Below the pieces are notes generated by a model, which was not told where the DNA came from, searched no databases, and worked only from the letters and a program-made list of their open reading frames with translations. DNA of 63,586 nt from Gammaproteobacteria bacterium (GTDB lineage: Bacteria > Pseudomonadota > Gammaproteobacteria > Eutrophobiales > Eutrophobiaceae). The stretch lies in contig JAPOQU010000114.1 of the NCBI GenBank assembly GCA_026710545.1, positions 1 through 63,586 on the forward strand, read 5' to 3'. This document shows positions 1-63,586 of the stretch, one piece after another (position 1 is the first letter of the stretch; every line of letters begins with the position of its first letter). The position numbers and the translations under genes are program-made.

Positions 1-464
1 TGCTTGACCTCCGGCTCCCGGGTTCGGGCGAAGACTGCCTCGGCGTCGAATCCGGCGGCGGCCAGCACCTCCCCGATGACCGCGGGGTCGTCCATCTTCT
101 TCTCGTCCACCCACATCGCGCGGAAGACTGTCTCCACGTATTCCGCGAACCGGTCGGTGCCCAGCAGGGCCACCGCCCCGCGCATGATACCGAGGGTCAT
201 CACCGGAAAGTGGGGATTGCGACGGTAGGGAATGCCGAGGTACTCGACCCAGTCCCGGATGTCCTGACTGAAGTACTCGAGCTTGGCCGGGACCGACTTG
301 AACGCCTCCACGGGCGACACGTTGCCGGTCAGCTTGAACACGCCCCCGAGGAGCACCGGCACGTACTCGACGGTGACGCCGGTACGGGACTCGATGCCCG
401 GGATCCGGGTATGGGCGATGTAGGCGTTGGGGCTACCGAAATCGAACAGGAACTCGGCCTTCAC
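1..464 (-). CDS. 2-hydroxychromene-2-carboxylate isomerase family (DsbA-like), 3' end missing
   Basis: The minus-strand frame begins with a GTG at 464 preceded by GGAGG six bases upstream and runs off the left edge after about 154 codons. The N-terminus KAEFLFDFGSPNAYIAH is typical of the thioredoxin-fold DSBA/HCCA-isomerase family, in which the usual CxxC is replaced by a serine-containing site (FDFGSP). Family members isomerise hydroxychromene carboxylates in naphthalene-type degradation with glutathione, but many homologues have unknown substrates. It is divergent from the ThDP enzyme at 588. The C-terminus is outside the window. A second, dissimilar member of the same family lies at 37,242-37,835. 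Confidence 0.82.
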   Translation of the reverse strand, partial: MKAEFLFDFGSPNAYIAHTRIPGIESRTGVTVEYVPVLLGGVFKLTGNVSPVEAFKSVPAKLEYFSQDIRDWVEYLGIPYRRNPHFPVMTLGIMRGAVALLGTDRFAEYVETVFRAMWVDEKKMDDPAVIGEVLAAAGFDAEAVFARTREPEVK

Positions 465-587
465 TTCTCTCCTCCAGGAACGGCTGCGTCGCGGTGTGCA
501 CCGCCGAGGGCAATTCTCGCATGGAGTTGACCCAACTTCGTGGACCCCTGATTCTGTGACGGACTGCGCACCCGTGAAGGAGTCGAG

Positions 588-2336
588 ATGACCGACATCG
601 AACGCATCGATCGACCCGCGCCGGGAGGCAATGCAGCCATGGCGTGGGGCAGCGACATCGCGGCCGAGATGTTGCGCCGCCTCGGGATCGAATACATCGC
701 GCTCAATCCCGGCGCAAGCTTTCGTGGCTTCCACGACAGCCTGGTCAACTATCTCGGCAACCGCGACCCGCAGTTGCTGTTATGCCTGCACGAGGATCAT
801 GCACTGGCAATCGCGCATGGCTATGCCAAGGCGACCGATCGGGCAATGGCGGTAATGCTGCACGCGAACGTCGGCCTGATGCACGGATTGCTGGGGGTAT
901 TCAACGCCTGGTGCGATCGCCTGCCGGTATTCGTCATGGGGGCGAGCGGACCGGCCGACGCATGCCAACGCCGCCCCTGGATCGAGTGGATCCACGCATC
1001 GAAGGACCAGGGCGCGCTGCTTCGCCACAGTGTCAAGTGGGACGACGAGCCGCGCTCGCCTCGGGCGCTGGTGGAAAGCATGTTACGGGCTGCCGCGCTG
1101 ATGAGGACGCCCCCCAGGGGTCCGGTGTATGTCTGTCTCGACGTCGGGCTGCAGGAGCTCGCCCTCGAAACCGAAGTCGAGATTCCACGGGTGGAGCGAT
1201 TCGCATCGCCCGAGGCACCGCACGCATCGGCGCAGGCGACGGAACGCGCCGCAGACCTTCTCGTTGCCGCCGAGCGTCCGGTGATCCTGATGGGCCGATC
1301 CAGTCGCTCGCAACGAAGCTGGAATCAGCGGGTGCGGCTGGCGGAGCTGCTCGGTGCGAAGGTCGCGACCGACCTCAAGTCCGCGGCGGTGTTCCCCACC
1401 AGGCACGGCCTGCACCTCGGGGGATTGACGTTGCGTATCAGTCCGGATGCGGCCACTGCCGTGAAGCATTCGGACGTGACGCTACTGTTGGACTGGATCG
1501 ATCCCGCCGGCCTCCTCGGCGCGGTGGACGGCGGCACGTCGGCCACGATGATCAACTGCACACTCGACCCCTACCTGCACAACGGCTGGTCCATGGACCA
1601 CTTCGGATTCGCGCCTGCGGATTTGCCGATCCTGGCGGATCCGGAGGCGTTCACTGCGGATCTGCTCGCAGCCGTCGAGGTCCGGCTCGATGGGATCCCG
1701 AAATGGACCAGCGACCCTCGGGATGCACCGGCGGCGCCGTCGGTGGCGACAAGGCCGGACGATGCGCCAATCTCGCCGGCGGATATCGGCCGGGTCCTGC
1801 ATGCAGTCAGGGGAGAGCGCCCGATCACGATTGCGCGGGTTCCAATCGGCTGGGACGGCACGGTCTATCCGTTCTCGGGGCCGTTCGACTTCCTCGGATA
1901 CGACGGCGGAGGCGGATTGAGCTCCGGCCCGGGCAACACGATCGGTGCCGCGCTCGGGTTGCGCGGCAGCGGCCGGATCGTGGTGGGAATTCTCGGCGAC
2001 GGGGACTTCTTGCAGGGGGCGACGGCCCTGTGGTCAGCCGCCAGATACGAGATCCCCGCCCTGTTCGTGATTTCGAACAATCGCTCGAACCATACCGACG
2101 TCGCCCATCAGGCACTGATGGCGAGGCAACGCGGCCGGCCGATCGAGAATCGCTGGATCGGCCAGCGCATCGACGAGCCGGCCATCGACTTTGCGGCCCT
2201 GGCGCGCTCGCAGGGGGTTGCGGCAGCGGGACCCGTCGAACGATTTGGCGATCTGGCCGGAGCCCTCGACGAGGCGCTCGATGCGGTGGGGCTGGGGAAG
2301 CCCCGGCTGCTCGACATCGTGGTGGAGGCAGGGTGA
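588..2336 (+). CDS. thiamine-diphosphate-dependent enzyme (acetolactate synthase/benzoylformate decarboxylase-like)
   Basis: A 582-residue protein of the ThDP-dependent decarboxylase/synthase family, which splits or joins 2-oxo acids in the cytoplasm. The pyrimidine-binding domain is N-terminal, with the conserved glutamate in LCLHEDHALAIAHGYAKA (E69). A central domain follows (about 200-350), and the C-terminal diphosphate-binding domain carries GDGDFLQG near residue 470 and the paired asparagines in VISNNRSNHTD. AAGGAG lies just before the ATG. The length fits the family. The exact substrate cannot be read from the sequence. The class II aldolase-type gene downstream is convergent, so this appears to be a single-gene unit. 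Confidence 0.85.
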   Translation: MTDIERIDRPAPGGNAAMAWGSDIAAEMLRRLGIEYIALNPGASFRGFHDSLVNYLGNRDPQLLLCLHEDHALAIAHGYAKATDRAMAVMLHANVGLMHGLLGVFNAWCDRLPVFVMGASGPADACQRRPWIEWIHASKDQGALLRHSVKWDDEPRSPRALVESMLRAAALMRTPPRGPVYVCLDVGLQELALETEVEIPRVERFASPEAPHASAQATERAADLLVAAERPVILMGRSSRSQRSWNQRVRLAELLGAKVATDLKSAAVFPTRHGLHLGGLTLRISPDAATAVKHSDVTLLLDWIDPAGLLGAVDGGTSATMINCTLDPYLHNGWSMDHFGFAPADLPILADPEAFTADLLAAVEVRLDGIPKWTSDPRDAPAAPSVATRPDDAPISPADIGRVLHAVRGERPITIARVPIGWDGTVYPFSGPFDFLGYDGGGGLSSGPGNTIGAALGLRGSGRIVVGILGDGDFLQGATALWSAARYEIPALFVISNNRSNHTDVAHQALMARQRGRPIENRWIGQRIDEPAIDFAALARSQGVAAAGPVERFGDLAGALDEALDAVGLGKPRLLDIVVEAG

Positions 2337-2427
2337 ACCGTGCTTGTGCGCCGACTGCCGTCGACGGCGGATTGGTACGTTTCAGCCATGTGCTACAGCC
2401 GGCGTGTAATCGCGACGGCGCTCTCAG

Positions 2428-3210
2428 CTATGTCTTGTAGTCCGGGTCCAGTTGCTCGGCGAGACGCAGACAAGCCGGCCAGTCTTTGCCGCCCTTGAGG
2501 AACTCGCCGGATTCCACCACCTGCTGGTGGGCGTACTCGCAGGCGGCTTCATCCGGCAGCAGGTAATTCCCCTCGCCGGCCGACAGCACCGCAATCTGCG
2601 CCTGGCACGCCATTTCCAGCCAGTGATGGTTGACGACGCATTCCGGGACGCTGCGCCCGCACACCAGTGCCCCATGGTGGCGGAGCAGCATGCAGGTCCC
2701 TCCGTCGAGGTCGTCGAGCAGACGCCGGGTCATTGCCGGGTCGAACTCGAAGCCCTTGAAGTCGTGGTACTTCAGCTCGCCGTAGAAGCGCATCGCCTGC
2801 TGACTCAATGGCAGCAAACCGGACTTGTGCGCCGACACGCCCATCATGCTCGGCGTGTGCGTGTGCAGCACCGAGTCGATGTCGTCCCGGGCCTCGAGCA
2901 GGCCCGCGTGGATGATGAGGCCACCGCCGCGGCAAGGCGGCGCGTCACCGGGCAGGACGGGGTTGCCATCGAGATCGTATTTGACCAGCGACGAGGCGGT
3001 CACCTGGCAGAACATTTCCTCGTTGCGCTTGATCAGCATGTGATGCGGCTCGCCGGGCACCCGCAGGCTGAAGTGGTTGTAGGTCATGTCGTCGACGCCG
3101 TAGTGGGAGAGGACGCGGTGCCCGGCGGCAAGCTCGACCCGCGCCTGCCACTCGGCAGCGCTCGCCTGCAGGCGAATCGAAGAAGAATACTCGGCGGTTT
3201 GCGTGGCCAT
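2428..3210 (-). CDS. class II aldolase/adducin family protein
   Basis: A 260-residue protein of the class II aldolase/adducin fold. Members are zinc-dependent aldolases, epimerases or decarboxylases acting on phosphorylated sugars or hydroxy acids. The metal-binding histidines are visible in SVLHTHTPSMMG and in LLRHHGALVCGRSVPE, and the N-terminal GVDDMTYNHFSLRVPGEP is the usual phosphate/substrate loop region. The length is normal. It converges on the ThDP enzyme (91 bases between stops) and diverges from the CoA-binding gene across about 250 bases. Members this far from L-fuculose aldolase are often annotated only at family level, so no substrate is assigned. Confidence 0.85.
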   Translation of the reverse strand: MATQTAEYSSSIRLQASAAEWQARVELAAGHRVLSHYGVDDMTYNHFSLRVPGEPHHMLIKRNEEMFCQVTASSLVKYDLDGNPVLPGDAPPCRGGGLIIHAGLLEARDDIDSVLHTHTPSMMGVSAHKSGLLPLSQQAMRFYGELKYHDFKGFEFDPAMTRRLLDDLDGGTCMLLRHHGALVCGRSVPECVVNHHWLEMACQAQIAVLSAGEGNYLLPDEAACEYAHQQVVESGEFLKGGKDWPACLRLAEQLDPDYKT

Positions 3211-3459
3211 GGCTCACCCTCCTGTCTCGTGCAGCATGGTAGGCGGACATGCAATGTGTTGACGATCTTCGGCCGGCTGGACGATAGCCGAATGTTGCAC
3301 GACTGTATCCCTTGTTTCGAAATTCGTTTCCCGTTGCGTTCGTTTCAGAGCACCGGGTCGAGAGCGTGCGAGGCGGCGCTCCGCCCCGGACTCCCCGGGG
3401 GGCACCGGCCCTGTGTATGATTCCCGCCCGCGCAATCGCATGCATCCGGAGCCCCCGCG

Positions 3460-3933
3460 TTGAGTGACGACATCCCTACACTGCGCAGAATCCTTGCCGA
3501 GAACCGCGTCGTCGCCATGGTCGGCCTCTCCGCGAGCTGGTACCGGCCGAGCTACTTCGCCGCGAAGTACCTCCTCGACCACGGCTACCGCGTCATCCCG
3601 GTCAATCCCCGGTACGAGGAGGTGCTCGGACAGCGCTGCTATCCGACTCTGAAGGACATCCCCGAGCCCGTCGACGTCGTCGACTGCTTCCGCCCCGCCC
3701 GCGACATTCCACCGCTCGCACGCGATGCGGTCGACATGAAGGCGAAGGTCCTGTGGATGCAGCTCGGCATCGAGAACGAGGAAGCCGCGGCGATCGCCCG
3801 CGGCGCCGGCCTCGAGGTGATCACGAACCGCTGCATGAAGATCGAGTACGCGCGGCTGTTCGGCGGCCTGGGATGGGTCGGCGTGGACACCAAGGTCATC
3901 TCGGGCAAGCGGTCGATGTACGTCACTCACTGA
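3460..3933 (+). CDS. CoA-binding domain protein (YccU-like)
   Basis: A 157-residue single-domain Rossmann protein of the CoA_binding family, also found as the N-terminal part of succinyl-CoA synthetase alpha. Visible features are the nucleotide loop VAMVGLSASWYRPSYFAAKYLLDHGYRV with VIPVNPRYEE, then the family segment VDVVDCFRPARDIPPLA, and the ending LEVITNRCMKIEYARLFGG. The frame opens at TTG (3460). No in-frame ATG precedes the conserved N-terminus, so TTG is the preferred start. Proteins of this family bind CoA, but their physiological role is poorly known. It precedes the sulfhydrylase-type gene by about 105 bases. Confidence 0.85.
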   Translation: MSDDIPTLRRILAENRVVAMVGLSASWYRPSYFAAKYLLDHGYRVIPVNPRYEEVLGQRCYPTLKDIPEPVDVVDCFRPARDIPPLARDAVDMKAKVLWMQLGIENEEAAAIARGAGLEVITNRCMKIEYARLFGGLGWVGVDTKVISGKRSMYVTH

Positions 3934-5355
<1,422 letters not shown>

Positions 5356-5367
5356 CGGAGCGGGAAT

Positions 5368-5697
5368 CTACTTCGCCGGTCGATTCGGACCGCGGGCAAT
5401 TGCTTGCCGCAAGGTGTCGTTCAGCCGCGTCTGCCAGCCCGGATCGGTGGCCCGGAAGTGGACAGCGATGTCCGCATCGACGCGGATCGTGATTCGCTCC
5501 TTGGTCGGTGCTTTCTGCCGACCGCGCCGGCGAGCGGCGCGCTCCACGTTGTGAGGGATCAGCTCGGACGCGGGTTTCATTCGGGCAAGATCGTCGGCGG
5601 TGAGCTCCCAGGTGTCGTGATCGAGAGCAATGCCGGCGCGGATGGCGGCATCCTCCTCGGAAGTCGGCTCGATGTCGGTGGGCTTGAGCTTTGGCAT
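5368..5697 (-). CDS. BrnA-like antitoxin / DUF4415 protein
   Basis: A 109-residue protein ending in a ribbon-helix-helix-like segment: ERITIRVDADIAVHFRATDPGWQTRLNDTLRQAI. That is the hallmark of the BrnA/DUF4415 family, antitoxins that bind DNA and neutralise a BrnT RNase. The N-terminus is charged (EPTSEEDAAIRAGIALDHDTWELTADDLARM). No BrnT-type toxin is adjacent: the neighbouring minus-strand gene is a coiled-coil protein. It may therefore be an orphan antitoxin or act with an unlinked partner. Its 3' end lies 12 bases past the sulfhydrylase stop. Confidence 0.72.
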   Translation of the reverse strand: MPKLKPTDIEPTSEEDAAIRAGIALDHDTWELTADDLARMKPASELIPHNVERAARRRGRQKAPTKERITIRVDADIAVHFRATDPGWQTRLNDTLRQAIARGPNRPAK

Positions 5698-5738
5698 ATC
5701 GAGTCGGCCGGGGCGGCCATCGGAGGCCGGATTCCCGC

Positions 5739-6032
5739 TCAGGAGAGCCTTTCCACCTTGTCGAGCAGGGTCGACAGCCCCGTGATCACGCGATCCACCT
5801 TCTTGTCCGTGGCAACCACCTGCTCATGCAGAAGGTTCTGGCGCTCCGTCAGGAGTTCCTGGCGTTCGCCCAAGTGCGCTTGGCGTTCGCTCAGAAGCGC
5901 CTGACGTTCGTTGAGGATCGTCTGGTGCTCGTTGGTCGCATCGAGCCGCTGGTTCGTGCGCCGCAGTTCGGTCTTGATCTCCTCCAGGCCGGTGACGACG
6001 GTTTCTTCGAATTCTCCGTTCGCCTTCTTCAC
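5739..6032 (-). CDS. small coiled-coil protein of unknown function
   Basis: A 97-residue protein from a GTG at 6032 with GGGAGAA upstream. An ATG much further upstream (6299) would read into the neighbouring synthetase gene and was not used. After a short N-terminus (KKANGEFEETVVTGLEEIKTELRRTNQRLDATNEHQTIL) the protein contains four near-identical seven-residue units built on NERQALL/SERQAHL/GERQELL/TERQNLL. It then ends VDRVITGLSTLLDKVERL. The regular heptad suggests a parallel coiled coil that oligomerises. No transmembrane segment is visible. I do not recognise a named family. It sits between the BrnA-like gene and the divergent acyl-CoA synthetase. Confidence 0.6.
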   Translation of the reverse strand: MKKANGEFEETVVTGLEEIKTELRRTNQRLDATNEHQTILNERQALLSERQAHLGERQELLTERQNLLHEQVVATDKKVDRVITGLSTLLDKVERLS

Positions 6033-6202
6033 AACACTTTCTCCCTTAATCGGGCCATCATTGAACCATACACTCCGCCGCATGGCGCGGTGATCCAAGG
6101 TAACAACTGCACGCATCCCGGACCACGGCGCACAGCCCGTCCTTCGTGCGCCTGGAGCGCGCCTGACGTAGGCTATCGCCGCCCTCCCCCAGAGCCGACG
6201 CG

Positions 6203-7837
6203 ATGACCCGAACCGGCCACCCCTACGAGCATGGGCTCGACAAGCGGCCCGCGAACTTCGTTCCACTCTCGCCGTTGAGCTTCCTGGAGCGCTCGGCAAT
6301 GGTCTATCCGGACAAGACAGCCGTAGTGCACGGCGAACGTCGCTTCACCTACGCGGATCTCCACGCGCGCTGCCGGCGGCTCGCAGACGCGCTGGCGGGG
6401 CGCGGCATCGGGGGCGGCGACACCGTCTCGGTGATGGCGCCGAACGTCCCCGAGATGCTGGAAGCCCATTTCGGTGTGCCGATGTGCGGCGCGGTGCTGA
6501 ATGCGCTGAACTACCGGCTCGACGCCGACACGATCCGGTTCATTCTCGGCCACGCCGAGACGAAGGTGCTCATCACCGATCGCGAGTTCTCGCCGGTGGT
6601 CGCGCAGGCGCTCGAAGGGATGAACGCGCCGCCGATCGTGATCGACATCGACGACCCCCTGTGCGAGAGCGGCGACCTGATTGGGGAGAAGGACTACGAG
6701 GCGTTCATCGAAGAAGGGTCATCGGAGTTCGACTACCGCCTCCCGGAGGACGAGTGGCAGGCGATCAGTCTCGGTTACACCTCGGGGACGACGGGCAATC
6801 CCAAGGGCGTCGTGTGCCATCACCGCGGCGCGTACCTCAACGCGCTCGGGCAGATGCTCGCGTTCGGCATCGGCCTGCGCTCCCGCTATCTGTGGACCCT
6901 GCTGATGTTCCATTGCAATGGCTGGACGTACACCTGGGGGGTGACCGCGGCGGGCGGGACCCATGTGTGTCTGCGAGCCGTGGATCCCGCGCTGATCTTC
7001 TCCCTCATCGAGGAGCACGGAGTGACCCACATGTGCGGCGCGCCGGTGGTGCTCAACCTGTTGCTGCATGCGCCGGATTCCGTCAAGCGCCGGTTCGCAC
7101 ACGTCGTCGAGGTGGCCACCGGCGGTGCGGCTCCACCGAGCGCGGTCATCGAGGGGATGTCGGAGATGGGGTTCAACGTCACCCATCTCTACGGACTCAC
7201 CGAGACCTACGGGCCGGCAACGGTGTGCGCGTGGCAAGAGGCGTGGGACGCGCTCGACATGGAGGGACGTGCGGAGCGAATGGCCCGCCAGGGAGTCCCC
7301 TATCACACCATGCACGCGATGATTGTGGCCGGCAGCGAGACCATGGTCGAAACCCCGCGTGACGGCGAGACCATCGGCGAGCTGATGCTGCGCGGCAACA
7401 CCGTGATGCGCGGCTACCTCAAGAACGGGGAAGCGACGGAGGAGGCGTTTCGCGGCGGCTGGTTCCACACCGGCGATCTCGCCGTACGCCACCCCGACGG
7501 CTACGTCGAGATGAAGGATCGGACCAAGGACACCATCATCAGCGGCGGCGAGAACATCTCGAGCCTGGAGGTCGAGGAATGCCTGTTTCGGCATCCGAAA
7601 GTCATGGAGGCGGCGGTCGTCGCCCGGCCCGACGACCACTGGGGCGAGACCGTCTGTGCGTTCGTGACTCCGCGCGAGGGCGTGGTCGACCTCACCGAAG
7701 AGGAGGTTGTCGCATGGTGCCGCGAGCGCATCGCGCACTTCAAGACGCCGCGCACCGTGTTGTTCGGCCCCCTACCGAAGACGTCGACAGGGAAGATCCA
7801 GAAGTTCGTGCTGCGCGACCGGGCGAAATCGCTGTAG
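6203..7837 (+). CDS. AMP-forming acyl-CoA synthetase (long/medium-chain type)
   Basis: A 544-residue member of the ANL superfamily that activates a carboxylic acid to an acyl adenylate and then to the CoA thioester. The P-loop-like A3 motif is GYTSGTTGNPKGVVCHHRG, and the later motifs LYGLTETYGPATVC, GWFHTGDLAVRHPDGYVEMKDR and the C-terminal catalytic lysine in PKTSTGKIQKF are complete. The segment SPLSFLERSAMVYPDKTAV near residue 26 is typical of fatty or aromatic acyl-CoA synthetases of the FadD3/DmdB type. The substrate is undetermined. Its 3' end overlaps the decayed tail of the ATPase remnant on the other strand. Confidence 0.88.
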   Translation: MTRTGHPYEHGLDKRPANFVPLSPLSFLERSAMVYPDKTAVVHGERRFTYADLHARCRRLADALAGRGIGGGDTVSVMAPNVPEMLEAHFGVPMCGAVLNALNYRLDADTIRFILGHAETKVLITDREFSPVVAQALEGMNAPPIVIDIDDPLCESGDLIGEKDYEAFIEEGSSEFDYRLPEDEWQAISLGYTSGTTGNPKGVVCHHRGAYLNALGQMLAFGIGLRSRYLWTLLMFHCNGWTYTWGVTAAGGTHVCLRAVDPALIFSLIEEHGVTHMCGAPVVLNLLLHAPDSVKRRFAHVVEVATGGAAPPSAVIEGMSEMGFNVTHLYGLTETYGPATVCAWQEAWDALDMEGRAERMARQGVPYHTMHAMIVAGSETMVETPRDGETIGELMLRGNTVMRGYLKNGEATEEAFRGGWFHTGDLAVRHPDGYVEMKDRTKDTIISGGENISSLEVEECLFRHPKVMEAAVVARPDDHWGETVCAFVTPREGVVDLTEEEVVAWCRERIAHFKTPRTVLFGPLPKTSTGKIQKFVLRDRAKSL

Positions 7838-8200
7838 GTATCGGCGCCCGCGGACAGCCGCGCTCACACGCAGGGAACCGCTCGGAGGCACCGGGGCCAC
7901 GCAAGCCGCCGGGAAGCGGCCATTTCGCCTTCGGTTCTCGTCGATGGCGCCGCGAAGGCGCGGGAATATCTCAGGCCACGCCTGCGCTTCGTCGAGAATG
8001 ACCAGCTCCCGCCCGCTCGAGACCTCCTCCCACTCGATGTCCAGCCGTAGCTGATCGGGCTCCTGCTCCAGATCGTAGTAACGGCCACCGATCGAGCGGG
8101 CCAGCGTCGTCTTGCCGCTTTGGCGCGGCCCGACGAGCGCGGCCGCGGGGTATTCCTCCAGCCGAGCAAGCAGAAGCGATGTGACTTTGCGGGAGAGCAT
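7772..8200 (-). pseudogene. truncated DUF4143-type AAA ATPase remnant
   Basis: The first about 95 residues are a clear N-terminal P-loop domain: LVGPRQSGKTTLARSIGG (Walker A), YYDLEQEPDQLRL and LVILDEAQAWPEIFPRLRGAIDENR (Walker B and sensor region). This is typical of ATPases that carry a DUF4143 C-terminal domain and are normally about 380-400 residues long. After NGRF the expected hydrophobic strand LLLGSAS is replaced by unrelated residues, and the frame ends inside the 3' end of the acyl-CoA synthetase. The whole C-terminal two-thirds is missing. I read it as a gene remnant left by a deletion. The decay point lies near 7,900. Confidence 0.7.
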
Positions 8201-8647
8201 CCTTACGTTTTAGAACTCGATTTCTATTTTACAAGATGTGCTTCTGGTACGCGAAGTCGCGCTCATTGCACCTGATGAATCCGTCTCACTGAAGACCCAC
8301 CCGGCGCCGTCAGGGCCCGTCTCAACCGAGGGAGGAATACGGCCACCACCGCCGCCCGAGAATCCCGCGCGGCGGCGCGGACGACTTGCTCTCGTGGACG
8401 CCCGGGACAGAACGTCACACGCCGAGCTTCCAAGCCGGCATCGGACCGAGACCCGCGCGAACCCCTCATGCCACGCCAGGCCAAGCGCTACCCGAGAGCG
8501 CCGCTCACCTCCCTTGGTGTACCATCCTGCCCGCTTGGCTGGCGATACTTCTGGAGATGGACAAATGCCTCCGGTATACGATCTTTGCTGCCGTGGAGCG
8601 TGGACGAACAGTCCATCCATCTGATCGCGTCGAAGGAAAATCCGATC
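8201..8647. other. intergenic region without a recognisable gene
   Basis: About 450 bases between the ATPase remnant and the antitoxin start. Open frames exist on both strands because the region is GC-rich, but none has recognisable protein motifs. The antitoxin promoter is expected here. A short AT-rich patch at 8,212-8,232 precedes the remnant and may be its old promoter. Confidence 0.4.
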
Positions 8648-9106
8648 ATGGGAGCCGTAATCCCGGAGGACCTCGCCGTGGAGACTCCGGCTGCTGTCCA
8701 GCAAATCGAGGGTGTTGGCGTTCCCTCCGCCGCTTTCGTCGATCAGGCGACCTACATCCGGACAGTGCGAGCGGGGCTGTCGGGGGAAGTCGTCAAGCAT
8801 GCGATTGACGCGATCGGGCATCGCGATTTCTTCGTTCGTCTGCTGGGAACGACGTCCGGTCATCTGAGCCGTCTCTACCGCCGAAAGTCCCTCGGCGCGG
8901 CGCGAACCGAGGGGCTTCTGGACACGCTGCGCCTTTTCGCCGCCGCCGCCGCCGCATTCGGCGGCCTTGAACGCGCCCAGGATTGGCTTGGCACCGGGTT
9001 GCCCGCCCTCGGGGGCGACCGCCCCATCGATCTCTGCGATACGTTCGAGGGACGCCGTCTGGTTCGGGAGATCATTCGCAAAGTCGAGTACGGCGAATTC
9101 CCCTGA
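8648..9106 (+). CDS. ParS/MbcA-type antitoxin (DUF2384) of a RES module
   Basis: A 152-residue protein. The start at 8648 is chosen for the GAAGGAAAA ribosome site. The frame is open further upstream but without family residues. The C-terminal half matches the Xre/MbcA/ParS toxin-binding domain: LLDTLRLFAAAAAAFGGLERAQDWLGTGLPALGGDRPIDLCDTFEGRRLVREIIRKVEYGEFP. The N-terminal half holds a helical Xre-like DNA-binding region. The stop TGA shares one base with the ATG of the RES gene, so the two are translationally coupled. In studied pairs the antitoxin both represses the promoter and blocks the toxin's active site. Confidence 0.85.
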   Translation: MGAVIPEDLAVETPAAVQQIEGVGVPSAAFVDQATYIRTVRAGLSGEVVKHAIDAIGHRDFFVRLLGTTSGHLSRLYRRKSLGAARTEGLLDTLRLFAAAAAAFGGLERAQDWLGTGLPALGGDRPIDLCDTFEGRRLVREIIRKVEYGEFP

Positions 9107-9582
9107 TGCGGCTGTACCGCATCTGCCATGCTCGCTACCTGGAGGATCTTCGCGGACTGGGAGCCAGTTACCGGGATGGAGCGCGATGGAACGAAGCCGG
9201 GGTTCCAATCGTCTATTTCGCCGAGACGCCAAGCGTCGCGATGCTGGAGATGGCCCACTACCTGCCGTCCCCCCGCTTGGTGCCACCCGGTTACCGGCTG
9301 GGCGTCTACGAGGTGAGTGACGAAGTCGCTCTCGAACGTTGGCATGTCCGTGATCTTCCGGAGGGTTGGGACCGATACCCTCATCTGCGGTCCACGCGAC
9401 GAATGGGCACTCTGTGGTTGATGCGGAAGGAGGCGCCCTTGCTGGCGGTACCGAGCGTGGCCGTTCCCGGAGGCCTGGAAAACATCGTGTTGGCCAACCC
9501 GAGCGTCCTTGACGAGGGAACCATCCGACTGATTGCCGCGGAAGAGCGAATCTACAACGAGAGGGCGTTCGTGTCCGAGTAG
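9106..9582 (+). CDS. RES-domain toxin (NAD+-degrading type)
   Basis: A 158-residue RES-family toxin. Visible family residues are the N-terminal LYRICHARY, the R-containing GARWNEAGVPIVYFAETPSVAMLEMAHYL (the arginine, tyrosine and glutamate of the R-E-S signature), and the serine-containing AVPSVAVPGGLENIVLANPS. Characterised RES toxins deplete cellular NAD+ by phosphorolysis or hydrolysis. The length (about 150-160) is normal. It starts one base inside the antitoxin stop. It converges on the helicase gene with only 19 bases between stops, placing the module directly beside the candidate defence operon. Confidence 0.86.
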   Translation: MRLYRICHARYLEDLRGLGASYRDGARWNEAGVPIVYFAETPSVAMLEMAHYLPSPRLVPPGYRLGVYEVSDEVALERWHVRDLPEGWDRYPHLRSTRRMGTLWLMRKEAPLLAVPSVAVPGGLENIVLANPSVLDEGTIRLIAAEERIYNERAFVSE

Positions 9583-9601
9583 GGAAGACAGGCAGCCCCG
9601 T

Positions 9602-12313
9602 TCATTCGGGGTGCCGGACTCCATGCGTCTCCGCTTCCCCAGGTACAAGACAGGCCAGATTCTCTACGGCCGGCAAACCAAACGGGAGATCCAGCGTGTC
9701 GAGATGCGACTCGACGTACTGCCGCGCATCCGCCATGAGATCCGCAACGTCGTAAGCCGGGTACGCATCCGCAAACGCCAGGCTGCGGGGTTTGTCGGCC
9801 AGCGGGTTCAGGCGCTGCATCAGCTCCCAGTCACGAACCAGGGTCCATGCCCCGTCACCACCCGACTGGGCGGCTACGACGACGGCGCGAATGGGGCCAT
9901 CCGAGCCCGTGATGCGGTCCCGCACACTGAACACGAAGATCGGCGCGGCCAAGCCGCGGACGGCACCGAAGGCCCCGGTCAGCACCACCGCATCCCGAAC
10001 CGCTCGGTCGACGACCCGCAGACCGACCCCCGCGACATCCTCCCCGTCCTCCGGTTGTGGCTCCCGGGCGAACAAGAGGTCGTAGCGATCGACCACAGCG
10101 ATCGAGAAGTCGTCCTTCCACTCTTCCGGCGGGCGAAAGCGCAGGCGGCAGTCCTCCACTTGGTCGGGCCGCCGACCACGGACGGCGAGAACCGCTTTGA
10201 AAAACGGCACCAAGTCCGGCAGATCCACCCGCGGGATCTGGCCTGCTACCGCTCCGAAGTCGAAACGCGCGACATGGCCGACGAGATTGCGGACGGTGTT
10301 CACCGCGTCGTCGCCGCCGAACGTCGCGGTCTCCTTGTCGAACCACTCGCCGAGCGTTTGCCCCCTGAGAGTGGGGTCGGCGTCGGCAAACATTCTGGTG
10401 AACATGCGCGGCGATGTCATCCCGATTACAAGATGGCGAATGTCCTCCGGATCGTCCATCGCGCTCCGGAAAGCCAAGTTGATTCGCGTCAGCTTCTCGT
10501 CCAGAAGATCCCAGATTCGGCTCTCCACCGTGTCCGGATTCCGCACCGTGACTACATCGACAGGGTCGGTTTGGCCGTAGCGGCTCAAGCGCCCCACGCG
10601 CTGATGAAGGCGCATCGGATTCCACGGCAGATCCACATGAATCAAGGCGCTACAATGCTCCTGAAGGTCGACGCCCTCGCCGGCCGCTTCGGTGGAAACG
10701 AGAAAACGAACTTCCCCCCGGTTGAACCGTGCTGCCGCACTGTGTCGGTCTTCCGTTCGTCCCGATATGCTGCCGGACGAATCCTGCACATCCTCGACGA
10801 AGCCGTCGCCGTTGATGAACGCCACGCATCCATCGCCGTAGCGCTTGTGCAACGCACTCATGAGCAACGCCTGGGTCGCCTTGTATTCCGTGAAGAAGAG
10901 CACTGACCTGTCGGCGAACGACTCGTCGACCACGGTGAGGATGCGCTCGATCTTCGTCTCGTCGGTTACATCGTTTGCCGCCGCCAGCAATTCCTCGAGG
11001 GCCGGAATCTCGTCAGGATTGAGATCGACTCCGCGCAGGGTCTCCGCCACCCGCTCTTCCAGCCGACTGATTTCGTCCTGATTGGCCGGGTCGTCCTCGG
11101 CCAGCAGCTCTTGCAACCGCGCCAGATTCTCGCGCGACTCCTCCAATCTGCCCTTCGCCTGACGGAGACGGACGAGCCGTCGAGCAAGGGCCCGTCGCAC
11201 TGCCGCCACAGAACTCGACGCCAGCTTCTGCATCGTGATCAGTACCAGGATTACCGTGCGCCGATCCTGGGAGCCGAGACCGGCCGCGTAGGCTTTCCCA
11301 GTCACGATGAACTGCGTGAGCTGCTCGTAGAATCGAGCCTCTTGCGGCGAGTAGGTGTAGGTTTCGCGCCGTGATTGCACCGGGGTGAACAGCGGCTCGC
11401 CGGACATGTCCGTGACGGACTGCTTGTTGTTGCGAATCATGACGCTGCGGAGCTTCTCGGCCTGCTCTTCGAGAGGCTGTTCGGGATTGAAGTCGTCAGG
11501 TCGGACCAGCTTCAGCAGAGACAGGAATCCCTTGTCCTTGCCCCGGTGCGGCGTGCCGGTGAACAGCACCAGGGACTGTATCTTGCCTCGTTCTTGCAGG
11601 CCCTCCACAAGCTGGTAGGACAGCGTGCGATGGCCCTGTTCGTCGACGTTCATGTGATGGGCTTCGTCGATGAACACTAGATCCCAAGGCTGGGCGTCGA
11701 ACAGGCGCTCCCAACGATTACCCTTGTCGAGACGCAACGTATGTGCCGAGGCGATGACCCGGTCATGCGTATTCCAGAAGTCGGAAGCTTCCGTATCGGC
11801 GTCGGGAACGTAGATCGAGAGTCGGATGTCGAACATTTCACGCAGCCGCACCTGCCACTGCCCGACCAGACTGGCGGGCGCCAGGATTAGCAGCCGGCGC
11901 ACGCGCCCCGACGACAGCAGTGGGGTGAGGATGAGACCCGCTTCGATGGTCTTGCCAAGCCCTACGTCGTCCGCCACCAGCCATCGTGTGGGCCACGATT
12001 CGAGCACCCTCTTGCACACCCAGAGCTGGTGCGGCAGCAAGGCAATTCGGGATCGCGAGAAGACACCCCAGGCGTCGTTCACCGAACGGATGCACTCGCC
12101 GAGGATTCGCGTGACGACATGCAGTGCGGGGTCGAGTCGTCCAGCGGACATTCGCTCCGCCAGACCCTCGACGAGCTCGAGGTCGGCGGCCAAGCATGCT
12201 TCTATCCCGTGCTCGAAGCGGACGACGATGCTGTCGCCCTGATCCAGCACGACCTGGCCAGCACCGAAGCGGGAGTGGCGCACTGCCGCGTTCGTGTTGA
12301 AGGGTGCCGTCAT
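9602..12313 (-). CDS. SNF2/RapA-type DEAH helicase, second gene of candidate defence pair
   Basis: A 903-residue superfamily 2 ATPase. A short beta-rich N-terminal module (RHSRFGAGQVVLDQGDSIVVRFEHG, residues 12-36) is followed by the helicase core with Walker A DVGLGKTIEAG (116-126), DEAH (216-219), motif III LFTGTPHRGKDKG and, in the second RecA lobe, STEAAGEGVDLQ and HQRVGRLSRYGQ. A long coiled insertion (about residues 360-440) separates the lobes. About 250 C-terminal residues show no motif I recognise. The architecture resembles RapA and DrmD-type helicases of phage defence systems. The ATG overlaps the stop of the 2,562-residue gene by four bases (ATGA), so the two are coupled and probably work together. 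Confidence 0.85.
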   Translation of the reverse strand: MTAPFNTNAAVRHSRFGAGQVVLDQGDSIVVRFEHGIEACLAADLELVEGLAERMSAGRLDPALHVVTRILGECIRSVNDAWGVFSRSRIALLPHQLWVCKRVLESWPTRWLVADDVGLGKTIEAGLILTPLLSSGRVRRLLILAPASLVGQWQVRLREMFDIRLSIYVPDADTEASDFWNTHDRVIASAHTLRLDKGNRWERLFDAQPWDLVFIDEAHHMNVDEQGHRTLSYQLVEGLQERGKIQSLVLFTGTPHRGKDKGFLSLLKLVRPDDFNPEQPLEEQAEKLRSVMIRNNKQSVTDMSGEPLFTPVQSRRETYTYSPQEARFYEQLTQFIVTGKAYAAGLGSQDRRTVILVLITMQKLASSSVAAVRRALARRLVRLRQAKGRLEESRENLARLQELLAEDDPANQDEISRLEERVAETLRGVDLNPDEIPALEELLAAANDVTDETKIERILTVVDESFADRSVLFFTEYKATQALLMSALHKRYGDGCVAFINGDGFVEDVQDSSGSISGRTEDRHSAAARFNRGEVRFLVSTEAAGEGVDLQEHCSALIHVDLPWNPMRLHQRVGRLSRYGQTDPVDVVTVRNPDTVESRIWDLLDEKLTRINLAFRSAMDDPEDIRHLVIGMTSPRMFTRMFADADPTLRGQTLGEWFDKETATFGGDDAVNTVRNLVGHVARFDFGAVAGQIPRVDLPDLVPFFKAVLAVRGRRPDQVEDCRLRFRPPEEWKDDFSIAVVDRYDLLFAREPQPEDGEDVAGVGLRVVDRAVRDAVVLTGAFGAVRGLAAPIFVFSVRDRITGSDGPIRAVVVAAQSGGDGAWTLVRDWELMQRLNPLADKPRSLAFADAYPAYDVADLMADARQYVESHLDTLDLPFGLPAVENLACLVPGEAETHGVRHPE

Positions 12314-15300
12314 TGCTCCAGGCCGAACCGGTGGCGCAGATCGGTGTCGGAGACTACGTGCCGAAGCGGTATGTCGAATGCCAAGTGAAGATTCGGGGTT
12401 TCCGTCCCCAACTCGGTCGCCAGAAAGTCGAAGATGGCGCGCGCCTTGTCCGAGTTGGCCATGCCGTCGTCCGGCCGATCGAGACCGAGAGGTTCAAGCA
12501 GCCGAAGCACCTGCTCCGATGGTACCCAGCAGTCCCGGAACAGATGATCGCCCTTGACGACTTCCAGGCGCACAAGCTCCCGAAGAATCCAGTGGAGGCC
12601 CATGCCGAGCGGCGCGGGCGGAGCATCGAAGTGTGTACCCACACCTGTGAGTGCTTCGTCGACACGTGGCGCAAGCAAGCGGGTGGCTTGGTACATGCTT
12701 TCAGGTCGTCGTCCGGCAGACGTAAGCAGACGAACATAGACATCCTGAAACCGACTGAGCTGGTAGATTGCGGGAAACAGGGACATCCAGCGCGGATAGG
12801 TCAGCTTGGCCAATGCGTCGTCTTGCCAGTCTCGCAGCACTCCCATCCAGGCACCGGCATCGTCGGGGGTCTTGAATACCTCCCACCATCCCTGCCCGTG
12901 GACCAACTCGAGAAAGCTACGGTGATGAGAGTCCTGAGCACGACCGAGGCTGCGACACGCGCCCAGAACCAGCAGGGCGAGCCAGTGATCGACCGAGCCC
13001 ATTCGCAGGCGGGCCGCAATACCGTCTCTCCGCAGCCAATCCGGCCAAGCGTCCCTCTCGTAGTCCGAGATCACCTCACCGCGTACGGCCTCGTCATCCC
13101 ACCATTCCAATAGCTGTTGGAAGAAGATGCCGGAGTCCGGTCGGCCCGGCTCCGGTTGGAACTCCGGCGCACGGAACCGGTCGGGAAACAGAGCGCCCAG
13201 CAGTGACTGGTGACGCCAGTGTTCTTCGCACTGGTCTTCCACCAATCGGCAGACGTCTTCGTACTCTCGAAGCCAGAGCGGTCGCCCTTCGATGGGAACA
13301 AGATGCTGCAGAACGCTGGATCCGATCTCACCGTGCAGCAGGTAATGAATCGCCGCAGGTTGGAGGTCCTCGGGAAGGTCCGCGCACCACTCCGCCATCA
13401 TTGCGGCGTCGACACGATGCTGAACACGAAGCCACCGGAACACCCGCCAATCTTCGCTGCGTTCGATGTACGCCGGATCGAGGACCCGGTCGTCGGGTGC
13501 GAAGGCCGCCCGCAGGAGCTCGTCCCTGCCGTCCGCGTCAGTGTGATCGACCAAGTCCGAGGTATCATGCAGAAGAAGGCTTCGCAGTGGCTGGAGACTT
13601 CCATCCGCTGCCCGGGCCTTGAGGGCGCGGCGCCAAGTTACGCCTTGCGGATCGTACGCGTCGAAGTTCGAATCCCCACCTCCGTCGATGGGTCGCAACG
13701 CGTGCAACCGCTCCGGCGTCAAGTAGTGTTCCCACCGTTCAGCCAGCTCCGCAAACACGTTGGATGGACGAAGCGGAATCGGAGCGATGAAATTTCCCTC
13801 CGTCCCCGCGAGATTGCACAGCGGACGGAGGAGTTGCTCGACTTCAACCGAGACGACGCAGCGGCCGTCAACCAACGCCGTCAAGTCTTCGTCTTCAATT
13901 GCAACGAGGACGGCGCACATGTGACTGTCGAAATCGCCGCTCGCGACTTCAATCTGCACGTCCGATGTCAGCGGAGGAAGCAATGGCTGGAATGGTGCGG
14001 GAAGACCCGAGGGCACGGCCGAGCAGGCGCTCATCCAGGCCGACAGTCCACGCCCGTTCCCATGCAACTCGAGGAGAAACCTCCGGCGCAGTGCATCAGG
14101 GTTGTCCAAGCCACACGCGAGAACCCGCCAGAACGACGACAGGAAGCCCCGCACGTCACGGATGACCAGAGGGTCATGTGACGCATCCGCTGGATCGACC
14201 ACCACGTTGTGAAGCTCAATCAGACCCCGTCCAAGCGCTTCACCGAGGCCGCCGGCCGTCCGAAGGGTCGTATCGTCATCGAGCGATACATGGGTCCGGC
14301 CGGGGTCGAGCTTGAAGGGTCCATTGACGACGTATCCGCAGCCCCAACTCTCGCTCGTGGGCGTGACGTTCCAGAGGAACGGCACCTCCTCCTCCGGGTC
14401 GAAGGCCGTCGGAACATCCTCTCGGAGACCGACGGCCAGTGCCACGGTACCCATGTCTTCCCGTCCCGCGTCGGCGGGCCGGAAACGAAGGATTCGCCAG
14501 CGCCCGTCATGGTCGGGCAGCTCGGTTTGGGCGCCGACCGACCACCCGGGCGCGCCGTCGATGGGCTGTGCGTCGAAGACGTGGACGCCGGGAAACGGTC
14601 CGCCTTCCACAACGACTTTCCGCACTTGCCGCGCAAAAACGGGCAACAGGACACGTGTGAAGGCGAAGCGACGGAAGAGCCGCCCGATAAGAGTCCGCGC
14701 TTCGACGTCCTGGCGCAACGGCAACCTGACGCGGGTGGATCGACGGCCTTCGATCATCCATGAGTCCGTTTCGTCCGGGACAGGCCGTTCCCGCGGCAGC
14801 AAGCCCCCGGCAATGGTGAAGGCGATGAAGCCGCTGACCACGGACGGAGACGAAGAGACGAGATGAACGGACTTGAAGCCGAGGCCAAAGCGACCGGTGG
14901 TCGAAGACGATGAGGATTTTCCGGGCGCCTCACCGGGCTTGCCGCTCAGATTCATGAGCATCATGAAGTAGAGGTCCTGATCCCACTGACGCTCCCGCCT
15001 GGCCGGGAACGCCGCGCCTCCGGTGTCGTTGACTGGACGTCCCCAGTGCATGACGTCCACGGTGGGAGTGCTGTCATGTTCGTGGACTCGGATCAGGAGA
15101 CGGCGAGTGGCGGGCGGCAGCGGCCCACCCTTGATCTCGGTGGCCTCCGCAAGCGCATCGTCGGCATTCTGCGCAAGCTCCAACAGCACGCTGTCGTGTC
15201 CGTAGCCGTACCGCTGTATCAACTCGTTGACCCGCTTCCACAAGAATGACTGGTGCTGAGGTTCCTCGACGAGGGCCTCCAAGCGGTCCAGGGCTTCCCT

Positions 15301-18300
15301 CTCGATTTTGAGTGCTTCTTCAGAGGGCGCCTGCTCTCGCTTCCGTTGCGCTCGCTCGGCCTCCCTAAGCGCGCCCTGGAGCAGTTCGCTCTCCTGCACA
15401 TCGAGCTGCTGAAGCGTTAGTGGCAAGTGCGCCCTGATGGACGCGAGCACGGGACCAAAGTCCGCCTGGGACCCTTTACCCCATCGAGACCACCAGGCGT
15501 TCACATGCTCGCGGGGCAGCTTGAGGTACCGGGATGCCCATCTCTCGACGGTGCGGCCGAGCAACCGGATGAGGTGGGAACTGGAGCGGTTCTGCGGCTC
15601 GACGTCGCGCAGAGCGATTTCCCAGAAGGCACCAAGCGGTGCCAGCGCCGAAAACTGCGAGGGGGGATGCGGAACAGGATCGACGGCGAACAGCGTATCG
15701 CCATCGGCTTCTGCCTCCATCTCCACCCTCGATCCGAGGACGTTCACGGCACTGACTCGGTCACCACGAGCGACCTGAGGCGAGACCCATACACTGACGG
15801 CGTGCCGGTCCAATCCCTCTATCGGCTCGATGGCAACGTCTTCGCCCAGCCATTGCTGGGAGAGGTCCCCGATCCGATTGTTCAAGCCGTTTCCCAACAA
15901 GCTGAGAAACGCCCCCACGGCGCCATGTTGGACTCGGCCACGCCAAGGCTCGAAGTACTTCTCCAGCGCAAGCAATCCCGTTCCAGCCGGACTGCTTACA
16001 ACACTGCTCGCGTGGTGAACCGGATCAACACCGCTCAACCGGAGTATGGAGCGAAGCTCGGGAAGCAGCCGGTGCCGTCGCGCTACGCCGGTTTCGGTTC
16101 TCGCGACATCTTGGCTGGCGTGCCAATTGCCATCTTGGGTGGGTAGATCAATCTGTGGAAGGGCGCGAGCGAAAAAGTCGTCATTTTCCGCGAAGCATTC
16201 CAAGTATCTAAGGAACAGGCGCCCACCGGGAGAACCCTTTGCCGGTCTGGAGCCGGCGAGGCTCATCAGTATTTCAATCTGACGTTCCGGGGGGATTGGG
16301 GCACAGAGCGCCTTCACAAGCTTCACAAGAGGTTCCGAAGAATCTGGCAGCCGGTCGCCGCCGTACCCGACTACCCGGGCGGTCGCATGCACTAACTTCC
16401 AACCGGGATGGCTACCTGTGAGGGTCGTTTGCAGGGCATTCTCGACCAGGTAAGCGTCGACAAGACCGGGCTTCGACATGACGAGCCACGCGCCACCTTC
16501 GACCTGCTCGACCCGATCCGATACCACGGCGTCAACCATCCGCTGAACTTGGCGCTCGTGACCCAGGCGCCCGAGAAGTTCTCGAACCACAGGTTCCGCC
16601 GTCCCCCATATTCCTGAATCGACGGCTTCGGGAATCTGCTTGTCCCCGAAGGCACCGGCTGCGGCCAGACCAGCGACGGCATGCAGCAGTTCCTTCGGAA
16701 TAATGAGCACCGCATCCGGTGCGAGGGCGCCGCCATCGCGCCGGGGTAGCCAAAGACGACGTCTGAGCATGTCACGCAATGCGCCATTCTGCGGCAGGAG
16801 CACTGGCCCTTCCGAAGATCGAACGCTGTGCGCGATTTGTTCAGCGAAACGCCAGGGGCGCGAGTTCTCCAACATGAGTTGCAGAAGGCCATCGTGGTCC
16901 ATATCAGGAACCGAGTCGTAGAGATGGGCAATCTGGGGTTCCGGATCCAGGAGGCGTACCTCCGCTTCGAGTTCCGGCGGCAACCGCAATTTGTCCATCC
17001 TTCCCGACGAACGTCGTGCTCGGTGGTTGAACGCCCCGCGTACTCCATCAACCCCCCGGTGCAGTGGCATCATGGACCACCGTTCCCGCTCTTCGTGCGA
17101 CACGCTGTGCAAGTCCTGGAGCAGTTGCAGTGCCTCTTCGTCGCTGAGCTCCGTCCAGTCCACGGGTTTGTCCAGGCAGTCACCGAGCAGGCTATATAGT
17201 GTCTGGTAATCGGTCTGACCGACGGAAAGGGCTTCAAGAGCGTCTTGCGGAAGCGACTCCACCAACGTCTCTTGAACCGCGCACCATGACCGGTCCAACA
17301 GGCGCAGCAGGATGCGCATTGCTCGACCGTTTCCGGTGCGGTTATGGAACAGCTCTGCGTCCTCTCCGACGACGCCTGCGGCACGCCCGGCCAGAAGTAC
17401 ACGTGCGGCCCGGCGAATATCGGTGTTATCCAATGCTTCTGGTACTAGCCGCATCAGCAAGGGTTTCCGACATGCAGGATCGGCAAGCGCCTTGGCCCGA
17501 AGCACCGCACTGGCCAAAGCATCCGGCGCCGGTAACGGCACATCCGCGGCTATGGATGCCACCGCGTGGCCGCTGACCATCCAGACGGCTTCGTCGAGCG
17601 CCTTCGCGAGTTCCATGACGGCTGGCTTTGGGTCGGAAGGGTATTCCGGCTGGTTTCCGTCCGTGCCGTCGTTATCCGAATCCCCCGAATCCAGACTGGC
17701 GAATACACGGCGGTTCTCGATGTGGTGGCGCAGTTCAGTGATGGACCAAGCTTCCTCCCGGTCCTCAGGCAACCTGCTCACTCGCAACAAAGGCAGTCTA
17801 ACCAGGTGCTCGCCTAAGGGACGGTGGTGTCGTGTGGAAAGTAGACTCTCAGCGAGCAGAAGCCGGGAGTGGCGCAATCGCTCCGATTCGCCTCCCGCTT
17901 CCAAACGTCGTCCCAAGGTATGCAGCGCTCGATCCAGCCGTTCCTGGTCACGCTGAGGAACCGGTGGCGACTCGCCTTTACGGCGTCCGAACGGCACAGG
18001 GAACAACCCCTCGCCAAACACATCTCCAGCAGCGAGTTCGGTGACCGCCTGTTGGCTGCCCACGGGTGTTTCAACCAGCCAAGCATTCGGCAGCGCCCCG
18101 CACAGACCCCGCCACGCTTCCCGCAGCTCGTCGCGGGATTCTCGAGAGACGGAGCGTCGAGTCGTATGGGCAAGCGCCCCGTCGCCAATCCGTCCCAGAA
18201 GCCACCGAACCACCGTAGCGGCACGAATGTCCTCGTCACGGGCCTCCGAGCCAAGGGCATGACGGACAACTCCTTCGATCCATCGCAGTGACTGCGGGGA

Positions 18301-19998
18301 CCCAAACACATCGCCCGGAATGCAGTCCAGTAGGCGTTCGAAGCGGGCGACCGACCAGTCATCGAGGTCGCCTGCAAGGCGAGGGGCATCATCGTCAATG
18401 AATACGACGTCGTCCGTGCATTCGTCGCACGAGGCTGTGAACCGCTCGCTAACGACTTCCGGCGCCTGATCCCAATTTGGGATTGACAGAACGGGGTACG
18501 TGCTCGCGTCTAACGCTTTCCATCGAATTCCGTCGGCGGTGATGATTGGCAGCAGCCAATGCCGTTGCCGGATCAAGGCCAAGCGGTTCTCGACCATATC
18601 CGTGCGGACGACCGCATTTAGCAACCTCAGCGCCGCGCGCTCGTCGATTCCGACAACCGCATTGGCAAGGGCGCTAGGAAGCAAAGAGAGCAGCAATTTT
18701 TCGCATAGCGCCCGATTCCAACGAACGCGCATGCCGTCATCACCCGCGGGATCCGTTACGCCGGGAATGGACCTCCGGTCTTGGGAGGGCCAGAAGTAGC
18801 CGTGCAGGATGACCTCCCAGGCGGGCGAAGGACCCTTACATTCGACGATCGCACTGGACTGCGGATCGGGACCGTCGTCCAGCGGGAGGAACGCGGCCCA
18901 GCGAAGCCGTATTCCCGACAGATCGGCATCCAAATCGCTGGGTCGCAACACAGTGATCGCGGCGTGGGCGAGAGCTTTCCGAGGCTCCGAGGAGTAGCGA
19001 CCGTTCTCCCACTTCGGAGATTGTGGCCAATCCGACCGCGACCGAAGTTGGCGCAAGTCCTCACTGCCGCGTGCCTCGATTCCCACAACGGTCCAGCTCC
19101 GATCGTCGGAGGCAATCTTACCCTCGAACGTCCGGTCGGGAAGACACCCGCCGTCCTCCTCATATCGTCCCACCCAACCCACGGTCTGCCGCTCCACGCG
19201 CACCAGCCTCACGCGGTCGCGCAGACTTTCCGGCCCTGCCGCACGTTCCACACCAATAGAATGGAGATGCCCGCACTGCGCCAGAAGCAGCGTAGCGGGT
19301 GCGGAGCATCCAAATCGGGCACAGAGATCATCCGGCTGCGGATTGCGTTCACCCAAACCATATTGGCGACCCTCCACACCCCGATCCCGATGTTCGGTAC
19401 GCCGCAATGGTAGCCACAGCAGGAGGCCGTTGCTTGTATTCCCAAGAAGCTCCGTCGTTACGGACCGCAACCGCTCTACGTCAATCTCGTCCCAGTCGGG
19501 GTGCAGGGGATCGGCGTCTCCCTTCTCCCCAGTGCCGGCCCACGGGTTCAGAACGCCGGCCCGCCACTCTGACTTCTCAGCACCCATGTATAGAAATGCC
19601 TCGCAGATATGGAAAACGCTCTTCAGCCCAATGCCAAACGTTCCGATCTTGCTGGCCTCATCCTCCTTCGAGCCGCCGATGGCCTTATGCAGCGCCTCGC
19701 GGTCCTTATCTGGAAACGGCCCGTCGTTCGCTGCCAAAAGTGCAGGCCCACGGAGCAGGCTGTTTCGCGCATCGGGCCAGCCGTGCTCCAGCACCGTGAG
19801 TACGAGCCGTTGCGCACCTGCGTCGTCGGCGTTCTGTACCAGTTCCCGGAACAGCGTGCGTCCATCCCCGGCGTCCCTGTAGACGTCGGCCAAGAGAGTC
19901 TGGATTGCCTTGATCTCATCAAGTGGGCTTCGGACGATGCCGGTGTCGGTACGAACATCAACATCAGATAATCGCTTTGTGTTAGTACCCCCTTTCAT
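12310..19998 (-). CDS. giant protein with two sacsin/Hsp90-like ATPase modules
   Basis: A single uninterrupted frame of 2,562 residues. The first GHKL-type ATPase module is near the N-terminus: LFRELVQNADDAG (E52, N56, D58), then LLAANDGPFPDKDREALHKAI and IGTFGIGLKSVFHICE. A second, separately diverged module begins about residue 1,590 with LLELAQNADDALAEA and continues to RFGLGFKSVHLVSSSP. The N-terminal context resembles the sacsin repeat ATPase domain found in eukaryotic sacsin and in bacterial conflict systems. Between and after them are about 1,400 and 850 residues with no domain I can name. The first codons are AT-rich, unlike the rest of the gene. It is followed, with a four-base overlap, by the helicase. 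A role in anti-phage defence is inference. Confidence 0.8.
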   Translation of the reverse strand: MKGGTNTKRLSDVDVRTDTGIVRSPLDEIKAIQTLLADVYRDAGDGRTLFRELVQNADDAGAQRLVLTVLEHGWPDARNSLLRGPALLAANDGPFPDKDREALHKAIGGSKEDEASKIGTFGIGLKSVFHICEAFLYMGAEKSEWRAGVLNPWAGTGEKGDADPLHPDWDEIDVERLRSVTTELLGNTSNGLLLWLPLRRTEHRDRGVEGRQYGLGERNPQPDDLCARFGCSAPATLLLAQCGHLHSIGVERAAGPESLRDRVRLVRVERQTVGWVGRYEEDGGCLPDRTFEGKIASDDRSWTVVGIEARGSEDLRQLRSRSDWPQSPKWENGRYSSEPRKALAHAAITVLRPSDLDADLSGIRLRWAAFLPLDDGPDPQSSAIVECKGPSPAWEVILHGYFWPSQDRRSIPGVTDPAGDDGMRVRWNRALCEKLLLSLLPSALANAVVGIDERAALRLLNAVVRTDMVENRLALIRQRHWLLPIITADGIRWKALDASTYPVLSIPNWDQAPEVVSERFTASCDECTDDVVFIDDDAPRLAGDLDDWSVARFERLLDCIPGDVFGSPQSLRWIEGVVRHALGSEARDEDIRAATVVRWLLGRIGDGALAHTTRRSVSRESRDELREAWRGLCGALPNAWLVETPVGSQQAVTELAAGDVFGEGLFPVPFGRRKGESPPVPQRDQERLDRALHTLGRRLEAGGESERLRHSRLLLAESLLSTRHHRPLGEHLVRLPLLRVSRLPEDREEAWSITELRHHIENRRVFASLDSGDSDNDGTDGNQPEYPSDPKPAVMELAKALDEAVWMVSGHAVASIAADVPLPAPDALASAVLRAKALADPACRKPLLMRLVPEALDNTDIRRAARVLLAGRAAGVVGEDAELFHNRTGNGRAMRILLRLLDRSWCAVQETLVESLPQDALEALSVGQTDYQTLYSLLGDCLDKPVDWTELSDEEALQLLQDLHSVSHEERERWSMMPLHRGVDGVRGAFNHRARRSSGRMDKLRLPPELEAEVRLLDPEPQIAHLYDSVPDMDHDGLLQLMLENSRPWRFAEQIAHSVRSSEGPVLLPQNGALRDMLRRRLWLPRRDGGALAPDAVLIIPKELLHAVAGLAAAGAFGDKQIPEAVDSGIWGTAEPVVRELLGRLGHERQVQRMVDAVVSDRVEQVEGGAWLVMSKPGLVDAYLVENALQTTLTGSHPGWKLVHATARVVGYGGDRLPDSSEPLVKLVKALCAPIPPERQIEILMSLAGSRPAKGSPGGRLFLRYLECFAENDDFFARALPQIDLPTQDGNWHASQDVARTETGVARRHRLLPELRSILRLSGVDPVHHASSVVSSPAGTGLLALEKYFEPWRGRVQHGAVGAFLSLLGNGLNNRIGDLSQQWLGEDVAIEPIEGLDRHAVSVWVSPQVARGDRVSAVNVLGSRVEMEAEADGDTLFAVDPVPHPPSQFSALAPLGAFWEIALRDVEPQNRSSSHLIRLLGRTVERWASRYLKLPREHVNAWWSRWGKGSQADFGPVLASIRAHLPLTLQQLDVQESELLQGALREAERAQRKREQAPSEEALKIEREALDRLEALVEEPQHQSFLWKRVNELIQRYGYGHDSVLLELAQNADDALAEATEIKGGPLPPATRRLLIRVHEHDSTPTVDVMHWGRPVNDTGGAAFPARRERQWDQDLYFMMLMNLSGKPGEAPGKSSSSSTTGRFGLGFKSVHLVSSSPSVVSGFIAFTIAGGLLPRERPVPDETDSWMIEGRRSTRVRLPLRQDVEARTLIGRLFRRFAFTRVLLPVFARQVRKVVVEGGPFPGVHVFDAQPIDGAPGWSVGAQTELPDHDGRWRILRFRPADAGREDMGTVALAVGLREDVPTAFDPEEEVPFLWNVTPTSESWGCGYVVNGPFKLDPGRTHVSLDDDTTLRTAGGLGEALGRGLIELHNVVVDPADASHDPLVIRDVRGFLSSFWRVLACGLDNPDALRRRFLLELHGNGRGLSAWMSACSAVPSGLPAPFQPLLPPLTSDVQIEVASGDFDSHMCAVLVAIEDEDLTALVDGRCVVSVEVEQLLRPLCNLAGTEGNFIAPIPLRPSNVFAELAERWEHYLTPERLHALRPIDGGGDSNFDAYDPQGVTWRRALKARAADGSLQPLRSLLLHDTSDLVDHTDADGRDELLRAAFAPDDRVLDPAYIERSEDWRVFRWLRVQHRVDAAMMAEWCADLPEDLQPAAIHYLLHGEIGSSVLQHLVPIEGRPLWLREYEDVCRLVEDQCEEHWRHQSLLGALFPDRFRAPEFQPEPGRPDSGIFFQQLLEWWDDEAVRGEVISDYERDAWPDWLRRDGIAARLRMGSVDHWLALLVLGACRSLGRAQDSHHRSFLELVHGQGWWEVFKTPDDAGAWMGVLRDWQDDALAKLTYPRWMSLFPAIYQLSRFQDVYVRLLTSAGRRPESMYQATRLLAPRVDEALTGVGTHFDAPPAPLGMGLHWILRELVRLEVVKGDHLFRDCWVPSEQVLRLLEPLGLDRPDDGMANSDKARAIFDFLATELGTETPNLHLAFDIPLRHVVSDTDLRHRFGLEQ

Positions 19999-20255
19999 AA
20001 AACTTCGCTGCAGTGTCCTTTATTGCTGTTAATTGATGAACGCCGCAAAAGTCGATATAAACTAAAGTGCCAGTTCGTTCGTCTTTACATTCATGCCATG
20101 TGCCAAATATTTGGATGTCTTACTTAAGGACTGCTGCCAGTACGTAATAGTCATTCGAATAAGGCTTTATCCCTATGAGTTTTTTTCCATATATATCAAA
20201 CTGGCAGGTCGTGAAGAATTGTACTGATCCGATCCAGGACGCATCCGTGTATCTG
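19999..20255. other. AT-rich intergenic region at the composition boundary
   Basis: About 260 bases between the start of the giant ATPase gene and the hicA stop. The base composition drops sharply relative to everything on the left. The promoter of the giant-gene operon should lie here, reading leftward. A 44-codon plus-strand frame (20,093-20,227) has no recognisable motif and was not called. No repeat, tRNA or integrase gene marks an island end. Confidence 0.4.
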
Positions 20256-20525
20256 TTACTTGATCAGTTTCAATCTTTTCAAATCTTCGATTGACCAGCC
20301 AATCTGTCTCAACAGTCCCTTGAGTAGTTTTGGACCATACGTCTTTTTCGGATGGTAATGCAGTACGATGCGATTAAGTGTTGTTCCGTTTTCTCCCCGC
20401 TTGATATACGGATGCCTGGCGCCGTTTGCCTTACCCTTTATCCATCCGTCAGCTTCCAGGGCTTTCATCAGCTTCTCTACAGTGATATTTTTAAGCTGAT
20501 TCCAGACGTTAGCCTTGTAGTCCAT
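20256..20525 (-). CDS. hicA: HicA-like mRNA interferase toxin
   Basis: An 89-residue protein, longer than minimal HicA (about 60) but with the double-stranded-RNA-binding-like core: TVEKLMKALEADGWIKGKANGARHPYIKR, then LHYHPKKTYGPKLLKGLLRQIGWS. The conserved catalytic histidine is in the GARHPYIK segment. HicA cleaves mRNA when released from HicB. The ATG shares one base with the hicB stop, so the pair is coupled with the antitoxin gene first. The hicB-then-hicA order is the less common arrangement but well documented. Confidence 0.82.
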   Translation of the reverse strand: MDYKANVWNQLKNITVEKLMKALEADGWIKGKANGARHPYIKRGENGTTLNRIVLHYHPKKTYGPKLLKGLLRQIGWSIEDLKRLKLIK

Positions 20526-20848
20526 TATGCGTAAGACAAATCTGATATGTCCAAATCTTCAAATTTTACGATGGGCTTGTTTTTGAAAAATATGGCTGAC
20601 CTTACCTTGCCCAGGAGCAAAGAAAATGACATATCGACTTCCTCTGCACAGAGTGGCAACGGTTCATTGTGTTCAAGGATGGATTGAATATAAACCAGGG
20701 CGGATTCTTTGGCATTTTCGGTGGCTGCCTCAACCGAGGCTCCATCTTCATGCACGCCTTTTAGTTCAGGGCAATATGCATAATATCCACCATCGTCTTT
20801 CTCCACACATATTCTGATCCTGATTTTAAGGCATTTCAGTTGTATCAT
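20525..20848 (-). CDS. hicB: HicB-like antitoxin
   Basis: A 107-residue protein with the RNase-H-like HicB fold: IRICVEKDDGGYYAYCPELKGVHEDGASVEAATENAKESALVYIQSILEHNEPLP. The pattern of an aromatic-rich strand followed by CPELKG and a helix is diagnostic. The C-terminal portion after residue 70 is short and basic, with no clear helix-turn-helix or ribbon-helix-helix. It may neutralise the toxin without strong DNA binding of its own. GGGGAAG precedes the ATG. It lies upstream of, and overlaps, hicA. Confidence 0.82.
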   Translation of the reverse strand: MIQLKCLKIRIRICVEKDDGGYYAYCPELKGVHEDGASVEAATENAKESALVYIQSILEHNEPLPLCAEEVDMSFSLLLGKVRSAIFFKNKPIVKFEDLDISDLSYA

Positions 20849-20940
20849 GTCGCAACTTCCCCGTTAATTTACCGATAGTAAATTATAACCAATGATTCGG
20901 ATATTGTTCACCTGAATATCAGGGTCAGAGTAAAATCGCC

Positions 20941-20964
20941 GGGGACAGATTTAAATCTGTCCCC
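20941..20964. repeat. 24-bp GGGGACAG-family palindrome
   Basis: A perfect palindrome with the half-site GGGGACAGATTT. A related half-site (GGGTCAGAG) lies just upstream at about 20,932. The same or closely related palindromes recur in this window only to the right of 20 kb, always between genes. It could form a hairpin at the 5' end of the hicBA transcript and the 3' end of the DUF6152-like gene. Confidence 0.85.
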
Positions 20965-20990
20965 ATTCTTTTTGTAAATCTATCCCTGTT

Positions 20991-21434
20991 CTAGTTAGCT
21001 TTCTGTTCCCGGCGCCGTTTTTCTATATCTTCCAGCAGGCGGTCGCGCTCGCTACCCACGGTGTTGCCGCCGCGGTACTCGGTGCCGTCTTCCGTTACGA
21101 TCAGCTTCCAGTCCATCTTGTGACCGCCGTCCCGCGCCGGGTTGCCGGTGATCTCAATCACGTCACCGGGTTGCAGCGTATCCTTGTCCCACCCCCTGCG
21201 CCGCAGGATCGCCGAGGCATTTCCTTCCGCGAACCAGTGCTGTACGTCTCCGTCAGGGGGCGTGACATCGAAATAGATGCGGGCGTGGGGATTGATCAGG
21301 CGGAACTTCGTCACCACGCCGGTAACGGTTATCAGTTCGCTGACTATGTAATGCGACTCCGGACTGTGATGCGTGAACGCCGGCGAGCCGAACAGCACTG
21401 CCGTAATAAAAGACGCAACCAGTAAATTTTTCAT
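20991..21434 (-). CDS. DUF6152-like small secreted protein
   Basis: A 147-residue protein from the ATG at 21434, chosen for GAGGGG six bases upstream; an ATG nine codons earlier has no ribosome site. A signal peptide is visible (KNLLVASFITAVLFGSPAFTHH), with cleavage expected near residue 20. The mature part HHSPESHYIVSELITVTGVVTKFRLINPHARIYFDV and GDVIEITGNPARDGGHKMDW matches a family of periplasmic beta-rich proteins of unknown function. These often lie beside similar secreted proteins, as here with the gene immediately upstream (26 bases). Function is unknown. Confidence 0.75.
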   Translation of the reverse strand: MKNLLVASFITAVLFGSPAFTHHSPESHYIVSELITVTGVVTKFRLINPHARIYFDVTPPDGDVQHWFAEGNASAILRRRGWDKDTLQPGDVIEITGNPARDGGHKMDWKLIVTEDGTEYRGGNTVGSERDRLLEDIEKRRREQKAN

Positions 21435-21460
21435 AAACAACCCCTCGTTATCATGATGCA

Positions 21461-22294
21461 CTAATACTCTCCGGTGATCGCCTCACACACGAACTCCTCA
21501 AGCTCCCAACCGGGCGCAGGCAAGAAACTTCTCTGGTTGTCATAGGGCGCACGAAAATGTACCGGGTCGATGATGGCCAGTTCCAGGTCCAGCCTGCCGT
21601 TGCCGGCATTCAGTGTATAGCGTTCGACAAAGCGCGTGTCCTTATCGGGAGCAATCGCGCCGCCGCCGGGGACACCAATCATGTTTGGAATAACGCGGGT
21701 CGTCTCCACTACCAGGGTTGAACCCTCGTAACGGCCGGTCGAATGTCCCAGCCGTGTCAGCGGCGAGTCGGGCGGGGTCACCCTTCCATCCAGGTATACC
21801 GTCCTCACGGCATTCCAGTATTCGTAACGGAAAACCACCCTGTCGTCGAACTGCTCAATCTGCATGGGCACAGGCGCCAGGATCTGGTGGCGCAAGCTGT
21901 CGCCCTCCGGGGTGCAGTCCAGGGCCGCGCCTTTCGCAGGGTCGTATTCCGACTGTTTTTTCCGGGCGAGCGGGGTAAGCAGGTCCTTATTCTGCTGTTT
22001 CACATAGTCCTGCATCTCGTAGAACAGTTCTTTCACGGTCCGGTCGTCGTTACCGGGGTCTGCCAGCAGGCTTTGCAGGTACTTGAACCCTGCCATGGAA
22101 CACCCTGAACGGGAGCAGGCCAGGTCCTCAACGCGCCAGCGTTCATCGTCTGGTGAAAGCAATGCGTTGGTCCAGACACCCGCAATATCCGGTCTGCCGT
22201 CCTCCCCGGCAAGGCCTGCGCCATGGGCGAAGGTTGCCATTACAACCACTGCAGTGATGTTGAAGTATTTTCCGAACATCTTCGATATTTTCAA
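21461..22294 (-). CDS. secreted protein of unknown function
   Basis: A 277-residue protein with an N-terminal signal peptide (ITAVVVMATFAHGAGLAGED). The mature N-terminus DGRPDIAGVWTNALLSPDDERW is a pattern I associate with a family of uncharacterised envelope proteins that co-occur with DUF6152-type genes in marine Gammaproteobacteria. Two cysteines (ACSRSGCSM) could form a disulfide. The C-terminal half is predicted to be beta-rich (RVVFRYEYWNAVRTVYLDGR, STLVVETTRVIPN). It is likely co-transcribed with the DUF6152-like gene. No enzymatic motif was identified. Confidence 0.65.
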   Translation of the reverse strand: MKISKMFGKYFNITAVVVMATFAHGAGLAGEDGRPDIAGVWTNALLSPDDERWRVEDLACSRSGCSMAGFKYLQSLLADPGNDDRTVKELFYEMQDYVKQQNKDLLTPLARKKQSEYDPAKGAALDCTPEGDSLRHQILAPVPMQIEQFDDRVVFRYEYWNAVRTVYLDGRVTPPDSPLTRLGHSTGRYEGSTLVVETTRVIPNMIGVPGGGAIAPDKDTRFVERYTLNAGNGRLDLELAIIDPVHFRAPYDNQRSFLPAPGWELEEFVCEAITGEY

Positions 22295-22352
22295 TAACTA
22301 CGACAGGTTACAGAGTATAACAGGGATCATTCGAACTGCGATGCCGGCAGGT

Positions 22353-22569
22353 GAAAATCAATGGGGTCAGACTCGATTGATTTTGCTGTGTAAATTATTG
22401 GGGACAGAATTAATTCTGTCCCCGGCCAGGGTTCTGTCCCCGGCCAGGGTTCTGTCCCCGGCCAGGGTTCTGTCCCCGGCCAGGGTTACATTTCGGCGGG
22501 GTGTGCAGAGCCCTGATCATGAGGGTTTAGACAGTCATGAAATGAATCGAGTCTGACCCCATTGATTTT
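22353..22569. repeat. composite palindromic repeat with four 18-bp tandem units
   Basis: The outer arms (22,353-22,378 and 22,545-22,569) are inverted copies of a sequence containing AATGGGGTCAGACTCGATT. Inside lies a GGGGACAG-family palindrome (22,400-22,423) with an AATTAATT centre. Its right half starts four exact tandem copies of TTCTGTCCCCGGCCAGGG (22,414-22,485). The right arm overlaps the last bases of the acyl-CoA dehydrogenase gene. This is a nested mosaic of two repeat families. Confidence 0.9.
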
Positions 22570-24217
22570 ACAGCCTGCGCTTCAGCAGTCCCCTGGCGAT
22601 AATGTTTGCCTGGATCTCCGCGGAACCTTCGAAGATGCTCAATACCCTGGCATCGCATAATACCCTCGAGATATCGAACTCCGTGGCATAGCCGTTGCCT
22701 CCATGGATCTGCAAGGCGTTATCCGCGCAGGACCAGGCGACCCTGGCGCTCAACATTTTCGCCATACCCGCCTCGACGTCACAACGCCGGCCCGTGTCCG
22801 CCTGGCGGGCGGCATAATAAACCAGTTGCCGCAATAACATGATCTCAACCGCCATCCAGCCGATCTTGCCGGCTACCCTGGGAAAGGCCAGGATGGGTTT
22901 GCCGAACTGTACGCGCTGCCGGGCATAGTCCAGGGCCAGTTCCAGCGCGTTCTGCGCGACGCCCACAGCGCGCGCCGCGGTCTGCAACCGCCCCGCTTCA
23001 AAGGACGCCATGAGTTGCCTGAACCCCTGCCCTTCAACCCCTCCCAGTAACCCGTCCGGGCCTGTCTTGCAGCCGTCAAAACTGATTTCGTATTCCTTCA
23101 TGCCGCGATACCCGAGTACCGGGATTTCACTGCCGCTCATTCCCTGCAGCGGAAATGGCTCGGCATCTGTCCCACCCGGCTTGTCCACGAGAAACATGCT
23201 CAATCCCCGGTATCCCTTGTGCGCGGGGTCGGTGCGCGCCAGCAGGACCATCAGGTTGGCCCTTCCTGCATGAGTGCTCCAGGTCTTGTTGCCGGTTATC
23301 CCGTAACAATCCCCGGCCTTCACGGCCCTGGTCTTCAACCCCGCAAGGTCGGACCCGGCATCGGGTTCGGTCACCAGCACCGCGGGCAGTATGTCGCCGG
23401 ATGCAATCCCGGGCAGGTATCGTCTCTTCTGCTCTTCGGTCCCGGCCTTCAGTATCAATTCCGCGGCAATCTCGGAACGGGTGGCAAGCGAACCCACACC
23501 GAGATATCCCCTGCTCAACTCTTCCGTGATGACGCACATCGCGAGCTTGCCGGAAGCATGGCCGCCGTATTGTTCCGGGATACAGACCGCGAAAACCCCC
23601 ATTTCAGCCAGTTGGCGGATCAGGCCGGACGAGATAAGACTGTCCTGCCGGTGCCATACGCCCGCCTGCCCGGCTATTTCTTCATCTGCAAAACGGCGGA
23701 ACTGCTCCCTGACCAGGGTCAACGTCGGATCCAGGGTTGGATCAACTGGCTGTTCTCCGCCGGCCAGCAACTCAGCAACCCGCACACGGTTTTCAATGGT
23801 GTTGCCGTCCCTGATCAACTCGTTAATGGAGCCATCGGCCATCAGTTCAGCCAGGATTGCCGGGGACGGGATGTCGCCGGGACGGAATACCTCGTCCTGG
23901 CTCATGGCAATACCGTGCAGCAACTGCTGCAGGTAAGCGCCTGTCCCTGTCTTGAAGACGGCCTGGTCCAGTTCCGTAAATCCGCCCTGCTCCAGTAACC
24001 GCCCGGACCAGTCCGCCAGTTGTCTCAGCGCCTCCAGGTACGTCGCTACCCAGGCATAGCCATGTGCGATGAACTGGTGCTGCTCGAGTGATGACGCATG
24101 AACAGCATTATCCCTGACCACCTTCCCTGCCAGGGTTTCCAGGTAACCGTTCGCCAGCCTTTCAATGCCGCTGATGGCATGCTCTGCTTGCTGTAACCGT
24201 TCTTCCACAGGGATCAT
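22568..24217 (-). CDS. acyl-CoA dehydrogenase with N-terminal extension, methylsuccinyl-CoA dehydrogenase-like
   Basis: A 549-residue flavoprotein. A helical N-terminal extension of about 150 residues (including SLEQHQFIAHGYAWVATYLEALRQLADW and GIAMSQDEVFRP) precedes a complete acyl-CoA dehydrogenase core. In the core, VTEPDAGSDLAGLKTRA and TGNKTWSTHAGRANLMVLLART bind FAD and substrate, and QIHGGNGYATEFDISRVLCDARVLSIFEGSAEIQ holds the C-terminal signature and the likely catalytic glutamate. An extension of this kind is characteristic of (2S)-methylsuccinyl-CoA dehydrogenase, which makes mesaconyl-CoA. A mesaconyl-CoA-hydratase-like gene lies 2.3 kb away, which supports this. Assignment to that substrate is inference. 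It is divergent from the transporter gene. Confidence 0.72.
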   Translation of the reverse strand: MIPVEERLQQAEHAISGIERLANGYLETLAGKVVRDNAVHASSLEQHQFIAHGYAWVATYLEALRQLADWSGRLLEQGGFTELDQAVFKTGTGAYLQQLLHGIAMSQDEVFRPGDIPSPAILAELMADGSINELIRDGNTIENRVRVAELLAGGEQPVDPTLDPTLTLVREQFRRFADEEIAGQAGVWHRQDSLISSGLIRQLAEMGVFAVCIPEQYGGHASGKLAMCVITEELSRGYLGVGSLATRSEIAAELILKAGTEEQKRRYLPGIASGDILPAVLVTEPDAGSDLAGLKTRAVKAGDCYGITGNKTWSTHAGRANLMVLLARTDPAHKGYRGLSMFLVDKPGGTDAEPFPLQGMSGSEIPVLGYRGMKEYEISFDGCKTGPDGLLGGVEGQGFRQLMASFEAGRLQTAARAVGVAQNALELALDYARQRVQFGKPILAFPRVAGKIGWMAVEIMLLRQLVYYAARQADTGRRCDVEAGMAKMLSARVAWSCADNALQIHGGNGYATEFDISRVLCDARVLSIFEGSAEIQANIIARGLLKRRL

Positions 24218-24249
24218 TCTATATAATAGAGTTTTCCGGGCAAGGAACT

Positions 24250-25434
24250 ATGAACAAGCGCAAGATCCTCATACTGGTGATTTCCGCCAGTTTCATCACC
24301 CTGATGTCGACGGACTTGTATATTCCGAGTATGGCCCATATGCCGGGACTGCTCGGCACCAGCCCCGAAATGGTCAAGCTGACAGTCGGTCTCAACCTGC
24401 TGGGTTACGGTTTCGCCACCCTGCTTCACGGCCCGCTTTCCGAACGTTTCGGCCGCAAACCGGTCCTGCTCTGCGGGATGGCCGGATTTACCCTGGCCAG
24501 CTTATTCTGCGCCGTTGCAGCCGATATAGGTCAACTGATAGCGGCGCGGGTGTTCCAGGGCATCGCCGCTGCCGTGGAAGGTGTCGTCGTGCTGGCGATC
24601 ATCCGCGACATTTTTTCGGAGAAGGAACAGGTACGGGCGATAGCCGTTTACGGCATCGCCACCGCGCTTGCTCCCGCCATTGCTCCCGTATTGGGCGGTT
24701 ATATCCACGTATATTTCGGCTGGAGGATGAATTTTTATTTACTCGCGTGCCTGGCGCTGGCGGTAACCGTGCTGCTGACCCTGTACCTTGACGAATCCGG
24801 CAAAAAGGATCATCACGCTCTTGACCTGAAGGAAATTTACTCTGACTATTTCAGCATACTCAGCAACAGGTCGTTCCTTATTTATGTCACCATCGGCGGC
24901 TGCAGCCTGGGCTGCATATTTGCCTTCATCACCGCAGCTCCGTTCATCCTGATTACCAACCATGGCGTGCCGACCGAGCATTTCGGCTACTACCAGGGAG
25001 CCATCGTGCTGACCTTCGTTATCGGGAGCCTGCTCGCGGCCAGGATGACAAGGAAACAGGGTACCGGGGACATTTTACGCATAGGCGTTTACTCCGCAGC
25101 AGGCGGAGCCTTGTTGCTGCTGGCTATCATGGTAAGCGGATGGGAGACTCCGGTCACGCTGACGTTTGCCGTGGCGCTGCTCACGTTCGCCGACGGGCCG
25201 ATCTTTGCCGTGGTACCCACCCTGGCCATGAATTCAACCAGTAGCAGAACCGGCGCGGCGGCAGCCATGATCGTTGCCGCGGAGATGGCAATAGGCTCGG
25301 TTGCAGCGCTGTTTCTCAGTTGGTTTCACGACGGCACGGCATGGCCGATGATGATCACCATGCAGGGACTGGTGCTGGTTATCGTCCTGGCCTACATGGG
25401 CGGTGCGAAAGCAGCCGGTGCGTCTGCACCATGA
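24250..25434 (+). CDS. Bcr/CflA-type MFS multidrug transporter
   Basis: A 394-residue major facilitator with about 12 predicted membrane helices. The N-terminal STDLYIPSMAHMPGLLGTSPEMVKLTVGLNLLGYGFATLLHGPLSERFGRKPVLLCG is the Bcr/CflA signature, with loop motif A GPLSERFGRKPV between helices 2 and 3. LAPAIAPVLGGYIHVYFGWR is the drug/proton antiporter motif C in helix 5. These proteins expel drugs or small metabolites in exchange for protons across the inner membrane. The gene stands alone between a divergent dehydrogenase and a convergent zeta-toxin module. Confidence 0.88.
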   Translation: MNKRKILILVISASFITLMSTDLYIPSMAHMPGLLGTSPEMVKLTVGLNLLGYGFATLLHGPLSERFGRKPVLLCGMAGFTLASLFCAVAADIGQLIAARVFQGIAAAVEGVVVLAIIRDIFSEKEQVRAIAVYGIATALAPAIAPVLGGYIHVYFGWRMNFYLLACLALAVTVLLTLYLDESGKKDHHALDLKEIYSDYFSILSNRSFLIYVTIGGCSLGCIFAFITAAPFILITNHGVPTEHFGYYQGAIVLTFVIGSLLAARMTRKQGTGDILRIGVYSAAGGALLLLAIMVSGWETPVTLTFAVALLTFADGPIFAVVPTLAMNSTSSRTGAAAAMIVAAEMAIGSVAALFLSWFHDGTAWPMMITMQGLVLVIVLAYMGGAKAAGASAP

Positions 25435-25440
25435 TCTGAT

Positions 25441-26019
25441 TTACAAATCAACTAATTGCCGTGCCCAGTCAGGCAAGGGGTCAAGAATCTTTTCTACCTG
25501 CCCATTTCGTATGGTCAAGACCTGTATAAAGGGGTTATCGGCACGCGAGTTATCCAGTAGAGTAACATGGTCGCACAAGGGAATAACTGACTTGATGAGG
25601 CGCAATAACCGGAGAATACGGGATTCGATCTTTTCATCAGGCACATCGTGACCGCCCTCTTCGACGCGTTGCGCGACTCTGGCTTTATTGAGGCTGGTAG
25701 ATCCCAGATGAATCATCACCAGTATTACCTCATAACCCAGGGCTTTAGCCTTACCCACAAAATCCACCTTGCTTGGGTGCGAAAAGACGGTTTCAAAACA
25801 GAAACTACGCCCCTCAATAAGCAGGTTTTCGCGTATTTCCTCGACAATCTGCATAGCCTCGTAACTGTGAAGCTCCGGCGCTTCAGGAAACAACTCTCTC
25901 GCAATCAAGTCGGCATTCACAAGAGGGAATCCAAGTGGGGCCAGGCGGGTGTGATAAAAAGTACTCTTGCCGGCGCCATTGCCGCCCGCTAACAGCCAGA
26001 GTTGTCTGGTATCACTCAA
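25441..26019 (-). CDS. zeta-toxin-type kinase
   Basis: A 192-residue P-loop kinase of the zeta toxin family. Walker A is LLAGGNGAGKSTFYHTRLAP (residues 10-29), followed by PLVNADLIARELFPEAP and the substrate-binding RSFCFETVFSHPSKVDF. Known zeta toxins phosphorylate UDP-N-acetylglucosamine and block cell-wall synthesis. Chromosomal single-domain homologues of this length may act on other substrates. The start is a TTG whose last two bases overlap the stop of the upstream ParD-like gene (TTGA), indicating a coupled pair. Residues needed for nucleotide binding are intact. Confidence 0.85.
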   Translation of the reverse strand: MSDTRQLWLLAGGNGAGKSTFYHTRLAPLGFPLVNADLIARELFPEAPELHSYEAMQIVEEIRENLLIEGRSFCFETVFSHPSKVDFVGKAKALGYEVILVMIHLGSTSLNKARVAQRVEEGGHDVPDEKIESRILRLLRLIKSVIPLCDHVTLLDNSRADNPFIQVLTIRNGQVEKILDPLPDWARQLVDL

Positions 26020-26432
26020 GCAACCTGTTCCGGAAGCGGCGTGAATACCCCATCATGGAATTGACCAATGAGCACCCGACCATCCGGCAATATCTGCTCA
26101 AGCTGGCCGGGATGACGAGTCGAGACCTGGTAACGCACCGAACTGGTTGTCACCGAGTCCGCCAGCGTGCCGTTTTTTCGATCACGTTCAAGGTCAGACA
26201 ACACTTCTTCCGGCACAATGGCCACAGGTTCTACCGGCTCGATTCTCAGGCGAACCAGACCGGCGCTGAGCTCAAGCAGGGTATCCTGCCCAATTATTTT
26301 GGACAAACTGCGACCGATAGCGGCCCAGTATTCAATCTGCTCGGCTGAACTGCGGTGCTGGAGATGACCGGCTATCGTCGCTGCCTGCATGAGTTCCGCC
26401 TGAAGTCGTACGGGGGATGCGGCTTTGGGCAT
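26016..26432 (-). CDS. ParD-like antitoxin partner of the zeta-type toxin
   Basis: A 138-residue protein. The start at 26432 is preferred because MPKAASPVRLQAELMQAATIAGHLQHRSSAEQIEYWAAIGRSL matches the N-terminal ribbon-helix-helix region of the ParD-like family; other in-frame starts lie at 26447 and 26486. The C-terminal half (VSTRHPGQLEQILPDGRVLIGQFHDGVFTPL) is a small beta-rich domain typical of this antitoxin family. Its stop overlaps the toxin's TTG start. The epsilon antitoxin usual for zeta toxins is absent, and this ParD-like protein takes its place. Confidence 0.78.
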   Translation of the reverse strand: MPKAASPVRLQAELMQAATIAGHLQHRSSAEQIEYWAAIGRSLSKIIGQDTLLELSAGLVRLRIEPVEPVAIVPEEVLSDLERDRKNGTLADSVTTSSVRYQVSTRHPGQLEQILPDGRVLIGQFHDGVFTPLPEQVA

Positions 26433-26514
26433 GGGGCAAGTTCTCATATATAAGGAGCCAGAATTGTAGCAGATTGCTACAAACAAGAAAAGAGCTATCT
26501 GATTAAACTATCTT

Positions 26515-27369
26515 TCACCCGAACATGACACAGTTTGCCCGAGCTGCAATTTCTCCGTCTGAACGCTGCGCCTGCATGCTGATGGTATCTACTCCTTCCG
26601 CTGCTGCAGAGAGACGGACAGGCTGACCGTCAAACAGCGGCGCCAGGGCGCGATATTCAAACCTTCTGATATGTTTTTCAGAATTCTTTCTCAACAATTG
26701 CAGTAACAGCATAGCTACCAGTGGCGCATGCACCACCAGGGCGGGATAGCCTTCCCCGGTAGCGGCATAGGTCCTGTCGTAGTGGATCCTGTGACTGTTA
26801 AAGGTCACGGCCGAGAAGCGGAACAACATCTCCGCATCCACGATCAACTCTTTCGTCCAACTGTTTGCAACCGGTTCGGCAAAGGGCTTGACATCCGGCA
26901 GCACCACAGGCTCTCCCTTATCCCGGTAAACGATTTCCTGTTCGTCAACAACGCAGAGGTTCCCCTGTTGCCTGATACTGTTACGTAACCTGACGAACAG
27001 CAAATCCCCGGATGCACCGGACTTTTTTGTTATATCAATAACTTCAGACTCGCGCTCAGCTTCAAGACCGATGGCCAGCGAATGCAGGAAATCCGTTTTC
27101 ATTCCGGCAAACAGGCGCCGGGGCAACGTTACGGGAGGAAGAAAACCGCCCCGTCTCGGATGGCCATCCTCACCCAGGCCGGAATGGGGTACAGGTTTGA
27201 TCGCAAAAATCCAGTGCCACAAAGGCGGCAGCCTGTCTCCTTCCCCATAGTCCAGCGCCGGTTCATCCAGCGTTGCCGCGAGCCTGTTGACCTGGGCAGG
27301 GGTTATGATTTCGCTGCAGCGTTCAACCTTCGGGCGCCAGCCGGGGAACAGTTCGTTGAATTGAGTCAT
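26515..27369 (-). CDS. FAS1-like MaoC-type acyl-CoA hydratase, mesaconyl-C4-CoA hydratase-like
   Basis: A 284-residue double hot-dog protein with an N-terminal MaoC-like dehydratase domain (RLAATLDEPALDYGEGDRLPPLWHWIFAIKP) and a C-terminal hydratase half (LFRFSAVTFNSHRIHYDRTYAATGEGYPALVVHAPLVAMLLLQLL). The latter carries the hydratase-2-type NSHRIHYD catalytic Asn/His/Asp pattern. Length and order match the mesaconyl-C4-CoA hydratase/itaconyl-CoA hydratase group. An ATG at 27369 is preferred over a TTG two codons earlier. It reads in the same direction as the methylsuccinyl-CoA dehydrogenase-like gene and typA. Substrate assignment is inferred from family and context. Confidence 0.78.
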   Translation of the reverse strand: MTQFNELFPGWRPKVERCSEIITPAQVNRLAATLDEPALDYGEGDRLPPLWHWIFAIKPVPHSGLGEDGHPRRGGFLPPVTLPRRLFAGMKTDFLHSLAIGLEAERESEVIDITKKSGASGDLLFVRLRNSIRQQGNLCVVDEQEIVYRDKGEPVVLPDVKPFAEPVANSWTKELIVDAEMLFRFSAVTFNSHRIHYDRTYAATGEGYPALVVHAPLVAMLLLQLLRKNSEKHIRRFEYRALAPLFDGQPVRLSAAAEGVDTISMQAQRSDGEIAARANCVMFG

Positions 27370-27390
27370 CGTCAATTCGATCTGTTTTTC

Positions 27391-29223
27391 CTAAATCGCC
27401 AGGGGCACAGCGCTTTCACGGGATGCGCGTTTTCTTTCATACTCCTTCAGTAATTTTTTTCGTAACCGGATATTGTCAGGTGTAACTTCCACCAGTTCGT
27501 CATCATTGATAAATTCCAGTGCCTGCTCCAACGAGAACTTCACGGGCGGGGTCAATAGAATATTGTCGTCCTTGCCGGCAGCACGAATGTTGGTGAGTTG
27601 TTTGGCTTTGAGCGGATTAACAATAAGATCATTATCGCGGGAGTGGATGCCGACAATCATGCCTTCGTAAACATTCGTGCCGGGCTCTATCAGTAGCCGG
27701 CCGCGTTGCTGCAAGTTGAACAAGGGATAGGCCAGTGCCTTACCCTTACCGTTGGAAATCAGTACGCCATTGACTCTTTGATTGTTCAGCGTCGATTTTA
27801 ACGGCCCGTAGTGGTCGAAAACATAATGCATCAGTCCTGTGCCTGCTGTTGCCGTCAGGTATTCAGTACGAAAACCGATGATACCGCGGGCGGGGATCAG
27901 GTAATCAAGTCTTATACGTCCCTTGCCGTCCGGCACCATGTCCTGCAAGCCGCCTCCGCGCGAACCCAGCATTTCCATAACGCTTCCCTGGTAACTGACC
28001 TCCATGTCGACGGTGAGCTGTTCATAGGGTTCACATAATTGACCGTCGACATCCTTAATAATGACTTCAGGGCGCGAGACGCTGAACTCATAATTTTCCC
28101 TGCGCATATTTTCTATAAGAATGGACAGGTGTAATTCGCCGCGACCGGAGACCCTGAACTTGTCGGAGTCGCCTGTTTCTTCAACGCGCAAGGCAACATT
28201 GTGTTTCAATTCGCGGAACAATCGCTCGCTGAGTTGGCGAGAGGTGACGTATTTACCTTCCCGGCCGTTAAAGGGCGAGTCGTTGACCTGGAAGGTCATG
28301 GTGACCGTCGGTTCGTCAACGGTCAGTGGGGGTAAGGCTTCGACCGTATCCGGTTCACATAAGGTATCTGATATATCAAGTTCATCAATACCGGCTATGG
28401 CGATAATATCGCCGGCAGACGCGCTATTGATTTCAGTTCGTTCAAGACCGAGCAGACGAAACAGTTGCAGAATGCGTCCTCTGCGTATTTTATTGTCTTT
28501 ATCAATGATCGAAACAGGTGTATTGGATATCACTTTACCGCGGGTGATGCGGCCGATTCCAATTACCCCTATATAACTGTTGTAATCAAGCGCACTGACC
28601 TGAAATTGAAAAGCGCCATTTTCATTGACATCGGGCGCCGGGACTTTGGTTACGATAGTTTCAAATAATGCGGTCATGTCCTGGTCTTTACAATCGGGAT
28701 CAAGGCCGCTGCAGCCTTCTTTCGCGGATGTATATATCACCGGGAAATCCAGTTGTTCATCGCTGGCGCCAAGAAGATCAAACAAATCGAAGGTGCGGTG
28801 GAGCACCCAGTCAGGCCGCGCGCCGCTGCGGTCAATCTTGTTTATAACGACGATAGGGGTTAGCTGGCGGGCCAATGCTTTTTGCGTGACAAAACGGGTT
28901 TGCGGCATCGGGCCCTCAACGGCATCGACCAGCAACAACACTGAGTCGACCATAGACAAAATTCTTTCCACTTCTCCGCCAAAATCTGCGTGACCCGGGG
29001 TATCGATAATATTGATGCGATAGTCATTCCAGCGTAGCGCGGTATTCTTCGCCAGAATTGTGATGCCACGTTCTTTTTCGATGTCGTTGGAGTCCATGAC
29101 GCGAACAGAACTCATGTCTCTCGCCTGCAGAGTACCGGATTGTTTCAATAATTGATCCACCAGCGTTGTCTTGCCGTGATCAACATGGGCGATAATAGCG
29201 ATGTTACGAATTACTTCAGGCAT
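27391..29223 (-). CDS. typA: translational GTPase TypA/BipA
   Basis: A 610-residue ribosome-binding GTPase with all G motifs: IAHVDHGKTTLVDQLL (G1), GITILAKNTAL (G2), IIDTPGHADFGGEVER (G3), VVINKIDRSGARPD (G4) and the TSAKEG G5 segment. The EF-G-like domains III and V are followed by the BipA-specific C-terminal region (RLLIEPGTNVYEGMIVGIHSRDNDL; KQLTNIRAAGKDDNILLTPP). The length is normal. TypA assists 50S subunit maturation, especially at low temperature. It is a conserved housekeeping gene and a useful marker for placing the lower-GC part taxonomically. Confidence 0.96.
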   Translation of the reverse strand: MPEVIRNIAIIAHVDHGKTTLVDQLLKQSGTLQARDMSSVRVMDSNDIEKERGITILAKNTALRWNDYRINIIDTPGHADFGGEVERILSMVDSVLLLVDAVEGPMPQTRFVTQKALARQLTPIVVINKIDRSGARPDWVLHRTFDLFDLLGASDEQLDFPVIYTSAKEGCSGLDPDCKDQDMTALFETIVTKVPAPDVNENGAFQFQVSALDYNSYIGVIGIGRITRGKVISNTPVSIIDKDNKIRRGRILQLFRLLGLERTEINSASAGDIIAIAGIDELDISDTLCEPDTVEALPPLTVDEPTVTMTFQVNDSPFNGREGKYVTSRQLSERLFRELKHNVALRVEETGDSDKFRVSGRGELHLSILIENMRRENYEFSVSRPEVIIKDVDGQLCEPYEQLTVDMEVSYQGSVMEMLGSRGGGLQDMVPDGKGRIRLDYLIPARGIIGFRTEYLTATAGTGLMHYVFDHYGPLKSTLNNQRVNGVLISNGKGKALAYPLFNLQQRGRLLIEPGTNVYEGMIVGIHSRDNDLIVNPLKAKQLTNIRAAGKDDNILLTPPVKFSLEQALEFINDDELVEVTPDNIRLRKKLLKEYERKRASRESAVPLAI

Positions 29224-29253
29224 TGGCTCAGTGTGGGGTAAACAACCCGGTGT

Positions 29254-30477
29254 CTAATCAGCTGTAATGCCGGCAATGATTCCCCGGTCGTGCAGGCCGC
29301 CGATGGCGGCGGCGCTCAAACCCAGGATCGTGGCGAGTATCTCGTCGGTATCGGCGCCGAGTTGCGGCGCCGGTGTGACCTGTTGGCGCGGTTCCGCCTC
29401 AAAGCGCAGAGGTGAACCGGGCATCAGGTATTCACCGATACCGGGTTGCAGGACAGTTGAAAAGACAGGGTTCTTGTCAGAACAGCGCGGATCATGGTTT
29501 ACCAGTTCGGAAAAAGTCTGGTACGGTCCCCAACACACACCGTGGGAATCGAATATCGATGCCAATTCCGCAAGGTCATAGCGCGCGCACCAGGGTTCCA
29601 ATAAACCGATTATGGAGTCCGTGGTCTGGTAACGATCGCCTTCCCGGTCGAGTTTCAATCCGCGTTCGGTTTCTATCTTGTTAAACTCCTGCTCGAGTTG
29701 AGATGCCGTGACCAGGTTGCGCCATTGTCTGTGAGTGATGGCCACCAGCATGATCTCATGTCCGTCCCTGGTTTTAAAATTGTGGCCGAACGCGCCGTAC
29801 AACCGGTTACCGATAGCCTGACGTTCTGCGCCATTGATTTGCGCTTCAGCGATATGTCCCAGGTTGCCGACCATGGAAAATGCAATATCCGACAGCGCCA
29901 GCCTGATCAGTTGGCCGGAACCGGTAAGTCGTCGTTGGCGCTCTGCGACTACCACTGCCAGCGCTGCATTGATGCCTGTCAGCGCATCCCAGGCCGGAAA
30001 CATGTGGTTGACCGGCGCAGGATCATCTGCCGGCCCTGTCGCATAGGGAATACCCGTTGCGGAATTTATGGTGTAGTCAACCGCACTGCCCCCATCGGGG
30101 GTTCCCTGTACCTGTACCATGATCAGGTCGTCACGCCGTTTCTTCAATGCCGTATAGTCCAGCCAGTCCGACTGCGGGAAGTTGGTCAGGAAAATCCCCG
30201 CGTTGGGAGCATCCCCGGTTATCAGTGAAACGGCGAGTTCTTTTCCTTCGGGGGAGCGTAAATCGATAGCAATGGAGCGTTTGCCCTTGTTCAGACCCGA
30301 CCAGTACAGGCTCTGTCCCTGTTCCGTCACCGGCCAGCGTTTGTAGTCCAGACCACCGCCAACAGGATCAAAGCGTATGACATCCGCCCCCAGTTGCGCC
30401 AGGGTCATGCCCCCCAGCGGCGCAGCGACAAAGGCGGACCCTTCAACGATGCGCAGGTCTTTCAGCAGGTCATACAT
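29254..30477 (-). CDS. family III (CaiB/BaiF) CoA-transferase
   Basis: A 407-residue CoA-transferase of family III, enzymes that move CoA between organic acids through an aspartyl-CoA thioester. Recognisable segments are LKDLRIVEGSAFVAAPLGGMTLAQLGADVIRFD, GLNKGKRSIAIDLRSPEGK (CoA contact), FLTNFPQSDWLDYTALKKRRDDLIMVQVQG and ALTGINAALAVVVAERQR. The expected aspartate after the NPSIVY/G-type segment corresponds to the AWDALTG region. Members include mesaconyl-CoA C1-C4 transferase, and the nearby hydratase makes that role possible but unproven. It lies between typA and the repeat-flanked intradiol dioxygenase gene. Confidence 0.82.
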   Translation of the reverse strand: MYDLLKDLRIVEGSAFVAAPLGGMTLAQLGADVIRFDPVGGGLDYKRWPVTEQGQSLYWSGLNKGKRSIAIDLRSPEGKELAVSLITGDAPNAGIFLTNFPQSDWLDYTALKKRRDDLIMVQVQGTPDGGSAVDYTINSATGIPYATGPADDPAPVNHMFPAWDALTGINAALAVVVAERQRRLTGSGQLIRLALSDIAFSMVGNLGHIAEAQINGAERQAIGNRLYGAFGHNFKTRDGHEIMLVAITHRQWRNLVTASQLEQEFNKIETERGLKLDREGDRYQTTDSIIGLLEPWCARYDLAELASIFDSHGVCWGPYQTFSELVNHDPRCSDKNPVFSTVLQPGIGEYLMPGSPLRFEAEPRQQVTPAPQLGADTDEILATILGLSAAAIGGLHDRGIIAGITAD

Positions 30478-30482
30478 AGGAG

Positions 30483-30619
30483 TATCCGCAGATTTACGCA
30501 GATAAAAATAAGTCTTTTGAGGAACAGGTAAAATCTACTGTACATGCAACTATATTTACGCCCATAAACACACGGTTTTTTGTGTTCTTATCTGCGTAAA
30601 TCTGCGTAATCTGCGGATA
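30483..30619. repeat. imperfect inverted repeat of the TCTGCG family
   Basis: The left arm TATCCGCAGATTTACGCAGAT (30,483-30,503) is mirrored by a 30-base right arm at 30,590-30,619 built of three TCTGCG units; the left arm lacks one unit. The spacer is 86 bases. It fills the gap between the CoA-transferase and the intradiol dioxygenase. Related arms occur at 33,129, 34,767 and 34,881. Confidence 0.88.
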
Positions 30620-30634
30620 ATTCTCTCCTTTTTG

Positions 30635-31501
30635 TCAACTAGGCATCAGACCCATGTCGAATTGCAGGTGGCTGAACGGCACGGGAATGTTGTACCGGGC
30701 AGCCAGTTCGGCATCCTCGGATTCGGAGTAGTGACCAATCAACGAACTCTTGGTGGCGAATACCGCGTCCGAGTCCAGGTATTCGTCCCCCTCGGAGAAT
30801 ACGTGGGTCGTCAGCGACTCGTAGCCATCTGCTGAAACGATGAAATGGATATGCGCGGGACGCATGGCGTGACGGCCGCTGGCCCGGAGCAATTCACCAA
30901 CGGGCCCGTCTGTCGGTACGGAATATGACAATGGTTTTTCCGTGACAAATGCATAGTTGCCCTCCGTGTCCGTGGTGAATATACCCCGCATATTATCTTC
31001 GGGCATTGACTTATCCTGTACATCGTAGAAACCATTGGCCGCGGTTTGCCAGACGTCCAGTTTGGCGCCGGCTATCGGTTTGCCGTCCGGGTCCACCACC
31101 TTCCCTTGCACCAGTGCGACTTGCTCGGCATACTGCTGTTTTATGATGCTGGCGCCGCTCTCGTACTCCGGCGCGCCAGACACGTAAAATGGTCCCAGTA
31201 CCGTGGACTCCGTCCCCTTGCCCGACTTTGGATGGTTGATCGCATCCACCAGCATGGAGACCCCCATTACGTCCGACAACAGGATAAATTCCTGGCGCTT
31301 GTCATCGCAGGTCTGTCCGGTCCTGGTCAGGAACATGATGGCCTTGAACCATTCTTCTTCCGTCAACTCCACGTCCTTGACGAAAGCGTGCAGGTGCGTG
31401 AGCAGTGAAGTGATGATCTGCCTGAACCTGGGATCATCTGTTTTGGAGCCGTATTCCTCCAGAACGATTTCCGTTAAATTATCGATGGTAAAATCACGCA
31501 T
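30635..31501 (-). CDS. intradiol ring-cleavage dioxygenase (catechol/hydroxyquinol 1,2-dioxygenase family)
   Basis: A 288-residue non-haem Fe(III) dioxygenase that opens catechol-type rings between the hydroxyls to give a muconate-type product. The N-terminal helical dimerisation domain (residues 1-100) contains FLTRTGQTCDDKRQEFILLSDVMGVSMLVDAI, a region close to hydroxyquinol 1,2-dioxygenases. The ferric ligands are Y159 (in NGFYDVQ), Y193 (in PLSYSVPTDGP), H217 and H219 (RPAHIHF). All four are intact. The ferredoxin gene is 22 bases upstream, so they are likely in one transcript. Chlorocatechol versus hydroxyquinol specificity cannot be settled by eye. Confidence 0.9.
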   Translation of the reverse strand: MRDFTIDNLTEIVLEEYGSKTDDPRFRQIITSLLTHLHAFVKDVELTEEEWFKAIMFLTRTGQTCDDKRQEFILLSDVMGVSMLVDAINHPKSGKGTESTVLGPFYVSGAPEYESGASIIKQQYAEQVALVQGKVVDPDGKPIAGAKLDVWQTAANGFYDVQDKSMPEDNMRGIFTTDTEGNYAFVTEKPLSYSVPTDGPVGELLRASGRHAMRPAHIHFIVSADGYESLTTHVFSEGDEYLDSDAVFATKSSLIGHYSESEDAELAARYNIPVPFSHLQFDMGLMPS

Positions 31502-31523
31502 GAGTAACCCCCTTATGGATATT

Positions 31524-31802
31524 TCAGTAGCTGATAACTATATCTTCCAAAGGCGTGACAGAGCACAGCAACACGCCTCCGTTATCGAGATTTGCCGAGT
31601 CAATGGTAGCATACCTTGACAGGGGCCGGAGCGATGTAACGCTGCCCTTGATCAACCGTACACGGCAGGTCATGCAGCGGCCCTGCTGACAGCCGCAGGT
31701 CAACTGGTGCCCGGCCGCGTAAGCAGACTTCAGTACCGAAGATTTCTCCGGACAAAAAAAGTCGGCCCGGCCTTCTGCGGATACCAATGTCACCTTGTAC
31801 AT
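31524..31802 (-). CDS. plant-type [2Fe-2S] ferredoxin
   Basis: A 92-residue ferredoxin with cluster ligands C38, C43 and C46 (CQQGRCMTC) and C80 (VLLCSV), the normal plant/putidaredoxin-like spacing. An extra cysteine sits at residue 36. It is soluble with no signal peptide. Ferredoxins of this size feed electrons to oxygenases or, possibly here, to the reductive-dehalogenase homologue, which lacks a fused reductase domain. No ferredoxin reductase gene is present in the window. It lies four bases beyond the stop of the DUF1329 gene. Confidence 0.9.
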   Translation of the reverse strand: MYKVTLVSAEGRADFFCPEKSSVLKSAYAAGHQLTCGCQQGRCMTCRVRLIKGSVTSLRPLSRYATIDSANLDNGGVLLCSVTPLEDIVISY

Positions 31803-31806
31803 AGGC

Positions 31807-33102
31807 TCAGCGCCCTTTGGCGCGCAACGCCTGCACGGTAAAATCCGTTTCGCCGAACGGCTTCTCGGGCAATATCGCCTTGAATTGCAGGGTAGTGCAA
31901 TGCTGGGCCTGGATATCGATCATGGAAACCGCATCGATGATCGGGACGCCCATACCCCGGTTGGAAGGATGGTGCCGGTCCGGGTGGGAGTAAGCTGCTA
32001 TCGCTACCTTCCACAGGTTACCCGGCTTGTCGAAGATATGGCCGTAAACCGGCAGCATGGTCTGTGTATCCAGGTAATAACGCCGTTTCGATAACGGATG
32101 CTGTTTCCAGTATGGCTCGGCTTCCAGGATATAGGCCTTGCGCACGTGCCAGGTGGCATTCGGAAAACAGTCACCCTTGCCGTGAAAACCAATGAACCTG
32201 AATCCATCAAGCTGCTGGCCTACTTCTTCCAACGGTTGTTCGTCGTGGTTAAAAAATGGCAGCAGGACCCAGGTGACGCCCTTGTAAGTCCATTTCTGGT
32301 CCATGATACGGCCGTTATAGCCGAGAAAGTCCTCTATCATGATATCGCTGCCGAGAAACGCGTCCGTGGTCTGCCCGGATGCCAGGCGCCGGACGCGCCG
32401 GTGGCCGGACAGGTAGAGCCAGACCTGTTCCTGCTTGGTGTCGTCTTCCAGGCGTTGTACCAGCAACTGCGTGCCGCGCAGGTCCGGCGGAGCCAGTACC
32501 TTCAGGTACAGTGCATGGTAAATCTCTGACGGATTTTTAGGCATGGACGGCACCGGTTCCTGTACATGCCTGTGCATGAACTTCAGGGAGCTCGCATAGA
32601 AAGACAACTCTCTTTCTATCTTGTTATGTCTTATATTCCTGTACTGCCAGTAAAAGCTGGCCACCTCGCCGGCGTCGTATGAATAGGTATAACGCAGGTT
32701 CCAGGCCAGTTTATCGCCTGCCCTGGGATCGTCCAGCCGGGGTTCGCGCGGGAACGGCCGGCCTGCTACGTAGTTGCGAATGATCCCCGGTTCATCCCCA
32801 AGTTCGGTTGTATCAATGTACTGTTTCGTCGCCTCAATATAGGCAGGGTGCGTAGCGATGGAAATGGCATCGCCCGTGGTAATGGTCAAAAACTCATCGC
32901 TGATCAGGTCAACGAGTTTCGGCGCAAGAATATGGCTGAATGACGCCACATTGTCTTTTGTAATTACCGTACCGGGCACCGGGTTAAGTGTTGCTATTTT
33001 TTCGTGGTCAAAGGCAAATGACTGCTCGACAACATCCGCCGATAAGATACCTGGATTAATTAACAAGCAGAGAAATAACAGGACGGCGTTTTGAAATGTC
33101 AT
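31807..33102 (-). CDS. DUF1329 outer-membrane-associated protein, copy 1
   Basis: A 431-residue member of the DUF1329 family (LolB-like/LolA-like beta fold proposed), with a signal peptide (FQNAVLLFLCLLINPGILSADVVEQ). Family markers shared with the other two copies are VAGRPFPREPRLDDPRAGDKLAWN, YLSGHRRVRRLASGQTTDAFLGSDIMIEDFLGYNGR, RRYYLDTQTMLPVYGHIFDKPGNLWK and the C-terminal MIDIQAQHCTTLQF. Family members travel with DUF1302 and RND-type genes in catabolic clusters. The molecular role is not established. This copy sits apart from DUF1302, between the HpaB-type and ferredoxin genes. Confidence 0.88.
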   Translation of the reverse strand: MTFQNAVLLFLCLLINPGILSADVVEQSFAFDHEKIATLNPVPGTVITKDNVASFSHILAPKLVDLISDEFLTITTGDAISIATHPAYIEATKQYIDTTELGDEPGIIRNYVAGRPFPREPRLDDPRAGDKLAWNLRYTYSYDAGEVASFYWQYRNIRHNKIERELSFYASSLKFMHRHVQEPVPSMPKNPSEIYHALYLKVLAPPDLRGTQLLVQRLEDDTKQEQVWLYLSGHRRVRRLASGQTTDAFLGSDIMIEDFLGYNGRIMDQKWTYKGVTWVLLPFFNHDEQPLEEVGQQLDGFRFIGFHGKGDCFPNATWHVRKAYILEAEPYWKQHPLSKRRYYLDTQTMLPVYGHIFDKPGNLWKVAIAAYSHPDRHHPSNRGMGVPIIDAVSMIDIQAQHCTTLQFKAILPEKPFGETDFTVQALRAKGR

Positions 33103-33128
33103 ATTTATCCATAAAAGCGTAGGTTTTT

Positions 33129-33188
33129 ATCTGCGTTCATCTGCGTAATCTGCGGACAAACACTTACACACTGTCGTCTGCGGATTTT
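33129..33188. repeat. TCTGCG-family repeat that runs into the HpaB-like gene
   Basis: Bases 33,129-33,158 consist of three TCTGCG units. The similarity to the copy at 34,881-34,940 continues through CTTACA, GTC and another TCTGCGGA up to about 33,188, with roughly eight mismatches in about 60 bases. The last eight codons and the stop of the HpaB-type gene lie within this repeat. Confidence 0.82.
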
Positions 33189-34741
33189 CTCATGAACAAA
33201 TTCACGTCGTAGGGATTCACCAGGTCTCCGACCGTCCAGCCGTTGACGTCGTATTCGTCCATGCACTGCTGGGCAAAGTCCTTGAGTTGCTTGTCCAGGC
33301 CGGTGCCCTGCGCATTCCATAGCGCCTCAATCCGGATGTTTTCGTTATTGCCGGAGTAATTTCGCTCATACAGTTCATGGCGGCCGCCGAACTCGGTGCC
33401 TATGGCATCCCACAACAGGCGCATGGTCTTGACCCTGTCTTCCGCGTCGTGGCCGTAAGAACCGCGCAGGTATTTATCCAGGTAACCTTTCAATTCCGGC
33501 ACGTTGAAATCCGAGGCATGGGAATTCAGGTAAATCAGGCCGCTGGCCACCATGTTTTCGATCAACTCTTTCGCCCGGGGATAGGCCATGGTCATCAGTA
33601 CCCGGTACACATGGCCGGCATGGCCGTTGGGTACTTTCGCCCCCTTGAAATCATCGGGCATACCGCACATGGCGTCCGACAACGCCCAGAACAGGTGGCG
33701 CCAGACGATCATTTCACCGATTGCCACCTGCACGCCGCGAAAATCCTTGGTGCCGGTGATCTCCAGGGCCTTCATGAACAAGCCGGTGATAAAGTCAAAC
33801 TTGACTGCGAGACGGGTGCAACCGTGAAAGGCAAACGTGTAGGCCCAGCCGGAGGTGCCCAGGAACGTGCTGGCCGCGTCCAGGTCCTGGTAGATAAAGA
33901 TATCTTCCCAGCGCATCAGGGCATTGTCCAGTATCAATATCGCGTCGTTTTCATCCAGCCGGCTTGACAACGGGTTATCGAACGGACTGCCCATCACCTC
34001 CGCGGCATACGAGTAAGAAGGACGGCACAGCAGCTTGACCCCCGGGGTGTCCATTTTCAACATGCCGCTGATGGCAAAGCGCTTGTCTCTTACGGGTATC
34101 GGTCCGTACTGGCCGAGGAAATTGTAATGGGTCAATGCCGACCCGGTGGCCACCACCTTGGCGCCGGAGATAATAATGCCTTCGTCGGTTTCCCTGACGC
34201 AGTGCATATAAACGTCTCCTATCTCCTCGTGGGATTTATTGCGGTCTACAGGGGGATTGACCAGGGCATGATTCAGGAAAGGCACGCGTTCCTGGGCATT
34301 CCTGTACCAGCTCCGGGCGTTGCCGGCATAATCACCGAAGTACTCCGGGTTAAATCCCAGGGTCAGCATGAGGCTGGCCTTGTAATCAGGGGTGCGTCCC
34401 ATCCAGCCATACGTCAACCGCGCCCATTGGGCAATCGCTTCACGTTGGGCTATTACGTTCTCACGCGTGCGCGCCACTTTGAAATAAGGATGGGTAAAGC
34501 CGCCGTTGCCGGTATCCGTAGCGGTGCGCAGGTGCGGGTATTCCTTCTCGTTATGCAACGCGTTGTACAGCCGCGCCATCATCCTGGCAGGATTGCGAAA
34601 CGCCGGGTGCTCCGTTACGTCCTTGACGCGCTCGCCGTAGATCCAGATTTCCCGATCGTCTTTCAGGTCCGCCAGAAATTCATCGCCGGTATACGGACGA
34701 ACATTGTTTTCCATATCTTCTTTCTCGGGCATGCCACTCAT
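33164..34741 (-). CDS. HpaB-type FADH2-dependent aromatic monooxygenase
   Basis: A 525-residue protein of the 4-hydroxyphenylacetate 3-monooxygenase large-component family, which hydroxylates phenols (including chlorophenols in some members) with reduced flavin from a separate reductase. Typical segments are DREIWIYGERVKDVTEHPAFRNPARMMARLY, WMGRTPDYKASLMLTLGFNPEYFG, VNPPVDRNKSHEEIGDVYMHCVRETDEGIIISGAKVVATGSALTHYNFLGQYGP and FDNPLSSRLDENDAILILDNALMRWEDIFIY. AAAGAGATTG precedes the ATG. No HpaC-type flavin reductase is nearby. The last eight residues (RKSADDSV) are encoded by a copy of an intergenic repeat, so the natural C-terminus may once have differed. Confidence 0.9.
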   Translation of the reverse strand: MSGMPEKEDMENNVRPYTGDEFLADLKDDREIWIYGERVKDVTEHPAFRNPARMMARLYNALHNEKEYPHLRTATDTGNGGFTHPYFKVARTRENVIAQREAIAQWARLTYGWMGRTPDYKASLMLTLGFNPEYFGDYAGNARSWYRNAQERVPFLNHALVNPPVDRNKSHEEIGDVYMHCVRETDEGIIISGAKVVATGSALTHYNFLGQYGPIPVRDKRFAISGMLKMDTPGVKLLCRPSYSYAAEVMGSPFDNPLSSRLDENDAILILDNALMRWEDIFIYQDLDAASTFLGTSGWAYTFAFHGCTRLAVKFDFITGLFMKALEITGTKDFRGVQVAIGEMIVWRHLFWALSDAMCGMPDDFKGAKVPNGHAGHVYRVLMTMAYPRAKELIENMVASGLIYLNSHASDFNVPELKGYLDKYLRGSYGHDAEDRVKTMRLLWDAIGTEFGGRHELYERNYSGNNENIRIEALWNAQGTGLDKQLKDFAQQCMDEYDVNGWTVGDLVNPYDVNLFMRKSADDSV

Positions 34742-34766
34742 ATCAATCTCTTTAATAAAATATTTT

Positions 34767-34910
34767 TATCCGCAGATGACGCAGATGAACGCAGATTAAA
34801 ATAAAGATAAGAAACTGTAGATAGAAACTAAAGACTCATAATCGGATAGATTATTTCAGTTACTATAAAGACTTGTTTTTATCTGCGTTCATCTGCGTCA
34901 TCTGCGGATA
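34767..34910. repeat. perfect 30-bp inverted repeat of the TCTGCG family
   Basis: The left arm 34,767-34,796 and right arm 34,881-34,910 are exact reverse complements, each made of three TCTGCG-containing units, with an 84-base AT-rich spacer. Further partial units follow (34,923-34,951) up to the 3' end of the reductive-dehalogenase-like gene. The structure resembles a small non-autonomous mobile element or a long intergenic hairpin. Confidence 0.92.
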
Positions 34911-34955
34911 TATTCTTACATACCGTCATCTGCGGACAAAAAACCTGCGGATAAA

Positions 34956-37190
34956 TCACTTCATCCGGGCCTTGTATTCTTCCGGACTTTCCGCGCTTTT
35001 GTATTTCTGCACCGCAATCTTCCTGTGCAGGATAACCGGTTGTTCCGAGACCGGTGGCGATGCTATGTCTGCCGGATAACAACCCATGGTTTGCTTTTCC
35101 GGATCCATATTCGTGCGCGTCGAAAACTGGCGTCTGTTGGTTCGCTTTGCCGGGATGATATTGCCCTGTTCGTCCGAATCCAGGTCCCACCACCATTTTT
35201 TTACCGGGTTGATCAAACCGTTACCAACCTTGTCATCCAACCTGGCGATCCACTTGCGGGTAAAAGGCAGGTTCATGGCGGCCCACAGGAAAGGTTTCTC
35301 GGCCAATACCCCTTCAATATTCCAGGGGCAGGTCTTCATGCAACGGCCGCACAACGCCCCGGCGGAATTGGTGATACGGTAGCGAGCACACTTTTCCACG
35401 TCCGGCTTCCACATTTCATAGCCGTTGAACATGATCTTGTCACCGTAGGGGATCGCCTGGCACGGGCATTCCCTGGCGCACTTGGTGCATTTCTCACAGA
35501 AATCCTGCAAACCGAAATCTATGGGTTTATCCGGCAGCAACGGCAGGTCGGTCGTGATGATGCCCGATTTGAAACGCGGCCCGACGTACGGGTTTAACAC
35601 CAGTTCGCCAATCCGGCTCAATTCGCCCAGACCGGCTTCCAGTATAATCGGTATATGCAGTACGTCCTGGTCCATCACGCTGTGGCCGCGGGCAGAATAA
35701 CCCAGGGAACGGATATGGGCGCCGACGACACCCCCAATCAATTGCGCGCGCAGGTAAGCGCGCATACTCTGTGCACCGCTGATCCAATCATCCCCGCTGG
35801 CCCCTTCCATGGTCTCGTAACCCTGGTCAACCAAGATTGCGATCCCGTATTTATGGTAGGGCTTTATCTCCGAACCATCCGTATCATGGGAGTACCAGAC
35901 ATAGTCGGGCAACTCACAGATTCCCACCATGTCCGCGCCCATATAATACAGGGCTGCCTTAATCGCTTCGGCGTTCTTCTTCGGGTCGTCTGTCCCTGGT
36001 GCGATTTCATCCGCCTCTTTGCCATATTGCAGCGGGACCATGGCGCCCAGGGGCGGTATCATGGCGTGGCCGTATGGCGACTTGGTGATCATGCGGAAGT
36101 TTTCCAGTTCCTTTTGCGGCTTTTTCCCCAGGTCGCCCAGGGCAGCCCGGAGAAACATGTCATGCCGTTTCGGTATACGCGGCACGTTTGGCTTGTCGAT
36201 AAGAGTCGTGGTGGTTTCCTGCGGTTTCAGATTTTCCATTGGATAAGGCCCCAGGTGAAGCGGCCTGTTTTTGAATAACCTGCCCTTGTAACCGGGCCGC
36301 GCCCCGCCCAATCCCAACCACCAGCCCGGACCATGGGATTTCAGGGAATCCATAAACCCCCTGCCGGCCAGGGGTTCGTCAGCAGCAAGCTCCATAGTCG
36401 TAGAAACCACAGCCATGCCGAATTGATCGCCCAGGTAGGGATTGCGGACAGTACTGCTGCCGTTCCTGCCGTTGGCCTCACCCAGACCGCTGCAAAGCAA
36501 CAGGTAATCAAGATCAATGTCGCTTGCCGTTGCCGTGTGCAATGTTGCTTCAAATCCCAGGAAACGGATGTAATTCACCATCACCGCAGCCGCTTCAGCA
36601 ACCCTCACTGCTGCCCGCTGCGCCTGCGTTCCGACCAGCCAGGCTTCACTCGCAACATCCGGGTCCGGTTCCCTGGTGTACTCGACCAGTAAAACCAGCG
36701 CAAAGCCGTGGTTGAACTCCTTTTTCACGTCCTCCAGGGAACGCTTCCAGGCCTCCTGGCCTTCCCTGACGGTAGTCTCAGCCATTACGTTGGTCGCCGA
36801 CCCGGCCTGGTATTCCTTTTCCTGGGCCTGCGCCAGGGACTCATTGATTATGGGTTCCGCCAGTATCGCCTGTTCCGGAATGGCGCAGGTTGCCGCCATA
36901 CTGACGTCCAGGTTATAGCACCCGGCCTTCAGATGGTCGGCTCGTTCCTGCGGGTCTGACGGAATGGGCGCCTGATTAGGTACAGGATCTCCCAGGCGCA
37001 TGCGATCAAACAGGTCAATATACTCGCGAAACGCTTCTGTCATGGATGCCGGACCGGACGATTCAGTTGTATCCTGGACACGATGTTTCCCGGAGGCCGG
37101 ATATTCAGGCACTGAATCCTGCCGGGCAAGCCGTTCCAGTGGAAACGGCCCCAGGTGCATTGCCCGTTTTTTATGAGAAAAAAGCCGCAT
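34956..37190 (-). CDS. cytosolic reductive dehalogenase-like corrinoid/iron-sulfur protein
   Basis: A 744-residue protein. The C-terminal half (about 340-744) is a complete RdhA-type unit with a corrinoid-binding domain (AQLIGGVVGAHIRSLGYSARGH, IILEAGLGELSRIGELVLNPYVGPRFK). Two [4Fe-4S] clusters follow: C565/C568/C571/C575 (CEKCTKCARECP) and C601/C614/C617/C621 (ending CGRCMKTCPW). The N-terminal half (1-330) looks like a diverged duplicate without cysteines; both halves begin with HLGPFPLE/HLGPYPME and share the YIRFLGFEA...LGEANGRNG...NPYLGDQFG pattern. There is no Tat signal and no RdhB anchor, unlike respiratory enzymes. It therefore resembles catabolic dehalogenases of aerobes but lacks their C-terminal reductase domain. 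Substrate is unknown. Confidence 0.85.
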   Translation of the reverse strand: MRLFSHKKRAMHLGPFPLERLARQDSVPEYPASGKHRVQDTTESSGPASMTEAFREYIDLFDRMRLGDPVPNQAPIPSDPQERADHLKAGCYNLDVSMAATCAIPEQAILAEPIINESLAQAQEKEYQAGSATNVMAETTVREGQEAWKRSLEDVKKEFNHGFALVLLVEYTREPDPDVASEAWLVGTQAQRAAVRVAEAAAVMVNYIRFLGFEATLHTATASDIDLDYLLLCSGLGEANGRNGSSTVRNPYLGDQFGMAVVSTTMELAADEPLAGRGFMDSLKSHGPGWWLGLGGARPGYKGRLFKNRPLHLGPYPMENLKPQETTTTLIDKPNVPRIPKRHDMFLRAALGDLGKKPQKELENFRMITKSPYGHAMIPPLGAMVPLQYGKEADEIAPGTDDPKKNAEAIKAALYYMGADMVGICELPDYVWYSHDTDGSEIKPYHKYGIAILVDQGYETMEGASGDDWISGAQSMRAYLRAQLIGGVVGAHIRSLGYSARGHSVMDQDVLHIPIILEAGLGELSRIGELVLNPYVGPRFKSGIITTDLPLLPDKPIDFGLQDFCEKCTKCARECPCQAIPYGDKIMFNGYEMWKPDVEKCARYRITNSAGALCGRCMKTCPWNIEGVLAEKPFLWAAMNLPFTRKWIARLDDKVGNGLINPVKKWWWDLDSDEQGNIIPAKRTNRRQFSTRTNMDPEKQTMGCYPADIASPPVSEQPVILHRKIAVQKYKSAESPEEYKARMK

Positions 37191-37204
37191 TGTCAGTTTT
37201 ATTT

Positions 37205-37230
37205 GGGGTCAGAGCAAATGCTCTGACCCC
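37205..37230. repeat. GGGGTCAG-family palindrome
   Basis: Half-site GGGGTCAGAGCA and its mirror form a 26-base palindrome, extended by A/T pairs on both sides. It lies in the 51-base gap between the DsbA-type isomerase stop and the start of the reductive-dehalogenase-like gene, where it could attenuate or separate the two messages. The same half-site forms the outer arms of the composite repeat at 22,353-22,569. Confidence 0.85.
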
Positions 37231-37241
37231 AAATTTCGATA

Positions 37242-37835
37242 TTACCTTTTTTGCAGTCCCAGTTCGCTCAGGTGCTCATGGACGAAATCGATCCGGTCGT
37301 TACCCCAGAATATCTGGTCGTCTATGACAAAAGTCGGCACGCCGATGACGCCGTTCTCCTGTGCCTCGTTCCAGTTGTCATCCAGTACTTTCTGTCTGTC
37401 AGGATCGTTCAGTGCCGCGGTAAATTCATCGGGGTCGAGTCCGGCCTGCCGGGCTATGTCGACCAGGGTTTCGGTCTGCCCGATATCCACGCCCAGGCCC
37501 CACTCGGTATCCATTACCCCGGTAACGTATTCCCGCAAACAGCCTTTTTCTTCGGCCAGCAGGGAGCCTATGCCCGCCGGTGTAGGATCGGTGGTGATAG
37601 GAGGAGGAATACAGGGAATGTTCATCCGTTTCGCCCAGCGGGCCACGTCCTGCCGGGTAAGGGGTATCTTGACCTTGGCCCGCTCCGGGGCCGAACGTCC
37701 GTTCCACCCGGCCAGGGGCCGCCAGACGAAATTAACGCGGTAATCATCCACCAGGCTGAACATCGTCTTGCTGGCGAGATAACAGTAGGGACTGCGGAAA
37801 TTGAAGAAAAACTTTAAATCAACGTTCTGTATCAT
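37242..37835 (-). CDS. DsbA-family 2-hydroxychromene-2-carboxylate isomerase-like protein
   Basis: A 197-residue protein from the ATG at 37835; an upstream in-frame ATG lies in a palindromic repeat and was rejected. The thioredoxin-like N-terminus VDLKFFFNFRSPYCYLASKTMF carries the serine of the isomerase-type site. The C-terminal NGVIGVPTFVIDDQIFWGNDRIDFVHEHL is the cis-proline region (GVPTF) and final helix. Members isomerise ring-cleavage intermediates with glutathione or have DsbA-like roles. With a glutathione transferase at the head of the same locus, a glutathione-dependent step in aromatic breakdown is plausible. Confidence 0.84.
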   Translation of the reverse strand: MIQNVDLKFFFNFRSPYCYLASKTMFSLVDDYRVNFVWRPLAGWNGRSAPERAKVKIPLTRQDVARWAKRMNIPCIPPPITTDPTPAGIGSLLAEEKGCLREYVTGVMDTEWGLGVDIGQTETLVDIARQAGLDPDEFTAALNDPDRQKVLDDNWNEAQENGVIGVPTFVIDDQIFWGNDRIDFVHEHLSELGLQKR

Positions 37836-37851
37836 CGGCTCGAAAATAACC

Positions 37852-37920
37852 GGGGACAGATTTAAATCTGTCCCCAATACACCTGGCGAAATATCCGGGG
37901 ACAGATTTAAACCTGTCCCC
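37852..37920. repeat. two GGGGACAG-family palindromes in tandem
   Basis: Copies at 37,852-37,875 (perfect) and 37,897-37,920 (one mismatch, TTTAAACC) are separated by 21 bases. They fill the space between the DUF1329 copy 2 stop and the isomerase start. Confidence 0.9.
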
Positions 37921-37933
37921 GGTACACTCTATG

Positions 37934-39241
37934 CTACCTTCCGCTCTTGCGCAGGTTCTGCACCGTGAACATCTGCGGCGGGTTCAGGGTCGGGTCAAGC
38001 TGGCCCTTGAACTGGCCGGTGGTGCAGTGCTGGGCCTGCACGTCGTACATCATGAAGCAATTATCGATGGCGACGCCGGAGCCCTTGTTGCCGGGCAAGT
38101 GCCGGTCCGGGTAGGCCTGGCAGATGGAAAAGGATTTCCACAGGTCGCCCTTGCGGTCGAATTCCGCCTGGCGCGGAATGGTGTACGTCTGCGCATCGAT
38201 ATACATCACGCGCCGGCTCAACGGGTGGTTCGGATCCTTCGGCGTCCCGTGCAGTTCATAGACCTTGCGCAGCTCCCATGTGGTCTTGGGAAAACAACCT
38301 TCCACGTCAACGAACTGGTAACCATCGGGTTCCGGCGGCATATCGGTGGCCAGTTCCAGTTCGTCATGGTTATGGAACGGCAGAAAACCGTTCTTGGTGC
38401 CGATATACTCCCAGTTGTAGTCGGAAACGCGGTTGTTGTAGCCTTCAAAGTCCTCGATCATGATATCCGTGCCCAGGAATGAATCCGTCGTCTGTCCCGT
38501 AGCCAGGCGCCGCACACGCCGCTGGAAGCCCAGGTACAGCCAGGCGTCATCCCGCTTCAGGTCGTTCTTGTAGCGGTGGATAAGAAGCTGGGTGTTGGCG
38601 ATGTCGAACGGTTCCAGCGCCCTGACGTAAACGGAACGGAACAACTGGGCCGGGTTATCTGTGAACTCGGGGACCGGGTCCTGGTTAACCCGGTGTTTCC
38701 AGTTGAGGAAATGAAAGCTCCACTTGATGGTGCGCTCCAGTTTACCCGTCTTGGCGTTCCTGAATTTCCAGTAAAACGGAGAGATGGCCGCGTTGTCACC
38801 CCAGTTATAGCCGTACTGGTAGTTCCAGGCCATCTTCAGACCCGCCTGGGGATCGTTGGGATCCGGTTCTGCCGGAAAGGCGCGCCCGGCAACAAAATTA
38901 TCCACCAGGCCGTCAGCGCTGAGGCTGGGCGGGTTGTTTACGGCTTCCATCGTCGCGTTGATATAGCCCGGGTGCAGTTCCAGGGATTCCGTCACCTTGG
39001 TCTGCAACGCAGTCTGGCCGTTTATGATGTGGTCATACAGGGCCGGATCGAGAATATCCTTGAACTGCTCCACGTTGCCCTGGTCGATCACCATGCCGGG
39101 GGTGTATCCCGGAAATTCCGGCGTCCAGTTTTCGTAAGTGTAAAACGAATTTCTTACGTCATCTTCGGTGAAATCAGCCGACGCCGCCAGACTCAGGGCG
39201 AACAGCGGCAGAACGGCGAGATACTTTACATACTTAATCAT
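37934..39241 (-). CDS. DUF1329 outer-membrane-associated protein, copy 2
   Basis: A 435-residue DUF1329 protein with a signal peptide (YVKYLAVLPLFALSLAASADFTED) and GAAGGAGG upstream of the ATG. Family blocks are FVAGRAFPAEPDPNDPQAGLKMAWN, YLGFQRRVRRLATGQTTDSFLGTDIMIEDFEGYNNRVSDYNW, RRVMYIDAQTYTIPRQAEFDRKGDLWK and MYDVQAQHCTTGQF. It lies 30 bases downstream of the DUF1302 gene, the standard arrangement of this pair. It resembles copy 3 (60,675) more than copy 1, for example in VSDYxWEY. The likely site is the periplasm or outer membrane. Function is inferred only from co-occurrence. Confidence 0.9.
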   Translation of the reverse strand: MIKYVKYLAVLPLFALSLAASADFTEDDVRNSFYTYENWTPEFPGYTPGMVIDQGNVEQFKDILDPALYDHIINGQTALQTKVTESLELHPGYINATMEAVNNPPSLSADGLVDNFVAGRAFPAEPDPNDPQAGLKMAWNYQYGYNWGDNAAISPFYWKFRNAKTGKLERTIKWSFHFLNWKHRVNQDPVPEFTDNPAQLFRSVYVRALEPFDIANTQLLIHRYKNDLKRDDAWLYLGFQRRVRRLATGQTTDSFLGTDIMIEDFEGYNNRVSDYNWEYIGTKNGFLPFHNHDELELATDMPPEPDGYQFVDVEGCFPKTTWELRKVYELHGTPKDPNHPLSRRVMYIDAQTYTIPRQAEFDRKGDLWKSFSICQAYPDRHLPGNKGSGVAIDNCFMMYDVQAQHCTTGQFKGQLDPTLNPPQMFTVQNLRKSGR

Positions 39242-39271
39242 GGTTATTAAGCCTCCTTCCTGTAAATATTA

Positions 39272-41428
39272 TTAGAAGCGATAGCGTATCAATATCTGAA
39301 ACTCGTCTTCGTGTTGCGCCATGCCGATGGGGCCGGAATAGAAGCGGCCCAGCGGTTCGTAGCCCCTGTGACTTCCACAACTGGATTCTATGACATAGGG
39401 CGTGGTGCAACCTGGTGCGTTGGTAAAGGGCGGATACGAGTTGCCGGTACGACCGTCATCAGCCATCCGCGGACCGGTGCCCAGCTTGATATTGGCGCCG
39501 ACGATCAGGCGCAGGTGATCGCTGATCAGGTAGTCTATCCCCGGCCCGAGCACGGTAGCGTTGGCCCTGAAGTCATGGCCTATGATCAGGCGCGGCAGAA
39601 TACGATCCTGGCGATAAAAACCCTGGATCAGAAAGGTGCCGAGAAAATCGCTCTCCCGGATCTGGTAACCTACCTGGCGTCCGCTTATCGGATGAGAGAT
39701 TGATTCATGGTCAAGCAGGTGCTGGCCGAAAATCTGTCCCGACAACAGGAAGGTGCGCCTCGGATTCAACCATTTGAAATAGGTAGGCCGGTCCCAGCCG
39801 ATGACCCAGCGCACCACGTCGGACTCGGAAAACAGGCGTTCTTTCGAGGTGTCGGGAAATTCCTCGCCGCTGGTATGGGCTACCTCCACCCGGAACGCGG
39901 ACTTGAGCGGGTCGATGTAAAAGTCGGCGGACGCGCCTACCAGGGTGACCCGCGGAAAGTGTATATCAAATGCCGGCACATATTGCCGCACCCGTAAATG
40001 GCCCGGCGTATCCGTGGGATCAATCGGGTTAAAGCCCAGCGGACAGGCGCCAAATGCCGGACTCCACAGACCCGGTGAAGGCGTGGTCGGCGGACAGAAT
40101 TGCGGGGGGATGAGGTCACCCAGGAACGGGTTGACGCCGGGGATCCCCGATCTCAACGAGGGAAGTTGCGAATAAAACGTCATGGCGTTAACGGAGAAGC
40201 CCACGCTCCTGAACCCGCCTTCCAGCCGCACGCCGCCCTGGTCAAAGTCCCAGCCCGGCAAATGGACATCACGGATGCCGACAACGTGGCGCGGGAAATC
40301 CGTCGCCAGGTTGCCGTCCGGGGCAAGGCCGCCGGCAAAGTTGTTGATGGTGCAACCGTTGTCCCAGCAGTTCTTCAGGGCCCGAAACAGGTCGCCGGCC
40401 AGCAGGATGTTGTAGGGCTGGCCGCCCTGGCCCAGTACATTCGGGCGGAATTTCTCGAAGTTCCAGATCACCTGGAAGTTCAGGTCATCGAAAGCGCCCA
40501 CCGCGCCGGCGCGATACTCGGCGGAGAATATCCCCACGGGAATACGGCTGTCCTCGAACTCCTCGTAGATACTCTGGATGGAAAAGTCGATGGGGTTCAC
40601 CTGGTCCAGCACCCGGAACAGGTCGGTGCGGCCCCAGACCACCTGCTGGCGGCCGATACGGAAGTTGATCTCGTCGCCGTTGTTGACCGGCATGGTGGCG
40701 TCAATATAAATCTCCCGCAGCCAGCCGTGGTCGTCGGTGAACTCGGGGAAGCGCAGGTCGTCCAGGGTCGCGTCCATGTAACCGGGGATGCAACCGCGGG
40801 AATCCACGTTGCAGGGCCGGGTCGGAGTAAAGAGCTCCAGGCCGCCGCCGAACGAACCGTCATTGTTGGTGGAGGCCAGTTCGCTGCCCACCCGCTTCAA
40901 ACCTTCATTGGGATTGACTGTCGTATCGAAACCGAATCCCCCGCCACCGGGCAGGGCCGGTACTCCGGCAGATACCGGTGAGGCGCCCCAGGGGGCATCC
41001 ACGGTAGTGCCGCCCAATGCGTAGGTAACATTGACCACGTGCGGCACGTCATCAGGGCCTATGGCCACGGGTAAATAGACCCCTGAACCGGAACTGGTGG
41101 TCGTGACCGGACCTCCCGAGCGCTTGCCGAATGTATCATCGTTCAGGTCATACACGCCGTCGTAGGTGGCCCGCAGGGTTCCGTGAAAGGATATCTCGGA
41201 AAACAGGCCGGTGGGCTTGAAAATCTTGGACCACTCGACCTGGCCCCGCACCCGTTCCTTGGTAATACCGTAGTCATCGCGGTGATGATAGGTGTTATCG
41301 AGAAAACCGTGAATCGTCAGAGTGCCGTCTTTGGAATTCCATGCGGACACTGTCAGCGGCGTGATGACAAGGGCACATGTGATTGCGCTTGCTAACAGGG
41401 TAAGGCTGAACCTGCGGATATTCATCAT
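39272..41428 (-). CDS. DUF1302 beta-barrel outer-membrane protein
   Basis: A 718-residue protein with a signal peptide (RRFSLTLLASAITCALVITPLTVSAW), ending in an aromatic (ILIRYRF) as outer-membrane barrels do. The N-terminal LTIHGFLDNTYHHRDDYGITKERVRGQVEWSKIF and the central INFRIGRQQVVWGRTDLFRVLDQVNPID are DUF1302 markers. An acidic and glycine/proline-rich stretch (about 100-210) is probably extracellular loops. DUF1302 and DUF1329 genes are regularly linked to MMPL/RND permease genes and to breakdown of hydrophobic compounds. It carries possible operator palindromes in its upstream region (41,471-41,523). Confidence 0.88.
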   Translation of the reverse strand: MMNIRRFSLTLLASAITCALVITPLTVSAWNSKDGTLTIHGFLDNTYHHRDDYGITKERVRGQVEWSKIFKPTGLFSEISFHGTLRATYDGVYDLNDDTFGKRSGGPVTTTSSGSGVYLPVAIGPDDVPHVVNVTYALGGTTVDAPWGASPVSAGVPALPGGGGFGFDTTVNPNEGLKRVGSELASTNNDGSFGGGLELFTPTRPCNVDSRGCIPGYMDATLDDLRFPEFTDDHGWLREIYIDATMPVNNGDEINFRIGRQQVVWGRTDLFRVLDQVNPIDFSIQSIYEEFEDSRIPVGIFSAEYRAGAVGAFDDLNFQVIWNFEKFRPNVLGQGGQPYNILLAGDLFRALKNCWDNGCTINNFAGGLAPDGNLATDFPRHVVGIRDVHLPGWDFDQGGVRLEGGFRSVGFSVNAMTFYSQLPSLRSGIPGVNPFLGDLIPPQFCPPTTPSPGLWSPAFGACPLGFNPIDPTDTPGHLRVRQYVPAFDIHFPRVTLVGASADFYIDPLKSAFRVEVAHTSGEEFPDTSKERLFSESDVVRWVIGWDRPTYFKWLNPRRTFLLSGQIFGQHLLDHESISHPISGRQVGYQIRESDFLGTFLIQGFYRQDRILPRLIIGHDFRANATVLGPGIDYLISDHLRLIVGANIKLGTGPRMADDGRTGNSYPPFTNAPGCTTPYVIESSCGSHRGYEPLGRFYSGPIGMAQHEDEFQILIRYRF

Positions 41429-41470
41429 TTATCCCCCTACGCTTTATGGACTAGGTTAGTATTAATTTGA

Positions 41471-41523
41471 AAATATCGATATTTTTGCATTATAGCTTCT
41501 TTATATCTCAATACTATCAGTAT
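41471..41523. promoter_or_regulatory. two candidate operator palindromes upstream of DUF1302
   Basis: AAATATCGATATTT (41,471-41,484, perfect dyad) is followed by ATACTATCAGTAT (41,511-41,523, dyad around ATC). The core TATCGATATTTTT recurs twice upstream of the glutathione transferase gene. ACTATCAGTATTTGATT recurs at 58,084. Both lie 40-95 bases from the DUF1302 start. This is inferred from sequence sharing only. Confidence 0.5.
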
Positions 41524-41551
41524 TTGATTTATTTTTGGAGGTTGTTTCCTG

Positions 41552-43957
41552 TCAAACCAGGTCTTCAATCTCGTCAATCGTCGAACCGGCGCCTTTTTCC
41601 CAGCGCTCTTCCGCTGCCTGCATAATGAATTTCGGCTTGAAGATATTCACCCACGCCGGCACCAGGAACATGGCGGACGCCATGTTCATGACCAGCATGA
41701 TGATCAAAAGGCGCGCCGCATCGGCCTGGAAACGCAATTCGGAAATAAACACCCACATGATGATACCCCCCACCAGCGTCGTGGCGGTCAGGGCAATGGC
41801 AACACCCGTTGTGGTGACCGCTCGCCGGATTGCGTCCTGGACGTCATCGGCCACATGCATTTCCTCCTTGATGCGATCCATCATGTAAATGGCGTAATCC
41901 ACACCCAGTCCGATACCCACTGCAATCATCGGCACGGTATTGACATTCAGTCCCATGTTCAGCAAGCCCATACAGGCATAGGTCAGGGTGGTGGCGAAGG
42001 TCATGGAGACCAGCATCATGAAACCGGAGTGGAACGAGCCGTAGAACCACAGGGTAAAGGCCAGTATCAGGATCAACACCGCGGGCACCACGATCACGTT
42101 GGTCTCGTAGGCCTCTTCGTTGATGGCCGCGGTCACGCCGACAGGACCGCCGGCCAGGTCGATATGCAAACCTTCAACCTGCTTGCCGGTTGTGTCTATC
42201 CATTCCTTGGCCATGTGGATGGCGCGCCGGATGGTCTCGCCGGTATGGTCCTTGTAATAGAACACCATATTGGCAAGCCGGTCATCGGTATCGATATATT
42301 CCTGCAACGCGCCCTGGGTCGGCGCCGACATCATGAACATGAACAGCAGTCCGCCGATATTCTGGTCGATGGAGGGGATCACCGACCAGCGCGGGTCGTT
42401 GTTACGGGTCATCTGGTTCACCTGCATCAGCAGGTTGTTCACTCCCTTGACCCCGCCCAGCTTCGGGTCCAGCATCATGTGGTTCTGGAAATCGGTCAGG
42501 GCCTTCATGATCTTCGGTTTCTTCAACCCGCCGTTCTCATCGGCGCGGGCGATGATGAACAGTTCCTCGGCCCCCGGGAAGCGGTCGTTTATCGCCGTTG
42601 ACGAAATATTGAAATCATGGTCGTGGTAGAGCAACGGCGAACCCGGTTCAGGCTCACCGATCTGCACCCAGGAACTGAAATACGTGGCGCAAAGAGCAAT
42701 AATCAGGCAGGTGACCAGCACGGCTTTTGAGCGTCCGTGCGTCCCCACAACCCGGGCGAATTTGGGGAAGACGGCACGGGCCATGGTATGCTTCACGGCC
42801 ACGTCTTTCGGCCTGGGCAATTCAGCCAGCAACATGGGAACCACTATCAAGACCGTGACCACCATGCAAACTGCCCAGAACGATGCGTATATGGCCATCT
42901 TGTCGTTGATGGGCACGGAACCCAGCCCGATGAGGTACAGTGCGGAGGCGTCCGCGACGATGGCCAGCGCGCCGGGCCTGAACAAGGCATTGAAGGTGTT
43001 CCGGGCAGCCGGCACCTTCTCCCCGGTACGGGACAGTTCAAGAAAATAGCGTTCCATCTTCTGGATGCCGTGGGACATGGCTCGAGCCGAAATAAGGAAC
43101 GGCACCACCAGCATCAGCGGGTCCAGGTTGTAGCCGAACACTCCCATGAAGCCCACTCCCCAGATACTGGTCAGGATCATGCCCAGCAAGGGCAACAGGA
43201 TGCCGTACAAGCGGCGTGAGTAGAAGACTAAAATCGCCAGGACGATCAGTATGGTATAGAAGAATATGAGCAGGATATCGCCGCTGTAGGAATCCACCCA
43301 GCCCACCAGCACCGGATGACCGGTCGCATGGATCTTCACGCCGGGTGCGGTTTCCTCGGCCCGTATCGCCTGTATCTCCTCAAACACCTTGCCGTAATCA
43401 AGCTGACCTTCATTCAGGGTGCCCTTGATCAGGGCTGATTTCATGTCTGGTGAGACCAGAAGTCCGTATACATTGGTGCTTGCGACCACGTCCCGCTGGA
43501 TCTGCGCCAGTTGTTCTTGCGTATATTTATCGTGATGCGGGTCGTAATAGTTCTGCGAGCGTATTGTCCCATCCGGAGTCAGAAAGATTTTGCGGGTGTT
43601 GCGGTGGGTCAGACTGCTCACCAGGTTGTGGTTGATGTTGGACACGCTGTCCAGCTTCTGGGTGATTCGGTGGATACGGTCCAGGGAATCATCCGTGAAG
43701 ATCGTGCCCTCCTCCACTTCCATGGCCATGACGATGATATTGGCGCCGCCGAAGGTATCGCGGATGCTGTTATGCAGTTGTATATACGGGTGCTCCTGGG
43801 GCAGCAGGTCGGCAAAATCCGACAGCATCCGTACCGCGGGGATATTCCACGCGAACATTGCCGTGATCAAGAAAATCACGGCCAGAACGAATTTTCTGTT
43901 GTTGAACAGGAAATTACCGAAAGTGGGAAAAATCTGGCTGGTATCTGGTTTCATCAT
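41552..43957 (-). CDS. MMPL/RND-superfamily transporter
   Basis: An 801-residue inner-membrane protein of the MMPL/HpnN-like RND branch. It has one N-terminal helix, a periplasmic domain (about 45-220), a block of about five helices (GWVDSYSGDILLIFFYTILIVLAILVFYSRRL onward), a second periplasmic domain, and a second block of helices including PMIAVGIGLGVDYAIYMMDRIKEE. The GxxxD motif in both halves (VVPFLISARAMSHGIQKMERY; GVDYAIYMMDRI) is typical of proton-driven export of lipids or hydrophobic compounds. It is encoded between the YCF48-type lipoprotein and DUF1302 genes, the usual set. Confidence 0.9.
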   Translation of the reverse strand: MMKPDTSQIFPTFGNFLFNNRKFVLAVIFLITAMFAWNIPAVRMLSDFADLLPQEHPYIQLHNSIRDTFGGANIIVMAMEVEEGTIFTDDSLDRIHRITQKLDSVSNINHNLVSSLTHRNTRKIFLTPDGTIRSQNYYDPHHDKYTQEQLAQIQRDVVASTNVYGLLVSPDMKSALIKGTLNEGQLDYGKVFEEIQAIRAEETAPGVKIHATGHPVLVGWVDSYSGDILLIFFYTILIVLAILVFYSRRLYGILLPLLGMILTSIWGVGFMGVFGYNLDPLMLVVPFLISARAMSHGIQKMERYFLELSRTGEKVPAARNTFNALFRPGALAIVADASALYLIGLGSVPINDKMAIYASFWAVCMVVTVLIVVPMLLAELPRPKDVAVKHTMARAVFPKFARVVGTHGRSKAVLVTCLIIALCATYFSSWVQIGEPEPGSPLLYHDHDFNISSTAINDRFPGAEELFIIARADENGGLKKPKIMKALTDFQNHMMLDPKLGGVKGVNNLLMQVNQMTRNNDPRWSVIPSIDQNIGGLLFMFMMSAPTQGALQEYIDTDDRLANMVFYYKDHTGETIRRAIHMAKEWIDTTGKQVEGLHIDLAGGPVGVTAAINEEAYETNVIVVPAVLILILAFTLWFYGSFHSGFMMLVSMTFATTLTYACMGLLNMGLNVNTVPMIAVGIGLGVDYAIYMMDRIKEEMHVADDVQDAIRRAVTTTGVAIALTATTLVGGIIMWVFISELRFQADAARLLIIMLVMNMASAMFLVPAWVNIFKPKFIMQAAEERWEKGAGSTIDEIEDLV

Positions 43958-43993
43958 TTGTTATTAACAGACCTGGCAGGTTGGGGCGGTATT

Positions 43994-44986
43994 TCAGGAC
44001 TTTTTTTCGTCCGTCAGTTTGTCGATGGAAAAAACGTGTAATACACCACCCGGGCCACTGACAATCAACCTGTGGTCAGGTAAGGTTTCTATACCCCGCA
44101 GGTACAGGCGAAATGTCTGACCATGGTCGACCGGCGTCCAGCCGGTTCCATTGTAACGGAACAGACTGCCTTCACCGCCGACGACAAATATATTTCCATC
44201 GGCGTTCGCCATCGTGTACAGGGTCACCAGGCTGCCGGTCGATTGCACCTGCCAGGTCCGTCCGCCGTCCTCCGTGGCCAGGAGAACACCGCCCAGACCG
44301 GCGACCCAGCCCTTATCCGGATTTTCAAAATACATGCTCTGGGGATAAAACTCATCAGGCATGGGGGCCATGAGTTCCCAGTTGGCGCCGCCGTCCGTGG
44401 TTTTCATTAATGTGCCGAATTCACCGGCGACATAGGCGGTCTGCTCGCCAAAAAACTGGATGTCCGTGTATATAACGTCCTCATCCTGGGAAGATACGGT
44501 CCAGTTCGCGCCGCCGTCCCGGCTTACGGATATGGTGGAAAAACTACCGACTACCCATAACACACCGGCAGGGTCGCACTGGATAGCCTGGGGCGCTTCC
44601 TCGGTCGGGAGTTCGCTTCTGCTCCAGGTCGTGCCGCTGTCCGTAGAGAGCCATACTTCACCCTCAAAGGCCAGGGCGGCAAACAGGCCGTCAGCGCAAC
44701 TGGTGATATCCAGGAATGACGGCCAGGAAGAAATCTCATGGCGCTGCCAGGTTGCCCCACCATCCCGTGATGCAAGGATAAGCCCGGCAGATCCGACTGC
44801 AACAATATTCTCCTGAAAGGCGCTGACCTCCTGGATATTATCCGTCCTGCGTATTGGCGACTGCTCGGTTTTCTGCACTTCGTCCAGTACCAGCGGAGAC
44901 TCACAGCCTGAAGACAGAAGGCAGACCACAGCCAACAGGCAGAAGTTTGCAGTCCTGGTCGTATCTATGATTACGTTATTAAGCAC
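43994..44986 (-). CDS. YCF48-type beta-propeller lipoprotein
   Basis: A 330-residue protein. The GTG at 44986 with AAGGGGAG upstream is chosen because an earlier ATG would lie across a palindromic repeat. A lipobox (VVCLLSSGC) predicts an acylated cysteine and periplasmic membrane anchoring. The mature part is a string of BNR/YCF48 blades: LASRDGGATWQRHEI, LSTDSGTTWSRSELP, VSRDGGANWTVSS, MKTTDGGANWELMAP and ATEDGGRTWQVQS. Proteins of this type accompany DUF1302/DUF1329/MMPL genes and may scaffold the complex. The stop lies 36 bases before the MMPL start. Confidence 0.87.
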   Translation of the reverse strand: MLNNVIIDTTRTANFCLLAVVCLLSSGCESPLVLDEVQKTEQSPIRRTDNIQEVSAFQENIVAVGSAGLILASRDGGATWQRHEISSWPSFLDITSCADGLFAALAFEGEVWLSTDSGTTWSRSELPTEEAPQAIQCDPAGVLWVVGSFSTISVSRDGGANWTVSSQDEDVIYTDIQFFGEQTAYVAGEFGTLMKTTDGGANWELMAPMPDEFYPQSMYFENPDKGWVAGLGGVLLATEDGGRTWQVQSTGSLVTLYTMANADGNIFVVGGEGSLFRYNGTGWTPVDHGQTFRLYLRGIETLPDHRLIVSGPGGVLHVFSIDKLTDEKKS

Positions 44987-45008
44987 TGTCTCCCCTTTAT
45001 AATCAGAT

Positions 45009-45032
45009 GGGGACGGATTTAAATCCGTCCCC
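45009..45032. repeat. GGGGACGG-family palindrome
   Basis: A 24-base perfect palindrome (half-site GGGGACGGATTT), a one-base-per-arm variant of the GGGGACAG family, between xylI-like and YCF48-type genes. The same variant recurs at 48,042 and 48,907. Confidence 0.9.
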
Positions 45033-45047
45033 TTATCCTGAACGATT

Positions 45048-45836
45048 TTAGACCATCCGAAAGCTGACCTTTCCCAGATCCTGAAAACGTACATTAATCG
45101 TGTCGCCTTTGTCCACAGCCACCGCCGCCGTAATTCCCCCGGTCATGATGAATGTCCCGGCAGGGATCACTTCGGAGCGCGCCGCCAGCATATTCGCCAG
45201 CATGGCTACACTGGTAGCAGGGTGACCCAGCACCGCCGCCCCCGCTCCGGTCTCGACCACTTCGCCATTCTTTTCCATAACAACCCCCAGGGTCGGCAGG
45301 TCCACGGCATCCACCCCCCGCATCACGCTGCCGCCGACAAAACCCGCAGCCGACGTATTATCGGCAATGACGCTCTTCAGGTCAAAACGGAAGTTCTCAT
45401 AACGGGAATCGATAATCTCCACTGCCCCGGTGACAAAATCCACGGCTTGCAATACCTGGCCGATATTGCACCCGGGTCCGGCCAGTTCCGATTTGGTCAT
45501 CACAGCCACCTCCGCTTCGATGCGCGGGTGGATAAACGCTGCCGTATCGATCTCCGCGCCGTCGCCATAACTGCCTGCATCCGTCAGGAATCCGTATACC
45601 GGTTCGGACACGCCCATCTGGCGCATCTTGGCCTGGGAAGTCAAGCCCATTTTCAGGCCCGCGGTCCTGCCGCCGCGTTCCTCCTTGCGCCGGCGGATCT
45701 CATACTGGATGGCATAGGCATCCTCCCAGTCCATTTCCGGGTGGTCGTCGGTAATCTTTGTCACCGGTTGCCTGTTCAGTTCGGCGTTTTCGAGATGCTC
45801 CGCCAATTGCCTGATGGTGCTCTGATCCAAGGTCAT
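45048..45836 (-). CDS. xylI: 2-oxo-3-hexenedioate decarboxylase (4-oxalocrotonate decarboxylase)-like
   Basis: A 262-residue member of the hydratase/decarboxylase (FAH-like) family. The ATG at 45836 has GGGAGGT five bases upstream; the frame is open further but only across repeats. TAGLKMGLTSQAKMRQMGVSEPVYGFLTDAG, HPRIEAEVAVM (metal ligands) and VMEKNGEVVETGAGAAVLGHPATSVAMLANML are conserved with the paralogue at 48,103. As last gene in a G-J-Q-K-I order it corresponds to the decarboxylase that removes CO2 from 4-oxalocrotonate. The two paralogues are difficult to tell apart by eye, and the order decides. A hairpin array separates it from xylK. Confidence 0.8.
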   Translation of the reverse strand: MTLDQSTIRQLAEHLENAELNRQPVTKITDDHPEMDWEDAYAIQYEIRRRKEERGGRTAGLKMGLTSQAKMRQMGVSEPVYGFLTDAGSYGDGAEIDTAAFIHPRIEAEVAVMTKSELAGPGCNIGQVLQAVDFVTGAVEIIDSRYENFRFDLKSVIADNTSAAGFVGGSVMRGVDAVDLPTLGVVMEKNGEVVETGAGAAVLGHPATSVAMLANMLAARSEVIPAGTFIMTGGITAAVAVDKGDTINVRFQDLGKVSFRMV

Positions 45837-46065
45837 TGCGCACCTCCCTGTGCGCAACCCTGACGGGCGGCCGTGCACAAATTCGCATGGAGCGAATTTG
45901 AACAGCGTAGCATCAGCGAAGCTGGCCCCGAAGGGGCAAAGTACAGGATGTACTTTGTAAATCGTCTGTCCTGACGATTTGTCATTGCACACCTCCCTGT
46001 GCGCAACCCTGACGGGCGGCCTGCGGCCGTGCAAATCGTCTGTCCTGACGATTTGTCATTGCGCA
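45832..46065. repeat. array of back-to-back hairpins flanked by 11-bp direct repeats
   Basis: Successive perfect stems lie almost without gaps: AAATTCGC/GCGAATTT (45,879-45,899), GCCCC/GGGGC (45,925-45,937), AAAGTACA/TGTACTTT (45,938-45,956) and AAATCGTC/GACGATTT (45,959-45,980, repeated exactly at 46,033-46,054). Shorter stems at 45,987-46,003 and 46,018-46,028 complete the run. GTCATTGCGCA flanks the whole (45,832-45,842 and 46,055-46,065), with a near copy at 45,981. The flanks contain the xylI start and the xylK stop codons. A 40-base direct repeat (45,832-45,871; 45,981-46,020) shows internal duplication. Confidence 0.92.
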
Positions 46066-47096
46066 ACCTTTAGTTCCCGGCGCGCCCGCGCCATGTTCAG
46101 TGCAACGTCCTCTATCATGTCTTCCTGGCCGCCGATGGTCTTCATCTTGCCCAGTTCAACCAGGATATCGCCGGATGGGATCCTGTATTTTTCACCGACC
46201 CGCTTGGCGTGCAGGAGAAAGGAAGAGTACACACCGGCATAACCCATGATCAGTGAATCGCGGTCAACCCGGATCAACTGGTCCATGATGGGTACGACCA
46301 CGTCCTCTGCCACGTTCATCAACTTGAAGACATCGACACCCGTCTTGACGCCCATGCGGTCCAGTACCGCGTTGAACACTTCCAGGGGTGTGTTGCCGGC
46401 GCCGGCGCCCAGACCTGCGGCGGAACCGTCGATGCGGTCAGCCCCGGCCTCAATGGCAGCCAGTGAATTGGCGATTCCCATCGCCAGGTTGTGGTGGCCG
46501 TGAAAACCGATCTCGGTATCCTTTTCCAGCCCCGCGCGCAGCGTCCCGATGCGCGCGGAAACGTCATCGGGAAGCATATAACCGGCCGAGTCCGTGCAGT
46601 AAATACAGTTGGCGCCGTAGGCTTCCATCAGTTTGCCCTGTTCCAGCAACTGTTGCGGCTCCACCATGTGCGCCATCATCAGGAAGCCCACCGTATCCAG
46701 CCCAAGCTGGCGCGCGGAACTGATATGTTGCTCGGACACGTCCGCTTCCGTGCAATGGGTAGCCACGCGAATGGTGTGCACACCACAGTCACGGGCCATG
46801 TTCAAGTGATCCACGGTGCCGATACCAGGCAACAGCAGGGCCGACACTTTTGCATTTTTCATGCGCGGCACCACCGCCTGCAGGTAGTCCTCATCGGTAC
46901 TGGCAGGAAAACCGTAATTGATCGAGGCGCCGCCCAGTCCGTCGCCATGGGTCACTTCTATCAGGTGAATACCGGCATCATCCAGTGCAGAAGCGACGCT
47001 CACCATCTGTTCAGTGGTGATCTGGTGACGCTTGGCGTGCATGCCGTCACGCAGACACATATCGTGCAGTTTGACTGTCTTTCCCGTCAGGTCCAT
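46056..47096 (-). CDS. xylK: 4-hydroxy-2-oxovalerate aldolase
   Basis: A 346-residue DmpG/BphI-type aldolase that splits 4-hydroxy-2-oxovalerate into pyruvate and acetaldehyde. The N-terminal [19 protein letters not shown] holds the catalytic Arg-Asp pair. Further markers are [34 protein letters not shown] and the metal-binding [44 protein letters not shown], then the C-terminal dimerisation region that channels acetaldehyde to the partner dehydrogenase. The partner gene is 16 bases upstream. Length is normal. The stop falls in an 11-bp repeat that also contains the xylI start. Confidence 0.92.
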
Positions 47097-47112
47097 GGTC
47101 AGTTACCTCGCT

Positions 47113-48021
47113 TCACGCGTTTACCGCTGCCTGGCGCAACGTCCCGTTGATCATTTCCTCGGCCAGCATCTCCCCGGTTCGTAATGCCGCGGCGGTCATG
47201 ATATCAAGGTTGCCCGCGTATTCCGGCAGGTAGTCACCCAGTCCTTTGACCTCCATGAAGATGGACACGCGCCGCCCGTCAAACACGGGGCCATTTTTCA
47301 ACCGGTAACCGGGCACGTACTTCTGCACCTCCCCGATCATCTCGCGAACAGAACCGGTAATCGCTGCTTCGTCGGGTGTATCTTCCGTCAGGCAATGGAT
47401 GGTGTCACGCATAATCATGGGCGGTTCGGCCGGGTTGAGGATGATGATTGCCTTCCCCTGTTTTGCGCCGCCGACACGTTCTATCCCGTTGGCCGTGGTG
47501 CGGGTGAACTCATCGATGTTTTTACGGGTGCCGGGCCCGGCGGATTTTGACGCCACCGTTGCCACGATCTCCGCGTACTTCACCGGCTGGACCCTGCTCA
47601 CTGCCGCCACCAGGGGGATCGTGGCCTGGCCGCCGCAACTGACCATGTTCACGTTGGTTTCCTGCCTGCCTATGTGCTCCTGCAGGTTGACGGGAGGCAC
47701 ACAGTAAGGGCCTATAGCCGCCGGTGTCAGGTCGACCACCAGTACGCCACGCTGCTCAAGTTTCCTGGAGTTTTCCGGATGTACGTAGGCGGACGTCGCA
47801 TCAAAGGCGATTTTGACATCGTCTGTTTCGATATGGTCAAGCAACGCATCGACGCCTGCATGGGTGGTTTTCAACCCGCTCTGCCTCGCCTTTGCCAGGC
47901 CGTCGGAGTCCGGGTCAATCCCTACCATCCATACCGGGTTAACCCAGTCACTGCGCAGCGCCTTCATCATCAGGTCCGTTCCGATGTTCCCGGAACCGAC
48001 CAGGGCAGCATTCACTTTCAT
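47113..48021 (-). CDS. xylQ: acetaldehyde dehydrogenase (CoA-acylating)
   Basis: A 302-residue DmpF/BphJ-type enzyme that converts acetaldehyde, CoA and NAD+ to acetyl-CoA. The ATG at 48021 with GAGG upstream is chosen; an earlier in-frame ATG would cross a palindromic repeat. The Rossmann loop [20 protein letters not shown], the catalytic cysteine in [21 protein letters not shown] and the terminal block [25 protein letters not shown] are intact. It is coupled to the aldolase gene downstream, with which homologues form a channeling complex. Confidence 0.92.
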
Positions 48022-48041
48022 ATCAATAGCCTCGAGTGTAA

Positions 48042-48089
48042 GGGGACGGATTTTAAATCCGTCCCCGGAGATTGCAAAATCCGTCCCCG
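48042..48089. repeat. GGGGACGG-family palindrome plus half copy
   Basis: A palindrome with one extra T in the centre (48,042-48,066) is followed by a right half-site AAATCCGTCCCCGGAGATTG, which occurs directly after it as a near repeat. It lies between xylJ-like and xylQ genes. Confidence 0.85.
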
Positions 48090-48102
48090 GAGATTGAACC
48101 AA

Positions 48103-48894
48103 TCATGTAAACCGGACCGCAGCATTGCCAATCCCCCCTATGGACAGGCCCATGGAGTCGCCAGGCACTACCGGGTGCAGCGGGACCAGGGAACCCGACA
48201 GGATCACTTCACCGGCTTCCAGCTTGATGCCGTATTCACCCAGGGTATTCGCCAGCCAGGCCACGCAGTTCACCGGCGAACCCAGGGCCGCGGCGCCGGC
48301 GCCGGTGGCGACCACCTCACCGTTCTTCGTATGTACCATGCCGCACGTGACCAGGTCGACGTTACGCGGGTCAACGGCCCTGTCACCCAGCACGAACGAT
48401 CCGCACGAGGCATTATCCGCAATCGTGTCCTGGATCTTTATCTTCCAGTCGGTGATGCGGGAATCGACTATCTCAAAACAGGGCATCACGGCTTCGGTGG
48501 CGCGCAGAACTTCGGCATTGGTTATTCCCGGCCCATTCAGGTCGTGCTTGAGGATGAATGCAATCTCGCCCTCCGCCCTGGGCTGGATCATGTCCGAACT
48601 GATGGGTATTTCATCCCCGTTGTTGTACACCATGCGGTCCGTCAGGTAACCGAAGTCCGGCCGGTTCACCTGCAGCATATTCATCACGGCCTTGCTGGTG
48701 ACACCGATCTTTTTGCCGATGATCTGCTCGCCATCATCCAGGCGCCGCTGCAACAATTGCAGCGAGATGCGATAAGCATCCTCGATGGTAATACCCGGCT
48801 CCTGGTCCGTCAGGGGATCGATAGTCCGGCGTTCCCTCAGGCAATCGTAAAGCGTATTGCCGCAGGACAGTATTCTTTCTTCAGTTAAATTCAT
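48103..48894 (-). CDS. xylJ: 2-oxopent-4-enoate (2-hydroxypenta-2,4-dienoate) hydratase-like
   Basis: A 263-residue FAH-like hydratase that adds water to 2-hydroxypenta-2,4-dienoate to give 4-hydroxy-2-oxovalerate. Markers: TIEDAYRISLQLLQRRLDDGEQIIGKKIGVTSKAVMNML, IQPRAEGEIAFILKHDL (metal-ligating glutamates) and HTKNGEVVATGAGAAALGSPVNCVAWLANTLG. It follows the xylG-like gene and precedes xylQ, the position of XylJ in meta-cleavage operons. The paralogue at 45,048 has the same fold, so the two functions could be exchanged in this assignment. Confidence 0.83.
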   Translation of the reverse strand: MNLTEERILSCGNTLYDCLRERRTIDPLTDQEPGITIEDAYRISLQLLQRRLDDGEQIIGKKIGVTSKAVMNMLQVNRPDFGYLTDRMVYNNGDEIPISSDMIQPRAEGEIAFILKHDLNGPGITNAEVLRATEAVMPCFEIVDSRITDWKIKIQDTIADNASCGSFVLGDRAVDPRNVDLVTCGMVHTKNGEVVATGAGAAALGSPVNCVAWLANTLGEYGIKLEAGEVILSGSLVPLHPVVPGDSMGLSIGGIGNAAVRFT

Positions 48895-48906
48895 AGTTCC
48901 GTTGCA

Positions 48907-48930
48907 GGGGACGGATTTAAATCCGTCCCC
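48907..48930. repeat. GGGGACGG-family palindrome
   Basis: A perfect 24-base palindrome immediately upstream of the xylJ-like start and downstream of the xylG-like stop. It is identical in half-site to the copy at 45,009. Confidence 0.9.
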
Positions 48931-48939
48931 GTTGAGTCT

Positions 48940-50430
48940 TTATAGTTTCAGGCACACGTTGCGCATTTCCGTGTAGAACTCAAGCGAGTGTACACCACCT
49001 TCCCGGCCTATGCCCGACTGTTTGGAGCCGCCGAACGGCGTCCTCAGGTCCCGCAGGAACCAGCAGTTGACCCAGGTAATACCCACTTCAATGGCGGCGG
49101 CAACCCGGTGTGCGCGCGCCGCGTCCCCGGTCCAGATGGCCGTTGCCAGCCCGTAGGGCGTATCGTTAGCCATGCTGACGACCTCGGCTTCCTCGTCAAA
49201 AGGCTGAATATGGCAGCAGGGACCGAATATCTCTTCCCGGTTAACCGGCGAGGTCTCGGGCAGGCCGGTCCAGATGGTCGGATCCACCCAGAAACCGCCC
49301 CCAAGCTCTTCGGGCACCTGCGGGATAGCGCCGCCGGTAACGATTTGCGCGCCCTCTTCCCTGGCCTTTTCATAATAGGAAAGCACTTTTTCCCGCTGCT
49401 GCCGGCTGATCATGGGTCCCAGCGTGGTCGTCGCGAGTTCGGGCCTGCCCTGCGCCAGGTTTTCCGCCCCAAGTTTGAGCCGGTCCACGAATTCGGCAAA
49501 TATCGGCCGCTCGACATAAACCCGTTCCGTCCCCAGGCAGACCTGGCCGCAATTTGCGAATGCCGAACGCATGGTCCCTTCAATCGCCTTGTCCATATCG
49601 CAGTCGGCAAAGACCACACCCGCGTTCTTGCCGCCCAGTTCGAACGAAACGTCGCGCAGGCCGACTGCCGCGGCCTTCATGATTTCGGTTCCCGTTAGCG
49701 TCTCGCCGGTAAACGTGATGGCATCCACGCCGGGATGTTGCGTCAGAAACTGGCCGGCGGAATCGGGCCCGAATCCATGCACAACGTTATATACCCCCGC
49801 AGGGATACCCACCGAGTTCATCACCTCGCCCAGCAGGGTCGCGGTAGCCGGGGTTTCCTCGGAGGGTTTGACTACCACGGCATTGCCGCAGGCCAGCGCC
49901 GGTCCCACCTTCCAGGTCATCAGCAGCAGGGGTAAATTCCAGGGACAGATGACGCCGACGACACCCTTGGGCACGCGCACCGCGTAATTCAGCGCGCCGG
50001 CGCCGTCCGGGGTATCCATCATGAAGGACTCCGCAGGAACATTCTTGATGACATCGGCAAAGATTTTGAAATTGGCTGCGCCCCGCGGGATATCGACGTG
50101 CCGTGCCAGCGACCAGGGTTTACCGGTGTCCAGGCACTCCGCTTCAAGAAAATCGTCAAACCGGGCGTTGATACCGTCGGCAAGGTCGTACAACAATGCA
50201 ACCCGCTGCTGTACGGTCATCGAACCCCAGGGACCGGTGAGGGCGTCGCGAGCCGCATTGACAGCCGCATCCACCTCTTCCCTGCCCGCCTCATGGACCT
50301 GTGCATAGGCCTCACCCGTTACCGGGTTGAGCGTATCAAACAACCGGCCGCCGGCAGACCCGATAAATTCACCGTTGATAAAATGACAGAACGGCGCGCC
50401 CGAAACCACCTGTTCAACTTTTGCATGCAT
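48940..50430 (-). CDS. xylG: 2-hydroxymuconic semialdehyde dehydrogenase-like aldehyde dehydrogenase
   Basis: A 496-residue NAD-dependent aldehyde dehydrogenase. NAD-binding CPWNLPLLLMTWKVGPALACGNAVVVKPSEETP, the general-base glutamate in VSFELGGKNAGVVFADCD and the nucleophilic cysteine in ANCGQVCLGTERVYVER are present. GVHSLEFYTEMRNVCL at the C-terminus is typical of the HMSD group (XylG/DmpC). It oxidises 2-hydroxymuconate semialdehyde to 4-oxalocrotonate in the branch that also needs XylH and XylI. A tautomerase gene (XylH, about 63 residues) was not found. The GlcG-like gene is 17 bases upstream. Confidence 0.87.
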   Translation of the reverse strand: MHAKVEQVVSGAPFCHFINGEFIGSAGGRLFDTLNPVTGEAYAQVHEAGREEVDAAVNAARDALTGPWGSMTVQQRVALLYDLADGINARFDDFLEAECLDTGKPWSLARHVDIPRGAANFKIFADVIKNVPAESFMMDTPDGAGALNYAVRVPKGVVGVICPWNLPLLLMTWKVGPALACGNAVVVKPSEETPATATLLGEVMNSVGIPAGVYNVVHGFGPDSAGQFLTQHPGVDAITFTGETLTGTEIMKAAAVGLRDVSFELGGKNAGVVFADCDMDKAIEGTMRSAFANCGQVCLGTERVYVERPIFAEFVDRLKLGAENLAQGRPELATTTLGPMISRQQREKVLSYYEKAREEGAQIVTGGAIPQVPEELGGGFWVDPTIWTGLPETSPVNREEIFGPCCHIQPFDEEAEVVSMANDTPYGLATAIWTGDAARAHRVAAAIEVGITWVNCWFLRDLRTPFGGSKQSGIGREGGVHSLEFYTEMRNVCLKL

Positions 50431-50446
50431 AATCTTCTAACCCCGC

Positions 50447-50875
50447 TTACTCCAACCCCAAACTCTGCAACGCATACTCCGCGATCTCCTCATCCTGCTT
50501 CTCCGTCGCCCCTGAAACGCCAACAGCCCCGATACGGCGCCCGCCAACCTCAATGGGGACACCTCCGCCACAGGTCATCAACCGGTCCACGGACGGCAGG
50601 CCGGTTTTACAGGGAGTCGACAAGGTTTCAATTACATCTCCCCATTTCGACGTAGGCATTCCGAAGCTCATGGCCGTGTAAGCCTTGCTGATGGCGACGT
50701 CGACGGAATGGAACGCCGAACCCGGCATGCGCAGAAACGCAGCCAGGTGTCCGCCACTGTCCACAACCGCAACATTCACCTTCACGTTCAATTCTACGGC
50801 GCGCCCGACAGCGGCCTGAACCAGCGCATGGGCCGCCTCCCAATGGATGTTGCCCTGTTCCACTATTGTCTTCAT
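50447..50875 (-). CDS. GlcG/HbpS-family protein
   Basis: A 142-residue protein of the GlcG/HbpS heme-binding-like family, commonly found in catabolic operons with uncertain function. Markers: NIHWEAAHALVQAAVGRAVELNVKVNVAVVDSGGHLAAFLRMPGSAFHSVDVAISKAYTA and the ending GGVPIEVGGRRIGAVGVSGATEKQDEEIAEYAL. There is no signal peptide, so it is cytoplasmic unlike secreted HbpS. The glutathione transferase stop lies only two bases upstream of its ATG, so they are co-transcribed. Confidence 0.85.
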   Translation of the reverse strand: MKTIVEQGNIHWEAAHALVQAAVGRAVELNVKVNVAVVDSGGHLAAFLRMPGSAFHSVDVAISKAYTAMSFGMPTSKWGDVIETLSTPCKTGLPSVDRLMTCGGGVPIEVGGRRIGAVGVSGATEKQDEEIAEYALQSLGLE

Positions 50876-50877
50876 AG

Positions 50878-51669
50878 TTACCCCGTACGCAGGTATTCCT
50901 GAATTTTACGCCACGGTTGTTCACCCTTGCTGTTCAGTTGCGCCAGCTTTTCCGCAGAAAAATCGGCTGCAACCCCGGTTTGATACGACGGCCGGTCCAT
51001 ACAGCGCTCATACCAGGACGCAACATTTTTGCGGGACTGGTACCAGTCAGTCCAGCCGAACTGGTACAGGGTCTGAAAATAAGGCGCCATGGCCGCGTCA
51101 GCCAGGGAGAACCGATCGCCGGCCAGCCAGTCCTGTTCCTCCAGCAAGCGTTCCATATCGGCAATGGTCTTTTCATAGGTAGCGACGGCATCCTTGATAT
51201 CGGGCGCGTCATAACCCTGTTTCAACAACCGCCTCTGCCGTTCGCGCCGGGGTTTTTCCACGACCCGGTCGATAATGGCATCCATCTCCGCTGCCGACAG
51301 TTGTTTCAGTTTATCCGCCATCAGCAGCGGCCATTGCAGAGCGCCGCAACTGGGATGAACCTTGATATCCACGTGTTTCATCCAGAAACGCATGCGCGCC
51401 CGTTGGACGGGGTCCTCCGGCCGCAGTTCCGGACCCGGAAATTTATCCTCCAGGTACTCACAGATAATGGATGATTCGATGACAGGCTGTCCGTCATCGA
51501 CCAGGGTAGGCACCACACCCAGGGGATTCAGCTTGAGATATTCAGGAGAGAGATTTTCCTTTTCCGCAAGTTCCACGTGGCGCTTGCGCCAGTCTAGCTG
51601 TTTCTCCGTCAGGACAATACGCACCTTCTGGGCGCAGGGAGACATGGGATGAGTATATAATTCCAGCAT
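50878..51669 (-). CDS. glutathione S-transferase family protein
   Basis: A 263-residue protein with an N-terminal thioredoxin domain (LELYTHPMSPCAQKVRIVLTEKQLDW, then VPTLVDDGQPVIESSIICEYLEDKFPGPELRP holding the cis-proline and the glutathione ES motif). An all-helical C-terminal domain follows (LEEQDWLAGDRFSLADAAMAPYFQTLYQFGW). The SPC near residue 10 provides the candidate catalytic serine or cysteine. A 50-residue insertion rich in arginine (RVVEKPRRERQRRLL) makes it longer than typical GSTs. It is the first gene of the long minus-strand catabolic run and is divergent from the GntR regulator. Confidence 0.88.
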   Translation of the reverse strand: MLELYTHPMSPCAQKVRIVLTEKQLDWRKRHVELAEKENLSPEYLKLNPLGVVPTLVDDGQPVIESSIICEYLEDKFPGPELRPEDPVQRARMRFWMKHVDIKVHPSCGALQWPLLMADKLKQLSAAEMDAIIDRVVEKPRRERQRRLLKQGYDAPDIKDAVATYEKTIADMERLLEEQDWLAGDRFSLADAAMAPYFQTLYQFGWTDWYQSRKNVASWYERCMDRPSYQTGVAADFSAEKLAQLNSKGEQPWRKIQEYLRTG

Positions 51670-51778
51670 AGCGTTTTATCATGTCGACAATATTACCGGC
51701 GCTGTCGCACACAGGACAAATAGTTAGATCGCAACCGTATATAAAGGATATAATAATTTTTGTTTGTGTGGCTGAATT

Positions 51779-51812
51779 ATATCGATATTTTTTTAATTTA
51801 TCGATATTTTTG
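51779..51812. promoter_or_regulatory. tandem TATCGATATTTTT sites in the GST/GntR divergent region
   Basis: ATATCGATATTTTTTT (from 51,779) and TATCGATATTTTTG (from 51,799) are spaced by about 19-20 bases, close to two helical turns. The same core is upstream of DUF1302 (41,474). Their position between the divergent GST and FadR-type regulator genes suggests an operator for the latter. This is inference. Confidence 0.55.
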
Positions 51813-51903
51813 ACATGGCAGTAAACCCGATCACTGGTTTGTCCGGAATATCGTTTTAACTTGGGCTGGCTTGTTCAATATTAACCCTGACCGTCTGTTA
51901 ACA

Positions 51904-52599
51904 ATGCGGGCTAAAACACTCGTCGAATCATCATATAACCGGCTACGTTCCGACATCATAGCCGGAAAACTCACTCCGGGCGCCAAACTCCGCATCGAGG
52001 AATTGCGGGATGACTACCGGATCGGCGCAAGCCCCTTGCGGGAGGCGTTGAACCGGCTGGCCGGAGAAGGTTTCGTCACGGTTGAAGAGCAACGCGGCTT
52101 CAAGGTCGCGCCGGTTTCACCGGATGACCTCAAGGACCTCAGCCGCATGCGCACCATGCTGGAATGCGAAGCATTGCGGGAGAGTATCGGCAACGGCGAC
52201 GATGAATGGGAGGCAAACCTGGTCGCTGCCCATCATCGGCTGCAGAAAGCCGAACGGAGCTTCGGCAGGAACCTGGACGAGTGGGAACAACGCAATGAAG
52301 AATTTCACGAAGCCCTGGTAGCAGCCTGCGCCTCCTCCTGGTTACTGCGTCTGCGCCATGTTCTCTACGAACAGCACAAGCGGTACCGGTTCATCTCCAT
52401 CCTCTCACACCAGCAGGACCGTGACGTCCACCGGGAACACCGGGAAATTCTGGAGGCGGCCCTGGCCCGCGATGTACAAGCAGCTATTGAGGCTACGGAA
52501 CGTCACATACAGCTTACGCTGGAAAGCAGTATCCGGGTATTTTCCGTACTGGATAAAAACAACCGGGAACCGGATTCACCCCTGCAGTTAGTGCAGTAA
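51904..52599 (+). CDS. FadR-subfamily GntR transcriptional regulator
   Basis: A 231-residue repressor-type regulator. The ATG at 51904 is preferred over a TTG eleven codons earlier. The N-terminal winged helix is VESSYNRLRSDIIAGKLTPGAKLRIEELRDDYRIGASPLREALNRLAGEGFVTVEEQRGFKVAPV. The C-terminal FCD ligand-binding domain includes RTMLECEALRESI, EEFHEALVAACASSWLLRLRHVLYEQHKRYRF and HREHREILEAALARDVQAAIEATERHIQLT, with metal-binding Asp/His positions. These proteins respond to organic acids. It probably controls the divergent catabolic genes. Confidence 0.9.
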   Translation: MRAKTLVESSYNRLRSDIIAGKLTPGAKLRIEELRDDYRIGASPLREALNRLAGEGFVTVEEQRGFKVAPVSPDDLKDLSRMRTMLECEALRESIGNGDDEWEANLVAAHHRLQKAERSFGRNLDEWEQRNEEFHEALVAACASSWLLRLRHVLYEQHKRYRFISILSHQQDRDVHREHREILEAALARDVQAAIEATERHIQLTLESSIRVFSVLDKNNREPDSPLQLVQ

Positions 52600-52652
52600 T
52601 AACTGAACGCTTGGCTGTAAACACTATCTTGCGAAATAATATCGTACGTACC

Positions 52653-54947
52653 ATGACCACATTGAAATCCTGCTCATCTTGCCTGTCCGTCCTTATCGCC
52701 CTGCTATGCTTTAACGCCGCAGCCCAGGAGAAAAAGCCACTCCTGGAAGAGATCATCGTCACCGCGGAAAAACGTTCCGAAAGCCTGCAGGACCTGTCCC
52801 AGGCGGTCACCGCGCTGTCCGGAGAAGACATTGACGACCGGAATATCACCTCCTTCGTGGATTTGAGCAGCATCGCCCCCGGCGTCACCGTCGCCAAGAA
52901 CGAAGGTTTCAAGACCGTCATCGCCATCCGCGGGGTGGGTAACGAAGCCAACCAGAACGCTATCGCCAACCCCTCGGTGTCCTACCACCTGGACGGCATC
53001 TACGTGGCCTCACCCTTTGCCCTGCATACGGACTTCCTGGACCTTGAACGCATAGAGGTGCTGCGCGGCCCCCAGGGCACACTGTTTGGGCAGAACTCCA
53101 CCGGCGGGGCAATAAACGTGATAACCCAGGCGCCCGACACCGAAGAATTTTCCGGCAAGGCCGACATCACCGTGGGCAACTACAGCCTGATCAGGGCGCG
53201 GGGTTCAGTAAACGTTCCGGTAAGCGATACGGTGGCGCTGCGCGCCTCTATCGCGTCACACAACCACGACGGCTTCAGCAGGAATATCGTCGTGGACCAG
53301 GGACTGGACCAGGCAAACAGCATCTCCGCCCGCGCCCGGCTGCTCTGGGCGCCCATGGAGAACCTGCGCTTTAACTTCACCGCCCGGTATTACGATGAAA
53401 ACACGAATGGCGCGGCGCAAAAGGGCATCCTGGACTCCACCCCAAATCCGCGCCGGCTGACCCAGGATTGGCACAGCAGTTATGAACTGGAAAGCCAGTT
53501 GTACAGCCTGGTTGCCGAATGGGATTCAGCGGCTTTCACGGTGCGCTCGCTGACCAGTTACCAGGATGACGATATCGCCATAGTACGGGATAACGACCGC
53601 CATGATTTCGTGAACCTGATTAACCAGGGCATCTTCCTGCTGCCCGCGATTTTCGACCCGGAGACCAACCGGCAGAAGACCTTCACCCAGGAACTCAACC
53701 TGATATCCGCCGAGCCCCTGTTCGGCCGGCTGGACTGGGTGGCCGGGGTCTTCTACCTCGATACCGAGGTGGACATCCTTATTCGTGAATATATTGACTT
53801 CAATGTCGACGGCAGCTACGGCCCCGGCACCGTGACAGTGGAGGAAGTGCTGAACTTCGGGGGGGAAGTCGGATTCATCTCCGATTCCAAACCGGAGCGG
53901 GACTCCGTCTCCGTGTACGGCCAGGGAACTTTTCACCTGACCGACAGCATGCGCCTGATTGCCGGCCTGCGCTATACGGATGACGAGGTCTATTCCGAAG
54001 TAACCAACTTCTTCGGCCGCGGCGGCACCGCGGTCCTCGAAGTCCAAAGCGAGAAACTGACCGGCCGCGGCGTGGTCGAATTCGACCTGAACGATGACAC
54101 CATGGTATATGCCTCCTACACCCGCGGCTTCAAACCCGGCGGCAGCAACCTGACCTACGGCCGCGAGGATATCATCGCCCCCATCGTGGTGCTGCCGACC
54201 TTCAAGGATGAAACGGTTGATGCCTGGGAGTTGGGCGTCAAAACGGATTTCGCCGACAACCGGGTGCGCCTGAATGCCGCCGCCTTCTACTACGAATACA
54301 AGAACCTGCAATACCAGGCTACGGACCCCGAGCTGTTCGAGGGCGGTGTCGGCAACCTGCCGGAATCCGAGATTTACGGTGCGGAACTGGAACTGCTGGC
54401 TTTCATTACCGACAGGTTCACCCTGGATGCCCGCCTGTCCTGGCTGGAGACTGAGATCTCCGAGTCGCACCTGGCGCTGGATAACGTGCAGTCGGACGAG
54501 GCAACGAATGCGCTGCTGCCCCAATGCAACTTCAACATTTTCTGTGACGACATACAGCGGGCGCGCGCCGAGGCGGTCACGGACGTGAAGGGTAATGAAC
54601 TGGCCAAGACGCCCAATTTCACCGCTGACGTCATGCTGCGGTACTCAGGCAGACTGGGCAGCCTGGCTGATATCGAAGGCAGCGTGCAGTATATTTACCG
54701 GGACGGCTTCCAGCATCGCATCTTCAACAACCCGAAGACCGACGATGTGCCCAGCTATGACATCGTTAACCTGATGCTGACCATCAGACCCGACGCCTGG
54801 CCCTGGTATATCGACCTGATGGGGATGAACCTGGCTGACGAAGACGGCATCAATGCCCGCTTTACCGACGTTTTCGGCGTGGGCGCCACCGGTGATGAGC
54901 TGATTGCGCCGCGGCAGTACATGGTGCGTTTCGGCATGGAATTCTGA
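52653..54947 (+). CDS. TonB-dependent outer-membrane receptor
   Basis: A 764-residue receptor from the ATG at 52653; a TTG 14 codons earlier is less likely. A signal peptide ([24 protein letters not shown]) is followed by a TonB box-like [29 protein letters not shown], then the plug domain ([52 protein letters not shown]). A 22-strand-type barrel ends in VRFGMEF. This type imports large or scarce ligands and, in catabolic loci of Proteobacteria, often hydrophobic aromatics or siderophores. It follows the GntR gene closely. Confidence 0.92.
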
Positions 54948-55176
54948 TTCTGCCCGATAGAGTATCAGCGAGATGCGCGCCGGCGCTGAATACAAACCTG
55001 CAAAGAAGCACTGCGGGAGAAGTTCGAAACGCCCGGAGATTCGGCTTTGCCGGTAATATCACTGCGAAAAAATCGAAACAGGCGCAACCAGCGGTATTGG
55101 TAAAGCCCGGCCTTGACCCGGATACGTTCTACCGGAAAATTGTACACCATCCAAAAGAATGGTATTTAAACGCTGG

Positions 55177-55228
55177 CTCATAATGAGACAATTGACGCCA
55201 CGCTGGACTGTACTAAACTCATAATGTG
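55177..55228. promoter_or_regulatory. repeated CTCATAATG elements upstream of the LuxR-type gene
   Basis: CTCATAATGAG (55,177-55,187, perfect dyad) and CTCATAATGTG (55,218-55,228) are 41 bases apart in the leader of the MalT-like regulator. They may be autoregulatory sites. No other copies were noticed. Confidence 0.35.
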
Positions 55229-55243
55229 TAAGCAATTACCCTT

Positions 55244-57985
55244 ATGCCAAATTCAACTTCTCATTCCGCGACCAAGCTCCAGCCACACATACATCGCGGC
55301 CAACTATTGCCGCGCCCTCGACTACAGCGTTATATATCAGATATCGAAAATCATTTACTGGCTACTGTAATCGCGCCTGCGGGTTATGGCAAAACAAGTC
55401 TATTGGGGCAGTATTACCTAGAGCGTGCTACTGCCGGAGCCCACGTCGCCTGGCTTACTATTGACCAGTCTGACAACGATATCGCCCGTTTCATCGACGG
55501 TCTGGTCCACGCGCTCCGTGTAGGGCACAAAGACGTCGGTGAGTCCGTTCTTAGACTTTTGAATAGAAGAACCCGCCCTTCGCCAGAGGCACTGATGACG
55601 ACGCTCATAAATGAGGTGGCGGCATTAAATCATAAGTGCTTTGTATTCCTGGACGATTTCCATTTGACTTCAAACTCTGAACTGCTTGATACGCTAAGTA
55701 CAATTTTTCTGAGAAGTCCCCCTAATCTGCGTTGGATCATAGCAGCGCGCACGGTCCCGCTCGGCCTGCCCCTTGGTCGACTACGAGCCCTGGGACAGCT
55801 AATTGAAATTCGGGACAATGACTTGCGTTTTACCGTATATGAAAGCGCCGAATTTGTGGAAAAATGTATGAAATTGGAGTTGGCTTGTTCTGAAGTTAAG
55901 CTCTTGAATAAGCGTACGGAAGGTTGGATAGCGGGACTCCAACTCGCTTCACTCTCTCTGGGAAAAGTGAGTAACCGCCGCAAATGGATTGACGAGTTGT
56001 CTGGCGAATATCGTAATATCGCTGAATTCCTGGCAGACGAGGTGTTGCGTAACCAGGATAAAGATACCCGTGAATTTCTACTTCGGACATCGATCCTCTC
56101 ACGCCTCCATCGCGATCTTTGCTCGACAGTTACACAAATGAAGGATTGTAACTCGATTTTAGAACATGTGATTTCTTCCCGCCTGTTCATTTCTTCTCTG
56201 GATGAAACCGATGACTGGTACCGGTTTCATCACCTCTTCGCAGAATTTCTGGAACGTCGTTTGCATGAACGCCATCCGGATTTTGTCCCGGTACTGCACA
56301 CCCGCGCATCGCAATGGCTTGAGGAACATGGATTTCACCTGGATGCAATTCATCATGCGTGTAAAGCGCAAGATTTTGAACGTGCGGTAGAGTTGCTTGA
56401 ATTCATCAGCGAACCATTATTTTCCAGCGGACAAGTGGCGACCCTTGAATATTATGCGGCACTTATTCCACAACGTGTGCTTGAAGGTCATCCGAAGTTG
56501 TTACTGGATCTTGCCTGGCAACACATCCTGATTTGGGATTTCAGCGAGGGCAGGCGCGTATTAAAAAATGTGCGCCGTGGATTGGCTGCAACCAGAGCCG
56601 ACACTAAATTCCGTCTATCCCGGGAAGAAATTGAATATCTTGCCGGCAAACTCGATCACCGTGAAATGATGTTATCATTTATTTCCGATGATCTAGCACG
56701 TACTGAAGAGAAATGCATTGCATGGTTGACGGCAGATTATCGTTCAGACCCAGCGATGCACATGCTTACCTCAGTCAAAATCATTCTTCAGGCTGCCAGA
56801 AGGAATCGTTTTGAAGTGGGAGACACAATGGCACTTGCATCAGCTGTGCATGATATTTGTGTTGAACACAAAGTCTTGTACGGCAGTATCTACCATGACT
56901 GCCTGGTCGGGATCACACTCAGCATACAAGGGGAACTCGATAAAGCAGAGACTTGTTTCAAAAACGGCTTAACTCACGCCTCGGAATTATATGGGCAACT
57001 GTCGCCGCTGACGGCAATGCCTGGACTGTTACTGGCTGAATTATGTTACGAGCGCAATCGTTTGGATGAAGCGCGTACGCATATCAATGAACATATACAA
57101 AATTGTATCCGGGTCGGTATAGCCGACCAACTCATAGCCGGGTATGTCACAAAAACCCGATTACTCGCACAAGATGGTAATTTTGGCGCAGCCATCGAAA
57201 CTCTGAACGAAGGTGATAAACACGCTATACGGTTCGACTTCAACCGTTTACAGGCTCACCTTGCCGGGGAACGTATACGTCTGTATTTATTAACAGGTGA
57301 ACGAAAACTTGCAATGGAAATCGGGCGGAGAAACGGGTTGTTGGGGCCGCCCACAAAACTGAAACCAGGTCCGGGGGCTACCACGGCGACTTTATCTTCA
57401 GCCATAAGCTGGACACGGTTGGCACGGCATAGAGGCGACCTCGATGGTGCCGTTCGTCTACTTAAGCAATGGTGGGGATATGTGACTGAGAGAGCGTGCT
57501 GGAAACCCGCGGTAGGTATCGGGGTTCAACTTTCTAAGCTCATGGCTGAAAACGGTGATCAATCGGCGGCTCGCCGACACCTTTCGGAAACGATGTCGTT
57601 GTACAATGCCCAGGGGTTTATCCGCACCTGTCTGGACGAAGGACCGATTATCAGCAAGCTACTTGGTGAAATCGATATGGAAATAACCTCCAAACCGGGA
57701 ATGGCGGTCTGCACGCTTCAAAAAGCATTAAATGCGTTATCTGATGCGGACAATGCCTGGCCATTTGATACGAAGGCGTTGCAAATCGAGGTGGTTCTTA
57801 AAGAACGCGAAGTAGAAATCCTGGAACTTGCAGCAGATGATCGTTCCAACAGCGAAATAGCATCGCGTTTGGCGCTTTCTACGAATACCGTAAAGTGGTA
57901 CTGGCAGCAGATATTCTCAAAATTTGATGTAAACAGACGCGGCACCGCAGTACGCAAAGCTCGCGATCAAGGCTTGATTCTCTAG
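55244..57985 (+). CDS. MalT-like ATP-dependent LuxR-family regulator
   Basis: A 913-residue STAND-type regulator. The N-terminal P-loop VIAPAGYGKTSLLGQYYLE (GYGKT at 47-51), HVAWLTIDQSDND and FVFLDDFHL (Walker B) precede the winged-helix and arm domains. A long tetratricopeptide-like helical region spans about 380-800. The C-terminal LuxR helix-turn-helix is LKEREVEILELAADDRSNSEIASRLALSTNTVKWYWQQIFSKF. Members bind a small inducer in the TPR region and then activate transcription. The gene precedes the MetE-like and Rieske genes in the same direction, which are its likely targets. Codon use is more AT-rich than its left neighbours. Confidence 0.92.
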   Translation: MPNSTSHSATKLQPHIHRGQLLPRPRLQRYISDIENHLLATVIAPAGYGKTSLLGQYYLERATAGAHVAWLTIDQSDNDIARFIDGLVHALRVGHKDVGESVLRLLNRRTRPSPEALMTTLINEVAALNHKCFVFLDDFHLTSNSELLDTLSTIFLRSPPNLRWIIAARTVPLGLPLGRLRALGQLIEIRDNDLRFTVYESAEFVEKCMKLELACSEVKLLNKRTEGWIAGLQLASLSLGKVSNRRKWIDELSGEYRNIAEFLADEVLRNQDKDTREFLLRTSILSRLHRDLCSTVTQMKDCNSILEHVISSRLFISSLDETDDWYRFHHLFAEFLERRLHERHPDFVPVLHTRASQWLEEHGFHLDAIHHACKAQDFERAVELLEFISEPLFSSGQVATLEYYAALIPQRVLEGHPKLLLDLAWQHILIWDFSEGRRVLKNVRRGLAATRADTKFRLSREEIEYLAGKLDHREMMLSFISDDLARTEEKCIAWLTADYRSDPAMHMLTSVKIILQAARRNRFEVGDTMALASAVHDICVEHKVLYGSIYHDCLVGITLSIQGELDKAETCFKNGLTHASELYGQLSPLTAMPGLLLAELCYERNRLDEARTHINEHIQNCIRVGIADQLIAGYVTKTRLLAQDGNFGAAIETLNEGDKHAIRFDFNRLQAHLAGERIRLYLLTGERKLAMEIGRRNGLLGPPTKLKPGPGATTATLSSAISWTRLARHRGDLDGAVRLLKQWWGYVTERACWKPAVGIGVQLSKLMAENGDQSAARRHLSETMSLYNAQGFIRTCLDEGPIISKLLGEIDMEITSKPGMAVCTLQKALNALSDADNAWPFDTKALQIEVVLKEREVEILELAADDRSNSEIASRLALSTNTVKWYWQQIFSKFDVNRRGTAVRKARDQGLIL

Positions 57986-58081
57986 CTCGTCTTTTGATGA
58001 AAACATGGCCTTCCCATTGCTCCTGGCAAACAGGAAAAGTCATTCATATAACCAGATTGTGTGCCGGGGTTTTAACACGTG

Positions 58082-58100
58082 TTACTATCAGTATTTGATT
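58082..58100. promoter_or_regulatory. ACTATCAGTATTTGATT motif upstream of the MetE-like gene
   Basis: A 17-base sequence identical to one upstream of DUF1302 (41,513-41,529), placed 27 bases before the MetE-like start codon. It contains a short dyad (ACT-ATC-AGT). It could be an operator of the MalT-like protein or of another regulator. Confidence 0.4.
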
Positions 58101-58126
58101 GAATTTGAACTTTACGGAGAGGAACT

Positions 58127-59173
58127 ATGACGAAGAACAAAGGAAAGATATTCCTGGTTGGAAGTATCCCACTCAATTCAGTCGAAGAAGTATTTCATTT
58201 ATGCGGGACACTGCTAGCCGATCATCTGCTATCAATCCCTGACGGAGAGGTCGGAGACCGAACATTTTGGATACTGTATCTTGCTTATCGTACCTATCAC
58301 GGGCATCCGGATATCGAGACCATACAACGCCCTGAACCACCCGAGTGGAAGCCGACAAGTATGGATAATTGTTGGGCATTCAAACTCAAGCCGGGTGTGG
58401 AAAAGCTACGCCTTGAGTCCCTCGGTTATGCCGATGAGGCCATCAAATCCTACATCGCTTTCAGGGACGCCCGAGAGAAAGGCGACATCCCGCCAGGTGT
58501 ACGTTTTCAAATTGCCTTCCCCTTTCCCCAGGATGCCACCTATTTCTTCTTCCGAGATCCGACCGAGCACAAAGCTGTTATGGCAGCCTATGAAGAGGCG
58601 TTAAGGAGCGAAATTGAGACGATTCTTAATCATATCCCAGCAAATGAGCTATGCATTCAATGGGACGTCTGTACAGACCTGCTAGAAATGACCGGCCGCT
58701 ACTATTCATGGTCGCGCCCCGAAACTGCTTGGGACCGTTACATTAGCCCCCTTCGACGACTCCCGCGCGAGGTTCCGAGGGATGTGATGATGGGTTTCCA
58801 TTTCTGCTACGGCACATTTCCGCAGAAACCTGCAATTATGCCGGAAGATCTGACCCTGAGCGTGAAGTTTGCCAATGCGGCGGTTGCTGAATCGGGACGC
58901 AGGGTTGACTTTGTTCATCTGACGGTACCCAGGATCAGGACCGATGATGTCTACTTTCGCCCGCTTGAAGATCTCGATATAGGTGATACGCGGGCATACC
59001 TCGGAGTTATTAACACAGACGGAGTCGAAGCCACCAAAGAACGTATCGCAGTGGCGCGTAAGTTTTTACCGGATTTTGGTCTCGCGGCAGAATGTGGTTT
59101 TGGTCGGGAAAGACCAGAGGATATCCCCGGAATTATCGATTTACACAAACAGGTCGCCGACGATATCTTTTGA
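58127..59173 (+). CDS. MetE-like (cobalamin-independent methionine synthase fold) protein
   Basis: A 348-residue TIM-barrel protein related to the C-terminal half of MetE. Features that support this are KIFLVGSIPLNSVEEVFHL and LLSIPDGEVGDRTFWI, CIQWDVCTDLLEMTGRYYSW, MGFHFCYGTFPQKPA, YLGVINTDGVEATKERIAVARKF and GLAAECGFGRERPEDIPGII. The spacing of His/Cys/Cys candidates for a zinc site (HFCYG; ECGFG) is MetE-like. No N-terminal MetE domain is present. GGAGAGG precedes the ATG. Short MetE-like proteins can move methyl groups from non-folate donors; the Rieske genes around it make a demethylation link conceivable, but this is inference. Confidence 0.68.
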   Translation: MTKNKGKIFLVGSIPLNSVEEVFHLCGTLLADHLLSIPDGEVGDRTFWILYLAYRTYHGHPDIETIQRPEPPEWKPTSMDNCWAFKLKPGVEKLRLESLGYADEAIKSYIAFRDAREKGDIPPGVRFQIAFPFPQDATYFFFRDPTEHKAVMAAYEEALRSEIETILNHIPANELCIQWDVCTDLLEMTGRYYSWSRPETAWDRYISPLRRLPREVPRDVMMGFHFCYGTFPQKPAIMPEDLTLSVKFANAAVAESGRRVDFVHLTVPRIRTDDVYFRPLEDLDIGDTRAYLGVINTDGVEATKERIAVARKFLPDFGLAAECGFGRERPEDIPGIIDLHKQVADDIF

Positions 59174-59542
59174 TATTGGAAAAATTTTGTCTTAACAACT
59201 TTAATCCTGGAAACGATACGGAAGAATAGTATCAATCTGATCTTCGGCCTGTGTTATGCCGATCTGACCGGCACGGGATTGTTCATCAAAATCCAGATAC
59301 CCATCGATGCTGCCGCGGAAATCGGCGTTGCAGTAGAAGGACTGGAACTGCAACCATACCATATTGCCGAAAATCTTGTTCAAGTTGGCCCGTGGCAGAG
59401 TTTCATATCACCACACTAAAGAATGGTGAAGGAAAAATAAAATAGTCTTACCATTCGAAATAAACTTGACAGCCCATTGATCGATGATGCGTTTTAAATG
59501 ACCTGAACACCTATATTTTTCAATACGTTACAGACACAGATA
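59174..59542. other. gap with an unassigned open frame, possible gene remnant
   Basis: The frame of the MetE-like gene stays open after its stop for 81 codons (59,174-59,419), with a protein-like tail (DLTGTGLFIKIQIPIDAAAEIGVAVEGLELQPYHIAENL) but no ATG. The opposite strand also reads a plausible tail (GYLDFDEQSRAGQIGITQAEDQIDTILPYRF, stop at 59,201). Only one can be genuine. I do not recognise either. The remaining 120 bases are AT-rich and precede the Rieske gene. This is probably the decayed end of a deleted gene. Confidence 0.3.
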
Positions 59543-60592
59543 GTGATATTTTTAAAAAATATATGGTACATCGCTGGTTGGGATACGGAATTACCCAGAG
59601 GCACTACCTTGGCCCGGACTATTATCAATGTTCCCATTGTCTTATTTCGACACATGGATGGTTCGGTCGCAGCTTTAGAGGATCGTTGCTGCCACCGCGC
59701 CGCTGCCCTGCATCTTGGCAAGGTGGAAGGCAATGGATTGCGTTGTATGTACCATGGCATGAAATTTGACGGTGATGGCCGATGTGTTGATATTCCTGGC
59801 CAAACTACAATCCCGAAGGCGGCCCGTGTGATTTCATTTCCAGTAGTTGAACTCGATAATTGGATCTGGGTATGGATGGGTGACCCTGAACTGGCAAACC
59901 CGGACATGATTCCACGCGGCATCAGTCCGCGCGACCCAAACTGGAACATGATTACGGGTTCGCTGACGTTTAAATGTGATTATCGCCTGATCATGGACAA
60001 CCTGCTTGATTTTTCCCATGTCACCTATGTTCATCGGAAAACATTTGGAGGCTCCAATGCCTATGCGGAAACGTTACCGGATATAACTATCAGTGACCGT
60101 TCAATACATATTGAGCGATGGGTATATAACGAACCAACACCGGTCTTTACATGGGATGCGTTTGGTGGACCGGATGTGCGTATCGACATGCATTACGATT
60201 ACACCTTACACCTGCCTTGTACTTTCCTGATGCGTTTCAGGCATTTCACTGCAGGAAATGTGACTGATGGTCCGTCTAATGGTCAACTAGTGCTCGACAC
60301 CTGGACATCCCAGGGGGTTACACCTGTAAGTGAAGATAAAGCTCAATATTATTTTTCCTGGGGCGCCAGCTCAGAAACCGACTCACCCGGTATTGCCCCT
60401 TTATTGGAACGTGGTGTGAAAGCGGCTTTCCGTGAAGACAGGGAAACAATTGAGGCACAACATATTAACATCCAACGGGACCCGGAACGTGCATTTGTTG
60501 CTACAGGACATGATCAAGCTGCGATGCGGATGCGCCGTATCCTGGATAAAGCACTTGAGTTCGAGAATAGTAAATCTGCGGATGCCGCATAA
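59543..60592 (+). CDS. Rieske non-haem iron oxygenase, vanillate/dicamba O-demethylase type, copy 1
   Basis: A 349-residue oxygenase component. A GTG at 59543 begins MIFLKNIWYIAGWDTELP, the usual N-terminus of the family. The Rieske ligands are C49, H51, C68 and H71 (CCHRAAALHLGKVEGNGLRC then MYH). The mononuclear iron site is around LDFSHVTYVHRKT (H159, H164) with the upstream bridging aspartate. The C-terminal AVRMRR-like end (AAMRMRRIL) is conserved. Family members demethylate methoxy-aromatics or hydroxylate rings with a separate reductase, not found here. The DUF1329 copy 3 gene follows by 82 bases. Confidence 0.9.
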   Translation: MIFLKNIWYIAGWDTELPRGTTLARTIINVPIVLFRHMDGSVAALEDRCCHRAAALHLGKVEGNGLRCMYHGMKFDGDGRCVDIPGQTTIPKAARVISFPVVELDNWIWVWMGDPELANPDMIPRGISPRDPNWNMITGSLTFKCDYRLIMDNLLDFSHVTYVHRKTFGGSNAYAETLPDITISDRSIHIERWVYNEPTPVFTWDAFGGPDVRIDMHYDYTLHLPCTFLMRFRHFTAGNVTDGPSNGQLVLDTWTSQGVTPVSEDKAQYYFSWGASSETDSPGIAPLLERGVKAAFREDRETIEAQHINIQRDPERAFVATGHDQAAMRMRRILDKALEFENSKSADAA

Positions 60593-60674
60593 GGAGAAGT
60601 TTACTAAGAAAACGGTTTCATTCCATAGCCGATTAGAAAATAAACCACTTACTCGAAAAAGGGAGGTAACTCCT

Positions 60675-62009
60675 ATGATATACAAAATATTAAAGGCGGC
60701 TCTGTTGACTGTTGGCAGTTTGCTCGCATTCAATGTGGTTGCTGAAATTACCGATACCGACATCGAATACTCGTTCTGGCCTTATAAGGACGGCCCACCC
60801 AAAGTCGAAGGGATTACCGTTGGCATGAGAATTGATGCCAGTAATGCAGCTTCGCTCGAACATGCGTTTGACCCTGGTACTTATGAGTTTATCAAGAACG
60901 GGGATTATTCCATTACTGTCGGTAGAACCATGGACTTCGACATGCCCGATGTTTTTATTGAGTTGAGTAAGGTCAACAGGAATGTCGGTTTTGATGACAA
61001 GGGGCTGTTGACGAATTATGTGAATGGTCGGCCCTTTCCACATAAACCAAATGCCAATGACCCGGACGCTGGTACCAAGTTAATCTGGAATTTTCAATAT
61101 GGTCGGGTTTGGGGTGATCTGGGTTGTATGGAACCTTGGTATTGGGACTTTAAGAATATGAGGACCGGCAAAGTCGAGCGCACCATCAAGTATGATCGGG
61201 TTTGTATGAAACGCTCGGCATACAAGTCTACCGACAGTCCTATACCTGAAGATTTACCTAATCCGGGCCAGGTCTATCGCAAAATTTATCTCAAAGTGGC
61301 CGAGCCGTTTGATGTGAAGAATACCCAGGTCTTGATCCACAAATACAAGGATGATACCAAGCGTCTGGATGGCTGGTTGTATCTGGGTTTCCAGCGTCGG
61401 GTACGCCGTATGGCGACCGGTCAGATTACCGATGCCTTTTTGGGCTCGGACATCATGATAGAGGATTTCGAAGGGTATGAAGGCCGGGTATCGGATTACA
61501 CATGGGAATACCAGGGTGAGACCACCTTATTGATGCCTATGTGGAACCACAATGAAACAGTGAAAGGCTATTCAGATATCCAACGTTCCCATAAACCCGC
61601 TGACGATGAACATTATGATTACATCAATTTTGTAGGTAAAGGTGGGTGTTTCCCGGACGCACCGTGGATGTTGCGTAAGTTGTATATAGTGAAAGGCTCA
61701 CCTAAAGACCCATACCATCCATTGAGCCAGCGCATAATTTATATTGATGCCCAGACGAATGAGATGCCCATCAGTCTGATCTACGACCGTGGTGGCAAGT
61801 ATTGGAAGTGGTGGTTAATTGGTTGGCCACACCTTGACCATCACCTGGCCATCAACAAAGGCAAAGGCGCGATGATCGGTGATGCCGTAACCATGGTTGA
61901 TGTGCAGGCTCAGCATTGCACAACTCTGTCTTTCTACGGGAAGGTGGACCCATCACTCGCCGATAACAGCCTGTTCACCGTACAACAGTTGCGTATATCC
62001 GGTCGCTGA
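60675..62009 (+). CDS. DUF1329 outer-membrane-associated protein, copy 3
   Basis: A 444-residue DUF1329 protein. The ATG at 60675 is chosen for GGGAGGT seven bases upstream and for a clean signal peptide (YKILKAALLTVGSLLAFNVVAEITD); the frame is open further upstream inside the Rieske gene. Family blocks: YVNGRPFPHKPNANDPDAGTKLIWN, YLGFQRRVRRMATGQITDAFLGSDIMIEDFEGYEGRVSDYTWEY, QRIIYIDAQTNEMPISLIYDRGGKYWK and MVDVQAQHCTTLSF. It is paired with a Rieske oxygenase rather than DUF1302. It is the third paralogue within 30 kb. Confidence 0.9.
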   Translation: MIYKILKAALLTVGSLLAFNVVAEITDTDIEYSFWPYKDGPPKVEGITVGMRIDASNAASLEHAFDPGTYEFIKNGDYSITVGRTMDFDMPDVFIELSKVNRNVGFDDKGLLTNYVNGRPFPHKPNANDPDAGTKLIWNFQYGRVWGDLGCMEPWYWDFKNMRTGKVERTIKYDRVCMKRSAYKSTDSPIPEDLPNPGQVYRKIYLKVAEPFDVKNTQVLIHKYKDDTKRLDGWLYLGFQRRVRRMATGQITDAFLGSDIMIEDFEGYEGRVSDYTWEYQGETTLLMPMWNHNETVKGYSDIQRSHKPADDEHYDYINFVGKGGCFPDAPWMLRKLYIVKGSPKDPYHPLSQRIIYIDAQTNEMPISLIYDRGGKYWKWWLIGWPHLDHHLAINKGKGAMIGDAVTMVDVQAQHCTTLSFYGKVDPSLADNSLFTVQQLRISGR

Positions 62010-62016
62010 TAATGAT

Positions 62017-62113
62017 GGCATATGGTCTGACTAACTGACCGGGTTTAATAATGGCAGGTTGGGCTGATTGTATTAAGTGGAGGCCAGTGTCTGGAATCCT
62101 GAAACCATATGCC
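62017..62113. repeat. short inverted repeat downstream of DUF1329 copy 3
   Basis: GGCATATGG (62,017-62,025) and CCATATGCC (62,105-62,113) are exact inverted copies 79 bases apart in the convergent gap between the DUF1329 and Rieske genes. They might help terminate transcription from the left, but no U-run follows. Confidence 0.45.
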
Positions 62114-62140
62114 CATATAACATCTGATTTGGATTATTGA

Positions 62141-62181
62141 GGAGACACAGATTATTTCATAGCAGTACTATTTGTGTCTCC
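62141..62181. terminator. possible hairpin at the 3' end of Rieske copy 2
   Basis: GGAGACACA (62,141-62,149) and TGTGTCTCC (62,173-62,181) form a nine-pair stem with a 23-base loop that contains the stop codon of the minus-strand Rieske gene. There is no clear U-run. A bidirectional terminator for convergent genes is plausible. Confidence 0.4.
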
Positions 62182-63225
62182 CTGCGAGACCTCCTCCTCA
62201 ATCAAAGCCTTGAGTTTGCGTCGTACACGGACATTTCCGGCATCGCTGGACAATAAAACCGGATTCAATGAAAACAGATCGGTTGTCTCAATCTCTTCCT
62301 GTTGTAAGTCAATCACAGGTTTGTCTTCCGTGGCAAAGGCTGTTCTTAAGCCCTCCTTATGCATTTCATTGTATTCCGCATCATACTGTTTATAGTTACG
62401 GGCGGAACCAAAGAAATAATGCGTCGATTTAGCCGTCTCAGGAGTCATAATATGATGATCGTATAAGACCACGCCGTCCTTATGGTAATCATCACTGCCT
62501 TGTACGGCACCAACTTGTAAATGCATATTGGATGGGGCATGCCATTTTACTGAAAAGAATTGATCAGCCTTTCCCTCCGGTTCCTCAAGATGCACGGCGA
62601 GTAACTGCATTGCCGGATCGGCCTTCCAGTCCCAGCGGATATTGATATCATCTCTCTCTTCCGTTACTTCCGGAATAAGAGGACTCAGTTTGCCATTAGT
62701 ATTAATCAGTGGACCATGTAGGTGGTCGATATGGGTCAAATCCATAATATTATCGGTCATCAATTCATAATTTGCGTTGTTACGTATCGCAAAATAAAAA
62801 ACCGCATCTTTAGGGCTCTTACTGAGCATACTGCAATCCAGGATCTTCGAAGGATCCGCTTTTTCCGTATCACCGAGCCATATCCACAAAAAGCCGTCAC
62901 GCTCCACTACCGGGAAGGATTGTACTACAGCTGCCTTGGGGATTCTGCCATCTCCATGCGGGCTATGAACGCATTTGCCGGTGTAATCATATTTTAAACC
63001 GTGATAATGGCAAACTACTATATCGCCCTCGCGCTTACCCATAGAAAGAGGCAGAAATCGATGAGCACACCGATCACGCATGGCCACTGGTTCACCATTA
63101 TGTTTTCGGTAAAGTAAGATGGAAATATCCAGAATCTTGCGACGAAAAAGAACTTCACCATCAACTTCAGTGGATAAGGCAGCCACGTACCAGGCGTTCA
63201 TTAAATATCTAACTTCTCCAGTCAT
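62152..63225 (-). CDS. Rieske non-haem iron oxygenase, vanillate/dicamba O-demethylase type, copy 2
   Basis: A 357-residue oxygenase with Rieske ligands C53, H55, C72 and H75 (DRCAHRFLPLSMG; VCHYHG). The catalytic iron site is in DNIMDLTHIDHLHGP (H165, H170). NAWYVAALSTEV and HHIMTPETAKSTHYFFGSARNY resemble dicamba monooxygenase/VanA-type enzymes more than copy 1 does. An internal ATG at 63201 (starting MNAWYVAAL) is an alternative start. It converges on the DUF1329 copy 3 gene. No ferredoxin or reductase gene adjoins it. Confidence 0.9.
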   Translation of the reverse strand: MTGEVRYLMNAWYVAALSTEVDGEVLFRRKILDISILLYRKHNGEPVAMRDRCAHRFLPLSMGKREGDIVVCHYHGLKYDYTGKCVHSPHGDGRIPKAAVVQSFPVVERDGFLWIWLGDTEKADPSKILDCSMLSKSPKDAVFYFAIRNNANYELMTDNIMDLTHIDHLHGPLINTNGKLSPLIPEVTEERDDINIRWDWKADPAMQLLAVHLEEPEGKADQFFSVKWHAPSNMHLQVGAVQGSDDYHKDGVVLYDHHIMTPETAKSTHYFFGSARNYKQYDAEYNEMHKEGLRTAFATEDKPVIDLQQEEIETTDLFSLNPVLLSSDAGNVRVRRKLKALIEEEVSQGDTNSTAMK

Positions 63226-63383
63226 ACAATAAATTCTCGCTCTCTATTTCTATACTAAGAAAATCCATATAAACAATAAGTTGGAAGACACTCCTGAATA
63301 TACTACATGTTCCGCATACTATAGTAAGCCTGCTTAGGCGCTTCACCAACCTTTAGGGTGGTCATAACCAGCCTTGTCCAGAA
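63226..63383. other. intergenic gap between Rieske gene and permease
   Basis: About 160 bases holding the promoter of the Rieske copy 2 gene and the tail region of the permease gene. A short imperfect inverted repeat around 63,345-63,365 could end the permease transcript. Nothing else is recognisable. Confidence 0.3.
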
Positions 63384-63586
63384 TCAAATAAACACAAACC
63401 TGGCCAGGAAGATCAGTGCCAGAAACCAGACGCCGGCGGAAATATCCCTGTATCTACCGCTTGCCAGTTTGACGCTCACGTAGGTGATGAAACCCACGGC
63501 GATGCCGTCTGCTATGGAAAAAGTCAACGGTATGGCGACAATCGTGAGCAACGCAGGGACCAGTTCGGTGGCATCTTCCCAGTCCA
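63384..63586 (-). CDS. NCS2/AzgA-type purine permease, C-terminal fragment
   Basis: The last 67 codons of a minus-strand gene whose start lies beyond the right edge. The translation ELVPALLTIVAIPLTFSIADGIAVGFITYVSVKLASGRYRDIS ends in a hydrophobic helix WFLALIFLARFVFI. The FSIADGIAVGFI segment is diagnostic for hypoxanthine/guanine/adenine permeases of the AzgA branch. It contains the last two transmembrane segments. It belongs to purine uptake, not visibly to the catabolic locus. Confidence 0.85.
   Translation of the reverse strand, partial: DWEDATELVPALLTIVAIPLTFSIADGIAVGFITYVSVKLASGRYRDISAGVWFLALIFLARFVFI

What the first reader, a model, noticed from the sequence alone, without database searches (positions are those of the whole stretch)
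9602..19998. Two-gene operon: giant double-sacsin/Hsp90-like ATPase protein plus SNF2-type helicase
Seen: a 2,562-residue protein with two separate GHKL-type ATPase modules (ENADD-like motif at residues 52-59 and again near 1,600), translationally coupled (ATGA overlap) to a 903-residue DEAH helicase with a RapA-like N-terminal module. The pair lies beside a ParS/RES toxin-antitoxin module and an AAA-ATPase remnant. Known: sacsin-like ATPases and DrmD/RapA-type helicases recur in bacterial conflict systems. Inference: the pair is a defence system in which a chaperone-like ATPase platform senses or remodels an infection signal and the helicase acts on nucleic acid. Two such ATPase domains in one bacterial chain is unusual.
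Basis: partly seen in the sequence, partly recalled or inferred. Interest (0 to 1): 0.78.

Follow-up and report, generated by a model that had tools for sequence, protein, structure and literature searches.

The report
Double-Hsp90-like giant plus helicase defence pair
Two neighbouring bacterial genes, one for a giant protein with two Hsp90-like ATP engines and one for a DNA-motor helicase, travel together across at least twelve phyla inside anti-virus gene islands, and so look like an unnamed two-gene immune system.

Summary
Both modules keep the catalytic Glu, Asn/Asp box, glycine loop and Hsp90-middle-domain arginine in every complete sequence compared. The pair is a real unit: 39 of 40 testable genome loci with this helicase clade have the giant directly upstream; 37 of 39 loci with the next most similar helicases do not, and the other two carry a distant version of the same pair. 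Distances between giants and between helicases correlate at r = 0.90. The clade spans at least 12 phyla, is absent from 57 relatives, lies on plasmids, and is flanked by BREX, DISARM and restriction genes far more often than random regions are. PADLOC calls the helicase 'DrmD', but no DISARM gene accompanies it here and it misses NCBI's DrmD cut-off. No held paper describes the pair. Most likely it is an unnamed defence system in which the faster-evolving giant senses infection and licenses the helicase to act on invading DNA. The defence role is inferred, not tested. Novelty: known parts in a new combination.

The parts
12310..19998 (-). Giant double-GHKL (sacsin/Hsp90-like) protein, 2562 aa
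   Evidence: Pfam SACS, NCBIfam P_loop_sacsin; ORF; 27 single-ORF homologues of 2300-2590 aa
18684..19941 (-). ATPase cassette 1, about residues 20-438: N-box E52/Q55/N56/D59, G1 N91-D92-G93, G2 G119/G122/G124/K126, putative catalytic Arg R408
   Evidence: Invariant or nearly so in 28-30 sequences; hhalign to cassette 2, probability 98
15274..18683 (-). Middle region, about residues 439-1575: mostly helical, poorly conserved, no catalytic-type residue cluster
   Evidence: Conservation; AlphaFold2 pLDDT 77, pTM 0.45, only generic helical-repeat matches, Z 6.1 or less
14017..15273 (-). ATPase cassette 2, about residues 1576-1994: N-box E1607/Q1610/N1611/D1614, altered G1 H-W-G-R-xx-N (1651-1657), G2 G1702-FGLGFK1709, putative catalytic Arg R1901
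   Evidence: model pLDDT 82.5, TRAP1 7kcl Z 17.0, rmsd 6.8, 319 aligned
12310..14016 (-). C-terminal helical region, about residues 1995-2562, with conserved W2299-W2300, R2473-E2474 and D2542-x-P2544
9602..12313 (-). RapA-like SNF2 (SF2) helicase, 903 aa; overlaps the giant by ATGA
   Evidence: helicase motifs over 95% conserved in 47 sequences

Best explanation
The two genes are an unnamed two-protein defence system against phages or other invading DNA. SHOWN by sequence: one chain carries two complete Hsp90-type N+middle ATPase cassettes, is co-translated and co-inherited with a RapA-like SNF2 motor, moves between phyla and sits in defence islands. INFERRED: the giant is the sensor and platform. 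ATP binding closes its two cassettes, on each other within the chain or in a dimer, as in Hsp90, GyrB and MutL clamps, around an infection-linked client (a phage protein or a DNA/replication intermediate). Closure recruits or licenses the helicase, which translocates on the invading DNA and strips or stalls replication or transcription complexes. No nuclease or methylase belongs to the unit, so interference is by remodelling or by handing DNA to host nucleases, and self/non-self discrimination must come from the giant rather than from DNA marking.
For: Pairing: 39 of 40 testable loci. Controls with other RapA-like helicases: 37 of 39 have no such giant, and the two exceptions (L085, L087) carry a colinear diverged double-GHKL partner. 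Similarity between the two copies in this genome ends at the helicase stop. Co-divergence r = 0.90, 0 of 5000 permutations. All catalytic residues conserved in both cassettes, as required in sacsin (PMC9880540). Hsp90/TRAP1 fold. Defence-island context: 671 PADLOC family matches in 195 neighbour proteins against 10 families in 138 proteins of random regions. Plasmid and viral-contig carriage. Absent in 57 relatives. The giant diverges faster (median identity 23% against 47%; dN/dS 0.13-0.29 against 0.04-0.14), the pattern used to call DruH the sensor of Druantia III (PMC13192584).
Against: No phage assay exists. No contact between the two proteins was modelled. The middle region has no assigned fold, so an effector domain could be hidden there. 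Faster divergence of the giant may reflect relaxed constraint rather than an arms race: all dN/dS values are below 1. PADLOC family counts are inflated by redundant models, and the random regions come from other hosts. Defence islands also hold plasmid-competition and mobile-element genes.
Confidence: 0.6

Rival explanations
1. Direction reversed: the helicase is the sensor (DNA ends or stalled forks) and the giant is the effector, killing or arresting the cell through its ATPase platform, as the helicase HamB senses and HamA cuts in Hachiman.
For: In Hachiman the helicase senses DNA integrity and restrains the partner (PMC12278908). The helicase is the slower-evolving part.
Against: No nuclease or other toxic domain was found in the giant by Pfam, NCBIfam or PADLOC, and the middle region shows no conserved catalytic cluster.
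Confidence: 0.2
2. A DISARM variant: the helicase is DrmD and the giant is a DISARM accessory.
For: PADLOC DrmD model PDLC02634 matches at full length, 962 bits. The Trichormus copy lies about 5 kb from drmA and drmC.
Against: NCBIfam DrmD scores 286 of 610 and 170 of 950. No PADLOC hit in 42 other window ORFs. DrmA-type models match only 2 of 84 proteins in one neighbour set, and immediate neighbours vary from locus to locus.
Confidence: 0.08
3. A housekeeping or stress machine: a sacsin-like proteostasis platform with a RapA-like RNA-polymerase recycling factor.
For: Sacsin and Hsp90 are chaperones; RapA is the best solved relative of the helicase.
Against: Rare and patchy (about 41 loci found among 84,980 species, a lower bound; none in 57 relatives), on plasmids, often broken or duplicated, and in defence islands.
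Confidence: 0.05
4. Two independent single-gene defence proteins (a Tiamat-like ATPase and a helicase) that only share an island.
For: PADLOC TmtA (Tiamat) models are the only defence models that match the giant.
Against: Direct adjacency in 39 of 40 loci, stop/start overlap in most, co-divergence r = 0.90. The only unpaired giants seen on plasmids are truncated at the helicase side.
Confidence: 0.05

Closest known systems
Tiamat (TmtA), single-gene defence protein
   Same: Sacsin-type GHKL module; the only PADLOC family that matches the giant
   Different: TmtA models match only the GHKL stretches (for example 36-133 against 21-108 of 1370); the giant is far longer, has two full cassettes and is co-encoded with a helicase
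DrmD (DISARM), BrxHI/BrxHII (BREX) and HmaA helicases
   Same: RapA-like SNF2 helicase; PADLOC DrmD PDLC02634 matches at full length
   Different: Below NCBIfam DrmD cut-offs; partners are a giant GHKL protein, not DrmA/B/C, PglX/PglZ or a methylase
Druantia III (DruH + DruE)
   Same: Two genes: a large, fast-evolving protein plus a conserved helicase (PMC13192584)
   Different: DruE is a YprA-family helicase-nuclease and DruH is not GHKL; no DruH model matches the giant. An analogy of working, not membership
Eukaryotic sacsin
   Same: Several Hsp90 N+middle cassettes in one giant chain, with the same catalytic Glu, Asn and Arg
   Different: Sacsin has three repeats plus DnaJ and HEPN domains; here there are two cassettes and a separate SNF2 helicase

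Membership tests
Sacsin-type GHKL (Pfam SACS) | SACS profile above the gathering score | tested here: met
   100.6 bits against 32.8, two stretches
Hsp90-type ATPase cassette (N + middle domain) | N-box Glu/Asn/Asp, GxxGxG loop and middle-domain Arg | tested here: met
   Both cassettes, 28-35 sequences
Hsp90-type ATPase cassette (N + middle domain) | Hsp90 N+M fold | tested here: met
   Cassette 2: TRAP1 7kcl Z 17.0, rmsd 6.8, 319 aligned. Cassette 1 was tested by profile and motifs only
Hsp90 proper | C-terminal dimerisation domain | tested here: inconclusive
   VIA rows cover model residues 1-471 only
SNF2/RapA-like helicase | SF2 motifs and RapA-like similarity | tested here: met
DISARM | drmA, drmB, drmC and a methylase in the locus | tested here: not met
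   No PADLOC match at 1e-5 in 42 other window ORFs
DISARM | DrmD equivalog score (NCBIfam) | tested here: not met
   285.6 of 610 and 170 of 950; but PADLOC PDLC02634 962 bits
BREX | PglZ, BrxC and PglX beside the helicase | tested here: not met
   None in the window
Hma | m5C methylase HmaB and ATPase HmaC | tested here: not met
   No HmaC match to the giant; no methylase model in the window
Tiamat | Full-length TmtA similarity, single gene | tested here: not met
   Matches confined to the GHKL stretches; nearly always with the helicase
Druantia III | DruH and a YprA-type DruE | tested here: not met
   The giant matches no DruH model; the helicase is SNF2/RapA-like
Any defence system | Protection against phage or plasmid in an assay | not testable with these tools
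   No experiment can be run here

The most novel reading that the evidence does not exclude
A bacterial immune system built on an intramolecular Hsp90-type clamp: two non-identical N+middle ATPase cassettes in one chain (the second with a conserved non-canonical H-W-G-R-xx-N adenine-site motif) close on each other on sensing infection and gate a nuclease-free RapA-like motor, so that discrimination rests on an Hsp90-like sensor and not on DNA modification.
Probability: 0.3. Interest if true: 0.82.

Novelty: new variant of a known kind. Interest (0 to 1): 0.66.

Why it matters
Hsp90/sacsin-type ATPases are known as chaperones, and bacterial sacsin-like proteins in defence (Tiamat) have no reported mechanism that I found. 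A compact, widespread two-gene pair with two intact Hsp90 N+M cassettes and a RapA-like motor gives a tractable system to ask what an Hsp90-like machine does in immunity. It would also put a name to a helicase clade that databases now file as DrmD or BrxH, and it bears on where the multi-cassette architecture of eukaryotic sacsin comes from.

Tried and rejected
DISARM, BREX, Hma and Druantia membership were tested and not met. A third fixed component was sought in the immediate flanks of the pair: neighbours differ in nearly every locus. A nuclease or other effector in the giant was sought by Pfam, NCBIfam, PADLOC, PDB profile and fold search. The middle model (380-1575) gave only generic helical-repeat matches (Z up to 6.1), which is not evidence of a new fold. 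Assembly duplication was considered for the C31 copy and rejected: 83.5% DNA identity and a different downstream context that matches the genus. Relatives do not share one clean empty site at C31: the sequence beyond the conserved GMC gene differs in each. The viral collection held one pair only, found with both queries. No structure was predicted for the helicase or for cassette 1: the two folding jobs went to the unnamed regions of the giant. The careful tree did not finish; the tree cited is the quick one with SH-aLRT support only.

Full report
OBSERVATION. The giant scores 100.6 bits with Pfam SACS (cut-off 32.8) and 105.8 with NCBIfam P_loop_sacsin (cut-off 50), each with more than one stretch. 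The helicase matches SNF2-rel_dom and Helicase_C; its best solved relative is RapA. The RES/Xre genes and the AAA_14 fragment are there; a HicA/HicB pair on the other side was missed.

IT IS A CONSERVED PAIR. tblastn on plasmids found the helicase at 47-50% identity, full length or nearly so, in Trichormus, two Deinococcus species and Sphingomonas, each next to a giant relative. A scan of 84,980 genomes with the helicase alignment gave 41 loci at 42-83% identity and then a sharp drop to about 35%. With profiles, 40 of the 41 have room upstream. In 39 of these the giant lies directly upstream on the same strand, with stop/start overlap or a gap under 30 bases in nearly all; in two Chromatiaceae loci a Phd/PIN-like toxin-antitoxin pair sits between them. 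The one exception, L036, keeps only an N-terminal remnant with other genes in between. Of 39 control loci with the next most similar RapA-like helicases, 37 lack such a giant. The other two, from Verrucomicrobia (L085, L087), turn out to carry a colinear, diverged double-GHKL partner in one or two ORFs beside a helicase that is only 31-32% identical and that PADLOC would call BrxH. The association is therefore older than this helicase clade.

CO-INHERITANCE AND MOBILITY. Across 28 complete pairs the distances of giants and helicases correlate at r = 0.90 (0 of 5000 permutations); median identities are 23% and 47%. The helicase clade has SH-aLRT 100 on a quick tree against outgroups and, counting the Deinococcus plasmids, spans at least 12 named phyla, with phyla mixed inside it. 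None of 57 relatives of the window genome has the giant. The same genome has a second copy at the edge of contig C31: 83.5% identical at DNA level, similarity ending at the helicase stop, and downstream genes that match the genus. Deinococcus wulumuqiensis also has two copies. Unpaired giants on plasmids (Haematobacter, Synechocystis) are truncated at the helicase side and lie near transposases.

DEFENCE ISLANDS. 195 neighbouring proteins gave 94 + 263 + 314 PADLOC family matches at 1e-10 (BrxL, PglX, PglZ, type IIG and III enzymes, pAgo, DrmMI, SspC, GajB and others); 138 proteins from 16 random 12-kb regions gave 10. The models are redundant, so only the contrast counts, not the figure. No neighbour recurs at a fixed place, which argues for a two-gene unit. 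In the window itself nothing else scores as defence apart from the truncated PDC-S01-like AAA fragment.

ANATOMY OF THE GIANT. In 28-35 sequences the N-box (E52, Q55, N56, D59; E1607, Q1610, N1611, D1614) and the glycine loop (G119, G122, G124, K126; G1702, G1705, G1707, K1709) are invariant or nearly so. The arginine that corresponds to Hsp90 R380 and sacsin R474 is R408 in HGxFFxDxGR and R1901 in NxxFxxDxGR, invariant in both (role of the residue: PMC9880540; the equivalence is my alignment-based inference). Cassette 2 has a conserved H-W-G-R-xx-N where Hsp90 has the adenine-binding D-x-G; cassette 1 keeps N-[DN]-G. The cassettes are homologous (hhalign probability 98). A model of residues 1560-2562 (pLDDT 82.5) matches the Hsp90 N and middle domains (TRAP1 7kcl Z 17.0, rmsd 6.8, 319 aligned), and also GyrB, ParE and MORC3. 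The middle region (pLDDT 77) is helical and gives only generic repeat matches. It has no conserved catalytic-type cluster. Three cyanobacteria split the gene at the same point (profile 817/825-828), so cassette 1 with its neighbourhood can be a separate chain.

SELECTION. dN/dS is below 1 everywhere, so both genes are maintained: helicase 0.04-0.14, giant 0.13-0.29 in the same pairs. The giant is the faster partner, as DruH is against DruE in Druantia III, where this was used with other data to call DruH the sensor (PMC13192584).

HOW IT MOST LIKELY WORKS. Shown: two intact Hsp90-type ATPase cassettes in one chain, co-translated and co-inherited with an intact SNF2 motor, mobile, and in defence islands. 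Inferred: the giant senses infection and its ATP-driven closure licenses the helicase to remodel invading DNA or the complexes on it. There is no nuclease or methylase in the unit. The main rival reverses the roles (helicase sensor, giant effector), as in Hachiman.

KNOWN OR NEW. PADLOC's DrmD model PDLC02634 matches the helicase along its whole length, so the helicase clade has been seen; the naming as DISARM is not borne out. The giant's only defence relative in PADLOC is TmtA (Tiamat), by its GHKL stretches alone. Nine of ten allowed literature searches found no description of the pair; subscription papers and most preprints are not held, so prior description cannot be excluded.

Noticed in passing
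20256-20848 (-): HicA/HicB toxin-antitoxin pair directly upstream of the giant, in DNA of 43% GC against 62% for the giant; the intergenic stretch 19999-20255 is 40% GC.
   Followed up: partly
about 20000: GC content of the contig steps from 62-65% on the left to about 54% on the right; genus matches are weaker on the left (66-73%) than at the best right-hand gene (81%).
   Followed up: partly
L103:1-3260 (contig C31 of the same genome): Second copy: identity to the window rises to 96% toward the contig edge inside the giant and falls off after the helicase stop, which suggests recombination between copies and an assembly break there.
   Followed up: partly
L085:4231-12706 and L087:4060-12610: Distant sister version of the pair in Verrucomicrobia; cassette 2 N-box degraded to QNAESA while cassette 1 stays intact.
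   Followed up: partly
L036:223-8575: Thiocystis locus in which most of the giant is missing and other genes, including an Eco57I-like methylase and a MazF-like toxin by eye, lie between its N-terminal remnant and the intact helicase.
   Followed up: no
L033:9230-9976, L034:9290-9972: Phd/PIN-like toxin-antitoxin pair (by eye) inserted between giant and helicase.
   Followed up: no
L021:8781-15993: In Sphingomonas changnyeongensis the giant appears broken by a frameshift inside cassette 2 (by eye), with an IS3 transposase downstream of the helicase.
   Followed up: no
giant residues 1560-2562: Fold search against viral models matches phage RIIA proteins (E about 1e-6); whether phage RIIA-type GHKL proteins interact with such systems is an open thought.
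   Followed up: no
L121:3517-7734: A 1405-aa protein with a weak GHKL match lies next to the truncated giant on the Haematobacter plasmid, beside a RecB-like nuclease gene.
   Followed up: no
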